Source: Caenorhabditis remanei (lineage: Eukaryota; Nematoda; Chromadorea; Rhabditida; Rhabditidae). From it: a DNA stretch of 64,000 nucleotides. The position numbers were made by a program, and so were the translations under genes. The notes beneath the pieces were generated by a model, which searched no databases, was not told where the DNA came from, and worked only from the letters and a program-made list of their open reading frames with translations. Below, piece by piece: positions 1 through 64,000 of the stretch (its first letter is position 1; each line of letters starts with the position of its first letter). The DNA is taken from contig NC_071332.1 in the NCBI RefSeq assembly GCF_010183535.1, forward strand, positions 9,238,001 through 9,302,000, read 5' to 3'.

Positions 1-107
1 TTCTGATTCAAGTATTTTATAAAATGTTGTTTTTTCTTTGTTGATCTTTGCCTCAGAGACTTGGGAAAAATATTAAGATGAAAACGACGCCTTTCTTCTT
101 TTTTCAG

Positions 108-566
108 TCCGATGTAGCTTCGAAACATGCCACACAGAAAAACATGATCAGATACTTCCGTTGCATCAAAGAAATCGATAAAACCACCACTGGAATCGTG
201 AATCTTTACAACGAGGCAGCAGACGTTGTTGATAAAACTGACGAATTCAAAATCATTATCCAGGTATTATAGTTTACATAAACAAGAAATGAATGCTACA
301 TTCTATATATCTACTTTCAGTCTATGCAAACTCGTCTCTATGATCTCCATCAAAATCTTCTCACTCTCTTCAAACTTTCAATCTACAAAATTGATTTTTC
401 GGTTCGCGAGCGCAAGTATCTTGCCAAAAAAATCTTGGTCTTGGTAAAGGAATTGTGGAAAGACACAAAGGAAACAGCCGAAGGAAATCCTTTTGGTTTC
501 AATAATATTGAAAGCAAAATCGAAATTCTTGTGAAGGACACTGATGATCTCACGAAATTAATCTGA
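108..566 (+). CDS. 3' part of an unknown small charged helical protein
   Basis: Two exons can be read: 108-263 and 321-566, joined in phase 0 (CAG|gtattat ... ctttcag|TCT), ending at TGA 564-566. The start codon lies left of the window or in an exon I cannot place in the first 107 bases. The 133 residues visible are rich in Lys, Asp, Glu, Ile and Leu, have no signal peptide or membrane segment, and look mostly alpha-helical. It is the first of three tandem small genes on this strand; all three finish with a helical segment after a phase-0 intron, which hints at one family, although the residues align poorly by eye. I do not recognise the family and assign no function. Confidence 0.6.
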
Positions 567-765
567 ATTCCATTTTCTGTGATATGCATTATTTGTAGAG
601 TAACCCTCCACGTTTCTGATGAATACATATTAACCTATTCGTATTGAAATTCCCGCATTTGTGTTTGCCAATAAAGCGAGTTTGCATTGAGCGAGTTTGC
701 ACATACTTCTTTCGCAACCATCATCAAATTTCAGCAGTTTCTTTTGATATTACACGGGTTTTGAG

Positions 766-1273
766 ATGGATAGTTGTGGGAAACATAGATCAGAACTTGA
801 TGAAGTAATCTGGGAGATCAAAAAGTCATTTACTGTTTTGAAACGAGTAAGTTTGGAGAATTGCATATTTATTGAAATAATCTAGGAAAATTTAAATTCT
901 AGGTGCCGGATCTGATGGAGAAGGAGAAACAGGATTACTTGTACACGGATGATCCAGAGTATAAATCTTTATTTGATGATTGTCAGGTTAGAGATTTCAA
1001 CTGCTTTTACAGATAACTCAATTATGACTTTTACAGAAAGAACATCCTGAAATTGTTTCGAATTTCGATAAACTGAAATTGGAAGTTCGAAAAATAGTGG
1101 ATGAGAATCACAAAGTGAACAAAGCAATTCTAGAACTAGAACAACTTTTCAGTGGATTTTATGTGATGATCGGAGAGCTAGAGGTTGAACACTCTGTTCT
1201 GGAATATCGAAGAGAAATTGATAAAAGTTTCATGAAATTGTTTGAAATAGTGAAAGAATTGAATAAAGAATAA
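766..1273 (+). CDS. Unknown small charged helical protein (133 aa)
   Basis: Three exons, 766-846, 903-986 and 1037-1273, all joined in phase 0 at good donors (gtaagt, gttaga) and acceptors (tctag, ttacag). The ATG at 766 follows the upstream gene's 3' region by 200 bases. The product has 133 residues with no signal peptide and no membrane segment. It is dominated by Lys, Glu, Leu and Val in heptad-like spacing, so a helical bundle or coiled coil is likely. Single-exon readings of this locus start only at residue 70; the splice pattern gives the longer model. The family is unrecognised. It sits between two similar small genes, which suggests local duplication. Confidence 0.55.
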
Positions 1274-1596
1274 GAACAATATTTTTAATTGAATCCAGTA
1301 GGGTTATTCTCGTTCAACTATAAAATTGAAAATCGAAAATGTTGAGAATCACAAGAACTTCTTATCGCTTCTTTTTTTATATTGCTAACCTTTTGCTAAC
1401 CATTTATTTTTTGCTTCTTTTTGCTAACCTTTAGTTGTTTTCGAATCATATTGCTTCGTTTAAAATATTGACCAACGCTTTCTCTCTCTCTCTCTCTCAC
1501 TCTCTTATTCTCTTATTCTACACTCGTTTCTTTCCTTTTGATACTAGCCAATCAAATATCTCAGTTCGATTTGAAACCTGCTTTTTAAAAATTTGA
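1274..1596. other. Intergenic, with a CT microsatellite
   Basis: No coding signal. A run of nine CT units lies at 1481-1498, followed by further pyrimidine-rich sequence (ttattctcttattc) that could be promoter-proximal for the next gene. A ttgctaacc motif occurs three times between 1383 and 1436. Confidence 0.5.
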
Positions 1597-2266
1597 AATG
1601 AATGTAAGTTAATCAACGATGAAAAATGAACCAACAAAAGTTGAAAAGTTAAGAACCAAGATAACTCGGAGTTTCGTCCATTGGGAATTCTTCACAATTC
1701 TCGCGTGCAGATTCTCATTGCCGGAGAAGTGGATAGATCACAGGAGAACTTTATCAACGCGGTTTTCAATACAAAAAGAGCAGGAGAAGAGGTTTCCGAA
1801 GCCGTGAATCAGTTATCAGCTGCAGCATTTTGTTTGAAAAAAGGAGCGGCTCTATCGGAAAGGAATCGACTAATTTGCAAGGCGGGCTACAGTTTTGAGA
1901 AATGTTGTTAATAATAATAATAATTTTCAGGACAGAACCGATCATGTGAATAATCAGATTAACACTTTGATTTATTCGACAGGAAGCGTAATGAATCCTG
2001 TGGATTATCCAATTGATCAGATGACTGAATGCCACGAAGTAGCCAAGAAAATCAATGCAGCTGCTACAAAACTGAGAAACTCTCTTTCCAAGTTTGAAGC
2101 ATCTTTGAACGAAAATCCGATTGGTGACGCTCCAAATTTATTCAAGAAAGTCAAATTGAACCAAAAGAGTTTATACTCGATCGTGAGCTCATTTCCAGCT
2201 CTTTACAAGAAAAATCACAAGATGGAGGCTATAGAAAAAAGTGTTCAAAATATGGCGAACTGCTGA
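1597..2266 (+). CDS. Unknown small helical protein, start uncertain
   Basis: The body is two exons, 1711-1881 and 1931-2266, ending at TGA 2264-2266. They sit in different frames, so an intron must lie between them. No GT donor preserves the frame. The only phase-0 solution is a GC donor at 1882 (AAG|GCGGGC) with a normal ttttcag acceptor. The first exon is unclear: ATGAAT at 1597 followed by a strong gtaagtt donor would supply just two residues before the acceptor at 1710. The product (about 170 aa) is helical, Asn- and Lys-rich, without signal or membrane segments. It is the third of the tandem trio. If the GC intron is not spliced, this is a decaying copy. Confidence 0.45.
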
Positions 2267-2342
2267 TTTCACAATAAATATCTGAATTTATTAATTTTTT
2301 AATTAATCAACATTGATATTATCATAACCAAAAAATGTTTTT

Positions 2343-4415
2343 CTAATGTGAATAACAACCGATTTCTTCTGTAAAATGAGGATCTGTAGCATAATAATAA
2401 GTGATGGGACTCAATTTCTCCATCGAATTGTGTGTAGCATTCACATGAGTACACTTGATTTTCGGATGTTGATGGAATCCACATAACTGGGGACCAGGAC
2501 ATTTGATCTCTCCTATTCTACCAGAATAGTGATATCTATAGTATCTATCGTTGTAACATTTAACAACTAGATCCGTAAAATAATGAATATTTGGTAGTTT
2601 TGGGAAGATTTTTCTGATTCTCGGTTTCCTCATCATCTTTCGAAGGTCATCTTCAATATCTAAAATCGCTTTGCTTGAAATTAATGTGGCGGATGAATTG
2701 TCAAAGTAGGGTGGCTCAATCAGAATCTTGCTGCTTGGATCCTGGTCATCGCTCTAAAATTCAAAACGACCCTCTTTATCAATTGTTAATTTGTCAAACT
2801 CTTCCTCTTCAACTCACCCAAATTATTGTTTTTAAATGAGTAATAACATTCTCGGTGACTTCGTATTTCTCTAATCCGTTCGGAAGAATTGGCGGGAAAT
2901 GTATCCAAGTGTAGTTCAGATTCCGAGGATCGACCACAATTTTTCCGGTTTCTCTCTGTAGTTGAAATAAAAATTTACTGTATTCATCCTCTCGCTAACT
3001 CACTTTGTGCTTACATTCCAAACTACTGAACATTTTTTTCAGTGAGAATTTTGAGCTATCTCTAACTGTAATCGCATCATAGTTCTCCTTATGGTAGAAG
3101 ATATAAGCCAATCGCTTCTTTCCCTCCATCAATTTTTGAAACTCCTCAGCATAAGTTGGAGCAAGTTTAGGTATCAAAACATCATCCAGATCCAAAAATG
3201 TAACAAATCGAGCTGATTCCTGAAACTATTATTCAACTTTTGATCATGAACTACAGAACCTTGAACTGTAGAAGACAATCCGTTTGAGAAGCAGCTTGGT
3301 TCCTGAATTCGATCTGTCCATGAGGATCCGCAGTGGTTCGAGGAACCCCAGGGAAATCTACTTTCACCCATGGTTGAATTTTCATGTAACCCTGAAATTT
3401 TTGTTTGAAACTAAAAGAAATAAGCAAATATTTACTTCTCGTTCATATTCCTTCATAAGTTCATAGAATGAATTGACAGAACTGATGAGATACAGGTTCA
3501 TGTGGGCTCCGAATCTAAAACATTTTATGATGATCTGTGTTTTTCAGAATACAAATCTAGAACGTTTTAGATGTTTCAAACTGTCTCAAATTCATTTACC
3601 ACGCTCTCCCTTATTCTCTCACCCATAATCAATTCAACCTACTTTCTATAAATATGAACTGCGAACAAAAAGTTCTGCCATTGCTCGCTAACGAATAATG
3701 GAGATGTACAAACAACAACGTCTCGTTTTGTATAAGAAGGTATTGTGAATGGAATCTGAAAATATATCATGTGCCACGTTTCATTAATTCCTGATTTGTT
3801 TGTGTCTACCTCAGTCATCCCATTATCTCCGACCATACTGATACTTTTCACATTTGGTAGTAGTTGTACTGTAGCGAAAATTGTAATTATTTGACAAACT
3901 TCATGAGGCGTCACTCTAAAATGTAGTTTTTATTCTATAAGTTGGTAGCACGATGTTACCTGTGATACGGTGCACTAACTATAATACTAGAAGTTTCATT
4001 TTTCGCCATAATCACAAGTTCCGTTGGATTTGGTGCTAGGACTGTTTCCATTTGACTGATTGGACCTTTCACAAGATTTATACTCATGACAAGAGCGATT
4101 GCATTGTTTCCCAAACTGAATAAAATTCAACAGTAAAAAAGAGAAAAGGAAGTTGTGATGGTTACCTTTTGGAAGTAGGGTAGTAGTAGGCAGATGTGAT
4201 AAATGCTTTCAGCTCTCGACTTTTGAGAAGAGATGTTGTGGGTGCAATGAGATCATGACTGAAATGCAGAAGTGAGAATAGTTATTTAGAAAATTTACTT
4301 ACGTGACAGTAAGTCCAAAACTAAACTCAATAATTGTGATAAATGACCAAACAAAGAGTATAACGAGTAAAACTAAAACAGTGATTTTCTTAGGTCTCCG
4401 ACATAAAAGCCGCAT
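2343..4415 (-). CDS. GT92 (DUF23) family glycosyltransferase
   Basis: A multi-exon gene running from ATG 4415 to a stop at 2343-2345, with about nine introns (for example donors at 4302 and 4165). The product is a type II Golgi-style enzyme of roughly 500 aa. It has a short basic cytoplasmic tail ([10 protein letters not shown]), one hydrophobic anchor around residues 12-35, then a lumenal domain. Family hallmarks visible in order: [26 protein letters not shown], a [17 protein letters not shown] block, the acidic metal-binding type motif [10 protein letters not shown], and the C-terminal [16 protein letters not shown] region with paired cysteines. GT92 members transfer galactose or related sugars onto glycans; the substrate here cannot be read from sequence. 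The gene is complete with no visible lesion. Confidence 0.85.
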
Positions 4416-6880
4416 ATTTCTGTGTTGTCTAAGCGAGAAAAGACACGAGGAAACCACTGGAAAGTAGCAATATGAGATTGGCAAAACGAGATATTTCAAA
4501 CTTGTATTGTAGATCGAAATCTCCTACTCTTTCAATCGTTCGGACAGACGATTGAAGTTGAATTCAAAACTATTGTGAGTTTCTGTGATGTTTTACGGAA
4601 TTAATTCAGAAATGAAGTTGATTATTCAGAAGGAAAGAAAATATTTGCGTTGGAAGATGACCCAGCGAAGTTAAACAATTTGGAAAGAATAAACTATTTT
4701 TAGCTATCATGAGTCCTTAAAAATGAGAGAAAGTTATTTTTAATTTTTCGTTTTGATAGTATGAATCACAAAAGCTGCATATACTTCCTGCACTTAGAGA
4801 CATTTTCTGTCTGACACTCAAAAGACACTGATTGGATAATTACTTTTAAATATTTCTAGAAAATTGAACCAATTTTGTTGTCTGGAGGAAAGAATCCTTT
4901 AAAGTTAGCAATTTTCAGAATTATGTTCTAGTACTTCTTTTGGATATTGCTATTCCACCCACTACTGGACACATCATAGCTAGATCTTTAGCTTTGGCAA
5001 ATTAGAGCATCAATATCTTCACTCTGCACCCCAATTTCTTGCAAACTTTATGTTCCATCTAAAACTCTCTACGACACATCGTTCTTGACACCTCCAAAAT
5101 CTAGGCTCATCCGTTGGTATCCGATTCCTGACGTCTCTAAATTTGTAAATAAAATTTAAACCCACAATGTCAATCTGTTTGCGCTCACAAATCTGTAAAT
5201 CATCAGTTTTCGGTCTGTGGTTGGACCCATCTCTTGTCTATAAAAATCTCGTTCAATTGACTCACAAGATTCTTGAAGAAGTATGAATCCAAGCACGTCA
5301 TTTGCACACATTTCCTGTCTGATTGCCTATATGTTTTTCCTAGAGGACGCCGTTTAGAAAGTGTGCATTTTTTATTCGTGGGCTCTCTGAAAAGTTGTTA
5401 TGCTTTTTTCTCTTATAAAAAATATCCCATGTCTGATGAGTTTAATTTGAATAGTACGCCCACATATCCAGATCAAAAGAATAATTGGAAAATAATGATA
5501 TGGTTTTGTTTTGTTTTTTCTTGATACACTTCTGAGAAATTGTGTGATATTTATGTACCATTTCTGTGATTATTTTTATCCTCCGAACAAGAAGATAAAT
5601 TTTTAGTTGTCGTAAACATGCATTCATTGAATAGAGTTTACGAGTAAGATCAAAATTTTGACAATAAAAGAATTTTCCCAATTAAAAAAAGTGTCTAAAA
5701 CTGTCAAATGTATAATAAACTAACTGAGAATTTCTTGAGACATCCAAAAATACATTTTCCTGTGCTGATTGAGATTTAAATTTGGGTCAAGAAGCCCTTC
5801 AGACCTTCTCTCCTATCTTCTGCAGACTCGTTTCTGACATTTTCAGCTCTGCAAGGATTCAGTTAAACCTTTCCACTTGACCTACTTTTTTCCAGTCTCA
5901 TTAAATATCCGTGCGTGCTCGTCTACTTGTTTATCTTTTATGTTGAATAATTATGCAAGACTTATTTTGAATTGGAATGGCTCCTTCGCTCCAAAATAAT
6001 TCAATTGAGCTCCATGTCCATTTTTCGAATTTTTATTCATTGAAATTTAATTCACTTATACGATTGAGCATCTTTCTTCCCCTCCGCTTAATCCTGTCAT
6101 TTTTGAGTGCCCTAATTTTTTCTTATGAACATGTTTTTGGTCGCTTCTTCTCTTCATCTCCATCCAAAATGCCTGAAATTGAATTGCAGAAAGACATCTT
6201 TCCTCTCCCCCTTTCTTTATTCCAAAACTGAGTCATCAACACAATTTCCGGACAACTCTTATTTCTCCAATGAAACGTTGTCTTTCTCACTTTTTCTTTC
6301 TTCTCATCATCTTTTGAGTAAATGAAAGGATTCAAACTATTTCTTATTTCTACACCTACTCCCCCTCCGACTACTACTTTTACACATCAATGTTCTCTCT
6401 TTTCGAGAAGACGTTGACTGGAAATCAACATTTTGAGAAGTCTTACAATTCAAAGATTTTAATCTTGTACCACAGGAAGAGACTGCCGGATATTCCGAGA
6501 AAAATCAAAAGATGATTACGAGAAAGAGTTAAGAATGTCTGATTCCAGTGTTTTTCTGAAATTCGTAGTTTTTCGAGTGGAGCACCCGTTCCGTGATAAA
6601 ACGACGACACGGGTCACTGATTTCGTAGTCAAAGATTATCCCAGTGTTAAGAAAAAACCGTTTAGTTCACTATAATCCGTTCTGATTTTACATCACTTTT
6701 TGACCACAAATTTGAGTCTCATTCATCCCAGTTGCACGCCTTCTTTCTCTTTCATTCTGGATGCTTTTCATTATTCGTCCGTATTATTTTTTATCATCAA
6801 ATATCCATTCTACTTTATTTATCTTCTTTTTTTTCATCAATCTAATGGAAAGTTGTTATAATTTTCAGCAAAAAACAGGA
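4416..6880. other. 2.5-kb intergenic region
   Basis: Divergent spacer between the glycosyltransferase (-) and the srt receptor (+). Only short unspliced reading frames occur, with no family signature. The part from 5,800 to 6,500 is pyrimidine-rich on the + strand. The last 120 bases before 6881 are T-rich and end in aattttcag, an acceptor that could take a trans-spliced leader or join a 5' exon of the srt gene. No repeat or RNA gene was seen. Confidence 0.5.
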
Positions 6881-8461
6881 ATGAACAGATTTTTGTATTA
6901 TGGGTGGTCTGCAGAATCTATTCCCGGATACAATTGTACTGATTACAAGCCGTTAGTTCCGAATCCAAACGTAAACGTTCTCGGAGGAGCACTAGATGTT
7001 GCATACGGAATCATTGTAATTGTAAGTTGATTTTTTAAAAGAAACCTATAAAATTCTGTTATTCTATTCAGTTTTTGTACGCACCAACCGTTGTTGTTTT
7101 CCACAGACAATCAAGACTGGCATGCTTCAAGATCATGTTTTTTCTGGGTCTTTTCGATATTGGAGCTATCAGTGAGTTTTCATTTAAAAGTTTTCGAAAA
7201 TAACTATTTAGAAAACAATGGTTTTGAAAGAAAACTTGATAAAAATGGTTAAACATTTCTAATTTTCAGTGATAAACTCGCTTGTTACTGGATTCCTTCT
7301 GATGAACGGTGCTTCCTATTGCGACTATCCAAACTTCATTTACATATCTGGATCCATCGGTCTCGGATGCTGGTGCAGTGCTTGTCTTACTTGCCTTGTT
7401 CTAGCTCTGAACAGAATCCTCGACATGGTTTGTCCTCTCATGGTCAAAATTTATTTCCGTGGCTACCGTACTTGTGCAGTTCTTATGGCTCCAATTCTCT
7501 ACGGGTTCTTTTTCTTTCTGTTCACTTCACCAATAATATTCTCTGCTGAACATCAAACATGGTTTTTCGATCCGAGAACAATGAAAGGACACTTCAAGGA
7601 CTACACAAATATCCCTCACACAATCAACAATTTCTCGTTGGTTTTCTTGACGTGCTTCCTTTACATCTTCTTTTGTTTAAAAGTGCGGAGCCAATTTCGA
7701 AAGAGCTTCAGACCAAAAAGAACTGCCAGACAGCGTCAGGTGAGCGATCAATTTTTGCTCTTGGTGGTCATGAGTGGGGAGCTAATCTCTTTCTTTTAGA
7801 TCTTCTTGCAATCCACTCTTCTTTGTCTCATACACTTATCCGCCTCCGTTCTATACGTCATTATGCAGTTTGTTGAAATGCCAAAGTTCTTTACGATCCT
7901 TTCTCAATACTTATGGCAGTTGGCACAAGGTAAACCAGGAAGAAAATTATATTGGGGGATCTGATCTAGTTCCTAGGTCACAATTACTCATTTTTTGGAC
8001 GTCAAGAAAATAAAACTGTTAATATTTTAAACCAAGATCATCCTATAATAATACAATGATTCAATGTAATCTCTAGCTGACCTCGCAAACGTAACATCTG
8101 TTTTTATTTTCAGGATGTCCTGTCATAATCTACCTCTTATTCAATCGGAAAGTTCGTGCTGCTTTGTTAGTTTTCATGACTTCCTCATCACAGGTAATCG
8201 GCTACAGATTTTCATAGTTTGTGCCCCGACTAATCTTCTTCCTTTCTTCAGGATAAATCTTCGAACTATATCCGAAAAAGTGCTGACAATCGAATGATGT
8301 TGTTGCAATTGACTCCGAGTCAAAACACGACGACTGCAGTGAGAAAATTAACAGAAAACGACAACTATTTGCAATGCAAAATACATCTGACACAAGGAGA
8401 ACCACAAAAGCAAGAGGAAACGATACAAGACAGAGCTGATACCGAGAAACGGGAACTATAA
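6881..8461 (+). CDS. Serpentine receptor class T (srt) chemoreceptor
   Basis: Six exons: 6881-7021, 7072-7171, 7270-7739, 7800-7929, 8114-8193 and 8252-8461. Phases agree throughout, giving 376 aa. I chose ATG 6881 because the preceding ttttcag looks like an acceptor and the start (MNRFLYYGWS) fits the srt amino terminus; an upstream in-frame ATG at 6845 is possible. Srt features seen: the FKIMFFLGLFDIGAI segment, a GCWCSACLTC loop before LALNRILDM, YGFFFFLFTSP, and WFFDPRT. Seven membrane segments are plausible, followed by a polar tail of about 70 residues. This class encodes orphan G-protein-coupled receptors expected in chemosensory neurons. No lesion is visible. Confidence 0.85.
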
Positions 8462-8481
8462 TTATATTTTCATCTCAATTT

Positions 8482-8497
8482 CCCCCCCCCCCCCCCC
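8482..8497. repeat. Poly-C tract (16 nt)
   Basis: An uninterrupted run of 16 C lies 20 bases after the srt stop codon, in its probable 3' UTR. Its length is likely to vary and is a spot for sequencing error. Confidence 0.9.
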
Positions 8498-8677
8498 ACT
8501 TTCCATTACACGTATACTTTTTATCATGTGCATAAAACCTGTTTTCTGAATAAACTAGACCGGTTTCATCCCTAGAGACTTTTTCATCTACGAACATTCG
8601 ATCATCAGATTTCTAGACAAACCTCTACTCACGCGTGTTTTGATTGTTCACTCTTCATATTTTGTTGAGGTTTCGAA

Positions 8678-10284
8678 ATGCTTCTTATGCATTATTTCAA
8701 TCGAACTTACTTTGAAACGGAGACTAATCAATGGCCATTATTTTCTTTTATATTCAAAATAGAGATTGGTGTTATCTTCATGAAGTATGGGTTTATTCAT
8801 TGATGTATTTTGTAAAGAGAAAATAAAAGCTTTCAGCATTTTACATACGATGGTGTTCTATTGGATCAATATCAATTCAAAACAATTTCACACGAACTGG
8901 ACCAATATTATGAGTATTCTCTACATTCAGCATATTGTAGCAGATATTGGATGGATTGGACAAAGAGTTCTTTTGGTCAAAAATAACTTTATAGGTATCG
9001 TATCGCATTAGAGACATCTTTTTGTATCTTAATGCTGGTTCTGAAAACCTAAGTTAAATATATAGAAGTGCAGATACTGTCATACTAAAAACAATTTCAC
9101 AATTTCCGTTTGACTTTCTGGTTTAGAACAGAAACGTCTCAACGTACTCTATTTTAACTTTTGGAGAACTAATTTGCTTTCGCTTCAGAAAACTGTACTT
9201 TTAGAATACCCCCCCATACCTTCTAACTAAAAATTTATTGGAATAAAAAACTTCTAATCCTGGAAATTTCAGATCCATTCGATTGCCAAATCTTCATATA
9301 CCTGTCCTATATCCGTGCGTTCTGTCTCTTTCTTGGTCTTTCCATTCTTCCTTGTTTGATCATTGAAAGATTCTATGCCACTCTCAGACTGTCTGATTAT
9401 GAATCACAACCAAGAGTGCATATTTTTTATAATCTCCTCTTTCTTCTCATTGTTATCGGAAGTTTCACGTCTTACTCATATCACAAGTGTAAGTAATTAA
9501 CATTTGAGTAATCTCTAATATATATTTTTGAGTTTCAGATGAGTCAAGTCTTGAAATTTTCATATTCGTTATGACCTTCTGCTCCTTGGGAATACTGGTT
9601 TGTTAAATGTTTTATTTGACGTCATTGACAAGCTGTTTTCAGGGAAATATTATACTGTTGAACATCAACATAAAATATTTCAATGAAATGGGAGAAGCAT
9701 CTTTGAAAGCGAGGTATCAAATCGCTGAAAATATAAATGTTTGTCGCCTTGTAAATGGAATTGTTTTCTCAATGGGAGGGTTCAATGGATTGATTTGTAT
9801 GACAATCATCATGAATAATTTTGGTCTCTCAACTCGAACTGCAAGTCTTTCTGTATTTGCATTCGATATTTCTGCGTTAATGTGAGATGATCAAATGTGA
9901 TTTGAGTAGACCAGAATATTCGAATGTTTTCAGATACAGTACCGTTTTTCCCTACGTATGCATGTACTACTGCAAGAAATGGAGATCTACTTTTATGAGA
10001 CTTATGGGATCTGTGAGTTTCAACAAAATCACCTATTTGTACTTGCCGTTATTTTTCGGTTGATTGAACTGAATTGCTTGCAAAATTCTTAATGCGATCG
10101 TACTTGATATGTTAGATAGATTTTATTTCAGTTTTCGCGTCAAAATCGTTCAATTCAACCATTTACAACACCCGTATCTGGAGCAATTAAAAATGGAATC
10201 GTACTGAAAAATACATTTGGTCAAGTGATGACAAACTTCTCGTCGGATATGTACTTCCAGCAACTACAGCAAAGTTGGAATTAA
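8678..10284 (+). CDS. Serpentine receptor class E (sre) chemoreceptor
   Basis: Seven exons: 8678-8784, 8837-8994, 9273-9488, 9539-9597, 9643-9881, 9934-10012 and 10132-10284; all phases agree, giving 336 aa, near the usual sre length. The first exon is easy to miss: it carries the N-terminal Asn/Trp segment and the first part of TM1, and joins by a 52-bp intron in phase 2. Sre marks include SYIRAFCLFLGLSILPC, the IERFYAT...DYES motif after TM3, and the KARYQIAENINVCRL segment before TM6. The product is an orphan 7TM receptor, probably neuronal. It lies in tandem behind the srt gene, same strand. No stop or frameshift was found. Confidence 0.85.
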
Positions 10285-11012
10285 GTTGAATGCGATATTT
10301 CACACTGCATAATATCCAATGAAAAGTTTGTAACTTGAAAATCTGCTGAGGCCAAGCCTCTGTTCTACAAAAAAAACAGAAACTATTTTCTTAATGGGAA
10401 AACACTGTTGCAGCTGGTAACCAAAGACATCACTCCCGTACAGTTTTTGAGCATCAGTGGGACTCAGAAAGATTATTTTGGTAGTTGGTCCCTTTATCAG
10501 TTTTCAAATTTCCCAACAGCCTCACTTAAAATAAGCCCGACCCCACACTTCTTTTCCTGAATACTAGATGTTACAATTCGCACCGTGAGAAATCCGAAAA
10601 TGTAAACCAATTTGAGTTGATTGAAACACTTTCAAAAACGTGTATATCCGGAATACTTCGTGCACTTGGCAACTTTCACATCTTGCACCGAAACTAGAGT
10701 TTTCTTGTTTCGTTGGATGATCAGAAACCTCCGTCTTGGCACAAATAAGAACTTTTTGTTTTGTTGAAAAGTCTTATAAATTCTCGTCAGGGTATATGAG
10801 CTCATCATCTTTGCACACATCAACCGGAATTCCTAGAACGATATCTCTTAACTCATCATGAATGTTTTTCAGAGATCCTCTTCTCTTATATAATCATAAA
10901 TCTCCAAAAGGTTCCGGAATTTTACTAAAATAATAGAAGGAGGATCTGATATCCTTTTTTCCTTCTTGGTATCCATTGTGACTGCATAATAATATCAAAA
11001 CAACTTAGGCTC
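10285..11012. other. Intergenic
   Basis: No gene supported. A 63-codon minus-strand frame at 10632-10823 has no family features. The right edge holds the promoter of the next srsx gene. Confidence 0.5.
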
Positions 11013-11241
11013 TATAAAAAGAAGGAAGGTGATTGAGGTTATCATTCAACGTCAAGGATCGTTAGCCAGCAATTCAGGTGAGTGTCTGAAGAAGATGCTA
11101 GTTGGAACTTTTGAGTTTGTCTGGTATCAAAAGAACATTCATTTATGAAAAGTCGGTATAAATAGACTATTCAGATTTGATGAGTCGTAGGTGACCGAGT
11201 TTTGTTTGAGTAACTGAGATGACACGTATTGATGATTCAGA
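11013..11241 (+). promoter_or_regulatory. TATA box and 5'-UTR intron of first srsx gene
   Basis: TATAAAAA at 11013-11020 is followed about 30 bases later by a stretch ending AATTCAG|gtgagtg at 11077, a strong donor. The matching acceptor gattcag ends at 11240, one base before the ATG codon at 11242. This supports a short non-coding first exon (about 11045-11077) and a 163-bp intron in the 5' UTR. Confidence 0.6.
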
Positions 11242-12311
11242 ATGAGTACGATTGTGGAGATGATTAATCAAATTTTCATTGCAACTGAGATAGTTCTCTT
11301 CAATGTGTTGGGACTATTTGGAAATATCAACTTCCTGTGTCTGACCTACACAAAACCAGCACTCCGCTCAAAGTCTTGTTAGTTGTTTGTAAGCAATCGA
11401 GATTTACCGAATTTCGAAATTCAGCTTACATCCAGTGTGCTCTGAGCGTTTCACACATTTTCTGTCTCCTGTTTGAACTTCCCAATGCAATTCTTCTATT
11501 CACTGGCATCCAGTTGAAACGAAATGTCTGCTTCCCTGCAATTTCCACGTATATTTTCTTCATGTGTGCTCAAGCTGTCATTATGCTTATGCTCGTTGTC
11601 GATTTGTTCATAATCGTCTTCTTCACAACATTGTAGGTTTTAGTAAGTGAAGTACCAGAAACGACTTCCGATATTTCAGCTATCGTCGAATAGACAACAA
11701 GACCTATACATTCCTGATGCTTCTTGTTCCTCTTATCTATGCTTCATTCACTGTCGCATGGGGATTCGTAATGATGGACGATGAATTGGTCATTTTTTGT
11801 AATCCACCTATCAGTCTTCATCCGGTTGTCAGTAGATGGTGGTCAATGTCAAATGTTGCGTTGAATTCTGTTACACTTTGCCTTTTCCTCTTTTTGATTA
11901 TCATTTTCCATTGCAGAGGTAGAGCTAATATTTCAGACATTACAAAGCCTCAATTTTACAGGAAAGAAGCAAAAGAGTGACACTCGAAAACTCATGAAAC
12001 GTCTGAAAGTGTCCGTAGTAGTATTCGTATTCTCATGGTACATGTGCACTCTCGGCGTCGATATGTTTGTGGCCATCGGACTCACTGGCTCGGTTCTTGT
12101 CTTCTTCCAGAGTAATATGGTTTTCTTCGCTCTTCTCTGTTATACTCAACCGTTCTATGTGATGCTCTGGAGATCATCAGAATACCGAATTGCGTTTGTT
12201 GAAATGTGGAGTTTCTTGAATTGTGTCAAGTCTCTCAAATCGAAGGCATGGTTGGAAAGAACTACGAGAGCAACAACTGTCGTGTCGACAATCGACTCGT
12301 CAAAGCAATAA
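11242..12311 (+). CDS. Serpentine receptor class SX (srsx) chemoreceptor
   Basis: Coding exons 11242-11377, 11425-11632, 11680-11918 and 11962-12311 (136, 208, 239 and 350 nt) give 310 aa. Srsx signatures: GLFGNIN in TM1, RSKSYIQC after the first intron, YIFFMCAQAVI in TM3, MMDDELVIFCNPP in the second outer loop, RKLMKRLKVSVVVF before TM6, and SNMVFFALLCYTQPFYV in TM7. The exon lengths are identical to those of the next gene, so the pair is a recent tandem duplicate. Expected role: an orphan sensory GPCR in the plasma membrane of neurons. Complete and without lesions. Confidence 0.9.
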
Positions 12312-13497
12312 CATCTTTGTTTTAATATTTCAATAAGGTTTTTATTTTGTGTTGTCAGTTAGACAACAGTAAATACCAAGTTATAAAGAATGGAAATACA
12401 GCAACTTTAATACATATATGCTTACTGTTTTTGTAAATGACATACAAATACAGTATCCCCCGTCTGCGAAATAATCTGAAGTACCCAAGAATATTAATCC
12501 TCGAGGAATAGCTAACATGTAAAATTAAATCAGATCGAAATATAAGATTTAACTTCAAGTGATTCATTCTCTCTATAAGAAATGCTCAGAGTTGCGTTTT
12601 CCGGTGGGCGGGCACAACTTACTTCGTCGACTTTTTTCTGGTTTATTCTCTTATTTTCACCAAGTTGAAAAACAGTTGTGGACGTATGTGGAAATAAATG
12701 AACTCAGGTTCAGACATTATCAAATATCAACGTATTTCTTTAATTTTATTTCCCGATTGAATCAGGTCTAAACTCAAATTAGAACATTAACTTGTTATTT
12801 CCTGCTTTCTTTAAAAAAAACATGTTACCTAAATAATCCAAGACAGTCTTTGCGTGGGGTTATTTTTCTGCAAACCGAACTCCCCCTTTAATTTTTTGTC
12901 TGATCAAAATACACTTTCGTTCCATTTTCCGTCGTCACTCATCCAACAAAATCTCTCTCTGTAACTCTCCAAAACACATTACCTTAATCTAGTAAAGTCC
13001 ATTATGGTCATGCTTTTCATTGTTCTTCAATAAAATCTTATCATGCTAACTCATAGGCAATAATCTCTTGTTCGAACTTTGATCTGATTCTTTTACAATT
13101 TAACGGATACTGCAGCACACGATAAGTTCTCTGACCTATCATAACAGATAAGTCATTGCATTCTTTGAAATGCCAAGAAGAACAGCGATCACCTTTTGTT
13201 TTTAAAACATGTGAGTTACTTATCTATGCGTTCTTTTCAATAAGGTCTCTATCCTAAAATGATAGAAATGTAGAGGAGGGATGGTTAAAAATAATCTAGT
13301 TATCCACCTATTCAATCAGTTCACCCCTCAAACTAATTGCAGAGCGAAAAATCAAACCTCCACGTGCTCAAACTTAGACATGATAATGCCATTTCATTTT
13401 TGTTTATTTATTCTCAGCTTTCTCTGAATCGTATCGTAGACGAACTCAAATTCCCTTGGTTGCAGAATTATATATATATAAACAAAAAAGTTTCAGA
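12312..13497. other. Intergenic between twin srsx genes
   Basis: No coding sequence supported. Near the right edge, a TATA stretch (tatatatataaacaa, about 13470-13485) and a tttcag acceptor directly before AATG make the promoter and start of the second srsx copy. Confidence 0.5.
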
Positions 13498-14648
13498 ATG
13501 AGTTCCATTATCGTAATGAGCAATAACATCTTCATTGCCACCGAAATATTTGTGTTTAATATTCTCGGACTGTTCGGAAATGTCAATATTCTTTTATTGA
13601 CTTATTTCAAACCTCAATTGCGATCAAAAACATGTGAGTTGATGATCTGATGAGGTGATGCTAGACACCCCTATTAAAATAAAGTTCTCAAAATGATCTC
13701 AGAGAAAATAAATATTACCGAGATGACAATCGAAAACCAATAAAGTAATTTTCTTGTTTCAGCTTACATCCAATGTGCTCTGAGCGTATCTCATATCTTC
13801 TGTCTCCTGTTCGAAGTTCCAAATGCAGTTTTTCTCTTCACTGGAATCCAGTTGAAACGAAATGTTTGCTTCCCTGCAATTTCCACTTATATTTTCTTCA
13901 TTTGTGCTCAAGCTGTCATTATGCTGATGCTCGTTGCCGATTTATTCATAATCGTATTCTTCACAACTTTGTGAGTTCTTTACCGTAATCAGATGAAAAC
14001 AAGCCTACCATTCCAGTTATCTGCGAGTACATAACCTATTCTATACTTTTTTTATGCTCTCGGTCCCTTTTGTTTATTCAGCATTTACGGTGTCTTGGGG
14101 ATTTCTAAAGATGGACGACGAAGTTATTTTATTCTGTAACCCCCCAATCGGCTTACATCCAATTGTTAGCAGATGGTGGTCTCTATCAAATGTCGTCATG
14201 AATACAGTAACCCTCGTGCTTTTCATCTTTCTCATTGCAATTTTCCATCATAGAGGTGACTTGTTCACGAGAAAAGAGGCTCAATAATTAGATTTCAGGA
14301 CGAAAAGAAAGAAGTGACACCCGAAAACTCATGAAACGATTAAAAGTTTCCGTGGTGGTCTTCGTTTTCTCGTGGTACATGTGCACTCTCGGTGTCGATA
14401 TGTTTGCTGCTTTAGGATTCACTGGCTCCGCTTTGGCCATCTTTCAAAGTAACATGGTATTCTTCGCACTTCTATGCTACACACAACCATTCTATGTTAT
14501 CATGTGGAGATCTTCTGAATATCGGATGGCTTTTGTAGAGTTCTGGAGTTACTTCAGTTGGTTCAAAGAATCGGGAACACGGAAGTGGCTGGAGAGATCT
14601 GCAAAGGTTCATACGGCAGCGTCCACTTATGATTGTTCAAAAACTTGA
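13498..14648 (+). CDS. Serpentine receptor class SX (srsx), tandem twin
   Basis: Exons 13498-13633, 13763-13970, 14017-14255 and 14299-14648 have exactly the same lengths (136, 208, 239, 350) and phases as the preceding gene and also give 310 aa. Sequence identity is high through TM2-TM3 (SAYIQCALSVSHIFCLL-type region) and TM6-TM7, and lower at the amino terminus, the loop after TM5 and the last 20 residues. The start follows tttcagA directly. Orphan 7TM chemoreceptor by family. The differences lie in the outer loops and the tails, where receptors of this class usually diverge. No lesion seen. Confidence 0.9.
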
Positions 14649-15740
14649 GATGTTTTAAATTTTATTTCTGATGTGATAAATGAATGAAAGACACTGTAGT
14701 TTGCTTTTTCTGCAAAAAAAACCAAAAGGCCAGGGGACAAATTGTGTTCACTACCTGGTACATGAGGAGAGAAATGATATCAACTACACAGTTGCAACGA
14801 AGTATAATCGTGTGAGCCAACATTATTTCGCATTTTCGATGTGCATTTCGGTGTTTGATGTTCCGAAAAAAGAAGAATGTGATATCGGAAAAAGAAAATC
14901 AGAAGTTCAAGATTCATTTTGGAAAAATGGTTGTGTTCTGGAGTCAGGTATTCTCGTGTGACGGGGGATCCGGTGAACATTCTACGTGGAATGAAATGGG
15001 TGATTTGTTTTAAGTGGATATGACATCACATTACTGTCTAGATAGAATAGGTAAGTGAACATGAGGACAGCGAAACATGTAAAAACTGTCCTGAATTGTC
15101 CAAAGAACTTTTGTTACATTCTATGTCAGTTTTCTCTATGTTTCAAAAATATACAGCCCATTAAGTCATTTGGACAATGGTAACTTACCCAATAATTCTC
15201 TCAGTCCCAAACAGCTGCACTATACCAAAATATAGTGGCATGATCATCTTATCCAAGTTATGGATTGTCCAGAGCACACTAAACTCAAATTTTCTGAGAA
15301 AAATTATGATTGGAGACACACATATTCTATTTGACTATTTGATTTCTATTTTGGATCCCAACCTCAAAAAACTAAAGTTCAACAATCTCTTCTCCACCTT
15401 CTTTTTTTCTCAACCTTCATTAAACTAACCATTTGTGCCCAACAAAAGTTTTTCTCTTCTTTTATCATCCAATGTGTGGGCATCGATGCCCCCGTTGCGG
15501 TTCAATTTAATCGCTCCATCAAACAGATTGAGGTTACGTTCGCGAGGTCTAGGCGAAAAAAGTAAACTCATCAGGTGCCTCCTTTCAATTTTTAATGGGT
15601 GCAAGCAATACAGTAGTCTAGGTGATGATTTGTGCCCGATTTCTATATGAAACTCTTCTTTTTCTAAAAAAACCGTTTGTTCATTTGTTGACAAGCATTG
15701 GCAACACAACATCCTCCTCCCATTCAGTTTCAGTACACAA
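14649..15740. other. Intergenic between srsx and ncx
   Basis: Nothing firmly coding. A 93-codon + frame at 14680-14961 overlaps the probable 3' UTR and lacks homology that I can recognise. The TGATTTGTG nonamer found ahead of the srr-like genes also occurs at 15626-15634, 145 bases before the exchanger start; it may be chance. Confidence 0.45.
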
Positions 15741-15748
15741 TATAAATA
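15741..15748 (+). promoter_or_regulatory. TATA box of plus-strand ncx gene
   Basis: TATAAATA lies 38 bases before the ATG at 15779. The same octamer precedes the paralogous minus-strand exchanger. A tttttcag just before the ATG also looks like an acceptor, so trans-splicing is an alternative. Confidence 0.5.
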
Positions 15749-15778
15749 CCCTCTTATCATTTGTTTCTTTTTTCAGGT

Positions 15779-18208
15779 ATGCCCAGACCTACAACTATTT
15801 TTGTTGTTCTCTTATTGCTCCTAGTTGATAACTCCGGTGCACAACTGGGGCAACTATTCCAACCTTATGTGATTGGTCCTCAACAAAGAAATGCTACTCG
15901 TCTGGTTCTCACTGAAGAGCTGTGCTCTCAAGATGAATGTATTATTCAAAAACATTGGTCTCAAGAAGACATTTGTGGTTATGTGAAATGTAATAAAGAT
16001 GCATGTGAAGGTGGTGGATATCTTCAATGGTCTCAATACATCAAGTGTGAATATAGAACTGCAGTCAGGGTGAGTTCTTCTGTAGAATAAGTTTAAAAAT
16101 ATATTTCATATCTTCTAGGTTATCTTGCTGATTGTCAGTATAATCTACTTGTTCTTTTTGTTTATTGTGATGACTGTGGTGGCTGATGACTACTTTTCTC
16201 CATCTATTGCTGGAATTGTACGGCATTTGAAGATCAGTGAATCTATTGCTGTGAGTCCTCTTTTCCACGGTAGCTGAAGCAATGAAACTCAAAAAATTTA
16301 AGGGTGTAACATTCCTTGCATTCGGAAACGGTGCACCTGACGTGTTTGGAAGTATTGCTTCAGTCATCACAACGCCAAAACCCAAAGCTGATTTAGCTAT
16401 TGGAGATATACTGGGTGGTGGAATCTTCGTCACTACCGTAGTTCTGTCAGCCATTATTATCACTAAATCGTTCAGGATTGCGGTAACTAACATTTACTAG
16501 AATGTTGGTACTAAGAACACTTTCAGGTGCTTGCTACCGTCCGTGATATCGTCTTCTTCATAATTGCTGATATTTTCATTGCTATCTGGTTTCTGAATTT
16601 TAATCATGTCGAGATTTGGATGCCACTCAGTAAGAAAACGAACCTCAATAACTTCTCCATTTAGCAATTTTCAGCTTTCCTTGGTCTTTATGCAGCCTAT
16701 GTGATTTGTGTCATTCTGATGAGATTGAATTCTCAAAGACGGAAAAAAGCGCGACACGCAAAGGCTGAGAGTAGGTTCTCTTCAGGGGAAAAAGTCACAC
16801 GTATATTTCATTTTCAGATCAAAGAAAAGAAAGTACAGTGAATCATCACTCTCATAAAATCTCCACCGTAATTGGATTTGTTATGGATTATGCTCATGTT
16901 ATAAACTTTTTCGCTAATAAGAAAAGTGAGTTTGTGTCTATGGAGTTTAATTTTTTCCTTCTAGGTTCAATTGCACACAATCAAATTAATTTACAAATGA
17001 AATTTCAGTTTCCTCTATGACGAACAACATGAAAAACTTCCTGGATGTCAAAGAGGATTCTCTGGAAGATGGACTCGTGGACGAGCAAAGTGACGATGAA
17101 GGAGAAGAAGCAGAGTTCCATATTGCTCATCGTCACGTCTACAAATCTTACGATGAAGCTAGTCTCGCATTTACTGATGTCGAGGAGATTCAACCAAAAA
17201 CATGGAAATCCTGGGAATGGGTCAGAGATGTCGCAAATCATTTGAGACCATGGCCTGGAAAGGATGAGTTCTTCGAGATGAGCTACTTCTCAAGAGTCAT
17301 TTCAATTGTGGCCATCGTTCCCAACTTCTTCTTCAAACTGACAATTCCTTCGAATGAGATGCCCTGGTCTAAACCAATTCTTATGATTTATTGTTTCTGT
17401 TCAGTCCAACTTGCTCTTTTCGCTGTTCAAATTTCTGCCAAGTCACCGTTTCATGGTAGTCCGGGGCTTTGGATTTACGGATTACTCGTTTCTGCCGTAT
17501 TGAGCGTCCTCGCTCTTATCTTCACCCCTTTAGATAGAGAACAAAAATATTATAGGGTTAGTAACCAGTTAAATCAAGAACACCTCTTATATGATTTTTC
17601 AGGAAGTCTATTCGTACCTTGGTTTCCTCATGTCGATCGCTTGGATCTATACAACATCTTCTGAGATTATAAACGTCATCACAATGATCGGAGTGGCGAC
17701 TGGAGTGTCACAAGAAATTCTCGGATTGACTATCATGGCATGGAGTAATTGTATCGGAGACGTCGTTTCTGATGTGGCTGTTGTGAAACAAGGATTTCCA
17801 AAAATGGCAATGGCTGCAGCTATTGGAGGGCCACTTTTCAGTAAGTTTCACACCATTTTAATGATATTCGATGACTGAAATCCACTACAGTAACCAACAC
17901 TTGTTCAGATCTTCTCATCGGATTTGGCCTCCCATTCACCATTGCCTGCCTTCAAGGAAAACAGATCGAGCTACAGATCACTCCAGTCTATAGACTTCTC
18001 ATGCTGTTCCTAGCTATTTCTCTGTTCACTTCTCTTATTGGTGAGTTTCGTAAACCATAAAACATTTATCCTATCTTTTGAATTTTCAGCAATCTTCGTT
18101 CAAAAATTCAAGGTTCGATGGCCGCATGCAGTTGCACTCATCGTAGTTTTTGTATCTTTTCTCATATTCATCCTCCTTTCGGAGACTCATGTTTTGGAAT
18201 GGAAGTGA
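15779..18208 (+). CDS. NCLX-type Na+/Ca2+ (cation/Ca2+) exchanger
   Basis: Ten exons (15779-16069, 16119-16250, 16303-16482, 16527-16629, 16675-16770, 16818-16925, 17009-17556, 17603-17840, 17909-18040, 18090-18208) encode 648 aa. A signal peptide covers residues 1-21, then a Cys-rich segment (CSQDECIIQKHW; YVKCNKDACEGGGYL). The alpha-1 repeat holds GVTFLAFGNGAPDVF, and the alpha-2 repeat holds LTIMAWSNCIGDVVSDVAV. A long cytosolic loop between them has an acidic run near DEQSDDEGEEAEF. This is the NCLX branch (C. elegans ncx-8/ncx-9 type by memory), which moves Ca2+ against Na+ or Li+ in mitochondria or other membranes. The minus-strand gene at 27.5-30.2 kb is its paralog. Signature residues are intact. 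Confidence 0.9.
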
Positions 18209-18335
18209 TCTTCATCTTCTCATTCAACTTCTCAAATGTCATATTTATTCTCAAATGTTCAAAATTACGGGTCAAAATGTGTATAACAAAATGAAAAAGA
18301 GTATTGATTGATCCAAAATAAAGAGTTTCTCTTAA

Positions 18336-19426
18336 TCACGCCGATGACATCATTGAATTTTGTTGATGGGAATGTGCCGTTGCAGATATTTTCGTGGACT
18401 TTGAGTGTCTCTCTTTGAGAATTTTACAACAAGGAATACAACTCCAGGCCTCCAAAAACGCATTTCGGTATTCTGGAGATCTCCAGATTACGACGTAGAA
18501 GAATTGGGAATACGAGATAAGGACGAAGAATACCTGAAGCAAATATTGTTGACCACTAATTTTAGTATACTAGCTTACCAAATTACTCATCATGAAAATC
18601 AGAGTGGGTCCCGTGAATCCAAGAGCAACAAACAGATCCGCAGCCAACAATCCGATATACCAGGTAAAGATGAAAAATAGAATAGACACTTTGAGTCTTT
18701 TCATGATTTTCCTTGTATCACTCTTCTGCTTTTTTCCTTTATAATAAAATACCAAGATTAGGGTGATGAACAATACTAAGGTAATTGTATTTATGATGAC
18801 GTTGGAGAACGTCCAGAACCGAGACACTGTAGGATAGAGACCGAGTGGCGGATTACAGAACATGACGACTTCATCATCCATTGTCATGAATCCCCAAAAG
18901 ACAATTGTAGATGAGTAGACGACGGGGATAGTAAGCATTCCAGTGAGGTACTTCCATGTTGAAATAGTTTGATAGAAAGTTGGCAGAAAAATTATGATGA
19001 AAATATCAATGGTCATCATAAGGATAATCACAGCTTGAGCGCAGATGAAAAATATATAAATGGAGATAGCAGGGAAGCATTCGTTTCGTTTTAACTGTAT
19101 ACCAGTGAACAGAAGTCCAGCGTTCGGAAGTTCAAAGAGAAGACAGATGATATGAGAAAAGCAGAGTGCGCATTGTAGATAGGCTGGAATAAAAATACGA
19201 TATCCTTTCAGAGCTGGTAACCCTTCTGTGAAAAGTACACAATCAAAAGTAATGTTTTTTCTCGATGGATAAACAATAAAAACTTACATGACTTTGATTT
19301 CAACTTCGTCTTCGTTGCAGTTAGAAAAATAAAGTTCGCATTGCCAAAAAGTCCAAAAATATTGAAGAAAACTATTTCAGAAGCAATAAAAATCTGATTT
19401 AAAAACTGAAGAGTAGTCAGTGCCAT
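18336..19426 (-). CDS. srsx chemoreceptor, three-exon form
   Basis: Exons on the minus strand: 19288-19426, 18579-19183 and 18336-18533, giving 313 aa. The first intron (after KSKS, phase 1) is shared with the plus-strand srsx genes. The two middle introns of those genes are absent here, and a new phase-0 intron splits TM7 just after the MSNL residues. Motifs: GLFGNANFIF, YLQCALCFSHIICLL, YIFFICAQAVI, MDDEVVMFCNPPLGLYP, KIMKRLKVSILFF, SYSQFFYVVIWRSPEYR. The 3' end faces the exchanger's 3' end, 128 bases away (convergent). A TATA-like ctctatataaat lies about 35 bases before the start. Complete orphan GPCR. Confidence 0.88.
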
Positions 19427-20055
19427 TGCTACACTTGAGTTGAAAATAAAATCAGATTTATATAGAGACCGATAATAGAATATATGAGTGCAACCTGCAC
19501 GTATTCTATCCGATTCTAGTCAATTCCAAAATTATCTTCCTATAGAAATGAGACGTGGGTTTACGGATTTTCGATACGTTTATAAGGAAGCGAAGAATTC
19601 TGGATTCAATAACCAGGATGTGATCTTTTACCTAGAACACTGGAAGAAAGATAAAGATATTTGTATTAGTCACAAAAGTAAAGCAGGGCTTAGGTCTGTT
19701 TTTTTTGAGGGAATCTGCAGAAGAGAATAGGAATTTTTGTTTTTGGGACAATCTTATCATGAGGTGGTGTAGAGATTATGATTTGTGTTGGAACTGCTCT
19801 GCAATAAAACAAAGGATCTTGCCAATACAGAGATGAATCCTAGATTATAATGACAAATCCCGAATCCCAAATAATACATATTTTCCAACCGCCCCCATTG
19901 TCTAAAATCAAAGGTTCGTCTCGAAGTTCAACCAATCGGAAAGGAGAGTCATCTTTATGGTCAAATGAGCAAATTTACAAAAGCGCAGACATCCAAAAAA
20001 CATGAAAAAATTCTTGGAATAGAACAGATAACGTCACAAAGCTACTGTTGTTCTA
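19427..20055. other. Intergenic
   Basis: Contains the upstream region of the 18.3-19.4 kb gene and the 3' flank of the next. An 80-codon plus-strand frame at 19488-19730 has no recognisable domain and no splice or promoter support. Confidence 0.45.
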
Positions 20056-21305
20056 TCAGAAAGTTCTCGAGATCATTGCAACTGGGGCAGTTTTGAAGGA
20101 TGAACCAGCCCCCGTGTTGTCTCGAGATCCAGATGATCTTCTACACCAGAGAGCTAGGAAGTGTTGACGGTACTCTTTGGATTTCCAGATGACAACATAG
20201 AAGGTTTGACTGAAGGAGAGCAGAACGAAGAAGGACTGCAAAAAGATTGAAGATGAGTACAGAGAACTTAGCGTAACCAAAGTAACAAAAACAAATAGTA
20301 CAGAAATCAAAGAACAATCTCATGATTACTTACCACATTGGCGACTAAAAAGTTGAATGTCTCTCCCGTGATTCCAATCGCAATGAAGACAGAATTCGCA
20401 GACTGAGCAATAAACCAAGAGCATACAAAGATCACAACGGACAACTGTAGGCGTTTCATCACTTTCCACGAGTCGCCACGTTGTGCTCTGCCTGAGAAAA
20501 GACCTGTTCCAGGTGTTCTTTTTGATTGAGTGTTATTACCTTTCGTGTAAAATATTCTAATCAGAACGAGAAAAACAACAAGGGTCAATATATTGAAAAA
20601 TAAGATATACCGGAAAAACCATGTGCTGGCAACAATGTTAAGACCTGAAATACGAGGTGTTTAAATTTAAACAGATTGAAACTTACCTAGTGGTGGGTTG
20701 CAGAAAATAACAATTTCATTATCAGTGTCCAAGAATCCCCAAATGAAGAAAACTAATCCAAATATCACTGCAGGAATCATAGCAAGTAGGATATATTTTG
20801 TGGTAGAGAACGTATGATAACTGAAATTATCGAAAGTGAACCAAAATTCAAAACTTATCAGAGAATTACAATCTGGGGAACTTGACAATTATCAATATAT
20901 CCAAAACTAGAAGAAACATTATTATGGATTGGGCTGTTTCGAAGAAAGTATAAATTGATACTTTGGGATAACATTGATTACGTGGAAGTTTTATATCTGA
21001 AAACGGCTTGTTTATGAACTGTTGAATGAACAACTATTACCAAGAATTGTGAGGATTGTGTCAACTTGAGTCCCAGCAAGACAAATTATATGACAGAAAC
21101 TTTGAACCGCTTGAAGAATCGCTGAAACTTTTTCAATTATTCTAGGTTCATTAAAGAATATACACTTACACGACTTCGTTTGAAGTTGTTTTTTCTTTGC
21201 AATCATATAAATGAGGCAAGCATTTCCAAAGATCCCAAGAAAGAAATAGATAATTTTATAGGAGACAATAACCAGTTGGTTGATTCTCCCAAGCATGCCG
21301 TACAT
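20056..21305 (-). CDS. srsx chemoreceptor, seven-exon form
   Basis: Minus-strand exons: 21170-21305, 21041-21121, 20870-20996, 20687-20820, 20540-20644, 20334-20491 and 20056-20235; 306 aa. The cumulative coding length reaches 344 and 583 nt at the same splice points as in the plus-strand srsx pair, so those introns are ancestral; the additional breaks (after residue 72, in the second-loop region, and in TM7) are gains here or losses there. Motifs: GIFGNACLIY, FFETAQSIIM, DTDNEIVIFCNPPLG, SWKVMKRLQLSVVIF, SFSQTFYVVIWKSKEYR. The 48-nt intron 20492-20539 is a multiple of three with no stop, so a retained-intron isoform would stay in frame. Orphan sensory GPCR. Confidence 0.82.
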
Positions 21306-21464
21306 CTCCTAGAAGTCGAATGAAGCGAACTAAAACTCAACATCTCATTAGTGAGACATATCTCGTGCGAGACACAGAATGTGGGAAACATTCAGAAGAC
21401 TCTCGGCAAAATGGAACCGTGAGAAAAGACAGGAGAAGAATGGGGATTTTTGTTGTGAGTCACT

Positions 21465-22552
21465 TCAATACATAGTCACACTGTGGACTACAATCACACG
21501 AGAAGTGGACGTGTTCTTTGCCAGTGTCACTAGTTTTTTCTTGTTTCCCATAAGATTCTTGAACGCCTGAAGTTTAAATTGTATGCAGAATTCTTAGTGG
21601 AAACTTACATTTTGGTACTCTTTTGACTTATAGATAATAACATAAAAGGTTTGAGAATATGCCAGACATATGAAGAATGACTGAAATGCTTTCCTGGCGA
21701 AATGTTTTTGCTTACCATGTTATTTATCACAAAGTGTAGATCTTCTCCGTAAACTCCTGCTACAATACAGATGAAATAAGTGAAAATAGTAATGTACCAG
21801 GAGCAAAGAAAGATTGCAACCGACAATTGCAATCTTTTCATCACTTTGGATGATTCTCGGTTTTCATATTGGCTCTTCTTATAGAATATAGTTATAAGTG
21901 TCGCAAACATGACCACAGTCAAAGTATTGGTGATGACTATGCATCTAGTGTAGTTCTTACTCGCGGAAGTGTGAAGAGCTGAAAGTATAACGAATATTAC
22001 ATCTGTTGAAATTAGAGACGAACATGATGTAGGACTGCAAAAATATATTTCTTCATCATCCAAATAAGTGAACCCCCAACTGGAAAATATGAAACCAACG
22101 ATAGAGGGAACAACCAGAGCTATCAGAAGGTAGATCCATGCGACCAGATTTTTATAGAATATTGGAAATTTCACAATTATAAATACGTCTATAACTAGTT
22201 CTAACATGATGACTGCTTGAGCTGCTTCGAAGAAAACAAATGGAAACATGATATGAAAACATGATGTTCTATCCAACTGAATATCTGGAAATGCTAATCC
22301 CACGTCTACCATTGTACCCAAAAGACAGAGTAAGTGGAAGAAACATTGAATGCATTGGAGATATGCTTAAAACGAATTATATTTCTTTGTTAACTTTCTG
22401 GGAAGAATCTTACAAGATTTTGACCGAAGTTGAGAACTTCGGAATACTAGGATAATGAAACAAAAGTTACCGAATCCTCCAACAACAAAGAAAAATATCT
22501 TAAAAGAAGCTATAAATAGTTGATCAGTTCTCTCAACCCAGTTATGAAGCAT
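21465..22552 (-). CDS. srsx chemoreceptor with an extra C-terminal exon
   Basis: Minus-strand exons: 22414-22552, 21716-22365, 21609-21680 and 21465-21566; 320 aa. All junctions agree in phase. Motifs: GGFGNFCFII, YLQCIQCFFHLLCLL, FFEAAQAVIM, a shortened second-loop signature (LDDEEIYFCSPT in place of the usual DDE..CNPP), SSKVMKRLQLSVAIF and SYSQTFYVIIYKSKEYQ-type TM7. A 16-20 residue Cys/Ser-rich stretch (CSSLISTDV...) sits after that loop and is longer than in neighbours. The tail is basic, then Ser/Thr-rich. Complete orphan GPCR; the acceptor before exon 2 (ttttaag) is weaker than usual. Confidence 0.8.
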
Positions 22553-23126
22553 GACAAAGGAAAAACTAAAACTGACGAATGAAATGGATAAAAACAAATC
22601 AGAATGGGCGAAAATTGAGTTTGTCTACAAGGAGATTTTACCGAGAGAATATGATTAACTAGTAAATTTCCTCGTTCTCAGCATAACCGGAAATGAAAAC
22701 AATCTGTCACGTTTATGGCATAGATTGATGAAAGTGAAATTTTGCGTATGCGGGTCAGTGACGTTTCCTATTCTGAAATGAAGCATCCGAACTTCGCCAT
22801 GGTTATCTGTCAAATTGGATACAAATTTCAAGGCATCCTACAACCTATCACTATTTCCTTATTGTCCATTATCTTGTTTTAGGATCTCTTATTTCGCTAT
22901 AGATCGAAGACTCCGTTCATCCAGCTCATCTGGTTTCTGGTTCTGTTTTCGAGATACAAACACTGCCACATCATTTTTTCGCAAATGAAAGACCACAAAA
23001 TATCGATAAGAAATCAAACATCTATTTATTAATAAAGTTTTGCATAATTGTAATGAGCACAAAATAGTACTTCTCATGCTCACGCTATAAACTACGATTT
23101 TCCAGAATAAGAGATCACACAGACGT
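22553..23126. other. Intergenic
   Basis: Separates two minus-strand srsx genes. A 64-codon minus frame at 22889-23083 has no support. No repeat seen. Confidence 0.45.
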
Positions 23127-24197
23127 CTATATTCTCCGATGACACATTAAGTCGGAATGATTCGACTTCTGTGAAGTTGAAGATGTATGAAATGCAGTGA
23201 CAGAAGTTATTTGCATCGTTTTGGGCCACCAAACATTATAGAATTGATCACGATACTCTTTGCTTCTCCACATTGTCACATAAAAAGTATTACTGTAGGA
23301 GAGACAGACAAATATGACCTGAAATTAAATTTATAGAAAACAGATTCCAGAGTTATTTTTTAGCTTACATTGTGAGCCAGTATCATCCCTCCCCACTTTG
23401 AAAACACAGGCGTTTCGACAATAATGAGTCCAAGAATCTGGCTGATGAACCAAGTGAAAATAAATATGAAAACAGTCAACTGAAGTCGTTTCACAGTTTT
23501 CAGGGAGCTCTGGTGATTCGATTGACTTCTTTGGTAGAATGTTTTGATTAAAACAAGGTAGAAAATCATGATAATGACAGCCAAAAGAATGAATAAATAC
23601 TTGTAAAGAACACTTGCTTCAGCACTGAATGCAAACGGAGGACTACAAGAATATATAAGTTCTTCATTTGTAGTCGTATACCCATAAACTGTAGTGAATA
23701 TTGAAAATGTTAAAATTGGGAAAGCAGTGATGAAAATATATTTAGAGTTTGATATTCCTCGATAGCTGCAAATTTTTGTTACACATAAATTCCGGACGGT
23801 TTGAAAACGACTCACTATGTTGGAAACTTTACAAAAACTAGGATGTCAGCCACAATAATCAGCATTATTAACCCTTGAGCAGCTTGAAAGAAAACATAAA
23901 ATCCAATTTGATTATAACAATCTCTTCTGTTGTACATTAGTCCAATGTCTGTAACTCCAGTCATGATAGTTCCAAGTTGGCAGAATAAATGAAAGAAACA
24001 TTGGAAACATTGAAGGATTGCTGAAATTTTTTTGTAGAAAACTTCCTAGAACATCTAAAAATATTACAGGTTCTAGATTGGAGTTGCTTCTTTTTTATAA
24101 TGAGATGAATGAAAAGAAGATTTCCAACTATTCCAAGAAGAAATATCAGTAATTTATAGACAGCAATAATATAGAGATTCAAAGTTCGAGCGTCCAT
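23127..24197 (-). CDS. srsx chemoreceptor, four-exon form
   Basis: Minus-strand exons: 24068-24197, 23816-24020, 23369-23765 and 23127-23318; 307 aa. Splice points after the first 130 and 335 nt correspond to the first two introns of the other srsx genes. Motifs: GIVGNLLFIHLI, AILQCFQCFFHLFCQLG, VFFQAAQGLIMLI, TTNEELIYSCSPPFAF in place of DDE..CNPP, KTVKRLQLTVFIF and SYSNTFYVTMWRSKEYR. The tail is Ser/His-rich. It is the closest relative of the disrupted copy just upstream: exon 3 is 397 nt in both. Intact orphan GPCR by family. Confidence 0.85.
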
Positions 24198-25095
24198 TTT
24201 ATCTGGATGGTTTGCAATGAAAGGAAATAATGAGAAGGAGGTAGTGGGAATAGAAAACAGGAAACTGATTCTGATGAGCTGAGATCAGTGATTTTGGTTT
24301 CAATATCTGTCTGACTTTCATTTCTCACGGTTCATGGTCTAAGGACTTTTGTTCTTTTTCGCTTTCTCTCGGTTTTTTTCAAAGTCTGAAGTAGATCAGA
24401 AGATGGATGTCTAGTCTGGTCGGTTCAAAATTTTACACGTGAAGTACCACTGAGGTAGCACTATTCGGAAACGAAGCCTATCCTGTAATCTCAATGTTAT
24501 CTCTTCGTTTTCGGAATTGACGATAGATCCAAGATTTCGTTTTTTTTTTCTCAAAGTTAGAGAGTTGTGTGATCATACGATCCAGTTTTGATTTCAGCCG
24601 ATTCATGAACTTTGAATGCCCGATGGAGAGGATAAACTTTCGACTCCGCGTATGTATACATCAAAATAGCTATAGCTATTTTAAAGAAACTCTAGTTTAT
24701 TTCATGCACTTTTCACAACGCCAATGTACATAAAATAGTTTGTATTATTCGTATGATACATGTTTTATATTGAGACGATTTGGTTCCTCCTTGCCTTTTA
24801 GCTCTCTCTTATTTCATATTATCACTCGAATGAACTACATGAGAAAATTTAACAAGGAACCAAAACTTCCTCTTTTCTTTTGTTTTCATCTGCTTCCTCC
24901 TTCATACATCATGAATTTTGGCCCTTTGATTTAATGAATTTAGACTAAAGTTTAGGTTACATATGAAGGTGGTTATCGCAGGTGAAAAATAATACGTACC
25001 TTCATTCAGAAGAATCAAAAAGTATTCAGAAACGGCACGTATCGAATATCAGATATAAAACAGAACTAAAGTAGAAAACACGATTGAAAAATAGA
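24198..25095. other. Intergenic
   Basis: No gene supported. Contains a short palindromic AT stretch around 24665 (atagctatagctat) and T-rich sequence. Frames here are under 65 codons with no family motif. Confidence 0.45.
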
Positions 25096-25814
25096 TTATA
25101 ATGAAGGTAATGTATTAGGCCTCGTTGTTTGAATGGTTCGATTCGGTCTCCAAACTTTCAAAAATTGTTTCCGATACTCTCCACTCTTCCACATCGTCAC
25201 ATAAAACGTATTGCTGTAGGACAAACCAATGAACAATGACTAAAAACTTGATTGGATTGTATGGATGAACATTCTGAAACTCACATTGTGTGCAAAAATC
25301 ATTCTCTCCGATTTGACCATTACTCCATCTCGAAGGAATATAAATGCGACAATCTGACTGAATAGCCACGTGAAGATGAAAATGATAACAGAAAACTGAA
25401 GACGTTTCATGATTCTCAACGAATCGTCGCTTTGAGTTCTATCTTTTCTATGAAACATTCGAATCAGAAGAATATAAATCAACATAGTGAAAGAACAGAG
25501 GAATAATATAAGACACTTGTGAATAAAGCTGGAACTGACACTGAATGCAAAAAGTGGATTACAAGCATGAACAATCTCATCGTTCGTTGTAAAATATCCA
25601 TACAACACTACTGTGGAAGAATATACAAAGATTGGGACGAGAGTCGAAGCAGTGTATTTCCCATTTGATAAATTGTGATAGCTGAAATTTGTGTAAGTTA
25701 GCTAGGCAAGAGTAATGTCAACTTGCAATATAGGAAACATGACTAAAACAAGAATATCAACCATAATAAAAAACATTATAAGTCCTTGAGCGGCTTGGCA
25801 GAAAATATAAAAAG

Positions 25815-25824
25815 AAATATGAGT
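25815..25824. repeat. Target-site duplication, left copy
   Basis: AAATATGAGT, identical to 26902-26911, directly borders the inserted element. Confidence 0.85.
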
Positions 25825-26901
25825 AGAGACCGCAACATTTTTTTCAAACTCGTTCTTTCATAAAAATTTCCATCCTGACCTTTTCTTCAGGTAAATGGAA
25901 GTACATTCCCAAATTTTTTTCCGAAAATATTCACTCTCTCCGAAGTTACAGAACCTTTTAGTCAGGCATGATTTCTACTGAATTCTCTTGGAGAATTCTT
26001 TCGTTTTCCTGACCACGCAAAAATATTTTCTATTTTCACGTTCAGTCAGTCAAAGTTTAGCAAAATTTGGGAAAGTTCGAACCAGAAACTCTTTGATTAA
26101 AAACCCAGCGTGTTATCCACTGAACTAAACGAACACAAATGTGACGCTGATAATAGGAAAATATATTTTTGACGTGATTTTTTAAAATTCAAAAGAATTT
26201 TTTGAAGGATATTCAGCATATATCGAGATAAAACATCAAATATCTAAAATTCGACAGCTCGAAATTTTTTGTTTCCAATTGCATCTAGATCGAAATTTTG
26301 CGTAGAATCTGAATCCGTCAAGAAACGATGCGTGTTTGACTTCCTTTAACCTAAACTGTCGGGAAAACTGATTTTCTTTCTGTGTCTGTTGTCTTCCGAC
26401 ACCGAAAAAACCAGATTATACGAATCAATGAGCTTCCAAATTTTGGCCCCAGGTAGCTGAAGAGATGTTCAAAAAGAATATGTCAGAAAATAGATATGTT
26501 ATCACAGAAAGTTTTTTGATGTGATGGCTCGCAGTTCAGATGGCTCCCAAAAAAATTCGACAGTACGAAAATCGAATTTTCTTTTAAAACCTATTAGAGT
26601 ATGTCCAGAACTATTAGAAACTGCAAAAAAACAATGCGTGTTTGACCTAGAACGATCTAAACGTGACATTTTTCTGAAAAATGCAAAACATTTTTTCAGT
26701 TTTCTGAGAAAACTAAACATTTGGGTTAAACGAAAATGTGTTCATTGAATTCTACGTACTCGATTACATAGGGGTCAAAAGTTTACATTCTGTTTTAGCA
26801 TACTGAGCTCTCAGGGCAGACCGTCAAACATTCTGATAATCTCCCCATGACGCCCCAAGAGAAGAAAATGAAAAACTCCGCCCACGTTCATTGCGGTCCC
26901 T
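25825..26901. mobile_element. Non-autonomous DNA element, 1,077 bp, 11-bp TIR, 10-bp TSD
   Basis: The ends are AGAGACCGCAA on the left and the reverse complement of AGGGACCGCAA on the right, 10 of 11 matching. Flanks carry the 10-bp direct repeat AAATATGAGT. A duplication of 9-11 bp with short terminal repeats fits Mutator-like elements among known DNA transposons, but the TIR here is much shorter than typical MULE ends, so the superfamily is open. No transposase-like frame: the longest is 75 codons at 26521-26748. Internally, a motif near 'aatgcgtgtttgac' occurs twice (about 26327 and 26632), and a tRNA-like segment lies at 26073-26127. It interrupts an srsx exon. Confidence 0.8.
26073..26127 (-). 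pseudogene. tRNA-Lys(UUU)-like relic inside the element
   Basis: On the minus strand TAGTTCAGTGG (26117-26127) matches an A box and GGTTCGAACTT (26073-26083) matches a B box, separated by 33 nt, the spacing found in tRNA genes. Between them, a loop TTTTTAA would place anticodon TTT. The D, anticodon and T stems each carry mismatches and no acceptor stem can be closed, so it is not a working tRNA. It could act as a pol III internal promoter or be an old tRNA-derived fragment. Confidence 0.45.
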
Positions 26902-26911
26902 AAATATGAGT
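26902..26911. repeat. Target-site duplication, right copy
   Basis: AAATATGAGT, the second copy of the 10-bp direct repeat flanking the element at 25825-26901. Confidence 0.85.
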
Positions 26912-27195
26912 GAAACATTTTTTTCGTGTTAGTGAAGAGTTTATTTCAATAATAAATGCATCTAGAACAGTTCCAAATAAACAAACAACATGAAATGCAC
27001 ATTGAGCACATTGCAGAAGAGCTGTAAATATAAAGATATGAATTAGCAAAGACAAAATGACTGACAAGATCTTGAACGTAACTGCCGTTTTTTATAAACT
27101 AAATGAAGAAATAATAGGTTCCCAATCGATCCGAATATAAATAATATGAATTTGTAGACGATGACAACATTATTATTTATAAGCTCAACATCCAT

Positions 27196-27527
27196 TCTGA
27201 TTGATAGACTTATCAATAACTTCCGATAGTTTAGAATACCTGACAGGTGAGATTTTAAGAGCAATGAATGCAAGTTTTCATTCATTTCCTTCTCTCTTAG
27301 GTCAATATTTATTACTTTTTATAAGTTCAATAGTACATAAAAACGTGTTAAAAATAATTATGCACATAATTAAAATGCAATTGAAAACACAACTTCTTGA
27401 GGATCGTTCACAAATATTAGTTAAATCGACAAATACTCGTATCAAAAATAATGCTGGAATGAGATAAAAATACATAACTGAATGTTTTCGACTTGAGTTT
27501 TTAAAATGCAGAGACCCGATCTATCGA
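27196..27527. other. Intergenic
   Basis: Upstream of the disrupted srsx gene and downstream of the minus-strand exchanger. AT-rich with no coding signal. Confidence 0.45.
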
Positions 27528-30212
27528 CTACTTCCACTCCAAAACGTGGAATTCGGCAAGACAGATAAAGATAAGGAAAGTGACAAAAATGAAGATGAGA
27601 GCAACTGCATGAGGCCAGCGGACTGTGAACTTTTGAACGAAGAGAGCAACGAATGTTGTGACGAGAGAAATTCCAAGGAAGAGCATCAGAAGACGATACA
27701 CTGGATTGATCAGAAGTTCAATTTCTTTTCCTTGAGCAGCTGCAATAGTGAATGGTAGTCCGAATCCGATGAGAAGATCTGCAAAGGAATTATGTTACAA
27801 TAGTCCTTCTTTCCAGATAACTCACTGAAAAGAGGTCCTCCGATAGCTGCTGCCATTGCCATTTTTGGAAATCCTTGTTTCACAACTGCAATGTCAGCCA
27901 CAATGTCTCCAATACAATTACTCCATGCCATAATTGTTAGTCCCAACAATTCCATTGACAATCCCGTGACCACTCCAATCATAGTCACAACACTAACAAT
28001 TTCATTCGAAGTCGCGTAAATCCATGCTATTGACATAAGAAAACCTAAGTAGGAGTATACTTCCTTGTAGTATTTTTGCTCTTTGCTTAATGGGAGAAAG
28101 TACATGGCCACGAGAGCAAGAATTGCTGAGAAAGCGAGACCGTAGAGCCAGAGGCCTGGACTTCCGGCAAATGGCTTCAGAGTTATGACTGAAAGAATGA
28201 TATTGGGATATTGAGACTTCTAGAAAAAATCTTACTTTGAATTGAGAATAAAGCAAATTGAATTGAAGCGAAACAGTGGAGAATGAAAAGAGGTTTACAC
28301 CAACTCATCTCATTCGAAGGAACTGTCATTTTGAAGAAGAACACTGGCACTATCTGAAAGGTTTCTACTTTGTATGATTCTGAAAAAAATAGTTTTTACC
28401 TTGATAATTGCGAGGATTTTCACAAAGATGTTCATCTCGCCGAACTCTTTTCTTGTTGGCCATGATCTCAAATGATTGAATAAATCCCAAACCCAATCCC
28501 AAGATCTCCAAGTCGTTAATTTGATTTCTTCAATTTCAGTTGCAGCCAAACTGATCTGATCGTGAGAGGTGAATACTGTATGATGTGCATATGCGAACTC
28601 TTCTTCTCTTCCTTCGTCACCACTATCTTCGATTTCATCTAGAGTTTCCAAACTTTCGAGATCAGTTTCGAATGTATCTAAAAGTAGGATTCTTGTATTT
28701 TATGTGAATTTTCTTTCCACTTACTTTGCTGGAAAATCTTGGAAATGTGTGGTTTTGGTGGAATATCTGAGTCCAAGGATCCATTGAATCCTTGATTTAC
28801 AATCCCTTTTTCGTTATTGTTGTCATGAATTGTTCGTTGTTTGTTTGCTCTTGTGAGATTTTTCATAAATTGAGAATACCCAATAGCAAACTGAAAGAGA
28901 GCAGACATCGAAATTGGCTCTGTTTTCTTTTTGATTTCTCCATAAATTGGAGCGTCAGAGGCTGCACTAGCTGGACGAGATAGGGACTCTTCATCTGATG
29001 AATTGTTCTTCTTTTTCAAATTTCTCTTCTTTCTCTGACTACGGTAAATTCCAAATATAATAACAGTCACTACATAGACTCCGTATATTCCAAGGAATGC
29101 TAAAATATAGAACTTGATTACAAAAAAAGTGATTTAAAGCTTACTTGCTGGCATCCAAACTTCGATTCTATCAAATTTCAAAAAACAGAAAACGATAAAA
29201 GCAAGAGTAATCATGTAAAAAATCAAGTCACGAAGAGTTGGAATAATCTGAAAAACATAAATCAGTCAATGTTCCAGATGCGATCTACTCACAGCTACTC
29301 GAAAAGATTTGGTGAAAATGATAATAGCCAAGACGATAGTTGTGACAAAGATGCTGGTACCAAACAAATCTCCAAGTGCCAGATCCGCTTTTGGTTTTGG
29401 AGTTGTCAGAACAGAAGAAATAGAACTGAAGACGTCGGGAGCTCCGTTTCCAAAAGCCAAGAAAGTTACCCCAGCAATGGATTCACTCATTTTCAGATGA
29501 GTGACTATTCCAGAGATTGCAGGGCAGAAGAAGTCGTCAGCGATGGATGACATGATGACAAAGAGGATAATCAGATAGATGATTCCAAGAATGATGAGTA
29601 TCACCTGAAAGTAGAATAACTGAAAAACCAGTTCAGATAGAAATAGCTCTGCGAGAGATACATATCATTGTTTGTTTTTATGAGTGCTTATCAAAACAAA
29701 CTTTCGGATGACTGAACATTTTTAGATTTTACACTTCCACAAGTTCACTAGGAGGTCATAAAACTTCCGTCGACATTATATCTTTGAACTTTCAACCGTT
29801 GTCTCATCAAAATTCGTGATTACAATTATAATTATAACAAATTGACACTCACCCTGACTCCAATATTATACTGACACTTGACATACATTGACCATGTCAA
29901 GTATCCACCGCCTTCACATGAATCTTTGTTACATTTGATGTATGCACACTTTTCTGAAACAAAAAGAATATTTTCAGCTAAGGGAAACAATGTAAACTCA
30001 CCGTCAGAGGTCCAAGATTTGTCAATCATACATTCATCTGCTGAACACATTTCTTCTTCAAATGGCATTCCATCGTATATCGAAAAATTAGAGACTCCGT
30101 TTGAATTGACATCCGGATAGTCGTAGTTTCTATCGTAATCGTAAATTGCACCAGCTCCTACTGATAAGCACAATATCAAGAATCCAGAGAAGATCCATTT
30201 CAATTTCCCCAT
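27528..30212 (-). CDS. NCLX-type Na+/Ca2+ exchanger, paralog
   Basis: Multi-exon minus-strand gene from ATG 30212 to TAG 27528-27530; about 650-700 aa. Signal peptide (WIFSGFLILCLSVGAGA), then a Cys-rich lumenal segment (CSADECMIDKSW; YIKCNKDSCEGGGYL) shared with the plus-strand gene. The alpha-1 repeat carries GVTFLAFGNGAPDVF and the alpha-2 repeat LTIMAWSNCIGDIVADIAV. The cytosolic loop is longer than in the paralog, basic (RSQRKKRNLKKKNN) then Ser-rich, and ends in an acidic segment (EDSGDEGREEEFAYAH). Exon boundaries partly match those of the plus-strand gene; the last intron of that gene (before the final 39 residues) is missing here. Same predicted role in Ca2+ extrusion. One of the two is probably the ncx-8 or ncx-9 counterpart; I cannot say which. 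Confidence 0.9.
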
Positions 30213-32649
30213 ATAGGTCAAGTGAAGAATGTAAGTTAATAAGAGTAAAGTAGTAGTTGTTTGTCCGTGTGTTCTCCGATATTTATACGGAGGCGAGGGA
30301 GGGGCCTAACAGTGAAGAAAAGGAGCACAAGGTCTTCGAAATAACCAAACAATAACCAACCCTCCCAAATACTTTTTTCAGATAGAGAAGGCGGAGGAGG
30401 TCAAATGTGTTTCTGGTGAAAAACGAATTGTGCTCATAGTTTATACGGAAATTGAGGTGAGGGTGGAGAGTTTATGTAAATTTTAAGCGGAAAGTACACA
30501 CAATAACCTTCAAACATTAACTGGTCGTGTATTGGTCTTCCGTGCGAGAATGAGTGGGTCGGCCTGCAGACAAACTTTCGATAGTTATCAGTGCAAGTAG
30601 CCAATTGATGATATCATCACTGCGGGTTGAGAGAAAAAGAAATTGAGATCAACTGGAAAACTGTTCACAGTTCGAGATGGAAAATTAATTGAAGTTCAAG
30701 CTTTTTGGTACATATAAAAGTTGTTATGATAACAATGAGTAATCAGACTTGGCCTTGAACCGATCTTCAACATTTTTTGTGACAACCCCCTTTTTTAAAA
30801 GACAGAATTGGTTTCTGAATCCCTTACCGATTTTGGGGAAAAACGAAAGGCAAGATTCTCATAAAATTCATAAGATCTTCTACTCAAAACCGAAATGTTC
30901 CAAGTTTTGACTGAAATAATTTTACATTGGCACCTCAGAGAGTATTTGAAGTTTCTAATTTTGTGTTAGACTGAGAATTATTAAAATATTTCTCATTGTA
31001 TATCTCCAATACAAAAGGAATAAAGCAAGTACGTTTTGAATAATCTGGACGTTCCGATTTGAGATGTTTTTATTTTGTATGGAAACAACATAAGGCTCCC
31101 TTTGAAATTGAAAATCTTTCCGGACGACCAACTAAAAAACTTCGCATCGACAGCGAAAACTCAGATTAACTTTTGTAAATTCCAGCTGGGAGCGAAAACA
31201 CCAGTTTCAGCTTTTTTCCGTTTCAATTTGTCTCTGATCTTAATTTGGTTTAACCATTTGTATTTCCGTTTTCCAAAACAAAATGAAATTCTTTGTTAAT
31301 CCTGACTTTTCTATCAAAATCAACTTCCTTCTTACTTTCTTCCCTAACAGGTACTTTTCTCGTCTTTTCTCCATTTAACGGTACAAACCGATAACAAAAT
31401 ATTACGTCTCGGAAAACATGATTGTTTTGTGGATAGTTACTCCGAGACAGTCGCCGGGGAGCCGAGTGCAAATGTAGGTGAAAACAAGCAATAACATTGG
31501 TAAAGATTGTTAGTTTATTTAACACAATGGACATACTTTACATAGTTTTTCGATGGTTTTTCTGATTGTTCTGACATCATTTTTTTCCGGTACTGAACCA
31601 CGTGAACTCTCTCTTTTCACTTCTCAAGAGATGCTTCACAACCCACGCGAAAACATACTTTGATCTCGTTCCTCTTCTTCTTATTCTCTCGACGGGCTAA
31701 CTGTCTGCTCATTTCAATTTTCCGATTGCAAATACTCATGTTCTTTGAAAAACTTAGTACATATTCAACAATATCAATAAATGATGTTTATTTTTCAGAT
31801 CAGGGTTTCGGCAGATTCTAATTCTTCATTTTTGTTTTTTCTTCTCCTAGTTTTTGTGTAGGTTTGGAATGAAAATGATGAGAGAAATAATACCAAATAG
31901 AATGGATATATATAAGGAAGATGAACCAATATTTATTTCAGTGAGAACTTAAATGTGGGATGAAAGAATGAAGTGATACATGAATCCAGCTTGCTGAACC
32001 CTCATAGTTTTTTATTTTAAACAGTTTGATGTAGCAAGAAATTTTTATTATTCTGTTTAAAAATCATTTGTATTGTTAGTAATCAGTGTCACATTTGTCT
32101 TGAGAGCTATTGCGTCTACAGTGCTTTCGCGAACACCTTAGATTGGAGAACTCCTTTCTGAGCAACGTTCAATAAAAATCACGTGAATCGTCTGAAAACT
32201 GTGTAAAATCAAAAGACCTCTGTTGCCAGAATAACAAATATTGACAGATTTTTGAGCATTGTTCTCGCTCAAAAAGTGCATTACTACTTACTTTTTGGTT
32301 TGCAGTTCACTTTGAAGTTTTGAACTCAACCCTGATGTCTGGAGAGAGAGAAGTGATGAGGATTAAATTGAAACAAATGAGTTGTAGTGAGAGGAACAGA
32401 AGAAATTAGCGTAATCTCTTTCGTACCATGTGCAAATGTTTTTTCGGTGAGTTTATGAATCATAACATCTTGTTGTCTGCCAGGCACCTTTAAAATACTG
32501 GTCTTCAATTGAACTGTTTTGTTGAAAAAAGACGGGAGAATCAAGGTTCAAAAAGCAACGGATGACATCGGTACTTTTAAAAATCTGAGAAGTTTACCCA
32601 TGCCCTGAACGGTTAAACGTTCTTGTTTTCAGTTTTATTTTATATAAAA
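30213..32649. other. 2.4-kb intergenic region
   Basis: Upstream region of the minus-strand exchanger and 3' flank of the UGT. Only short frames (72-94 codons) without motifs. Several purine-rich stretches near 30400-30480. No repeat or RNA gene recognised. Confidence 0.45.
30273..30292 (-). promoter_or_regulatory. TATA box inside a perfect short palindrome
   Basis: Read on the minus strand, TATAAATA is flanked by CTCCG on the 5' side and CGGAG on the 3' side, about 60-80 bases before the exchanger ATG. The plus-strand paralog has the same TATAAATA octamer without these arms. Confidence 0.5.
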
Positions 32650-34518
32650 CTATTCGTATTTCGATTTTACACGCATTGAGGAACGTACAAAGTGAATCGT
32701 CAATTTTAGAAGTCTAAGCATAATCAAAATACAAACTATAACAAGAACAGTGATATCAAGGAAAAAGTATTGAGCAAAATTCAGTTGCCTCGAGTATGGA
32801 TCTAACTCTGGAAGACTCTTGAATTCAGCTGCGAATTCCGCATGTTTGATAAGACGATCAGTAGGATCAATCGGCTGTTTTTGTAGAAGATTGGAAAGAC
32901 GTTTCGCATTTCTTGAGTAGTCGGAGTTCAGCATTTTTTGAACAACTCCCGATAATTTTTGTGAATCCTTCAAGTCGAACTTCGAATAAACTTCCGCTCC
33001 TCCGTGTCTTTTGAGCATTTCTCCATTCATTGGTTGATCGAAAAACAGAGGAATCACTATCGCAGGTATTCCAGAGTAAGCAACTTCCATTACACTTCCG
33101 AGCCCTCCGTGAGTTACGAACAGAGAAAGACGGGAATCAGCTGGAAAAAATGGCAGTGAATAACATAAATTATTGTCCAGGTACCTAACAATGCAGGCTG
33201 TGGAAGCCATGCCATGAGATGCACGTTGCTAGGAATATTTTTCCTGATTTCTATGTCATCTTCATCTTCATACTTCCAAATGAATGTGACGTTTGGCATT
33301 GATTTCATCATTTCAATAACGCCATTCCTATAAACTATGAGACATAGAAACTTCAATTTTACCCAAGAACCCACTTGTAATCTTCTGGCATATCGGCTGA
33401 TCTGATCACTGATCCAAATGATAAATACACCGTTTTCTCCCTTTCATCCAGCAACTTATCCAAACTTTCCGGCAACTTTTCAGTTTTCCAACTGGAAACA
33501 TTCATAGAAAAACCTCCGATTGGAACGCATTTCGTGAGCGAAGGAAACGGAAAATCTAGATAGGGATTCGAGTTGAAAAACAAGTATGCACTGTCTGCTA
33601 CTATTTCCTGCAACAGTCTTCGGGTATTTAAAAAATTAAAAAATTCTTACATCAATATCTCTGATGGCAGTTCCAGATTTTTCTCTTATCGTGTCCAGAA
33701 GATTCCAATACACAGTTCTGAACATTCTTGTTCTCATGAAGAACATCCAAACATTATTCACTCGTTCCCATAATCCTGATTCTTTTCCGTATGTACTTCC
33801 AGGTCCTGGAATAAAATTGAGCCCACTTGGCTGACCAACTGCCCACTGAACAGGATCTATTCGGGATGATGCCATGGCTACAATTTTTGATGGAATTTGC
33901 AGATAGTCAGCTAGATCTGAAAACGTTTTCATCAGATTCAGCTCTGATAGATGTACTTACAAAGCCCACAAGGATCGAACGGCTCAGCGATAACCACATC
34001 GAATTTCTCAGACTTCAATTTTTCATGAAGAGCTTTGTCTTGGAAAACTTCTGAAATAAGTCAAAATATTGTTTTCAGATGATCAAGACTCACGTAGACA
34101 CATGTGCTCTAAATCGTTGCTCATAGTCTCTGCAAATTGATCTGCAGCCGATGGAGTTGCAGCTTGATTTGTGGTCCAGTATTTTCTTACTGTACTTTTT
34201 GGGCGGTTTCGGTAAAATTCTTTTCCATTTTCATCGGCTTCATAGTTGATAACCTGAAAATAAAACTTAGAAACTTGAAATTTACTCAAAAAGCTAACGA
34301 ACCTGTATTGATGGATTCTTAATATCTTTTTTGTCTCTCAAAGAGTCGAGTATCTGTTGCTGGAACACTACAACCTCATGTCCATGATCAGCTAACTTAT
34401 CAGCAATATTACTCATAAACTTTACATGACTGTAACTGTAAATTGGAGAAATTATGAGGTATTTGAATGCATTGGAACATTGGAATATAAGAAGAAAGGA
34501 GAAATAGAAGAGACGCAT
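32650..34518 (-). CDS. UDP-glycosyltransferase (UGT family)
   Basis: About seven exons from ATG 34518 to a stop at 32650-32652; roughly 530 aa. An N-terminal signal peptide (LFYFSFLLIFQCSNA) precedes the acceptor-binding half, which starts KYLIISPIYSYSHVKF. The nucleotide-sugar half carries VYLSFGSVI, then HLMAWLPQPALL and the family signature region FVTHGGLGSVMEVAYSG ... IPLFFDQPMNGEML with the conserved HGG and DQ. A C-terminal membrane span (about YFFLDITVLVIVCILIML) is followed by a short basic tail, the expected ER-type topology. Such enzymes conjugate small lipophilic compounds with a sugar. Family motif oddity: NG in place of the usual NA after DQ. The gene is intact. Confidence 0.9.
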
Positions 34519-35586
34519 GATGATTGAGAAGTGAAATGAATCTGTGCAGGAGTAGAATGATTAGTACACGTCTTATCAAACGTTGACTTATCAGTCAAAG
34601 TGGTCAAGAGATAGGCGACCCAAAGATCAAATTCTTAGTGATGAGTAGGATGAGTTTATTATGTTTTCTTGGTCATTTAGGCATGACTCAGAATTTCAGA
34701 CACAGAATATGTGCACCGAAAAAGTGACGAATCGCGAGGAAGTCTGCACAGACGTCCAGGGAGCTCACAAATCAGTTTCAGAAAAGCACAATAGAAAGAG
34801 AAGTGAGATTTTCAAGCTTCTCACAACCGGAACAAAATCTCTGGGAATTTCGGGAAGTTCAATAAATTATGTTGTTTGGCCATGGATTTCTAGCGAGGAA
34901 TTTGAGTGATTAATACAACGACATCTGGAACCGAGCGTGAACGTCTGGTAATGAGACTATTCAGATCTTCTACACATGCGATTAACGAAACCTTGTCTCT
35001 CTTGTCTCTCTTGAAGTCTCTGGTTTTTTTAATGAAAAATAACCAAGCATTGGATACATGGTGCAGTTTTAATAACGCTCCGGAAATCAGCCATGGGTAA
35101 AAACATTTTTCGGCCTTAAGCGCCATGATTCTGACTGGAGTAAGAATGAATTTTCACTAATATATGTTGTTAGTTTCTGTTCAATAAAAAGAAGAAAAAA
35201 ATTGTATGAAAAAGCTTTTAGAATATGCTATTTTTAAAATCTTTAAGGATGTTTTGAACTTTTTCCGCAACTTTATGAAACGGGAAAAATGCGAAGACAT
35301 TAATAAGTTTTCTGCTTGTCAAAAAGTTCTGAAAGTAGCAAGTTGAGTACTTCGTCTCTACCGTAACTTTTCCGAAGTGTTCTGTTTAAAGAGTCAATGA
35401 AGTGCAAGGTATACCGTATGCCTATTATCTGTCTATATTATTAATGACTCATTTTACTTTTTGAAAAGTCATAGAAAATGTATCTGCCATCACTTCGTTC
35501 TTGTTCTTCCTGGTCTCCACTGCAACATTTCGGTCCTCCTCCTTTTCTCCGTCTCTTTTGTTGGTCGTTCTCTCACCCGTCGAGTA
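34519..35586. other. Intergenic
   Basis: Divergent spacer between the UGT (-) and the srr-like cluster (+). Frames of 60-82 codons at 34661-35126 overlap on both strands and show no family motif. The short tandem 'ttgtctctc' occurs at 34994-35012. Confidence 0.45.
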
Positions 35587-35595
35587 TGATTTGTG
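35587..35595 (+). promoter_or_regulatory. TGATTTGTG motif, srr-like promoter
   Basis: The nonamer lies 108 bases before the start codon; a TATA box (atatataaag) follows at about 35631. The same nonamer precedes three other srr-like genes at a similar distance. Confidence 0.45.
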
Positions 35596-35694
35596 CTGGC
35601 TAGGCATGGCTTATGAGAAGAGGAGAGAACATATATAAAGTGTTCAAGAGAAAAAGTTTTTTGAATTTCAAAGATTGACAACATATATTTGAAA

Positions 35695-37327
35695 ATGTCT
35701 GGACTCCCAGTATCTTCCTTCGATGGTAATTTTAATGATAAGAACTTTTGACCGATTCATTTTTTGAGTTTCAGATGACATAGTATCTGAATTGCTTGGT
35801 CCATTTAGATTTCTTGTAAAATTTACTTTACTTGACTGCTCTGCAAAATCAAAATGTCTTGGAGTGATTACACGATTACTCGCAGCTGTGATAATAGTTC
35901 TTCTTTTTGCAAGAGTTGGTCTTCTGATGGAAACAAAGGGAAACGTGAGTGATAGCTTTCTATATTCAATGAAAACAATCATCTTTCCAGTCTCTCTCAT
36001 TTCCATGGGCTGAATCTAACTTTTTTGGTTTCCCTGCAATATTTGCTGCCGTCTGTGCTCTCTGTATTTTCGGATGGACTAAAAATGGATTCGTCCGGAA
36101 GTTCTCAAAGAAACTGGTCAGAGTTCGTACTCTGCGAGTGGAGTCCAATTCAAAAATGGACAGTTACCGTCTTGTTCAAGTTCTTGCTATGATTTTTTCA
36201 ATTCCTTGGTTGGTAGCGATGATGTCTTGGATTATTTTCAACTTCACTCATAACAAGATTTTCTATGGAGGGTAAGTAACTGAAGATAATTCTGAGGCAC
36301 TCGTTAAACTAACGGTGACTTTAAAAGCAAGCCAGTATTTATTTCCATTCGTTTTTACTGTTTGTTTTCAGAGATGAAACCAACATAATCTTCCGTATGC
36401 TTCTTGTTGTTTCTAACTTTTACATTTGGTACATTTCAACTATCTGCCTGGCTCATTATGTGCTGGTCACCTGTGCTGTAAGCCGAGAAGTCCAGTACTT
36501 CAATCAAGAACTTGAGAAAGCGAAAGAAGATAAAATTCTCAAAAACATTGGTGTACTGGAGAAGTTCGACTTCCGACAAAATGAGATTTTTGAAATGATC
36601 TTGTTGGCGAACGGATCACTTTCCAGTCTCGGCACATTTGCTCCTCTGTTCCTGTTCTATGGATTGGTGAACGGTGTCTACTTGACTTCGTAAGTGAAAG
36701 ACATATTTTGTGTGCTTGGGAAGAAGAGAGCATGAGCTCAGAGCTGAGCTCATGTTCGGCTTCTTTTCCCCCGAGCATACATTCTGTGACTTGTTGATAA
36801 ACTTTTGATTTCCAAAAAATTATTTCATCAAATAAAAGTTAGAGAGACTGCAAACTTACTAAGCTTTTTCACTAAAGTGTATGAAGTTTGAATTGAAAAC
36901 TAGGAGAGCAAAAAGTTGCAAACACTTTTATGTAATGGAGAAAATCTAAATCGAAAAATTATTTTTCAGATTCATGGACTCGGTTCCTCTCTTCTATTTC
37001 GTGATTCTCATGTTTAATTTTGCTGCAATTATCGTCTACAATCTCTGTATCCTATTCCCAACTGTTGCACTTCAAGAACAACTCACAACAACAACCAAAA
37101 TTCTGATCAACAATGATGAATTTGAATGCTCAAAGGATCCAATTGTATATCAAACCTACCGTGTCATGGTCGATAGACTTCAGAAAGTCGATACAAGAAT
37201 CTGTGTGATTGCCGCTTTTCCAATAGTCAGAGGTGTACTCGCTGCTGCTTTATTCATTGTTCCAAATATGGGTTTCCTGTTAGTCATGGCCAAAAAAGTT
37301 CTCATTGCCAATGGTGGTCATGTTTGA
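35695..37327 (+). CDS. srr-like multi-pass chemoreceptor (subfamily A)
   Basis: Exons 35695-35725, 35775-35944, 35991-36271, 36372-36689 and 36970-37327; 385 aa. Several hydrophobic spans suggest a 7TM topology. Family hallmarks: ELLGPFRFLVKFTLLDCS near residue 15, SFPWAESNFFGFPAIF, a helical loop REVQYFNQELEKAKEDK followed by LEKFDFRQNEIFEM, and QTYRVMVDRLQK before the last span. By memory this is the nematode srr class (Pfam DUF267), distantly linked to gustatory-like receptors; ligands are unknown. It heads a tandem array of six related genes on the same strand. The fourth intron holds a hairpin repeat at 36718-36773. No lesion found. Confidence 0.8.
36718..36773. repeat. Hairpin repeat in an srr-like intron
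   Basis: An 11-bp perfect inverted repeat, catgagctcag, with a 2-nt loop (36731-36754), is extended by imperfect gggaagaag / cttcttttccc arms. The right flank (gttcggcttctt ... gagca..c..tctgtgacttgt) recurs at about 41811-41851, so it belongs to a dispersed repeat. Confidence 0.6.
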
Positions 37328-37960
37328 ATTAAATGATCTCACTTTTAAATCTCCTTGTAATTGTTCTGACAAGTTTTGTATTTTTGTATAAATGTTTTTC
37401 CACAGTATTTTTCAACTGTATTACTACAGTTAACTTGTTAAAGAAGATATCTTCCAAAAACACAAAACTCTGGATCGGTAAGTGGTCATCTGTGAGATGA
37501 AGATAATTACATTCTGGAAAATCAACAGTTTATTTTTAATTGCATTATGGAGAACCGGTTCGTGCGAGTTTTTTCACATCCTAAACGGAAAAACCACAAC
37601 AAAAAACTAAAATACGAAAAAATCGCACTCTTCTGGAAACATCTCACATATTTTCATGTTGATTGGAATCCTCCATCTCTGACTCATCATTTGTTAATAG
37701 TCATACAAAATTTACTAACCGCTGTCACCTTCCCGTTTTATTTCTAAACTTTTCGGTCCTTTTGTATTTCTAAGTCTCTCAATTTTTTTTGTATTCTGTG
37801 GACCGTAACCATAGACTTTCAGAAAAGTAGAGAGGATATAAAAGCGAACAAGTGAATGAGTGAAACGGGATTTTTGTTTCACAATTTTCACCCTTTCGTT
37901 AATTTTTTAATCCTTTTGAACTTGAAAATATCTGAAAAAGCTTGGTTTTTTTCAGGCGAA
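37328..37960. other. Intergenic between srr-like genes
   Basis: No gene supported. A TATA-like gatataaaagc at about 37836 probably served the pseudogene that follows. I found no TGATTTGTG copy here. Confidence 0.45.
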
Positions 37961-39228
37961 ATGAATGTTGATTTGCTTGGTCCATTTCGATTTTTTCTAA
38001 AGTTTTCATTAGTTGATTGCTCGACGAAATCTAGAAAAATTGGATTTTTAACTCAATTTATCGCATGTATAATGATAGTTTTATTGACAGCAAGAGTGGG
38101 ATTTTTGATGATGAGTGCTAAAGGAGACGTGAGTTCCTTGCTTGAATATCGTTTTTTGAAGTTATGTTTTCAGGCTCTCTCATTTGCTTGGGCTGAATCA
38201 AATTTCTTCGGGCTCCCTGCAGTATTCACTAAATTTTGTGGAATTTGTCTCTTCGTTTGGACTAAAAACTGTTTCATATAAGCATTTTCTGAAAAGTTGG
38301 AAAAACTTCGAATGTTACGACTTGAGAAAAATATCGAGTTGGATAACTATCGGAACATTCATATTGTGGCCATCATTCTATCAGTTCTTTGGTTGGTAGC
38401 CATGATGTCTTGGATTGTTTTCAACTTCACTCATAACAAGATTTTCTATGGAGGGTGAGTGAAACCACATTCAAAATTATTTTCTTCGATTATCGAAAAC
38501 TTTCAGAGAAGAAACTGAACTGATTTTATGTGCACTGCGTATCGTTTCCAATGTATACATTTGGTTCATTTCTACTATCTGTCTCGCCTGTTATTCTCTG
38601 ATTTTCTCTGCACTCAATAGAGAAATAACTTATTTTAATGTCGAACTACAGAAAAGCAAAGAAGAAAAGTTCCTCCAAAACATAGAAGTTCTGGAAAAGT
38701 TTGATCATCGTCAGAATGAGATTCTGAATCTCATTTCGTTTGTAAATGAATCTGTTTCATTTTTCGGTGGACTAGTTCCTCTATTCCTTTTTTATGGTCT
38801 TGTGAACGGAGTTTACCTAACAGCGTGAGTTAAATATAAAAGAACGATTTGAAAAACAGAAGAACTTTTAGATTCGTAGACTCCGTTCCTCCACTTTACT
38901 TTGTTATTCTCATGCTCAATCTTGCTTCCATTGTCGTCTACAATCTCTGTATTCTATCTCCAACTTCTTCACTTCAAGAACATTTGTCAATACCACGAAG
39001 ATTTTGATCGATGACGATGAGTTCGGATGCTCAAAAGATCCATGTATATACCAAACTTACCGAATCATGGTTGACAGATTTCAGAAAATTGATACCAAGA
39101 TTTATGTGATTTCTGCGTTTCCGATAACGAAGAGAGTGGTAGCTGCTGCATTGTTCATTCTCCCGAATATGGGATTCATATTAGTTCTAATCCACAAAGT
39201 TCTCATCGCCAACGGTGGTCATGTTTAA
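37961..39228 (+). pseudogene. srr-like receptor pseudogene (subfamily A)
   Basis: Recognisable exons: 37961-38129 (NVDLLGPFRFFLKFSLVDCS), 38175-38455, about 38508-38825 and about 38873-39228. Two lesions are visible. First, an in-frame TAA at 38279-38281 stands where neighbours have a sense codon just before HFSEKL. Second, one base is missing near 38990 after the LQEHLS residues; a downstream frame from 39004 recovers the final 74 residues (DEFGCSKD..., IANGGHV). All splice sites still look good, and the rest stays similar to the flanking intact copies, so inactivation seems fairly recent. No short subfamily-A first exon could be placed. Confidence 0.8.
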
Positions 39229-39757
39229 AAATGGCTTCGACAGAGTTATAAGAATTTGTAAATTATGTTATTGATTGATGCACTTGTTGACTATTTTAAT
39301 AAAGCATTGGTTCTTTTTCACCCTATTTCATACACAAAAATGTAAAAGGAAGTTTCCTAAAATTGTGTTCAAAAAGAGTTGAGCATTCCACTCATAAACA
39401 CATCTGCCGATTCAGCACTTCATTATCAACAGTTTCTGCAATTCAATTTCTCAATTTTGTGCCTTTTGATGACTTGACTGCAACTTTATCAGTTCTTTTT
39501 TTCGAGAGGTTTTCAAGAGAAAAGTAGGACCGCCAAACTGTTTTGTTACATTTTCTGAACGAGACTTTTCTCTTATATTATTAAACTTCAGGAAAAATCG
39601 ATTACTTTTCAGCAGTCTGAATTCTGATTTGTGATAGAAATTGCAACGATAACAACCTTCAAACAGTTTTTTCCCAGTATCTATAATCAACATCTTACCT
39701 TTTTGTTTCTTATCATCACTATAATTCTCACCAAACACCGAAATCGACCAACCGAAG

Positions 39758-39855
39758 ATGCTCCGTTCGTCTCGCACCGAGTTTCCAGAGTTTCCAGAGA
39801 TCAAGAGGCGTTTGTCCGAACAGATGTTACTTGGTCCTTATAACAAAATAATCAA
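39758..39855 (+). pseudogene. Orphan first exon of an srr-like gene (subfamily B)
   Basis: ATG 39758 begins a 32-codon exon ending ...LSEQMLLGPYNKIIK, phase 2, with a clean gtaagtg donor at 39856. It matches the first exon of the gene at 45.8 kb (TEEFLLGPFRKIIK, phase 2). No downstream exon beginning with the expected TGLDCS residues follows. The next gene has its own, differently phased first exon, so this looks like the remnant of a deleted copy. Confidence 0.6.
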
Positions 39856-40108
39856 GTAAGTGAACGTGTTTTAGCGGTTACAAAAAACCATTTATTAATT
39901 ATTTTGCACATGCCCCAGCACTAAAGATCACAATTTTAGCTTAGATTCAAATTAGACGCGCACATTTTCGATTTGCCTCATTATCTACTAGAGAATCTTA
40001 ATAAGTCATAGAATATATCACTCCTCTCACGCTATGGTTTCCCCTTGATACTTACAAACATTTGGTCATTCTCCACGTCTGTGTCTCTCCATGCTCCGTA
40101 CTATTTTG

Positions 40109-40117
40109 TGATTTGTG
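40109..40117 (+). promoter_or_regulatory. TGATTTGTG motif, srr-like promoter
   Basis: Nonamer 84 bases before the ATG at 40193, in the context ttTGATTTGTG with one base change upstream relative to other copies (ttg TGATTTGTG gcg). Confidence 0.4.
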
Positions 40118-40192
40118 GCGGCAAAGATGAAATTTTCTGAGCAGTTGTAAATAATACAAAAATAATTTTGAAGGTATACGTCGATTCCAGTC

Positions 40193-41584
40193 ATGCCACC
40201 GCTTCTGACACCTTCGATTGGTAAGAGTTGTGTAGTAAAGTGTAAACTTCACAGAAGATAAATTTGCAGATGAAAAAGTTTCTGAACTACTTGGACCGTT
40301 CCATTTTTTGATGAAATTCACACTATTGGACTGTTCCATGAAAACGAAAAGATGTTTGCCACGTCTTATTGCGGTTCTAATAATTATCCTTTTATCAGCG
40401 AGAGTTGGAATTTTGATGATTCTTTCCAAAGGAAATGTGAATTTTTCTTCACTCCTTATAACTATTGAGCTATGAGTTTTCAGGCTCTCTCATTCGCTTG
40501 GGCAGAGTCAAACTTCTTCGGATTCCCTGCAATTTTTACTCAGTTTTGCGGTATTTGTCTTTTCAATTGGACTCGAACACGATTCATTGAACACTTTTCG
40601 GAAAAACTGGCACAAATTCGAATTCTTCGTTCGGAGCCAAATCAGAACATGGATAATTATCAGAGGGTGCACGCTCTAGCTTTGATTCTTTCAATTCCTT
40701 GGTTTGGGGCATCTACTTCTTGGATCCTTTTCAATTTCTTTCAGGGTAAAATCTTTCACGGAGGGTAAGCTCATGAAGTATGAAAAACATAGATAGATTA
40801 TAGTATTTTTCAGAGATGATGCTGACATAATTCTCCGTGCACTACTCGTTGGATCCAGTGTTTACATTTGGTTTATTTCTACAATTTGCCTGGTTTACTA
40901 TTTTGTGATTTTCGATGCACTCAACAGAGAAGTCACATATTTCAATGAAGAACTGGAGAAAGCAAAGAAGGAAAGGATTCTGACGACTGCTGGAGTACTG
41001 GAAAAGTTCGATATCCGTCAATACGAGATATTTAATCTCATTATATTCACAAATCACGCTTTGTCGTTTTTCGGAAGCTTGGTCCCACTTTTTTTATTTT
41101 ATGGATTGGTGAACGGTGTCTACTTAACAACGTAAGTAGGAACGGCTAATCTAAGTTTAGGTTCACACAGTTTGTGATATGAATATAATCTTTTTTGATT
41201 AGTGAGAAATAACAAAGAAATTTCAGATTTATTGAAACAACTCCTCTTATCTACTTTGGAATTCTTGGATTCAATCTCGCGGCCATTATGTTTTACAACC
41301 TCACTATGCTCTTCCCAACATGTGCTCTCCAAGAACATCTCACTACTACAAACAAGATTCTGATAAACAACGATGAAATTGGAAGATGTCAAGATCCAAT
41401 TGTCTACCAAACCTACCGAATTATGATTGATCGTGTTCAGAAGGTTGATACAAAGATTCATGTTGTCGGTGCTTTTCCAATAACTAAAGCAGTACTTGCT
41501 GCTGCAATGTTTGTTGTTCCTAATCTCGGGTTTTTACTTGTAATTATCAAAAAAGTTATTGTAGCTAATGGAGGAGTTGTATGA
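40193..41584 (+). CDS. srr-like multi-pass chemoreceptor (subfamily A)
   Basis: Exons 40193-40220, 40270-40436, 40484-40764, 40814-41131 and 41227-41584; 383 aa. The last three exons (281, 318, 358 nt) have the same lengths as in the gene at 35.7 kb. The tiny first exon (MPPLLTPSI) was placed by its phase-1 junction to D|EKVSELLGPFHF. Hallmarks: LLGPFHFLMKFTLLDCS, SFAWAESNFFGFPAIF, REVTYFNEELEKAKKER, LEKFDIRQYEIFNL, YQTYRIMIDRVQK, and a C-terminal IVANGGVV. Predicted multi-span membrane receptor, ligand unknown. Intact. Confidence 0.82.
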
Positions 41585-42223
41585 ACATGTGATCTCAATT
41601 TTTAAATATGTGTTGCCATGAATTCAATAAAATTTGTCTGAATAAAGCGTACTTTGTTAGTTGTTAAGTGATTGTTCATCCAATCATTACAAGAGAAACA
41701 AAAATAATATTTCGAATTCAGAGACAGACGATAATTTCACGATGCTATGAACTATGACTAGAATTGCATTCTGATTTCTGAGAAACGACTATGATCTAAT
41801 AGTTGAACTGACGTTCGGCTTCTTCACGAGCACACAATCTGTGACTTGTCGTCAATCGTGAGCTTTTTGGTCTAGTGGAGGGGAATGAATTGGTGTTGAG
41901 AGGTGGAGAGGGATATGCGATAACTATGGAAATTTAAAGAAATTTGGAGAACATGCGTGGTTTGGGTTTGTAGAAGTTTCGATGTTTACATTATTTTGAT
42001 ATTTATTGCTCACCAATTTTTCTAAATTTCATTCTGAACGCATATTTCTTTTTACTTTGAAAACAACATCTCAGTCGAAATTTGAGAAACAATTTTAAGA
42101 ATATTCATAAAATAAATAACTAATTTTTACATTAATTTCCGGTTTCAACAGGCATCGTACTGGTTGCAATGGATATCTTTGTCAAACCTTCTCTGCTATT
42201 TCTCACCACTTTAACATCAAGTG
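41585..42223. other. Intergenic
   Basis: No gene. Contains the second copy of the gttcggcttctt ... tctgtgacttgt repeat at about 41811-41851, shared with the srr-like intron at 36.75 kb. Confidence 0.45.
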
Positions 42224-42232
42224 TGATTTGTG
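42224..42232 (+). promoter_or_regulatory. TGATTTGTG motif, srr-like promoter
   Basis: Nonamer in gtgTGATTTGTGctt, 110 bases before the ATG at 42334. Confidence 0.45.
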
Positions 42233-42333
42233 CTTATGCTGGCTTCAGGGCGGATATGAACTAGAAGAATATCTAGTATAACAACAAAGAAAGCTCAAAA
42301 AATATAGCATTTATAATTTCTATTTTCTGTGAA

Positions 42334-44562
42334 ATGTTCTCTTCGAAATCAGAAGTCGTGAAAGTTTCACCTGGATCATTTTGTATTCAAGTGCCTGAAG
42401 TGAAAGAGCCTTTGACTGATGATAAATTTCTTGGACCCCTTAGTTTTTTCATAAGGTACGTTTTGATTAGAAATGGATAGAATAATGTTTCAACATTCGA
42501 TTTTCAGATTCACTGGACTTGATTGTTCGATTGTTGCTCTTTCTAAAGTTGACTCCAGATTCAAATTCAGAGCATGGATAACCCAGATCTTTGCTGTTAT
42601 TGTTATGGCGATAATCGTCCTTCGGTGTTTTACTTTCTTTCAATTGCATGGACATTCTATGTCTTTCCAATGGGCTGAAAGTGGAATGTTCGCATTCTTG
42701 GGAGTGCAGTCCGTCGAGTGTGCATACTGTATATTCAGTTGGACAAGGAATGACTTCATGATGAATCATCTTGAGAAATTGGAAGTTCTCAGATTACTAC
42801 GTGTTAAGGATAATGAAAAAATAGACAATTACTGTAGTATCCATCTGAAAGTCCTTGTTTGGACTGGATTATGGACACTGGTTACAATGGCACACGCAGT
42901 GAATTGTGCAATAGAAGAGAAGGTTATTTTGAGTGGGTAAGTGCTAGTGTTACCGTAACTATTACTTGATGTAAACGTGTTTTTAGAGATCATATTTATC
43001 CAATCATATTCTACGGGATGCCATTTGCCACACTATTGGTCTGCTTCCATGTCTCCATTTTTCTCAATTGCTATTTTCTAGTCAACTGTTCACTATACCG
43101 AGAGATTTATTTATTTATTTTATTTATTTTGAATACGCACGCAAGGTACGTGAAAATTAAGAGTTGAGAGTTCAATATGTCCGTGTCCGTTATCCTTAAA
43201 AACGTGAACTTCCTTCATTTACTGTATTTCCTTTTCTTGTTTCTTGCTTTAAAAGAAGTTTCGAAAGTAACAAGCAAGGACCTTACACGATTGATACCAG
43301 GTGAAACACACAAGATTGGCGGCCGCATTATTACTCGAGTACAAAACACGAACTTGTACTTCAATTCCCGAAACTTTAGCCAATGTCGATCTTTTGCTTT
43401 CTTCATCTTTCTTCTATATAACTTCCTGGTTTTTCTTTGACTTCTCATCTTACGTTTCCTAGCAATTTGAAGCTCCTCTTGCACCATCTCCCATTTTTTC
43501 TTCTGTGACCTAATACGACGTTTGATCTCCTGCCTTTCTTTCCTAACAGCTCTTCTAGCAGCTCTTCTGTCGGATTCCCGTTGTTCTCTTAACTCCGCTA
43601 CCAGCTCACGGATACACCCACTTTCTTTTAAATGTTGAAAGATATCCTCCACATCCATGTTGACGATTCCTATTTATTCTCTTTTTAACTTGATTCCCTC
43701 TTGCCAACCAATCATTGATGAAAAAAATTTGGGAATGAAAAAAATTTGGGAATGAGAGAAGGTTATTTTGAGTGGGTAAGTGCTAGTGTTACCGTAACTA
43801 TTACTTGATGTAAACGTGTTTTTAGAGATCATATTTATCCAATCATATTCTACGGGATGCCATTTGCCACACTATTGGTCTGCTTCCATGTCTCCATTTT
43901 TCTCAATTGCTATTTTCTAGTCAACTGTTCACTATACCGAGAGATTGAGTATTTCAATACAGAACTGGAAAACGCTCGGAGAATGAAACAATTGAATAAT
44001 CCGGACCTTATTGCAAAATACAGTAACCGTCAAGCGGAACTTATTCATTTGGTCCGATCTGCGAACAAATCACTAGGAGGATACACTTTCACAACACCGA
44101 TTTCAATGTTCAATGCATGTATTAATGCTATTTATATTTTCTTTTCGTGAGTCTCTATCAATGTTGGAACTAAAATTCCGAACAATTACATCTTACAGCT
44201 TTCGAGAAGAACTGCCTCTGATTTCCGGCGTCATCATGACTTTGAATATTTTCGCCACTATTTTCATGACATATTTTAGTATTCGTCCGGCTAGCAATGT
44301 TCAGTTTCATATTCAAGACACTTCTCGAATTTTGATGGAAAGTCGAGAATTTGAGAATTCGAAAGATGCAGATGTGATGAACACTTACCATATTATGATT
44401 GATAGATCACTGAGACATACTGCTAGATTACGAGTACTTGGTGGAATTCCAATATATCCAACTACATTTCACATTGCAATGTTTTTCATCCCAAGTTTGG
44501 GAACTTTATTATCTTTTGTCAAGAAATCACTTCATACATATGGTTTGGAAATGCATAAATGA
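42334..44562 (+). CDS. srr-like multi-pass chemoreceptor (subfamily B) with internal duplication
   Basis: Working model: exons 42334-42455, 42508-42936, 43826-44146 and 44199-44562; 411 aa. Hallmarks: FTGLDCSIVALS after the first intron, WAESGMFAFLGVQ, REIEYFNTELENARR, NRQAELIHLV, and NTYHIMIDRSLR. Exon lengths (122, 429, 321, 364) match the gene at 45.8 kb closely. A 192-bp block covering the end of exon 2, the intron and the start of exon 3 is present twice (42916-43107 and 43755-43946) around a 647-bp insert. Splicing from the first donor (42937) to the second acceptor (43825) skips the first partial exon and the insert and restores the full protein. Use of the first acceptor (42986) would read into the insert and stop at about 43164. 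Confidence 0.7.
42916..43107 (+). repeat. 192-bp direct duplication, left copy
   Basis: Identical by direct comparison to 43755-43946. It includes the last coding bases of exon 2, its donor, the intron, the acceptor and 121 bases of exon 3. Confidence 0.9.
43108..43754. mobile_element. 647-bp insert between duplicated blocks
   Basis: Unrelated to the srr-like gene. The left edge is an A/T run that reads as aaataaataaa on the minus strand, placed after the 3' end of a minus-strand frame, so it resembles an A-rich tail. The right edge has a 17-bp tandem repeat (aaaaaaatttgggaatg, two copies). No terminal inverted repeats were found. It could be a retroposed gene copy or filler DNA captured during break repair. 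Confidence 0.55.
43215..43658 (-). CDS. Basic, coiled-coil-like 147-aa frame in the insert
   Basis: An intronless minus-strand frame from ATG 43658. The first 100 residues are highly charged (Arg/Lys/Glu, for example RRAARRAVRKERQEIKRR) and probably form a long helix; the last 45 are less charged and end KARNKKRKYSK. It has no signal peptide. I recognise no family. It fills most of the 647-bp insert, has a short TATA-like aataaata about 15-20 bases before the start, and an A-rich tract after its end. It may be a live gene, a processed copy or a chance frame; codon use and expression would decide. Confidence 0.35.
   Translation of the reverse strand: MDVEDIFQHLKESGCIRELVAELREQRESDRRAARRAVRKERQEIKRRIRSQKKKWEMVQEELQIARKRKMRSQRKTRKLYRRKMKKAKDRHWLKFRELKYKFVFCTRVIMRPPILCVSPGINRVRSLLVTFETSFKARNKKRKYSK
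43755..43946 (+). repeat. 192-bp direct duplication, right copy
   Basis: Second identical copy of 42916-43107; it runs on into the complete third exon of the srr-like gene. Confidence 0.9.
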
Positions 44563-45722
44563 TTAAAAAATTGCTTATCAGTGTCGTTTGAATTTAGGTG
44601 CGGGGTGAGACAAGAGTGTAAAAACTAAAGTTCAGGGAGAACCTACGTAAAGGTAGTTTGAAGTTTGGTAGACAGTAAGATAAAAATATAAAACAGAGGA
44701 TCGCTAAAACAGAGGATCGTTTAAAAATGTGAGACAGCTAGTGAGATCAGTCATGGTCAACGTCTCTATGCTGATATGCTGACTCACGAGAAACAAAATG
44801 ACAAACGTCATTTAACATTTACATACAAAAAACATAAAAATTGATTCAAGCCAATCAATGTTGTCAAGCGGTCACAAGTTGTTTAAAATACTTGAGTATT
44901 CAAAATATCGCGTCATCATGGTAGATAGTCTCGTAGGACCATGTTTCAGAATGGTAAGGTATCAAGATTTTCCAGTCTTAAAAAAATCCTCAGTAAACGC
45001 TGACTTCAATTTTAATATCACAGTATAAAATTTCACTAAAAAACGTAATTTGGAGGGATAACTATTTATTTATAAAACAGGAAATAGTATCATTTGGAGC
45101 GGAAAACTGGGATTAACAACCCGAATTCGCTATGTTAGCATTGGTCAAAAACTGAATTCATGTTAGTAGATAATTTGTGTCGAGAAAGTTTTTCAATGAC
45201 ATTTTCAGTTTATTAGTTACCAATATCATCATAATTAGGCGGCTAATCTTGACATATGATATCACTATATCACAATATCACAATATCACAATATCACAAT
45301 ATCATAAATCATGAAACATAAATATTGATAACTCGAAACGTCGCTTTTCTTACGTTTGGAACGATCAAAAATTAAAAATTCATCATTCGTTAAAAAAGTT
45401 AGCTTCAATATTAATCACGAGTACTTAAAACATACATGACTCATTTCTGAATTGAATTCCCTTCGGATGTATTTGCCTTTTCTGCAACCATTCCTTTCTA
45501 TTGATCCAGACAGAAATCACAGATGACTCATATTTTGCAACGATCATTTTCTCCTATTGTTTACTTAGAACTAATTGATCTTCTTTTTTTCAGAAATCAA
45601 CAAAATACTTCTTTGAACTTTCACTTTCCTCTCTCTCTCCCTTATCGCCTCCTCGAAATGAACTGAGAGTGCTAATCAAGGCTTGAGCACTCCCTCCCAT
45701 CTCCTTTCTGAATTCAAAAGTG
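44563..45722. other. Intergenic with small tandem repeats
   Basis: Two copies of a 16-mer (taaaacagaggatcgc-like) lie at about 44689-44720. An 8-bp unit, tcacaata, is repeated about five times at about 45266-45303. No gene supported. Confidence 0.55.
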
Positions 45723-45731
45723 TGATTTGTG
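45723..45731 (+). promoter_or_regulatory. TGATTTGTG motif, srr-like promoter
   Basis: Nonamer in tgTGATTTGTGtcag, 123 bases before the ATG at 45846; a TATA box (tatatataaaca) follows at about 45779. Confidence 0.45.
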
Positions 45732-45845
45732 TCAGTCAGTAGGAGTCACGGAAGTAGTTGCGGGGTAACATTCATCCCTATATATAAACAACAAACATCT
45801 GAAGGAATACATCATTTGCTCTTCCTTATCGTCGCCATTGTTAGA

Positions 45846-47558
45846 ATGATCAACCCAAGTATTGATACGTTGGAACAGGAAACGTCTCATTCATCTCGTA
45901 TTGAAATGCCAGAAGTCAAGATGCCAATGACTGAAGAATTCCTATTGGGACCATTCCGGAAAATCATAAAGTAAGTTGTTAGAGGCGCTGAGTATCTACT
46001 TCAAGTTTTCGAGTATAAAAATTACTTCTGTTATATTTTATTGAAAAAACTTCTCATTGAATACATACTATTGCTAGAAACTCTTTATCAAGGTCCCCAT
46101 AATCTTACTAGCGGGAAATGTTTGATGAATTCTTTTCTTCCTATTTTCCAATTATTTTAATTTTCAGAGTAACCGGACTTGACTGTTCTGTTATTTCTCT
46201 CTCTCAACATAATCCACATCTCCGCATCAAAGCCATCATCACTAGAGTTGTTGCTATAGCAGTTATTGTCGTCATCTTCTTTCGATGTGGAATGTTATTC
46301 AAAGCAGAAGGTCCAACATTATCATTAACATGGGCTGAATCGAATATGTTTGCATTTATGGGAATACAATCGATCGTTTGCACTTTTTGTCTTTTCGGAT
46401 GGACAAAAAATGAATTTGTTCCTCTTCATCTGACAAGATTGAACAAAGTCAGATCTCTTCGCATAAAAGAGAATACGTTAGTGGACGACTACTCAAACAT
46501 TCACAGAAAAGCATTCATCTGGTCTGGATTCTGGTTCGCTGCCATTTTATCTCATGCAATCGCCAGTGCAGCTGCTCAGAAAGTTATCATTTCGGGGTAG
46601 GTGACTCTCGTGCAGATCATCTAATTTATTTGCTCTGATTCCAGTAAGATCGTCATTGCTCCGCTGTATATCACAATGCCGTTCATAACTCTTCTTGCTT
46701 GTTTCATTGTTACTCTTTGTCTAATTTATTACTTCCTTGTTAACGCTTCTTTGAGTCGAGAAATCGAATATTTCAATACGGAATTAGAAGAAGCAAAACA
46801 AGAAAAACGGCTTCATGATTCCAGTATTCTCTTGGAATTCTGTCATCGTCAAGCTGAGCTCGTTCGACTAGTGGAGAAAGCGAATGAATCACTCTCAAGC
46901 TACGCGATTACTGCTCCGATGTTTTGTTTTACCAGTTGTATAAATGCAGTGTTCATTGCTAGCGGGTGAGTCGAATACAAATAGTTTCTGGATTTTGAAA
47001 AAAGGAAAGAAAAAGGAAAAACTTGAATCGTTATCAAAATAAAGTGGGCGACAAACCAGGAACCTGAACTATAAAAAACAACAATAACATATTTTGTCAG
47101 TCTCTATTTTTGTAATTGCAAGGCATGTGTTCTATCTGCTTATAAACCTAAAACCCAAAACAACTCAACGTCAACTTTCAACAATTTTCATCATTTTCAG
47201 ATTCAGCAGTTCTCTACCATCTGTCATTTTTGCCATTCTCCTCTTCAATCTGTTCGCTGTAATTGCTATCACATTCTTCACTCTCCGACCAGCTAGTAAT
47301 GTTCAATTCTACCTTTCTGATACTGCTAGAATCTTAATGGACAGTGAAGAGTTCGAATGTTCGCAGGATTCAGATGTATTCAAAGGATACCAAGTAATGA
47401 TAAACAGATCTCTCAAGCATAATATGAAAATTCGAGTTCTCCGAGGAATTCCCATTTATCCGGCCTCTATGAACTTCGCTATGTTCATCTTCCCAAATCT
47501 TGGAAGTCTTTTAGCCTTAGTCAGAAAAATACTGGTAAATCAAGGAATTCAAATATAA
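45846..47558 (+). CDS. srr-like multi-pass chemoreceptor (subfamily B)
   Basis: Exons 45846-45970, 46168-46596, 46645-46965 and 47201-47558 (125, 429, 321, 358 nt); 410 aa. ATG 45846 was chosen for its place about 60 bases after the TATA box; further ATGs at codons 21 and 26 of this exon are alternatives. Hallmarks: EEFLLGPFRKIIK, VTGLDCSVISLS, TWAESNMFAFMGIQ, REIEYFNTELEEAKQEK, HRQAELVRLVEKANESLSSY, and a C-terminal FPNLGSLLALVRKI. Multi-span membrane protein, probably sensory. Intact and the best reference copy for subfamily B in this window. Confidence 0.85.
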
Positions 47559-50500
47559 AATAGAATTGTATTATTGTCTTTCTGTAAATCAAATGGATTC
47601 ATTGACATTCTTGTGCTCGATTGTCATATTTATCATTTCATTCTTGATCTCAGTTGTAAAAAAGCTTGTTGTTTGTGAATAAAGAAATTGTAATTTTTTT
47701 TCACCTTTAGTACTTTTTTCATCAGCTATTCCATCAACAAAATCCCATTTGGTTGGAAAAACAATATGATAGCCTACCTAATTGGCTTTTTGCCTGAAAC
47801 CATAATTTTTTCAATTTTTCTTCGAATTTCAGTAAATTTTGTCTTTTTAACAACACCAAATTTGTAATAAGTCGGCAATCCCGAATCAATCTGGGACTGA
47901 CATGTGAGGTGTTTCAAATGTATGGAATCGAAACAAGTTGGATAATGCATTTGTCCAATATCTCCGAAACTAAATTTCAAAGTTGTGATTAGGACCGACT
48001 TTTAGTTGGCTACGAAACGAAAATAGTTAGCTAGAACATTTTTTTAAATATAGATCTTGACAAGTTCTAACGACCTGACACATGCCGGCGTCGGATTCAT
48101 TATGTTCCATTAATATATTTTAAAAATAATTTGAAAACAATTCAAATTTCGAAGCAAGAGGATCACAACTGTGCATAAATATTTTTTCAGGAATAAGTTA
48201 GCATGTATTAATTTCAGGTTTTCACAAAATGTTGACACGGGAATTAGTACGACTGCAAGAAAATAGTTAATACAAATCGTGGCACCCGTGGAATTTGAAA
48301 TGAATCAAGTCTTTCGAAAAAAAAACACAGTTCATCTTCATGTCAACTACAGTCCAATGTCATCGATACGAATTCTATATATTCCTTTTTACCGTTGGTC
48401 CCATTAATATCTTCCTTCAATTCAATTCTTCTGAACTCTGAGAATTCTGGAACTGATGTATAGAATATCCATATATTTGTCAGCATGCACACCTCTTGAG
48501 CCACATAATTTTGTGACCACCTTTACTTATCCCGCCCCTCTTATTATATCCACCTGCTCACCACACAATCTCAGAACTCATTTCCCATTTTGTCTCCGAA
48601 ATTTTATTTTTCGGAGCAGTGTCTAATCCGCGAGTTGTCAAGGAAACTCATGCTCTTTGGAAGCTTTTTGAAAATTGAAAACCTCCTACTTTACGTTTTC
48701 TAACAATAGAAAAGGCAGGAAGAGACGAGTGTTTGCCTTTCTTTTTTGACCTACTATTTGACTTTGGCAATCTCATTTCGTATTTTTTTAGTCTGTGTCC
48801 GATACTAACAATGGTACTAGCCATTTCTGTATCTTCGAAGTTTCAAATCTTGACGAATTTTTCACAGTCATTTTTGTATTTTGTTGAGATGACATCTTGT
48901 TACGCAATAATTTGATTTGATTAAGACGTTGGCTTTCAAAAAAAAAGAAATATAAAGTGGATGGTCATTCAGAAGATGGAATCATTTGTGGTTTTTGAAC
49001 AATTCAAAATCTGAGAAAAGTCCCTAACCATTCTCGCTTTAATGATGACATAAATAATATATTTCTAATTTTGTCAAATGTGTTATCTGATATTAGTTCT
49101 TCTCCAGGTAACAAACTTGCTCATGGGTTTTTTTCCTGATTTTGTCATGCCACATTCAGCCACTATACTTACATCAAAATCTTTGATCTCTCGTCTTCTT
49201 ATTTTTATTTGCCAAGGTCCAACCAGACTTCTGCCAAAATAGAATCTTCCATAAGCCACTCACATTGAAATCTGCTCTCAAATCTTCATTTGTCATCATT
49301 CCTCTCACCTTTTCATACTCAAAGGAGCTCCAGGTATACTTCAGTCACATTGATCAAAATATCAAATTGTGTTGATCCAGCTGATCTCCGCCCCTTTTGA
49401 TGTATGCTTTCGCATGTGATATTTTATGTTAGTACAAGTCATAACATTACTTCAAAGATCATTACCATGCCCTATTTGATTTCCAACGGCACTTTGAACT
49501 CACCGACCCATTTCCCAACTTTTATTTGATTCCAAACGAAATGTTTTGTTTGTTCAACACAATGGTCTGTCATTTTTAACTATGTCTATTTCTCTCTTTG
49601 CCAACTCAATTTGAGCTTTTCATTTCTATTTTCTGTAGTTTCGTATTTTAGGTTGTGCTCATTGTGCCTTGACCACGAGAGCACTAACACATTAATCACC
49701 TCCTATTGTTCTTATCTCAATTCTCACACTTCCATATATAAATGATGTTAGATATACATTTATATCAGATTGTGATTTGTGTCAATCCTCGTGTAACACC
49801 TTTTTAAAGGAGACTGGTTTCCCGCAGACTAATCGTTTTGCTGCGGATCAAAAATTTCTTTCCGTATTTTGGTTGAACACAAACTTTTTGATTCAATTTT
49901 TCTCTTTTTTTGGATTTTTGATTTCGGAATTTAAACTGAATCGTTCTAATTTAGCCAAACAATTTACTTTAGTATAACCAAAATAAACTTTCGCACTTCA
50001 ACATGTAACTCAAAGTATGAAAAAGCGCAAGATTCCTTGAGTCTGAAATGTGTGATTGTTAGGAAGTTTTTTGCATTCCTTTTAATTAGATATCTTTTGG
50101 TCGAAAGAGTTAAATTCAAAAAATGTGATCATGAGGTTCCATGATTTATGGATTTTTTTAAAGGAATACTTTCTTATCTATTATTTATGTTGTCTAAATA
50201 CTGCCACCCGGTTTCTATAATATAATTCCCACATGTCTTTAGACTATAGCTTTCGTTTTCTCACTGATTTGTTTTGAACCTGCTGCAAATTCGATATAGA
50301 CCACCTGCTATTGTTTTCACTCTTCCGACACCTGACCCCTCAATCACATCATCACAAATTCTATTTCTTCCAGTGATCTTTGAGGTGAGAATATCTGTCA
50401 TTTCATCATCTGAATGAATGAATGGAAAACGGAAACTGTGTCGACGACGATGATGATGACAAATCCTTCTTCTATCTGTTTCGATAGTTTCATTGTATTA

Positions 50501-52061
50501 TTTCTATAGAATTCGAAGTCAGACAAGTGCAATAATATTACTCATACCGATAAACGCTACAAGTCACAAAGCACATGCACAAAACACTACTTTCAGTTTC
50601 TAGGTTTGGTTTCAAATTTCACATCCAACTTTCAATTTGCATATTGAATTCTCTTCATTGACACAACCCATTTCTCTCTCTCCACTCACTTCATATACTC
50701 GTTTTGTTCAGTTGGTCCTATTTCATTTAAACTCAAATATTTCAGTTTCAAGTAGTTATTCATGAACGGAATGAAAGCTGGTGAGGTTCAACAAATGGAG
50801 ATGTTGGTAGATGGGTCGACTCGTAAGTTTTCGTGTTTTATTCAGAAAACAAAATATTTCCAAATTAGATAATACATATACTTTAAAACTCAAATCTACT
50901 TTGCATACAGCTTTCAATTGAAGTTGAGTTATTAGCAGCAACTCTATGAATTTCTGGTCTAGAAGGTTTCCAGTTCCCTTCTATGAAAGGATGTTTTACT
51001 CTTTCTTCTTTTCAACCTTGTTACACTTGAAATTAGTTTTAGTTGACGCCTAGATACTCACTCTAATTAAGGTCTCCAGAAAATTAATTTTCACATTCAC
51101 TTTCCGTAATCGACTTTGGCAAAGATTTCCATTTTGAAAATTAGAAATGCAAACAGGAAGACTCTTTGCCCTTTTCATAAGTCCTTTTTAATCAATTTGA
51201 AAATAATACCGTAATAAGTTATTAACTTAGTAATAACTCAAAAAAAAACTTCGGTTCATTTAACTATTTTCAAATAACTCCGAACAAGAAAACTGCAAAT
51301 TTTTAACTTTTTTCAAAGATTTTTTCAGCGAATGAGTAAAATAATAGATTGATATTTCAATGTCCGAATGTATAGTACTGGCTTTTTTCATGAAAACAAC
51401 CCACCTGGTAATAAGAAAGAAATTTATATGAAGACCGTTCCGTCAAGAAAGAAAACTCAGTTATAGTATGAATCACTCCGCAACCGTAAAACAGAGAAAA
51501 CATTACCGAATAGAGAGACATAAAAGCCTCGCAACATCCTGTATATTCTCTTTACTAAACTCATAAAATGACGGAAAAGCATTCGGTTCTTGGATTCGCT
51601 CCCTCATCTTTTATCAGTGGTTAGTAAATAATGTCTTCTGCTCTTTTGCTCTATCGTCTTTCAAAAAGAAATGACTAATCTCTGATCAGCGTCAAAAATT
51701 GAAATTTACTCGATCTGACTCAGATTATTATTACGTTTCTTGGTCGCTTGTTTACCTTTCTACAGTAGTCTTTTTCGTGAATTCTTCCAAACTTATCAAG
51801 TTTCAAAATTCTTTTTAAAACGTTTCCGTTCCAATCAATGAGTGTTTTACTGTTATTGTGGTTTACCTGTCTCTTCTATTCTTCTATTTTAATTGTTATC
51901 AGTGATGTGACTCAAGCCACGCCTTCTTTTTATTTTTGTGAGTTTGTACTGTGCCACCTTCCAAAATTATATATAAAAGACGTTCATACACCAGCTAGTC
52001 TCATACTCTATAGGGCTAGATCAAAACATCACCTGATTCGAAAAAATCTACAAAATACGAA
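47559..52061. other. 4.5-kb intergenic region
   Basis: The largest gap. Frames stay under 70 codons except one at 51838-52284 that merely runs through the next gene's first exon and intron. It holds an orphan srr-type promoter motif at 49773 and, at 51568-51619, an ATG-led stretch (MTEKHSVLGFAPSSF, phase 1) ending in a gttagt donor that resembles an subfamily-A first exon with no partner. A TATA-like tatataaaag at about 51969 probably serves the gene at 52062. No RNA gene recognised. Confidence 0.5.
49773..49781 (+). promoter_or_regulatory. Orphan TGATTTGTG motif
   Basis: Same context (gTGATTTGTGtca) as the copy at 45723, with a TATA-like ccatatataaatg about 40 bases upstream, but no receptor exon follows within 2 kb. 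Possibly the remnant of a lost srr-like gene. Confidence 0.35.
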
Positions 52062-53514
52062 ATGGTTAGCCCCATGGAGAAACCTTTTCCGTTTACAGAA
52101 AAGTCGGAGAATATCGATCTGCTGGGATGCTTCAAATACACTGTCAAGTGAGTTTTTTAAAAGAATTTTAGAAATTATGTTCAACAACGAGAATTATTTC
52201 AGATTGACAGGTCTAGACTGCTCTCCATGTGCAGCTGCCAACAATGGGAGCGGGTCGAAGATCTGCGGGTATTTGGCAAGGTAAGAGCTCAGCACAGTTC
52301 GCTTCTTCAAACCCTTTCTATTTTTAAGTCCTCTCACTTTTCGATTCGTTTCTATTCTCTGCTTTCCAGAATCTTCGCAATTATCATCATCATTCTCATG
52401 TTCTTCCGTGCATTCACATTCCTCGGTGAAGAAGGAAAACTTCTTTCTTTCAACTGGTCAGAGTCCAACGTCTTCGGATTCATGGGTCTTCATGCAGTTG
52501 TGTGTAGTTTCTGTGTCATGGGATGGACTGCCAACGCTTTCATTCCAAACTATCTGAACCAATTAAACCAAGTAAGAGTGCTTCGTGTCGAGCCAAACGA
52601 AGAAATTGATGATTACCGTGGACTGAGAAAGAAAGCTTTCTTTTTCTCGCTTCCCTGGTTGGGAACTCTTGCATTCACTGCTTTGTTCAATGCGCTTCGC
52701 GAGAAGATTGTGTTCTCAGGGTGAGTTTGAATTCACCAGATGATGAGATCTTGAGATTAAACTGTTATTTTTCAGAGATGTCGTCCCTGTCTACAAGTAT
52801 TCTTTGTTCCCAGCTCTCGCTTTCCTTGTCTGGATTATTACCTCTTCTTGTCTTGTGTTCTACGTTCTCGTTCAATTCTCAATGACTCGTGAAATTGAGT
52901 ACTTCAACAAAGAATTGCAAAAAGCTAGTGAAGACAAGAAACTCAAGGTAACACGATGACCAGGCGTGTCTCTTCATAAACTCTCTTACTTTCAGGATCA
53001 TACCACTATTTCCGAATTCAGTTTCCGTCAAAGAGAACTCATCAAATTGGTCAAGAAAGCAAACGAATCCCTCTCGAGTTACGCCAAAGTTGCTCCACTC
53101 TTCTGCTTCTTCTCCATCATTAATGCCATCTACAACTTGAGTTTCTTCTCGGCAGTGCCACTTCCATATGCCATTGGACTCATCTTCCTTCTTGCCTCCG
53201 TCATCGGAATGACTGTTTTGTCCTTGTTGCCAGCTGCTAAAGTTCAAGATCAACTCACAGCTACATCTACTATTTTGATGGAAAGTGATGAATTCGAGCA
53301 CGCAGAAGATCCAAAAGTATACCAAACGTATCGTGTTATGGTTGATAGATCTTTGGAATCTGACTCAAGAATCTTCGTTGTTAACGCATTCGGTATCAAT
53401 TCCACCAACTTCAATGTCGCCATGTTCGCAGTTCCCAATCTCGGACCAATCTTGATGATGCTCAAAAAGTTGCTCGAATCAAACGGTGTTATTGTGTCGG
53501 AAATATTACAATAA
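52062..53514 (+). CDS. srr-like multi-pass chemoreceptor (subfamily B)
   Basis: Exons 52062-52147, 52203-52280, 52370-52720, 52776-52947 and 52996-53514; 401 aa. The second and third exons sum to 429 nt, the size of the single exon in sister genes, so a phase-2 intron was inserted after GYLA or lost elsewhere. Another intron splits the third family exon after DKKLK, and the last family intron is missing. Hallmarks: LLGCFKYTVK, LTGLDCSPCAAAN, NWSESNVFGFMGLH, REIEYFNKELQKASEDK, FRQRELIKLVKKANESLSSY, YQTYRVMVDRSLE. The product is predicted to have seven spans, like its relatives. C+G content is higher than in the other srr-like genes. Intact. Confidence 0.82.
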
Positions 53515-53706
53515 AACCCGAATCATTGTGTCATAAATTTCCAAGCACTTATAATGATCCCTCATGTCATAATAATGATTTCAATATTCCGAATAAACTC
53601 ACAGCTTTAAGATCTGTTGGCTGAAATTATAAAAACGTAGAAAAAAATTTATCATACAAGGTGTGTCAAAAATACAAATATATCCAAGTTTTTCAAAAGC
53701 ACAGTT

Positions 53707-56693
53707 TTAGAAGTTTTTCGAGACATTATTATTCTTGGAAACATTGTTGTTACTCGGTTCCTCGTCGAACAAATCAGCCAAAGTGTGGATTGCTTCACGC
53801 AAATGCTGTCCAAATCTGTCAGAATCTGTGGCTGGAGAAGAATGATAAGAGGTTATGTGAACCATGATAGCGCGGTTTCCAGCAAAGCGATAACAGATTC
53901 CGTAGCCGTCCTGAGCAACTGCTCCAAACGAAGCGCCAAGCATTATCTTGTCTTCAGTTGTGTCTTCATCAACGGAATTCGTCATGTTTGGAATCTGAAC
54001 ATATTCATAAAAACAAATAATAATTTCCACGTTTTGGTGACTCACGTTGCTCGTGCTCAACAACCACTTCTGATTCGCGTATTCCTCAAGGAACGGGCTT
54101 GAATATCCTAGCCCTTTTGCCAGAACACACAAAACGAATAAATGTCGGTCAATTCCATTTCCTGTCATAACCTGTTTACAATTTTCAACGTGATCTCCAC
54201 ACGCCTTCTTCAACAGCTCACGACGCTCTTTTTGCTGAAATTCTGTAAAATATAAGAAGGACTGACCGAGTCTAATCTACCGTTGCTTCCTGGTTCATCA
54301 TAGCTTTTACAAAATTGCAAGATGCATCGGTCACTGGACGAAGTGTCTCTGTTCTCGAGTTGGCATAGAATCTGACTGATCCTGGCTCATAAGTTAGCAC
54401 AATTTTTCCTTGATCCTGAAATAGCTATTTGAATATTTCTAGACTTGAAACTGCGGTTACATAATAGTTGGCAAGTTGAATAGCCATTTGTAAGAAACCA
54501 TCTGGGGAAATTCCACATTTCTTGACACGTCCTTTTCCAAAATCAGTGAATGCCAAAGAGTGCATGTGAAGATCATCAGAAGCTTTCAGATGCTGTTCGA
54601 AGCAACGATTCACTTCGGTTTCCATCTGAAACCAGAATAATTGGAAACGTCTCCTCAATCATAAGGAGGAACATACTCCATCAACTTCCTGGAAGCCTAG
54701 CTTTTCTGCTAATTTCAACGTTTTCTTCTCTTCTTCAGTCATTTGAATAATTTCCAATTGTCTCTCTTTACTTGGAGATTCTAAAACTTGTTTATCTACA
54801 TTCAAAACATTTTCACATAAATGATCCAATTCTGCTCCGTCACATGGAGAATGCTCTCCCGTGGCTCCAGCTCTTCCACTTGCATCAACTGCATAATTCA
54901 TAGTCTTATCAACCCAACGATTAGCTCCTGATCCAGCCAACATATCCTTCATGTAATTGGATAACTGCTCAGTTGTCTCCACACCCCAATTCAAATCTCC
55001 ATCAACTGACATAACGAATTGAGCAGTTTCAATACAGTCGAGAAGTCGACGGTTATGTTTGTTATCCAAGAAGAACTTCTGTCTATTGGCACACCATTCA
55101 GTTCTTCTATCAGTTGTGAGACTGGCGATATTTCGAAGATATCCTTTTGATTTATCATCTCTTTTCATCACTTCGGCGACAATTCTGAATGATTTAAAAA
55201 ATATTGGGTGTCAAATTGTTTTTTGGAACTAACTTGGCAAGCTGATCAACAGTATAAAGATTCCCGTTGGCATCACAGACATCCACCTTATACCAAGTAC
55301 AATCATGAACTAGGATGATATGTTTGGCTGGTTTGTTCCATTGGAAATGATCATATTGTTGGCCAGGAATACGGCAACCGTTGTAGATGTTCTTGTAGTG
55401 ACGGGTAGACATAATACCGTCACCTACCTGCAGATGAAGTGGAAACTATCGAGGTTGTTCCGTCAGAAACTCACCGCCATATACTTCTGTCTATCCAATG
55501 CCAAATTAGCAATCGTCTCGATGTATATCAGTCTAGCCACCTGATAAGCTTGAATTAAATCACTCGGTCCATACATTGTACATTGTGCAACACTACTGTT
55601 AATCAGCAATGGATATCTTCCAGCCATATAAATATAGGTTTCCCACAGAGACGTCACATAATTATCAGTGAACTTGTGAAGGAACCACGCATATCTTTGA
55701 AGACTGCGTCCCTCCTTTGCCACGAACTCGCGTGACATCTCGAGCAATTCCACATAGTTCTCCTGATAAGAGAAAAAACATTAATACGCAGAAAATGAGT
55801 TATCAGTCGGTAGACGTCTCGGGCAAAGTATATTTCAGAAATGTGTCATCGTCATGTTTTGAAAATAAGCGTAAATATAAATGTTTACTTTTCAAAAACC
55901 TGTTATATGAACTGTGTTCTCCAAATTCATTTTTACTTTCGTCACTATGTTTTCTCACCTCTGGCATAAGATGTTTCATAGAATCCATGTATCTATCTAC
56001 CGTATCCTGAAGTGCTGGAAGTGGGAGGTTTGGCAGAAGTCGGTCACATGAAGATAGTTGTGGAGGGGCCACAGCGAGAAGAACTTTTCGAAGAACACCC
56101 CAAATTATTGTACGGATTGATGGCTTCTTTGGGTTCTCGAACAAATATCCTTTGTAGGAAAAGTAGAAGTATTTGAGGAAATGACGGAACAAGAAGACAG
56201 AAGTGTACACAGATCCAACAGAGATAGCAAGAGGTTTCAGTAGCTGAAAATCGATGTGAGGAGATAACAGACGTTTGGAACATGGGCTGGGACTTTTCAG
56301 GCTCCGAACTAGGTTTTGTTGCTCTACATTGAAAATTACGTAAGGCTCCTTGAAATTTGAAAGAGGATTCACCGTCCTCATAAAATTCCAGCCTACCCTA
56401 GACATTAACCTAAACTGGATGTCATCACTCACTTTGTGTACATTCTCTCGGATTCCCTCTAATCCAATATCTCTCACTTGGAATGCAGTGGCAGCTGCTG
56501 TTGCTGTCAGAAATGGCAGAGGTCTAACTGGCCAGAGTCGATTCTCAAACCAATTCTGAAATCATCACCATCTCTTCGTGATACTTCTACAGTATACTCT
56601 TACATAAGTTCTATAAGAGAACCTCTCAAATCCTCCTGGAAACCTCTTGGCCACTGGATACGGCCATTCGTATTTACTGTTGACTGGAGGCAT
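53707..56693 (-). CDS. cpt-4: Carnitine O-acyltransferase, CPT1-like
   Basis: A minus-strand gene of about ten exons from ATG 56693 to a stop at 53707; roughly 730 aa. Two N-terminal hydrophobic spans (about LPFLTATAAATAFQV and VGSVYTSVFLFRHFL) give a CPT1-style outer-membrane anchor. Then come SSCDRLLPNLPLPALQDTVDRYM, YIYMAGRYPLLINSS, the active-site block with EHSPCDG (His is the catalytic base in this family), and C-terminal VLTYEPGSVRF, RTETLRPVT and GIDRHLFVL. CPT1 enzymes move long-chain acyl groups from CoA to carnitine. The usual EHSW.D reads EHSPCD here, a variant. The symbol rests on remembered adjacency of cpt-4 and swt-7 in C. elegans. A tttttcag five bases before the ATG suggests leader trans-splicing. 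Confidence 0.82.
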
Positions 56694-57885
56694 TGTTTCT
56701 GAAAAAGAAGGAAAACGTGAGTGGAGACAAAATTGAACATTTGGTCATTGCGCCCGTTGATATGGGTTGCCTTTTATAGTACAGGGCCCGGGCAAAGTAT
56801 ATTCCGACGACGGGCGCACATGTACTACGGAAAAAGGGGAAATAGTTGATTAGGGGGGTTTCGGCGATATGATAACTGATAACACAACGTGTCTCGTGGA
56901 TGGCTGGCTGAGAATTGAGAGAAAGTTCATTTGCAAAATCATGGAAAAGAGAGGAGAAGAAGGGAATGGTTCTCAAGGAAGAAGGAAGGAGGAGGATGGG
57001 AAAAGAAACGAAAAGAATTGTTTCTGGGAGCAAATATGAATATGCGAAAGTGGTTTCGATTTGTGTTTACACTGTGTTCAAATCTTAGAGAAGGAGGAAG
57101 AAAGGAGATTGGTCACCGGGAAATGGACACACAAATTAATTAGCCTCATAAGGTTTCTTCGAGTTGTTGGACCATTATAGTTTTCTTAATGGGCACAAAA
57201 TTAGCAAGAATTTGTTGCGAATGTCATGAAAAACATGTATGAACCTGGTTGATGTGTCAATAAAGATATATCTGACAGCTACTGAACTCATCGAGAGAAC
57301 ACTTGAGTGTATCCAAGGAAAACCTGGCAGTCGTTAGACTATGGCAGAAGGTGTCAATCCGATCGCACCTGTTGGTAAAGGACATTGCAAGCCAGAAGTT
57401 TAACAACTTTGTATTTTTTAGACTTTTTTAACCTAGAATATCAGTTGTTCATAGCCAAAACTATGACTTTTTGAAAAGTCAAAAGGTGAAAAAGTCGTCG
57501 TAAAAAAGCGAAAAAGTTTATAAAATGAAATTTCCTCCGAAAGTCTCGGATGGTTAATGCTGCAAAATCTAACTCTCTTTGTAAGAAAATCAGTTATTTG
57601 AAGTGTTTTCTCGAACCACTTCATTTTTAAGGATGATTGTCCTAATCTGTTTTAATTTGAGCTGGGTTTTTAACAAAAAAACGAGTTATTTTCAAGATCA
57701 CCCAGGCCAAGTTTCCCTGACAACTTCAAATGTTCCTTGTTTTTTTTGATTTTTCACTTTTATACAAACTTTTAAAATTTATTCTACACGTTCAAAAAAG
57801 ATATTAAAAAAATACAAAATCAAGAATCAAAAAAGGCACTATTCAAGGCAAGAATTATAAAATACATTACTCCATTCAACTCAAT
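56694..57885. other. Intergenic
   Basis: Lies between the SWEET gene's 3' end and the acyltransferase start, both minus strand; 1.2 kb is too far for a typical operon. A GA-rich stretch occupies 56930-57010. No gene supported. Confidence 0.45.
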
Positions 57886-59140
57886 TTATTCGACCTTCTT
57901 GGCATCTTTCTTTTGTGGTGGAATATTGAAAATTGGAACAGTCCATGTGAGTGGTGGATAGAAGAAGTACAATGAGATGGTTGCAATGTTTACTAACAAA
58001 CCGGCAGCGTTGGAAATCTGGAGGAAAAATATTAATTTACGACATTTTCAGTTTAACTCACAGCAATGAATTGGTTTCCGTGAAGAATTCCGAAAAGAAG
58101 CCATTGAAGAATAAGGGTGAAAATGGCAAACTGGAACCCGGCTGGGATGTATTCAGTAGTTCCCATTGAGATGACACGTTTCTGAAAAATGTTAAAACGT
58201 TACTCAAGCTTGAAGAAACAAAAAACTAACAATCTCGTAAATTCCTCCAACCAAACTGAAAATCTGTGCTCCAGCAGCCATTGATCCCATGGCATCGTTG
58301 ATCGAAGCAGCATCATGAGTGTCCACGTAAGCGAATGCCACTTTGATAGCAAGGGCGGCAGCGATGATTTGACCGATGAGGTATTTCTGAAAATTAGTAA
58401 TCATCTTTTGTATTCTCATGTTATTTTAAAACCTAATAGTGAGTTTTTTTCTATAAAAAAGATGATCGAATGTATGTTATCTGGAGTGCTTTTCTACAAA
58501 TACGCGAACCAGTGCAATGTCATCTACAGTCCTTAATTCAACTATACTGCAGATCTGATAGGAAAATCCGAGCTTAGATTTTTAATTGCGATTTTTCTGT
58601 TATTGTTTTTTTTTCATTCAATAACTCATTACTTCACTTTTTTTATCATAAAAAATTCCAGTTTTATGTGCATTTCTGGAATCACAACTTTTTGTGTCAG
58701 ACCTACAACATATAGACCACAACTTTCACTTTCTTGACTGACTTTTGAATTTCACTTTTCAAATTTTCTCCGCTTATCAGTAACTATTCTGTCTCCAAAC
58801 AATCATTTCATTGCCCACAAACTCACTCTCTTTGGTTGATAGTAGGCGAACGCGGAGACGTAAAATGCGAAGAAAACCAAGTTAACAGAATTGATGATGA
58901 TGTTTGTCTGGTCATTTGTCATGTATCCGTGACGGAGCCAGAAGGATTGTCTGGAAACAAAAAGATGAAACCTGGATAAAAATGAAAATAAACTTACACA
59001 AGCATTGGAAGCACAAAATTAACTGAACTAAAACCATCAGCAGACCCTCTCTTACGCCAATCGAACACCATAAACATGGGCAAAAAAGTGAATCCTATGG
59101 AGAAAAGGCCAAGCCATACTGTGAAGATTTCGAGAAACAT
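57886..59140 (-). CDS. swt-7: SWEET family sugar transporter
   Basis: Five minus-strand exons: 58998-59140, 58827-58950, 58231-58386, 58062-58181 and 57886-58017; 224 aa, the usual SWEET size. Two MtN3-type triple-helix bundles are visible: the first around LPMFMVFDWRKRGSADGFSSVNF and QSFWLRHGYMTND, the second around ISMGTTEYIPAGFQFAIF and LLFGILHGNQF. SWEET proteins let sugars flow through the membrane in either direction. The ATG follows gttttcagA, fitting cis- or trans-splicing at the start. The symbol comes from remembered adjacency to cpt-4 in C. elegans and needs confirmation. Intact. Confidence 0.85.
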
Positions 59141-60381
59141 TTCTGAAAACAGTTAATAGAGGGAAACAGAAAGAAGTTGAAACTGAAAAATAGGAGGATA
59201 AAGAAGATGGAAGACTAAAGGCAATTAGAATTGAATTAGTTCGTTTCAATTTGACAAGACAAGAATGTGACATGGGCGGTGCTTAATTAGGTACAAAAAA
59301 TTAGTGAAATGAGAGAACAAGGGTGATTTTCGATATTAGAGAAGTAATCTTGAAAAGGAGTTAAACGGAAAATAAATAACATTTCAATGGTCTGGAACAC
59401 CTACATAGAAGAATACTGGAGGGTTGATGTGAAAGCAAGAAACATAAACATGAGAATGAAGAAAGTCTGAAGTTTCCTTCAAACTCTGGACGAGAGAGCG
59501 GAAAAAAGTTATTTGCTGTTCATTATATACCTTTTAAGTGAACCTGAACTAAATAAAGAAATCACAAAATGATGACAATTTCATGAAATGCTACGTTGCT
59601 TTGCGGAGAATAAATGTAGGGTTAGAAAGAAAAACACAGTTTGTTTCTATAGTTTGTGCCCCAACACACTGTAGGAATTATGCTAGAAGTAGAAAAGAGA
59701 AGGGTCTTGTTTCAGTTGAAACGGATTGAAAACAACAATAAACCATTGATAAGGACAAAACCCTACATTAAAAAGAAATATCGATGAACGAAGGAATGAA
59801 TTGAGGAATGGAAAAGTGTCAATATTTGACAACAAAGTTCAAAAGACAAGAAAGAAATAAAGGGAAATTCCCAAGAATTTAGAACTGTTTCTTAAAAAAT
59901 GCAGCATATAAAAACTTTCTGAATCTTCTATTATTATATATCAATCTGCCCCAAAAGATAAGATAAGATGCAAAATTGCGCAACGTTGGAGTGACCGATG
60001 CCAATGAATGGTTTGTGTGTTAGTGTGTTGGGGTTAGCAGAAAAAATGGCAAGTGAGAGAGAGAGAATGGAAAATGGAGAGAGAAAGAGAGTATGAGAAA
60101 GAAAGAGAGTTGGAGGGAAATGATGCACGTGCTGGAGATGAGAATGTAATGCACTAGATAAAACAACTGTGTTGTTGTTGTTGTTTTCTGATCTTTGTGA
60201 TCCTAAAGAGGAAAACCATGTGGATTACACGATACAACGAAAAAAAATTCAAGAAGCTTCTCAAAGATCTAGGGAAAACAATCTGAGAAATGAGCTTGAC
60301 GAATTTCAAATGCAATGCATTCTGGAAAAAACCAGTTTGTTTCCCTTTTCTTCCATTTTTCTATTCTTTGAAACTAGTCTA
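59141..60381. other. Intergenic, purine-rich
   Basis: Upstream of the SWEET gene. Contains GA repeats at 60050-60115 (gagagagag, gaaagaaag) and a TTG microsatellite at 60169-60184. A frame at 59934-60128 on the minus strand is low-complexity Ser/Leu/Phe from the GA tract. No gene supported. Confidence 0.5.
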
Positions 60382-61456
60382 ACATGGGAATGACCCAAGG
60401 TGAAACGCTGGGTTTTCTTAGACATTTTGGGAAATGATAGCCCTTACCCCAACTAGAACAAAATAAAAATATTACGTGCCCCTTTTAAGTTTCCAGAGAA
60501 TGGCAGACATAATTCCATTTTTTCGAATTTTTCGAGTTGAACCACTTCGAGACATCGTAACTCGGTCAACTCAAGAGTAATCTTTCCAAACTAAAGTGTA
60601 AACGCAAGATATAGGCCAAGGCTTCATAAAAGGTAAAAGACTCATGTTTCCAGCTGTGACTCCCAGATTACTACAAATCAAAATGTGAAATTTTGCACTT
60701 CTCATGAAATCAGAAAGTGGTCATTTTCGAAAAAAGGTATTTGGGAGACTATGTCTATCTGGACGTACATCTCAAATAAGGTACATATGCATGCTCAAAT
60801 ATATGGCTCACCTTTCATTTACGAGATTTATTTTCATTTTTTCAATTTTTCAGTTCAACTTCACGTGTGATTTTTCAACTGTAGAGTTGATCAATTGCCG
60901 TCTAACTAAAAAAAAGGGAAAATTCACTGAAAAACGCGGAAGTTATTTTTAACGAATTGACGTACCCCTATACATGAAGTTGATCTGAAAAACTGAAAAA
61001 ATGAAAATAAGTCTCTGGAATGAAAGGTGAGCCATATATTTGAATACGTATATATACCTTATTTGTCACTGGCAATCGGATAGACATAGTCTCCCAAATA
61101 CCTTTTTTCGAAAATGGCCACTTTCTGGTTTCATGAGAAGTGCAAAATTTCACATTTTCATTTATAGTAATTCGGGAGTCACAGCTGGAAACATGAGTTA
61201 GTTACCTTTTATGAAGCCTTGGCCTATATCTTGCGATTACATTTTAGTTTGAAAAGATTGCTCTTGAATTGACCGAGTTACAATGTCTCGATGTGGTTCA
61301 ACTCGAAAAATTCGAAAAAATGGAATTATGTCTGCCATTCTCTGGAAACTTAAAAGGGGCACGTAATATTTTTATTTTGTTCTAGTTGGGGTAAGGGGTA
61401 TCATTTCCCAAAATATCTAAGAAAACCCAGCGTTTCACCTTGGGTCATTCCCATGT
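60382..61456. mobile_element. Fold-back element with about 485-bp inverted arms
   Basis: The left end acatgggaatgacccaaggt is mirrored by the right end accttgggtcattcccatgt. The arms run about 60382-60868 and 60973-61456 around a loop of about 105 bp. The arms are close to collinear, with scattered substitutions (roughly 10 per cent in the inner part by eye). TA stands immediately left of the element and tA follows its last catg, fitting a TA target duplication. No transposase; both arms carry the same 61-codon frame (KFCTSHE...QLHV) with many amino-acid changes, so it is probably not coding. A transcript would fold into a long double-stranded hairpin. Confidence 0.85.
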
Positions 61457-61716
61457 AAATTTTTTAATCTTTCAGAAACCAGTTTTCAAAAGCTAATTGT
61501 GAAATCACTTCCAGAATTTATTTGACATTGAACTCTCTCATAAATATAAACTATAACATCCCTTCCTTTGACATCAGACGTTGACCATAAGATCATTGTC
61601 TGGATACAATCATTCAAATCAAGATGAATCATTTGCCACAACTGAATAGAAACAAATACATCCACACAACATAAGAATAAAAATAGTTGTTTTCTGCACG
61701 TCTTCTCTTGAAATAC

Positions 61717-61723
61717 TATAAAA
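61717..61723 (+). promoter_or_regulatory. TATA box of first Kunitz gene
   Basis: TATAAAA, 35 bases before the ATG at 61752. Confidence 0.6.
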
Positions 61724-61751
61724 GCCAGAAAAACTATCAAATTCATACGAA

Positions 61752-62413
61752 ATGTCTATGCAACTTTTTCTTAGTGCTGTATTTCTTTCCGTGGTTTTGG
61801 CTCATCCTCCAAAATGTTTCCTGCCATTGTCCTCCGGAACTAACAAAAACTGTGAGAATGCTCCTTCCCAAAAAGTGAGTTGGCTGAAAGAGTTTAACCA
61901 AAAGTAAACTCGGAAATTAGTTTTTCAGTATCATTATGATCCAAAACTGAACCAATGTCATGCATTCCAATATAAAGGATGTGGTGGTACTTTGAATAAC
62001 TATGAAACGCCTAAGGATTGTGAGGAGGCGTGTTATATTGATCCAAGTGAGCATCGATGCTACAGAACTCTGACAAACTATACATTTCAGAAACTTATAT
62101 CCAGTGTCCTCTTGGAACTCGAACGGTATTTGATAGCAAGAACAACAACATTTGTCCAATTGATTCGAAGGACGGGGAAGGTTGCGAAAGTCCAGATGCA
62201 ATTTGTACCAATTTCACAGCAATGGCACTCTGCTGCAATAGAACTGTTACCATCGGGTATGAAGAGGATAAGTCTTCCATGTGTCCATCTAGAAAAGCTC
62301 GTTGGCAAATCGATGGAGTCGTAGTTCTGGCAAAGTCATGTGGTGCAGTAGTGTGTCCAAGTGGATACAGTTGCAAAGATGGAAACTTTTTTTCGTATTG
62401 TTGTGAGAACTGA
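61752..62413 (+). CDS. Secreted Kunitz-domain protein
   Basis: Exons 61752-61874, 61929-62046 and 62091-62413; 187 aa. Signal peptide MSMQLFLSAVFLSVVLA, then a Kunitz (BPTI) domain with all six cysteines: KCFLPLSSG, NCENAPSQ, YHYDPKLNQCHAFQYKGCGG and DCEEACY. There is one more residue than in BPTI between its second cysteine and the RYFY-equivalent. The residue after the second cysteine (P1) is Glu, unlike the basic P1 of trypsin inhibitors. A second, Cys-rich module follows (QCPLGTRTVF, EGCESPDAICTNF, LCCNRTV, CPSRKARWQIDG, VCPSGYSC, FFSYCCEN), loosely like lustrin-type repeats. Possibly a matrix or extracellular protein rather than a protease inhibitor. Tandem with the next gene. Confidence 0.88.
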
Positions 62414-62867
62414 TTGATAAATAATAATAATAATAATCCTATTCGACTTGTCAATGAAGAACATTCATATTTGAATGCCTTGTATTTACGGCTCTGTACC
62501 AGATAAGTAGACCAATGGCATTCCATGTTTACCCATAAAGTGTTTGTACCCAGAAATAATTATATGAAAAGCGTAATTCTAAAATGAAAATTATGTAAAC
62601 CTAAAACGTCTCATGATAATTATACGGACCCAAAAAAATTATGTGGACCCATCTATTGGTCTTATTTATTGGTCTCTTTTGTAAACTTGTTGAAAAGTGT
62701 GAATTTATGTGTTCCTTCCATGTCATTTTTTGTCCTTCGATTCAAAAAGGGGTACTGTTGAGTGTCAAGTCATAAAAACTTCAGTAATAAAGAATGAATT
62801 TTATCACATGTATCTGTTTTATGAAGTTCAAATCGTTCGAAGGATCAAAGGAACATCCCTTTGATAG
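62414..62867. other. Intergenic between Kunitz genes
   Basis: AT-rich. An ATT/AAT microsatellite (aataataataataat) follows the first gene's stop. A motif (aaattatgtggacccat / ttatatgaaaag) has partial repeats at 62550-62650. No gene. Confidence 0.45.
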
Positions 62868-62874
62868 TATAAAA
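62868..62874 (+). promoter_or_regulatory. TATA box of second Kunitz gene
   Basis: TATAAAA, 37 bases before ATG 62905. The ATG at 62875 abuts it and would lie upstream of the expected transcription start, which decides the start codon. Confidence 0.6.
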
Positions 62875-62904
62875 ATGAGCCGAAAGGTAGCAATGCCACT
62901 GAAA

Positions 62905-63553
62905 ATGTCAAGAATCATCCTCTTGGTTGCTCTCTGTGCTTTCGCTGTTTCGGGACATTATCCCAAATGTTTCTTGCCGTTGTCAAGGGGAACATCCTGT
63001 AGCGATCCGCCATCTCAAAGAGTGAGTTGTCAGTATGATCTTTAACAATAACGAGAATGGATTTCAGTATCACTTCGATCCAAAACTCAATCAGTGTCAC
63101 GCTTTTCAATATAAAGGATGTGCCGGAACATTGAACAACTACAAAACACTTAAGGACTGCGAAGATACATGTGCCCTAGATCCATGTGAGATCTCTTAGA
63201 GAAAATATATAACTAATTCAGTAATTTCAGCTAACATCATCCAATGTCCTCTCCACACCAGAACCATTTTTGACAGCAAGAATAATAATCAATGTTCGAA
63301 AAATTCGAAATCTGGTGAAGGCTGTGAAAGTCCAGATGCATACTGCACCCACTTCGCATCTATGTCTCTCTGCTGCAACCGTACCGTTGTCCTTGGATAT
63401 CAATCAGACAAGTCTTCTACTTGCCCAAATGGAAAAGCTCGTTGGCAAATCGATGGATCTGCCGTATTGGCCAAATCATGTGAAGCAGTCGCCTGCCCAA
63501 CGGGATACACTTGTCAAAACGGAAATTTCTTCTCTTATTGTTGTGAAAACTAA
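62905..63553 (+). CDS. Secreted Kunitz-domain protein, tandem paralog
   Basis: Exons 62905-63021, 63068-63185 and 63231-63553 (117, 118, 323 nt); 185 aa. The last two exon lengths equal those of the neighbour. I chose ATG 62905 over 62875 and 62893 because of the TATA spacing and because MSRIILLVALCAFAVSG is a clean signal peptide. The Kunitz domain has KCFLPLSRG, SCSDPPSQ, YHFDPKLNQCHAFQYKGCAG and DCEDTC. P1 is Ser. The second Cys-rich module is strongly conserved with the first gene (NRTVVLGYQSDKSS, CPNGKARWQIDG, ACPTGYTC, FFSYCCEN), more so than the P1 region. Extracellular protein of unknown partner. Confidence 0.88.
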
Positions 63554-64000
63554 ATGACAACTAATAAACATTTGTGAACTTTCAAAAGTTTTTTGTTGAA
63601 AACTTCGTAAAGTATATCTACGAGCTTGGTTGGAAAAAACAGTGAGAAGTTGTAATGTTCTTCTTCTCTGTGCTTATACAAAAAGTTGCTCTCAGTAATC
63701 TCAAGCACCGGTGTGAATCCTCAACTTAAAATTATTTAGAACTACATCCTGAATTTCAGAGTTAACCGAATAGCCTATCAATGTGATTTAAAATCACAGT
63801 TTTATTTTTCTGAACCCTTATCGACGCTAGATTCCATGTGCATGGATTTCACCAATTGACTTCACGACCTGATTTTTGAGTTTTAAGTGCACGGTGAATA
63901 GTTCCACTTTTGAATTAAAAACGAACAAAACGGAAAAGGCAGTTTTATCCCTTGGATATCTTCTCACTTTTTTCAAAAAGCGGATTTTTGGACCGAGCTT
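63554..64000. other. Intergenic to the window edge
   Basis: 3' flank of the second Kunitz gene (aataaa at 63562-63567 is a likely polyadenylation signal). No further gene signal. Confidence 0.5.

What the first reader, a model, noticed from the sequence alone, without database searches (positions are those of the whole stretch)
42916..43946. 192-bp exact direct duplication flanking a 647-bp insert inside a receptor gene
The end of exon 2, the intron and the first 121 bases of exon 3 occur twice, base for base, on either side of unrelated DNA. Duplications this long around an insert are not typical of transposase or LINE target sites (2-20 bp). They suggest repair of a widely staggered break that captured filler DNA, or a retroposed gene with unusually long flanking repeats. 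Zero differences imply a very recent event, or an assembly error.
Basis: partly seen in the sequence, partly recalled or inferred. Interest (0 to 1): 0.75.

Follow-up and report, generated by a model that had tools for sequence, protein, structure and literature searches.

The report
Retroposon with 192-bp target duplication
A small mobile element copied itself, probably through RNA, into a worm receptor gene and duplicated 192 bases of the gene around itself, an unusually long duplication that carries a whole intron along.

Summary
The genome is Caenorhabditis remanei PX506, chromosome V; the gene is the srr-5 orthologue (Pfam DUF267). The insert is not filler. It is a near-complete copy, antisense to the gene, of a dispersed family: 17-bp 5' monomers, an open frame for a basic, helical 147-aa protein, a 3' hairpin and an (AAAT)n-type tail. 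Many copies share the 3' end but are cut short at the 5' end, as target-primed reverse transcription leaves them. The family has no reverse transcriptase. A ~3.2-kb endonuclease-RT LINE of the same genome shares the 3' hairpin and tail and is the likely helper. The 192-bp repeat is best read as the target-site duplication of this one recent insertion. Three other copies have duplications of 95, 50 and 36 bp, but 31 of 35 scored show none. Because the duplication spans an intron, splicing from the first donor to the second acceptor would restore the 411-aa receptor; whether this happens is unknown. Known mechanism, unusually long duplication, and an apparently undescribed RT-less element with a conserved frame.

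The parts
42916..43107 (.). first copy of the 192-bp target-site duplication
43755..43946 (.). second copy of the 192-bp target-site duplication
43108..43754 (-). inserted retroposon, read 43754 to 43108
   Evidence: family found; orientation from 3' tail and shared 3' end
43718..43755 (-). 5' tandem monomers of 17 bp, 2.2 copies
   Evidence: Tandem Repeats Finder; longer array in L003
43215..43658 (-). open frame of 147 aa with stop codon; basic, no Pfam match over its cut-off
43135..43151 (-). 3' hairpin (6-bp stem, 5-nt loop) shared with a LINE
   Evidence: sequence, fold, comparison
43108..43130 (-). (AAAT)n-type 3' tail
42334..42455 (+). srr-5 exon 1 (predicted)
   Evidence: matches P0004 and P0005
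42508..42936 (+). srr-5 exon 2 (predicted), donor 1 at 42936/42937
43826..44146 (+). srr-5 exon 3 (predicted, behind the second copy's acceptor)
44199..44562 (+). srr-5 exon 4 (predicted) with stop codon

Best explanation
A non-autonomous non-LTR retroposon of C. [quoted passage not shown] One strand was nicked at the junction with the 3' tail and primed reverse transcription; the other strand was cut 192 bases away, and fill-in turned that stagger into the 192-bp direct repeats. Shown: the exact repeat, the dispersed family, a common 3' end with shortened 5' ends in other copies, no RT in the element, and a short 3' end shared with a LINE. Inferred: the RNA intermediate, the identity of the helper, and the second cut at 192 nt. 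Because the repeat holds a complete intron, splicing from donor 1 (42936/42937) to the second acceptor (exon start 43826) would remove insert and duplicate as an 889-nt intron and restore the 411-aa protein; that this happens is not shown.
For: The insert is one of a family with near-full copies at 98-99% at five other places and a 99.8% 550-bp copy. The 3' motif occurs 45 times exactly, against 1 reversed-control hit at up to two mismatches. Several copies keep the 3' end and lose 5' sequence, down to about 50-90 bp. Tail of (AAAT)n type in three subfamilies. Adjacent repeats of 95 bp (L022), 50 bp (L035) and 36 bp (L019) flank other copies, well above 428 mismatched-pair controls; the L022 repeat is found only at its locus. 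A LINE with endonuclease and RT shares the last 46 nt at 85%, and none of 9004 control 27-mers matches the tail-less 3' end as well. Another C. remanei record encodes srr-5 intact, 411 aa, 97% identical.
Against: Long duplications are the exception: 31 of 35 copies (five of the 35 lie in one duplicated cluster), 9 of 9 third-subfamily copies in an exact-match test and 12 of 12 further loci (two sets of three are duplicates) show none, and five copies of the supposed helper LINE show none. The LINE match is short and partly low-complexity; the hairpins are only weakly stable against shuffles (z -1.7, -2.1, -0.8, -2.0). One copy, L021, keeps the 5' part and lacks the 3' end. The empty allele was seen only as a protein, which correct splicing of an occupied allele could also give.
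Confidence: 0.86

Rival explanations
1. The 192-bp tandem duplication arose first, or by break repair or template switching, and the element landed at its junction or was captured as filler.
For: Most family members lack such a long repeat, so the repeat could be independent of the element; some copies lie beside tandem paralogous genes (L023, L033, L044).
Against: The repeat borders coincide with both ends of the element, and three other copies have repeats adjacent in the same way. A captured fragment would not be expected to carry both family ends.
Confidence: 0.08
2. Assembly artefact: the duplication or the insertion was made by the assembler.
For: Zero differences between the copies; another C. 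remanei record encodes the intact protein. No reads could be checked.
Against: A misassembly would have to place a whole repeat-family member exactly between two copies of a block that has no other match in the genome. The family shows the same arrangement elsewhere.
Confidence: 0.04
3. A cut-and-paste DNA transposon or a solo LTR.
For: It is dispersed and short.
Against: No terminal inverted repeats, only one internal 10-nt pair; no fixed-length duplication; shortening at one end only in most partial copies and an A-rich tail at the other.
Confidence: 0.01

Closest known systems
SINE / LINE pairs that share a 3' end (eel UnaSINE1/UnaL2; reference seen only as a title in the reference list of PMC2881922, details recalled)
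   Same: RT-less element sharing a short 3' hairpin and tail with an endonuclease-RT LINE of the same genome; 5'-shortened copies
   Different: No tRNA gene or Rfam family match over its threshold in the element, and it has a protein-coding frame, which SINEs lack
HAL1-type non-autonomous LINEs that keep only ORF1 (recalled; search listing only)
   Same: RT-less, encodes a basic, largely helical protein, moved in trans (inferred here)
   Different: The likely helper LINE has no long ORF1 in the copies seen (a 41-codon small frame only), so the frame is not visibly derived from it
Rte-1 / RTE-clade LINEs (for the helper)
   Same: About 3.2 kb, endonuclease and RT in one long frame, a short overlapping first frame (43 aa in RTE-1 according to PMC1291365, passages read), AT-rich tetramer tail
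   Different: Clade not tested by a tree. A ~200-bp duplication at C. elegans Rte-1 is recalled and was not found in print here (one search returned no paper)
Introners (PMC9860276; listing and start of abstract only)
   Same: A mobile insertion in an exon that splicing could remove
   Different: Here both splice sites are existing ones copied within the duplication, so an existing intron would grow and no new intron position arises

Membership tests
LINE-dependent non-autonomous non-LTR retroposon | dispersed copies with common 3' end and variable 5' truncation | tested here: met
   one contrary copy, L021
LINE-dependent non-autonomous non-LTR retroposon | A-rich or microsatellite 3' tail | tested here: met
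LINE-dependent non-autonomous non-LTR retroposon | target-site duplication | tested here: inconclusive
   met at this locus (192 bp) and in 3 more of 35 copies; not seen in the rest
LINE-dependent non-autonomous non-LTR retroposon | no reverse transcriptase of its own | tested here: met
   647-bp unit with one 147-aa frame and no Pfam match over its cut-off
LINE-dependent non-autonomous non-LTR retroposon | 3' end shared with a LINE of the same genome | tested here: met
   46 nt at 85%, hairpin plus tail; short
LINE-dependent non-autonomous non-LTR retroposon | moves through RNA with the LINE's enzymes | not testable with these tools
   needs a mobility assay
SINE in the strict sense | head derived from tRNA, 7SL or 5S RNA | tested here: not met
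   no tRNA gene; no Rfam match near its gathering score
DNA transposon | terminal inverted repeats | tested here: not met
DNA transposon | short duplication of fixed length | tested here: not met
   lengths of 192, 95, 50 and 36 bp or none visible
RTE clade (helper LINE) | RT phylogeny | not tested
   only domain content and layout examined

The most novel reading that the evidence does not exclude
A split LINE: the endonuclease-RT is carried by one element that has no long ORF1, while an ORF1-like basic protein is carried by separate satellites that share only the 3' recognition hairpin, and the two help each other. In addition, target duplications that span an intron let an exonic insertion pass as intron growth and spare the gene.
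Probability: 0.2. Interest if true: 0.7.

Novelty: new variant of a known kind. Interest (0 to 1): 0.42.

Why it matters
It is a recent insertion whose duplication is about ten times the usual LINE length, in a species whose strains can be typed. It offers a natural test of what sets the second cut in TPRT, which the review PMC2881922 says is in most cases not known (passages read). The intron-spanning duplication gives a concrete test of whether a gene can survive an exonic insertion by splicing from the first donor to the second acceptor. The family itself raises the question why an RT-less element keeps a protein-coding frame across three diverged subfamilies.

Tried and rejected
L025/L003 (one locus): a 236-bp, 91% direct repeat abuts the 3' end of a 98.6% copy and looked like an even longer duplication. 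Rejected: on the 5' side the other copy ends at 442, more than 500 bp before the monomer array, and about 15 further places of the genome match this repeat.

L044 (1165 bp, 90%), L023 (1495 bp, 79%), L033 (606 bp, 81%): long direct repeats beside copies, read as tandem paralogous genes because the homology does not run up to both element ends. In L044 one border lies 2 bp from the element, which I leave unexplained.

L036 reached a flank score of 21, above most controls (99th percentile 19, maximum 22), but 311 bp away from the 5' end, so it was not counted. L031 was left out of the flank test because its 3' end is not that of the family.

Helper LINE: three LINEs with frames of about 1000 aa taken first (L050-L052) did not show the hairpin. 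The tail pattern led to the family used: at least 2 of its 58 hits (3 in the reversed control) lie 0.8 kb behind an RT listed, same strand; one search scored 150 of 620 candidates. A control on AAAT tracts was useless (six tracts, maximum score 19, so probably family copies).

Selection on the frame: mean dN over mean dS is 0.42 (40 of 78 pairs with pS above 0.06), 0.86 (33 of 55) and 0.51 (20 of 21) in the three subfamilies. Pairs are not independent. L042 and L044 were not picked up by the script; L002, L009 and L010 were read only from an internal start; L005 and L006 with extra upstream codons. So selection is indicated in two subfamilies and weak in the second.

No relative of the 147-aa protein in Pfam over its cut-off or among solved structures (two chance-level hits). 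A search of 5.8 billion proteins gave 3 hits: two named C. remanei proteins and one unnamed. Literature; I saw listings for all, and passages of PMC1291365, PMC2887409, PMC2881922 and PMC10461856. None of the listed titles names this element. Repbase and Dfam could not be searched.

Full report
What is there. The 192-bp blocks 42916-43107 and 43755-43946 are identical and flank 647 bp. The block is 21 bp of exon 2, a 50-bp intron and 121 bp of exon 3. The chromosome lengths of the genome that holds the window (C1-C6) equal those of C. remanei PX506 in Table 1 of PMC10461856 (passage read). The window is V:9,238,001-9,302,000, inside the low-recombination centre given there (6.77-13.85 Mb).

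The gene. Three exon pieces cover DUF267 positions 6-152, 154-258 and 259-360 of 360. The joined 411-aa protein is 97% identical over its full length to 'CRE-SRR-5' of another C. remanei record (recalled to be strain PB4641) and 71% to a C. briggsae protein. The PX506 annotation, GCK72_018458, has 345 aa. A model whose intron runs from 42937 to 44023 gives that protein; it removes both copies, the insert and 66 codons of exon 3. A model using donor 1 and the second acceptor (43826) gives the full 411 aa. Use of the first acceptor runs into the insert and meets a stop 19 codons later. Which splice form is used is unknown.

The insert. A whole-genome search found 55 matched stretches (candidates capped). 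Near-full copies at 98-99% lie at C4:20612723, C4:4129721, C3:2063717, C3:5071698 and C5:13406559, and a 550-bp 3' part at C1:1097858 is 99.8% identical. On the minus strand the element reads: 17-bp monomers, a short leader, a 147-aa frame, a 3' hairpin and an (AAAT)n-type tail. In L003 about 20 overlapping matches to the two-monomer unit form a long array. A second subfamily (72-75% DNA identity; L027-L037) and a third (28-33% protein identity; L038-L046) have the same general layout, with monomers visible in most. The 3' motif occurs 45 times exactly and 7 times with one or two mismatches, against 1 reversed-control hit. Several copies keep the 3' end and lose 5' sequence, down to about 50-90 bp; L021 is an exception that lacks the 3' end. 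This one-sided shortening is the mark of TPRT, in which synthesis starts at the 3' end of the RNA (established knowledge; review PMC2881922, passages read).

The duplication. Local alignment of 450 bp of 5' flank against 450 bp of 3' flank in 35 copies gave repeats close to the element ends and far above the mismatched-pair control (428 pairs, maximum 22) in 4: the window copy (score 192), L022 (73), L035 (36) and L019 (33). Their lengths are 192, 95, 50 and 36 bp at 100, 93, 92 and 97% identity. The L022 repeat occurs nowhere else at that sensitivity. Part of the L035 flank also has a match on C6. The other 31 of 35 showed none; five of the 35 lie in one duplicated cluster. Nine third-subfamily copies showed none in an exact-match test, nor did 12 more loci (two sets of three being duplicates). 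Short adjacent repeats were not above chance (250 mismatched pairs, maximum 9). So the family leaves either a long duplication or one too short, absent or eroded to see, and the 192-bp one is the longest seen. TPRT models allow duplications, blunt joins and deletions according to where the second strand is cut (PMC2881922).

The helper. The element has no RT. A tail pattern with up to two mismatches hit the genome 58 times (3 in the control). At least two of these hits lie 0.8 kb behind an RT domain listed, on the same strand. That LINE (L053-L057) has endonuclease and RT domains. Four copies are 99.0-99.4% identical to the one used as reference, so it is young. Two copies (L055, L056) share a 5' end and are ~3.17 kb long, with a 41-codon small frame overlapping the 957-aa frame; in L056 the long frame reads only 666 aa. 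Its last 46 nt match the element at 85%. A hairpin of the form ACGUAC-loop-GURCGU is common to the LINE and two subfamilies; the third has an interrupted stem. Without the tail, none of 9004 control 27-mers scores as high for any of the three subfamilies. The match is short, so the helper is likely, not proven. Five LINE copies show no long duplication, though the 5' flank held for L056 and L057 was only about 430-510 bp.

The protein. It has no match over the cut-off in Pfam and none of note among solved structures. AlphaFold2 from 4 sequences gives a long helix at residues 15-110 and two short ones (mean pLDDT 81.9, pTM 0.41). In 52 of 61 matched stretches there is no stop inside (many are partial). 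Mean dN over mean dS is 0.42, 0.86 and 0.51 in the three subfamilies, which suggests that the protein matters for spread in at least two of them. An ORF1-like role is inference.

Verdict. Its cause is most likely retroposition with an exceptionally long target-site duplication, not filler capture. The specific interest lies in the length of the duplication, in the intron it carries, and in an RT-less family with its own conserved frame.

Noticed in passing
window 42937-44023: The PX506 annotation of this gene (GCK72_018458, 345 aa) fits an intron over the whole insertion and drops 66 codons that two related proteins keep; it may be a prediction artefact or a real splice form.
   Followed up: partly
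L013-L017 (G000:C4:5863000-5901000): A cluster of inverted and direct duplications, among them a 2.64-kb inverted repeat at 99.96%, that carries five long and two short copies of the element.
   Followed up: no
L003 1086-1535: One copy has its 17-bp 5' monomers expanded to a long tandem array.
   Followed up: partly
L023, L033, L044: Copies of the family sit beside tandem paralogous genes; in L044 one repeat border is 2 bp from the element.
   Followed up: partly
L025 200-443 and 2067-2302: A dispersed repeat of about 240 bp lies on both sides of the L025 copy and imitates a target-site duplication.
   Followed up: yes
window 44689-44719 and 45259-45311: A 16-bp unit repeated 1.9 times exactly and an (ATATCACA)n array just downstream of srr-5.
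   Followed up: no
protein P0060 (GCK72_021021): An annotated F-box protein of this genome is 85% identical to 12% of the helper LINE's frame: a LINE piece inside a gene model.
   Followed up: no
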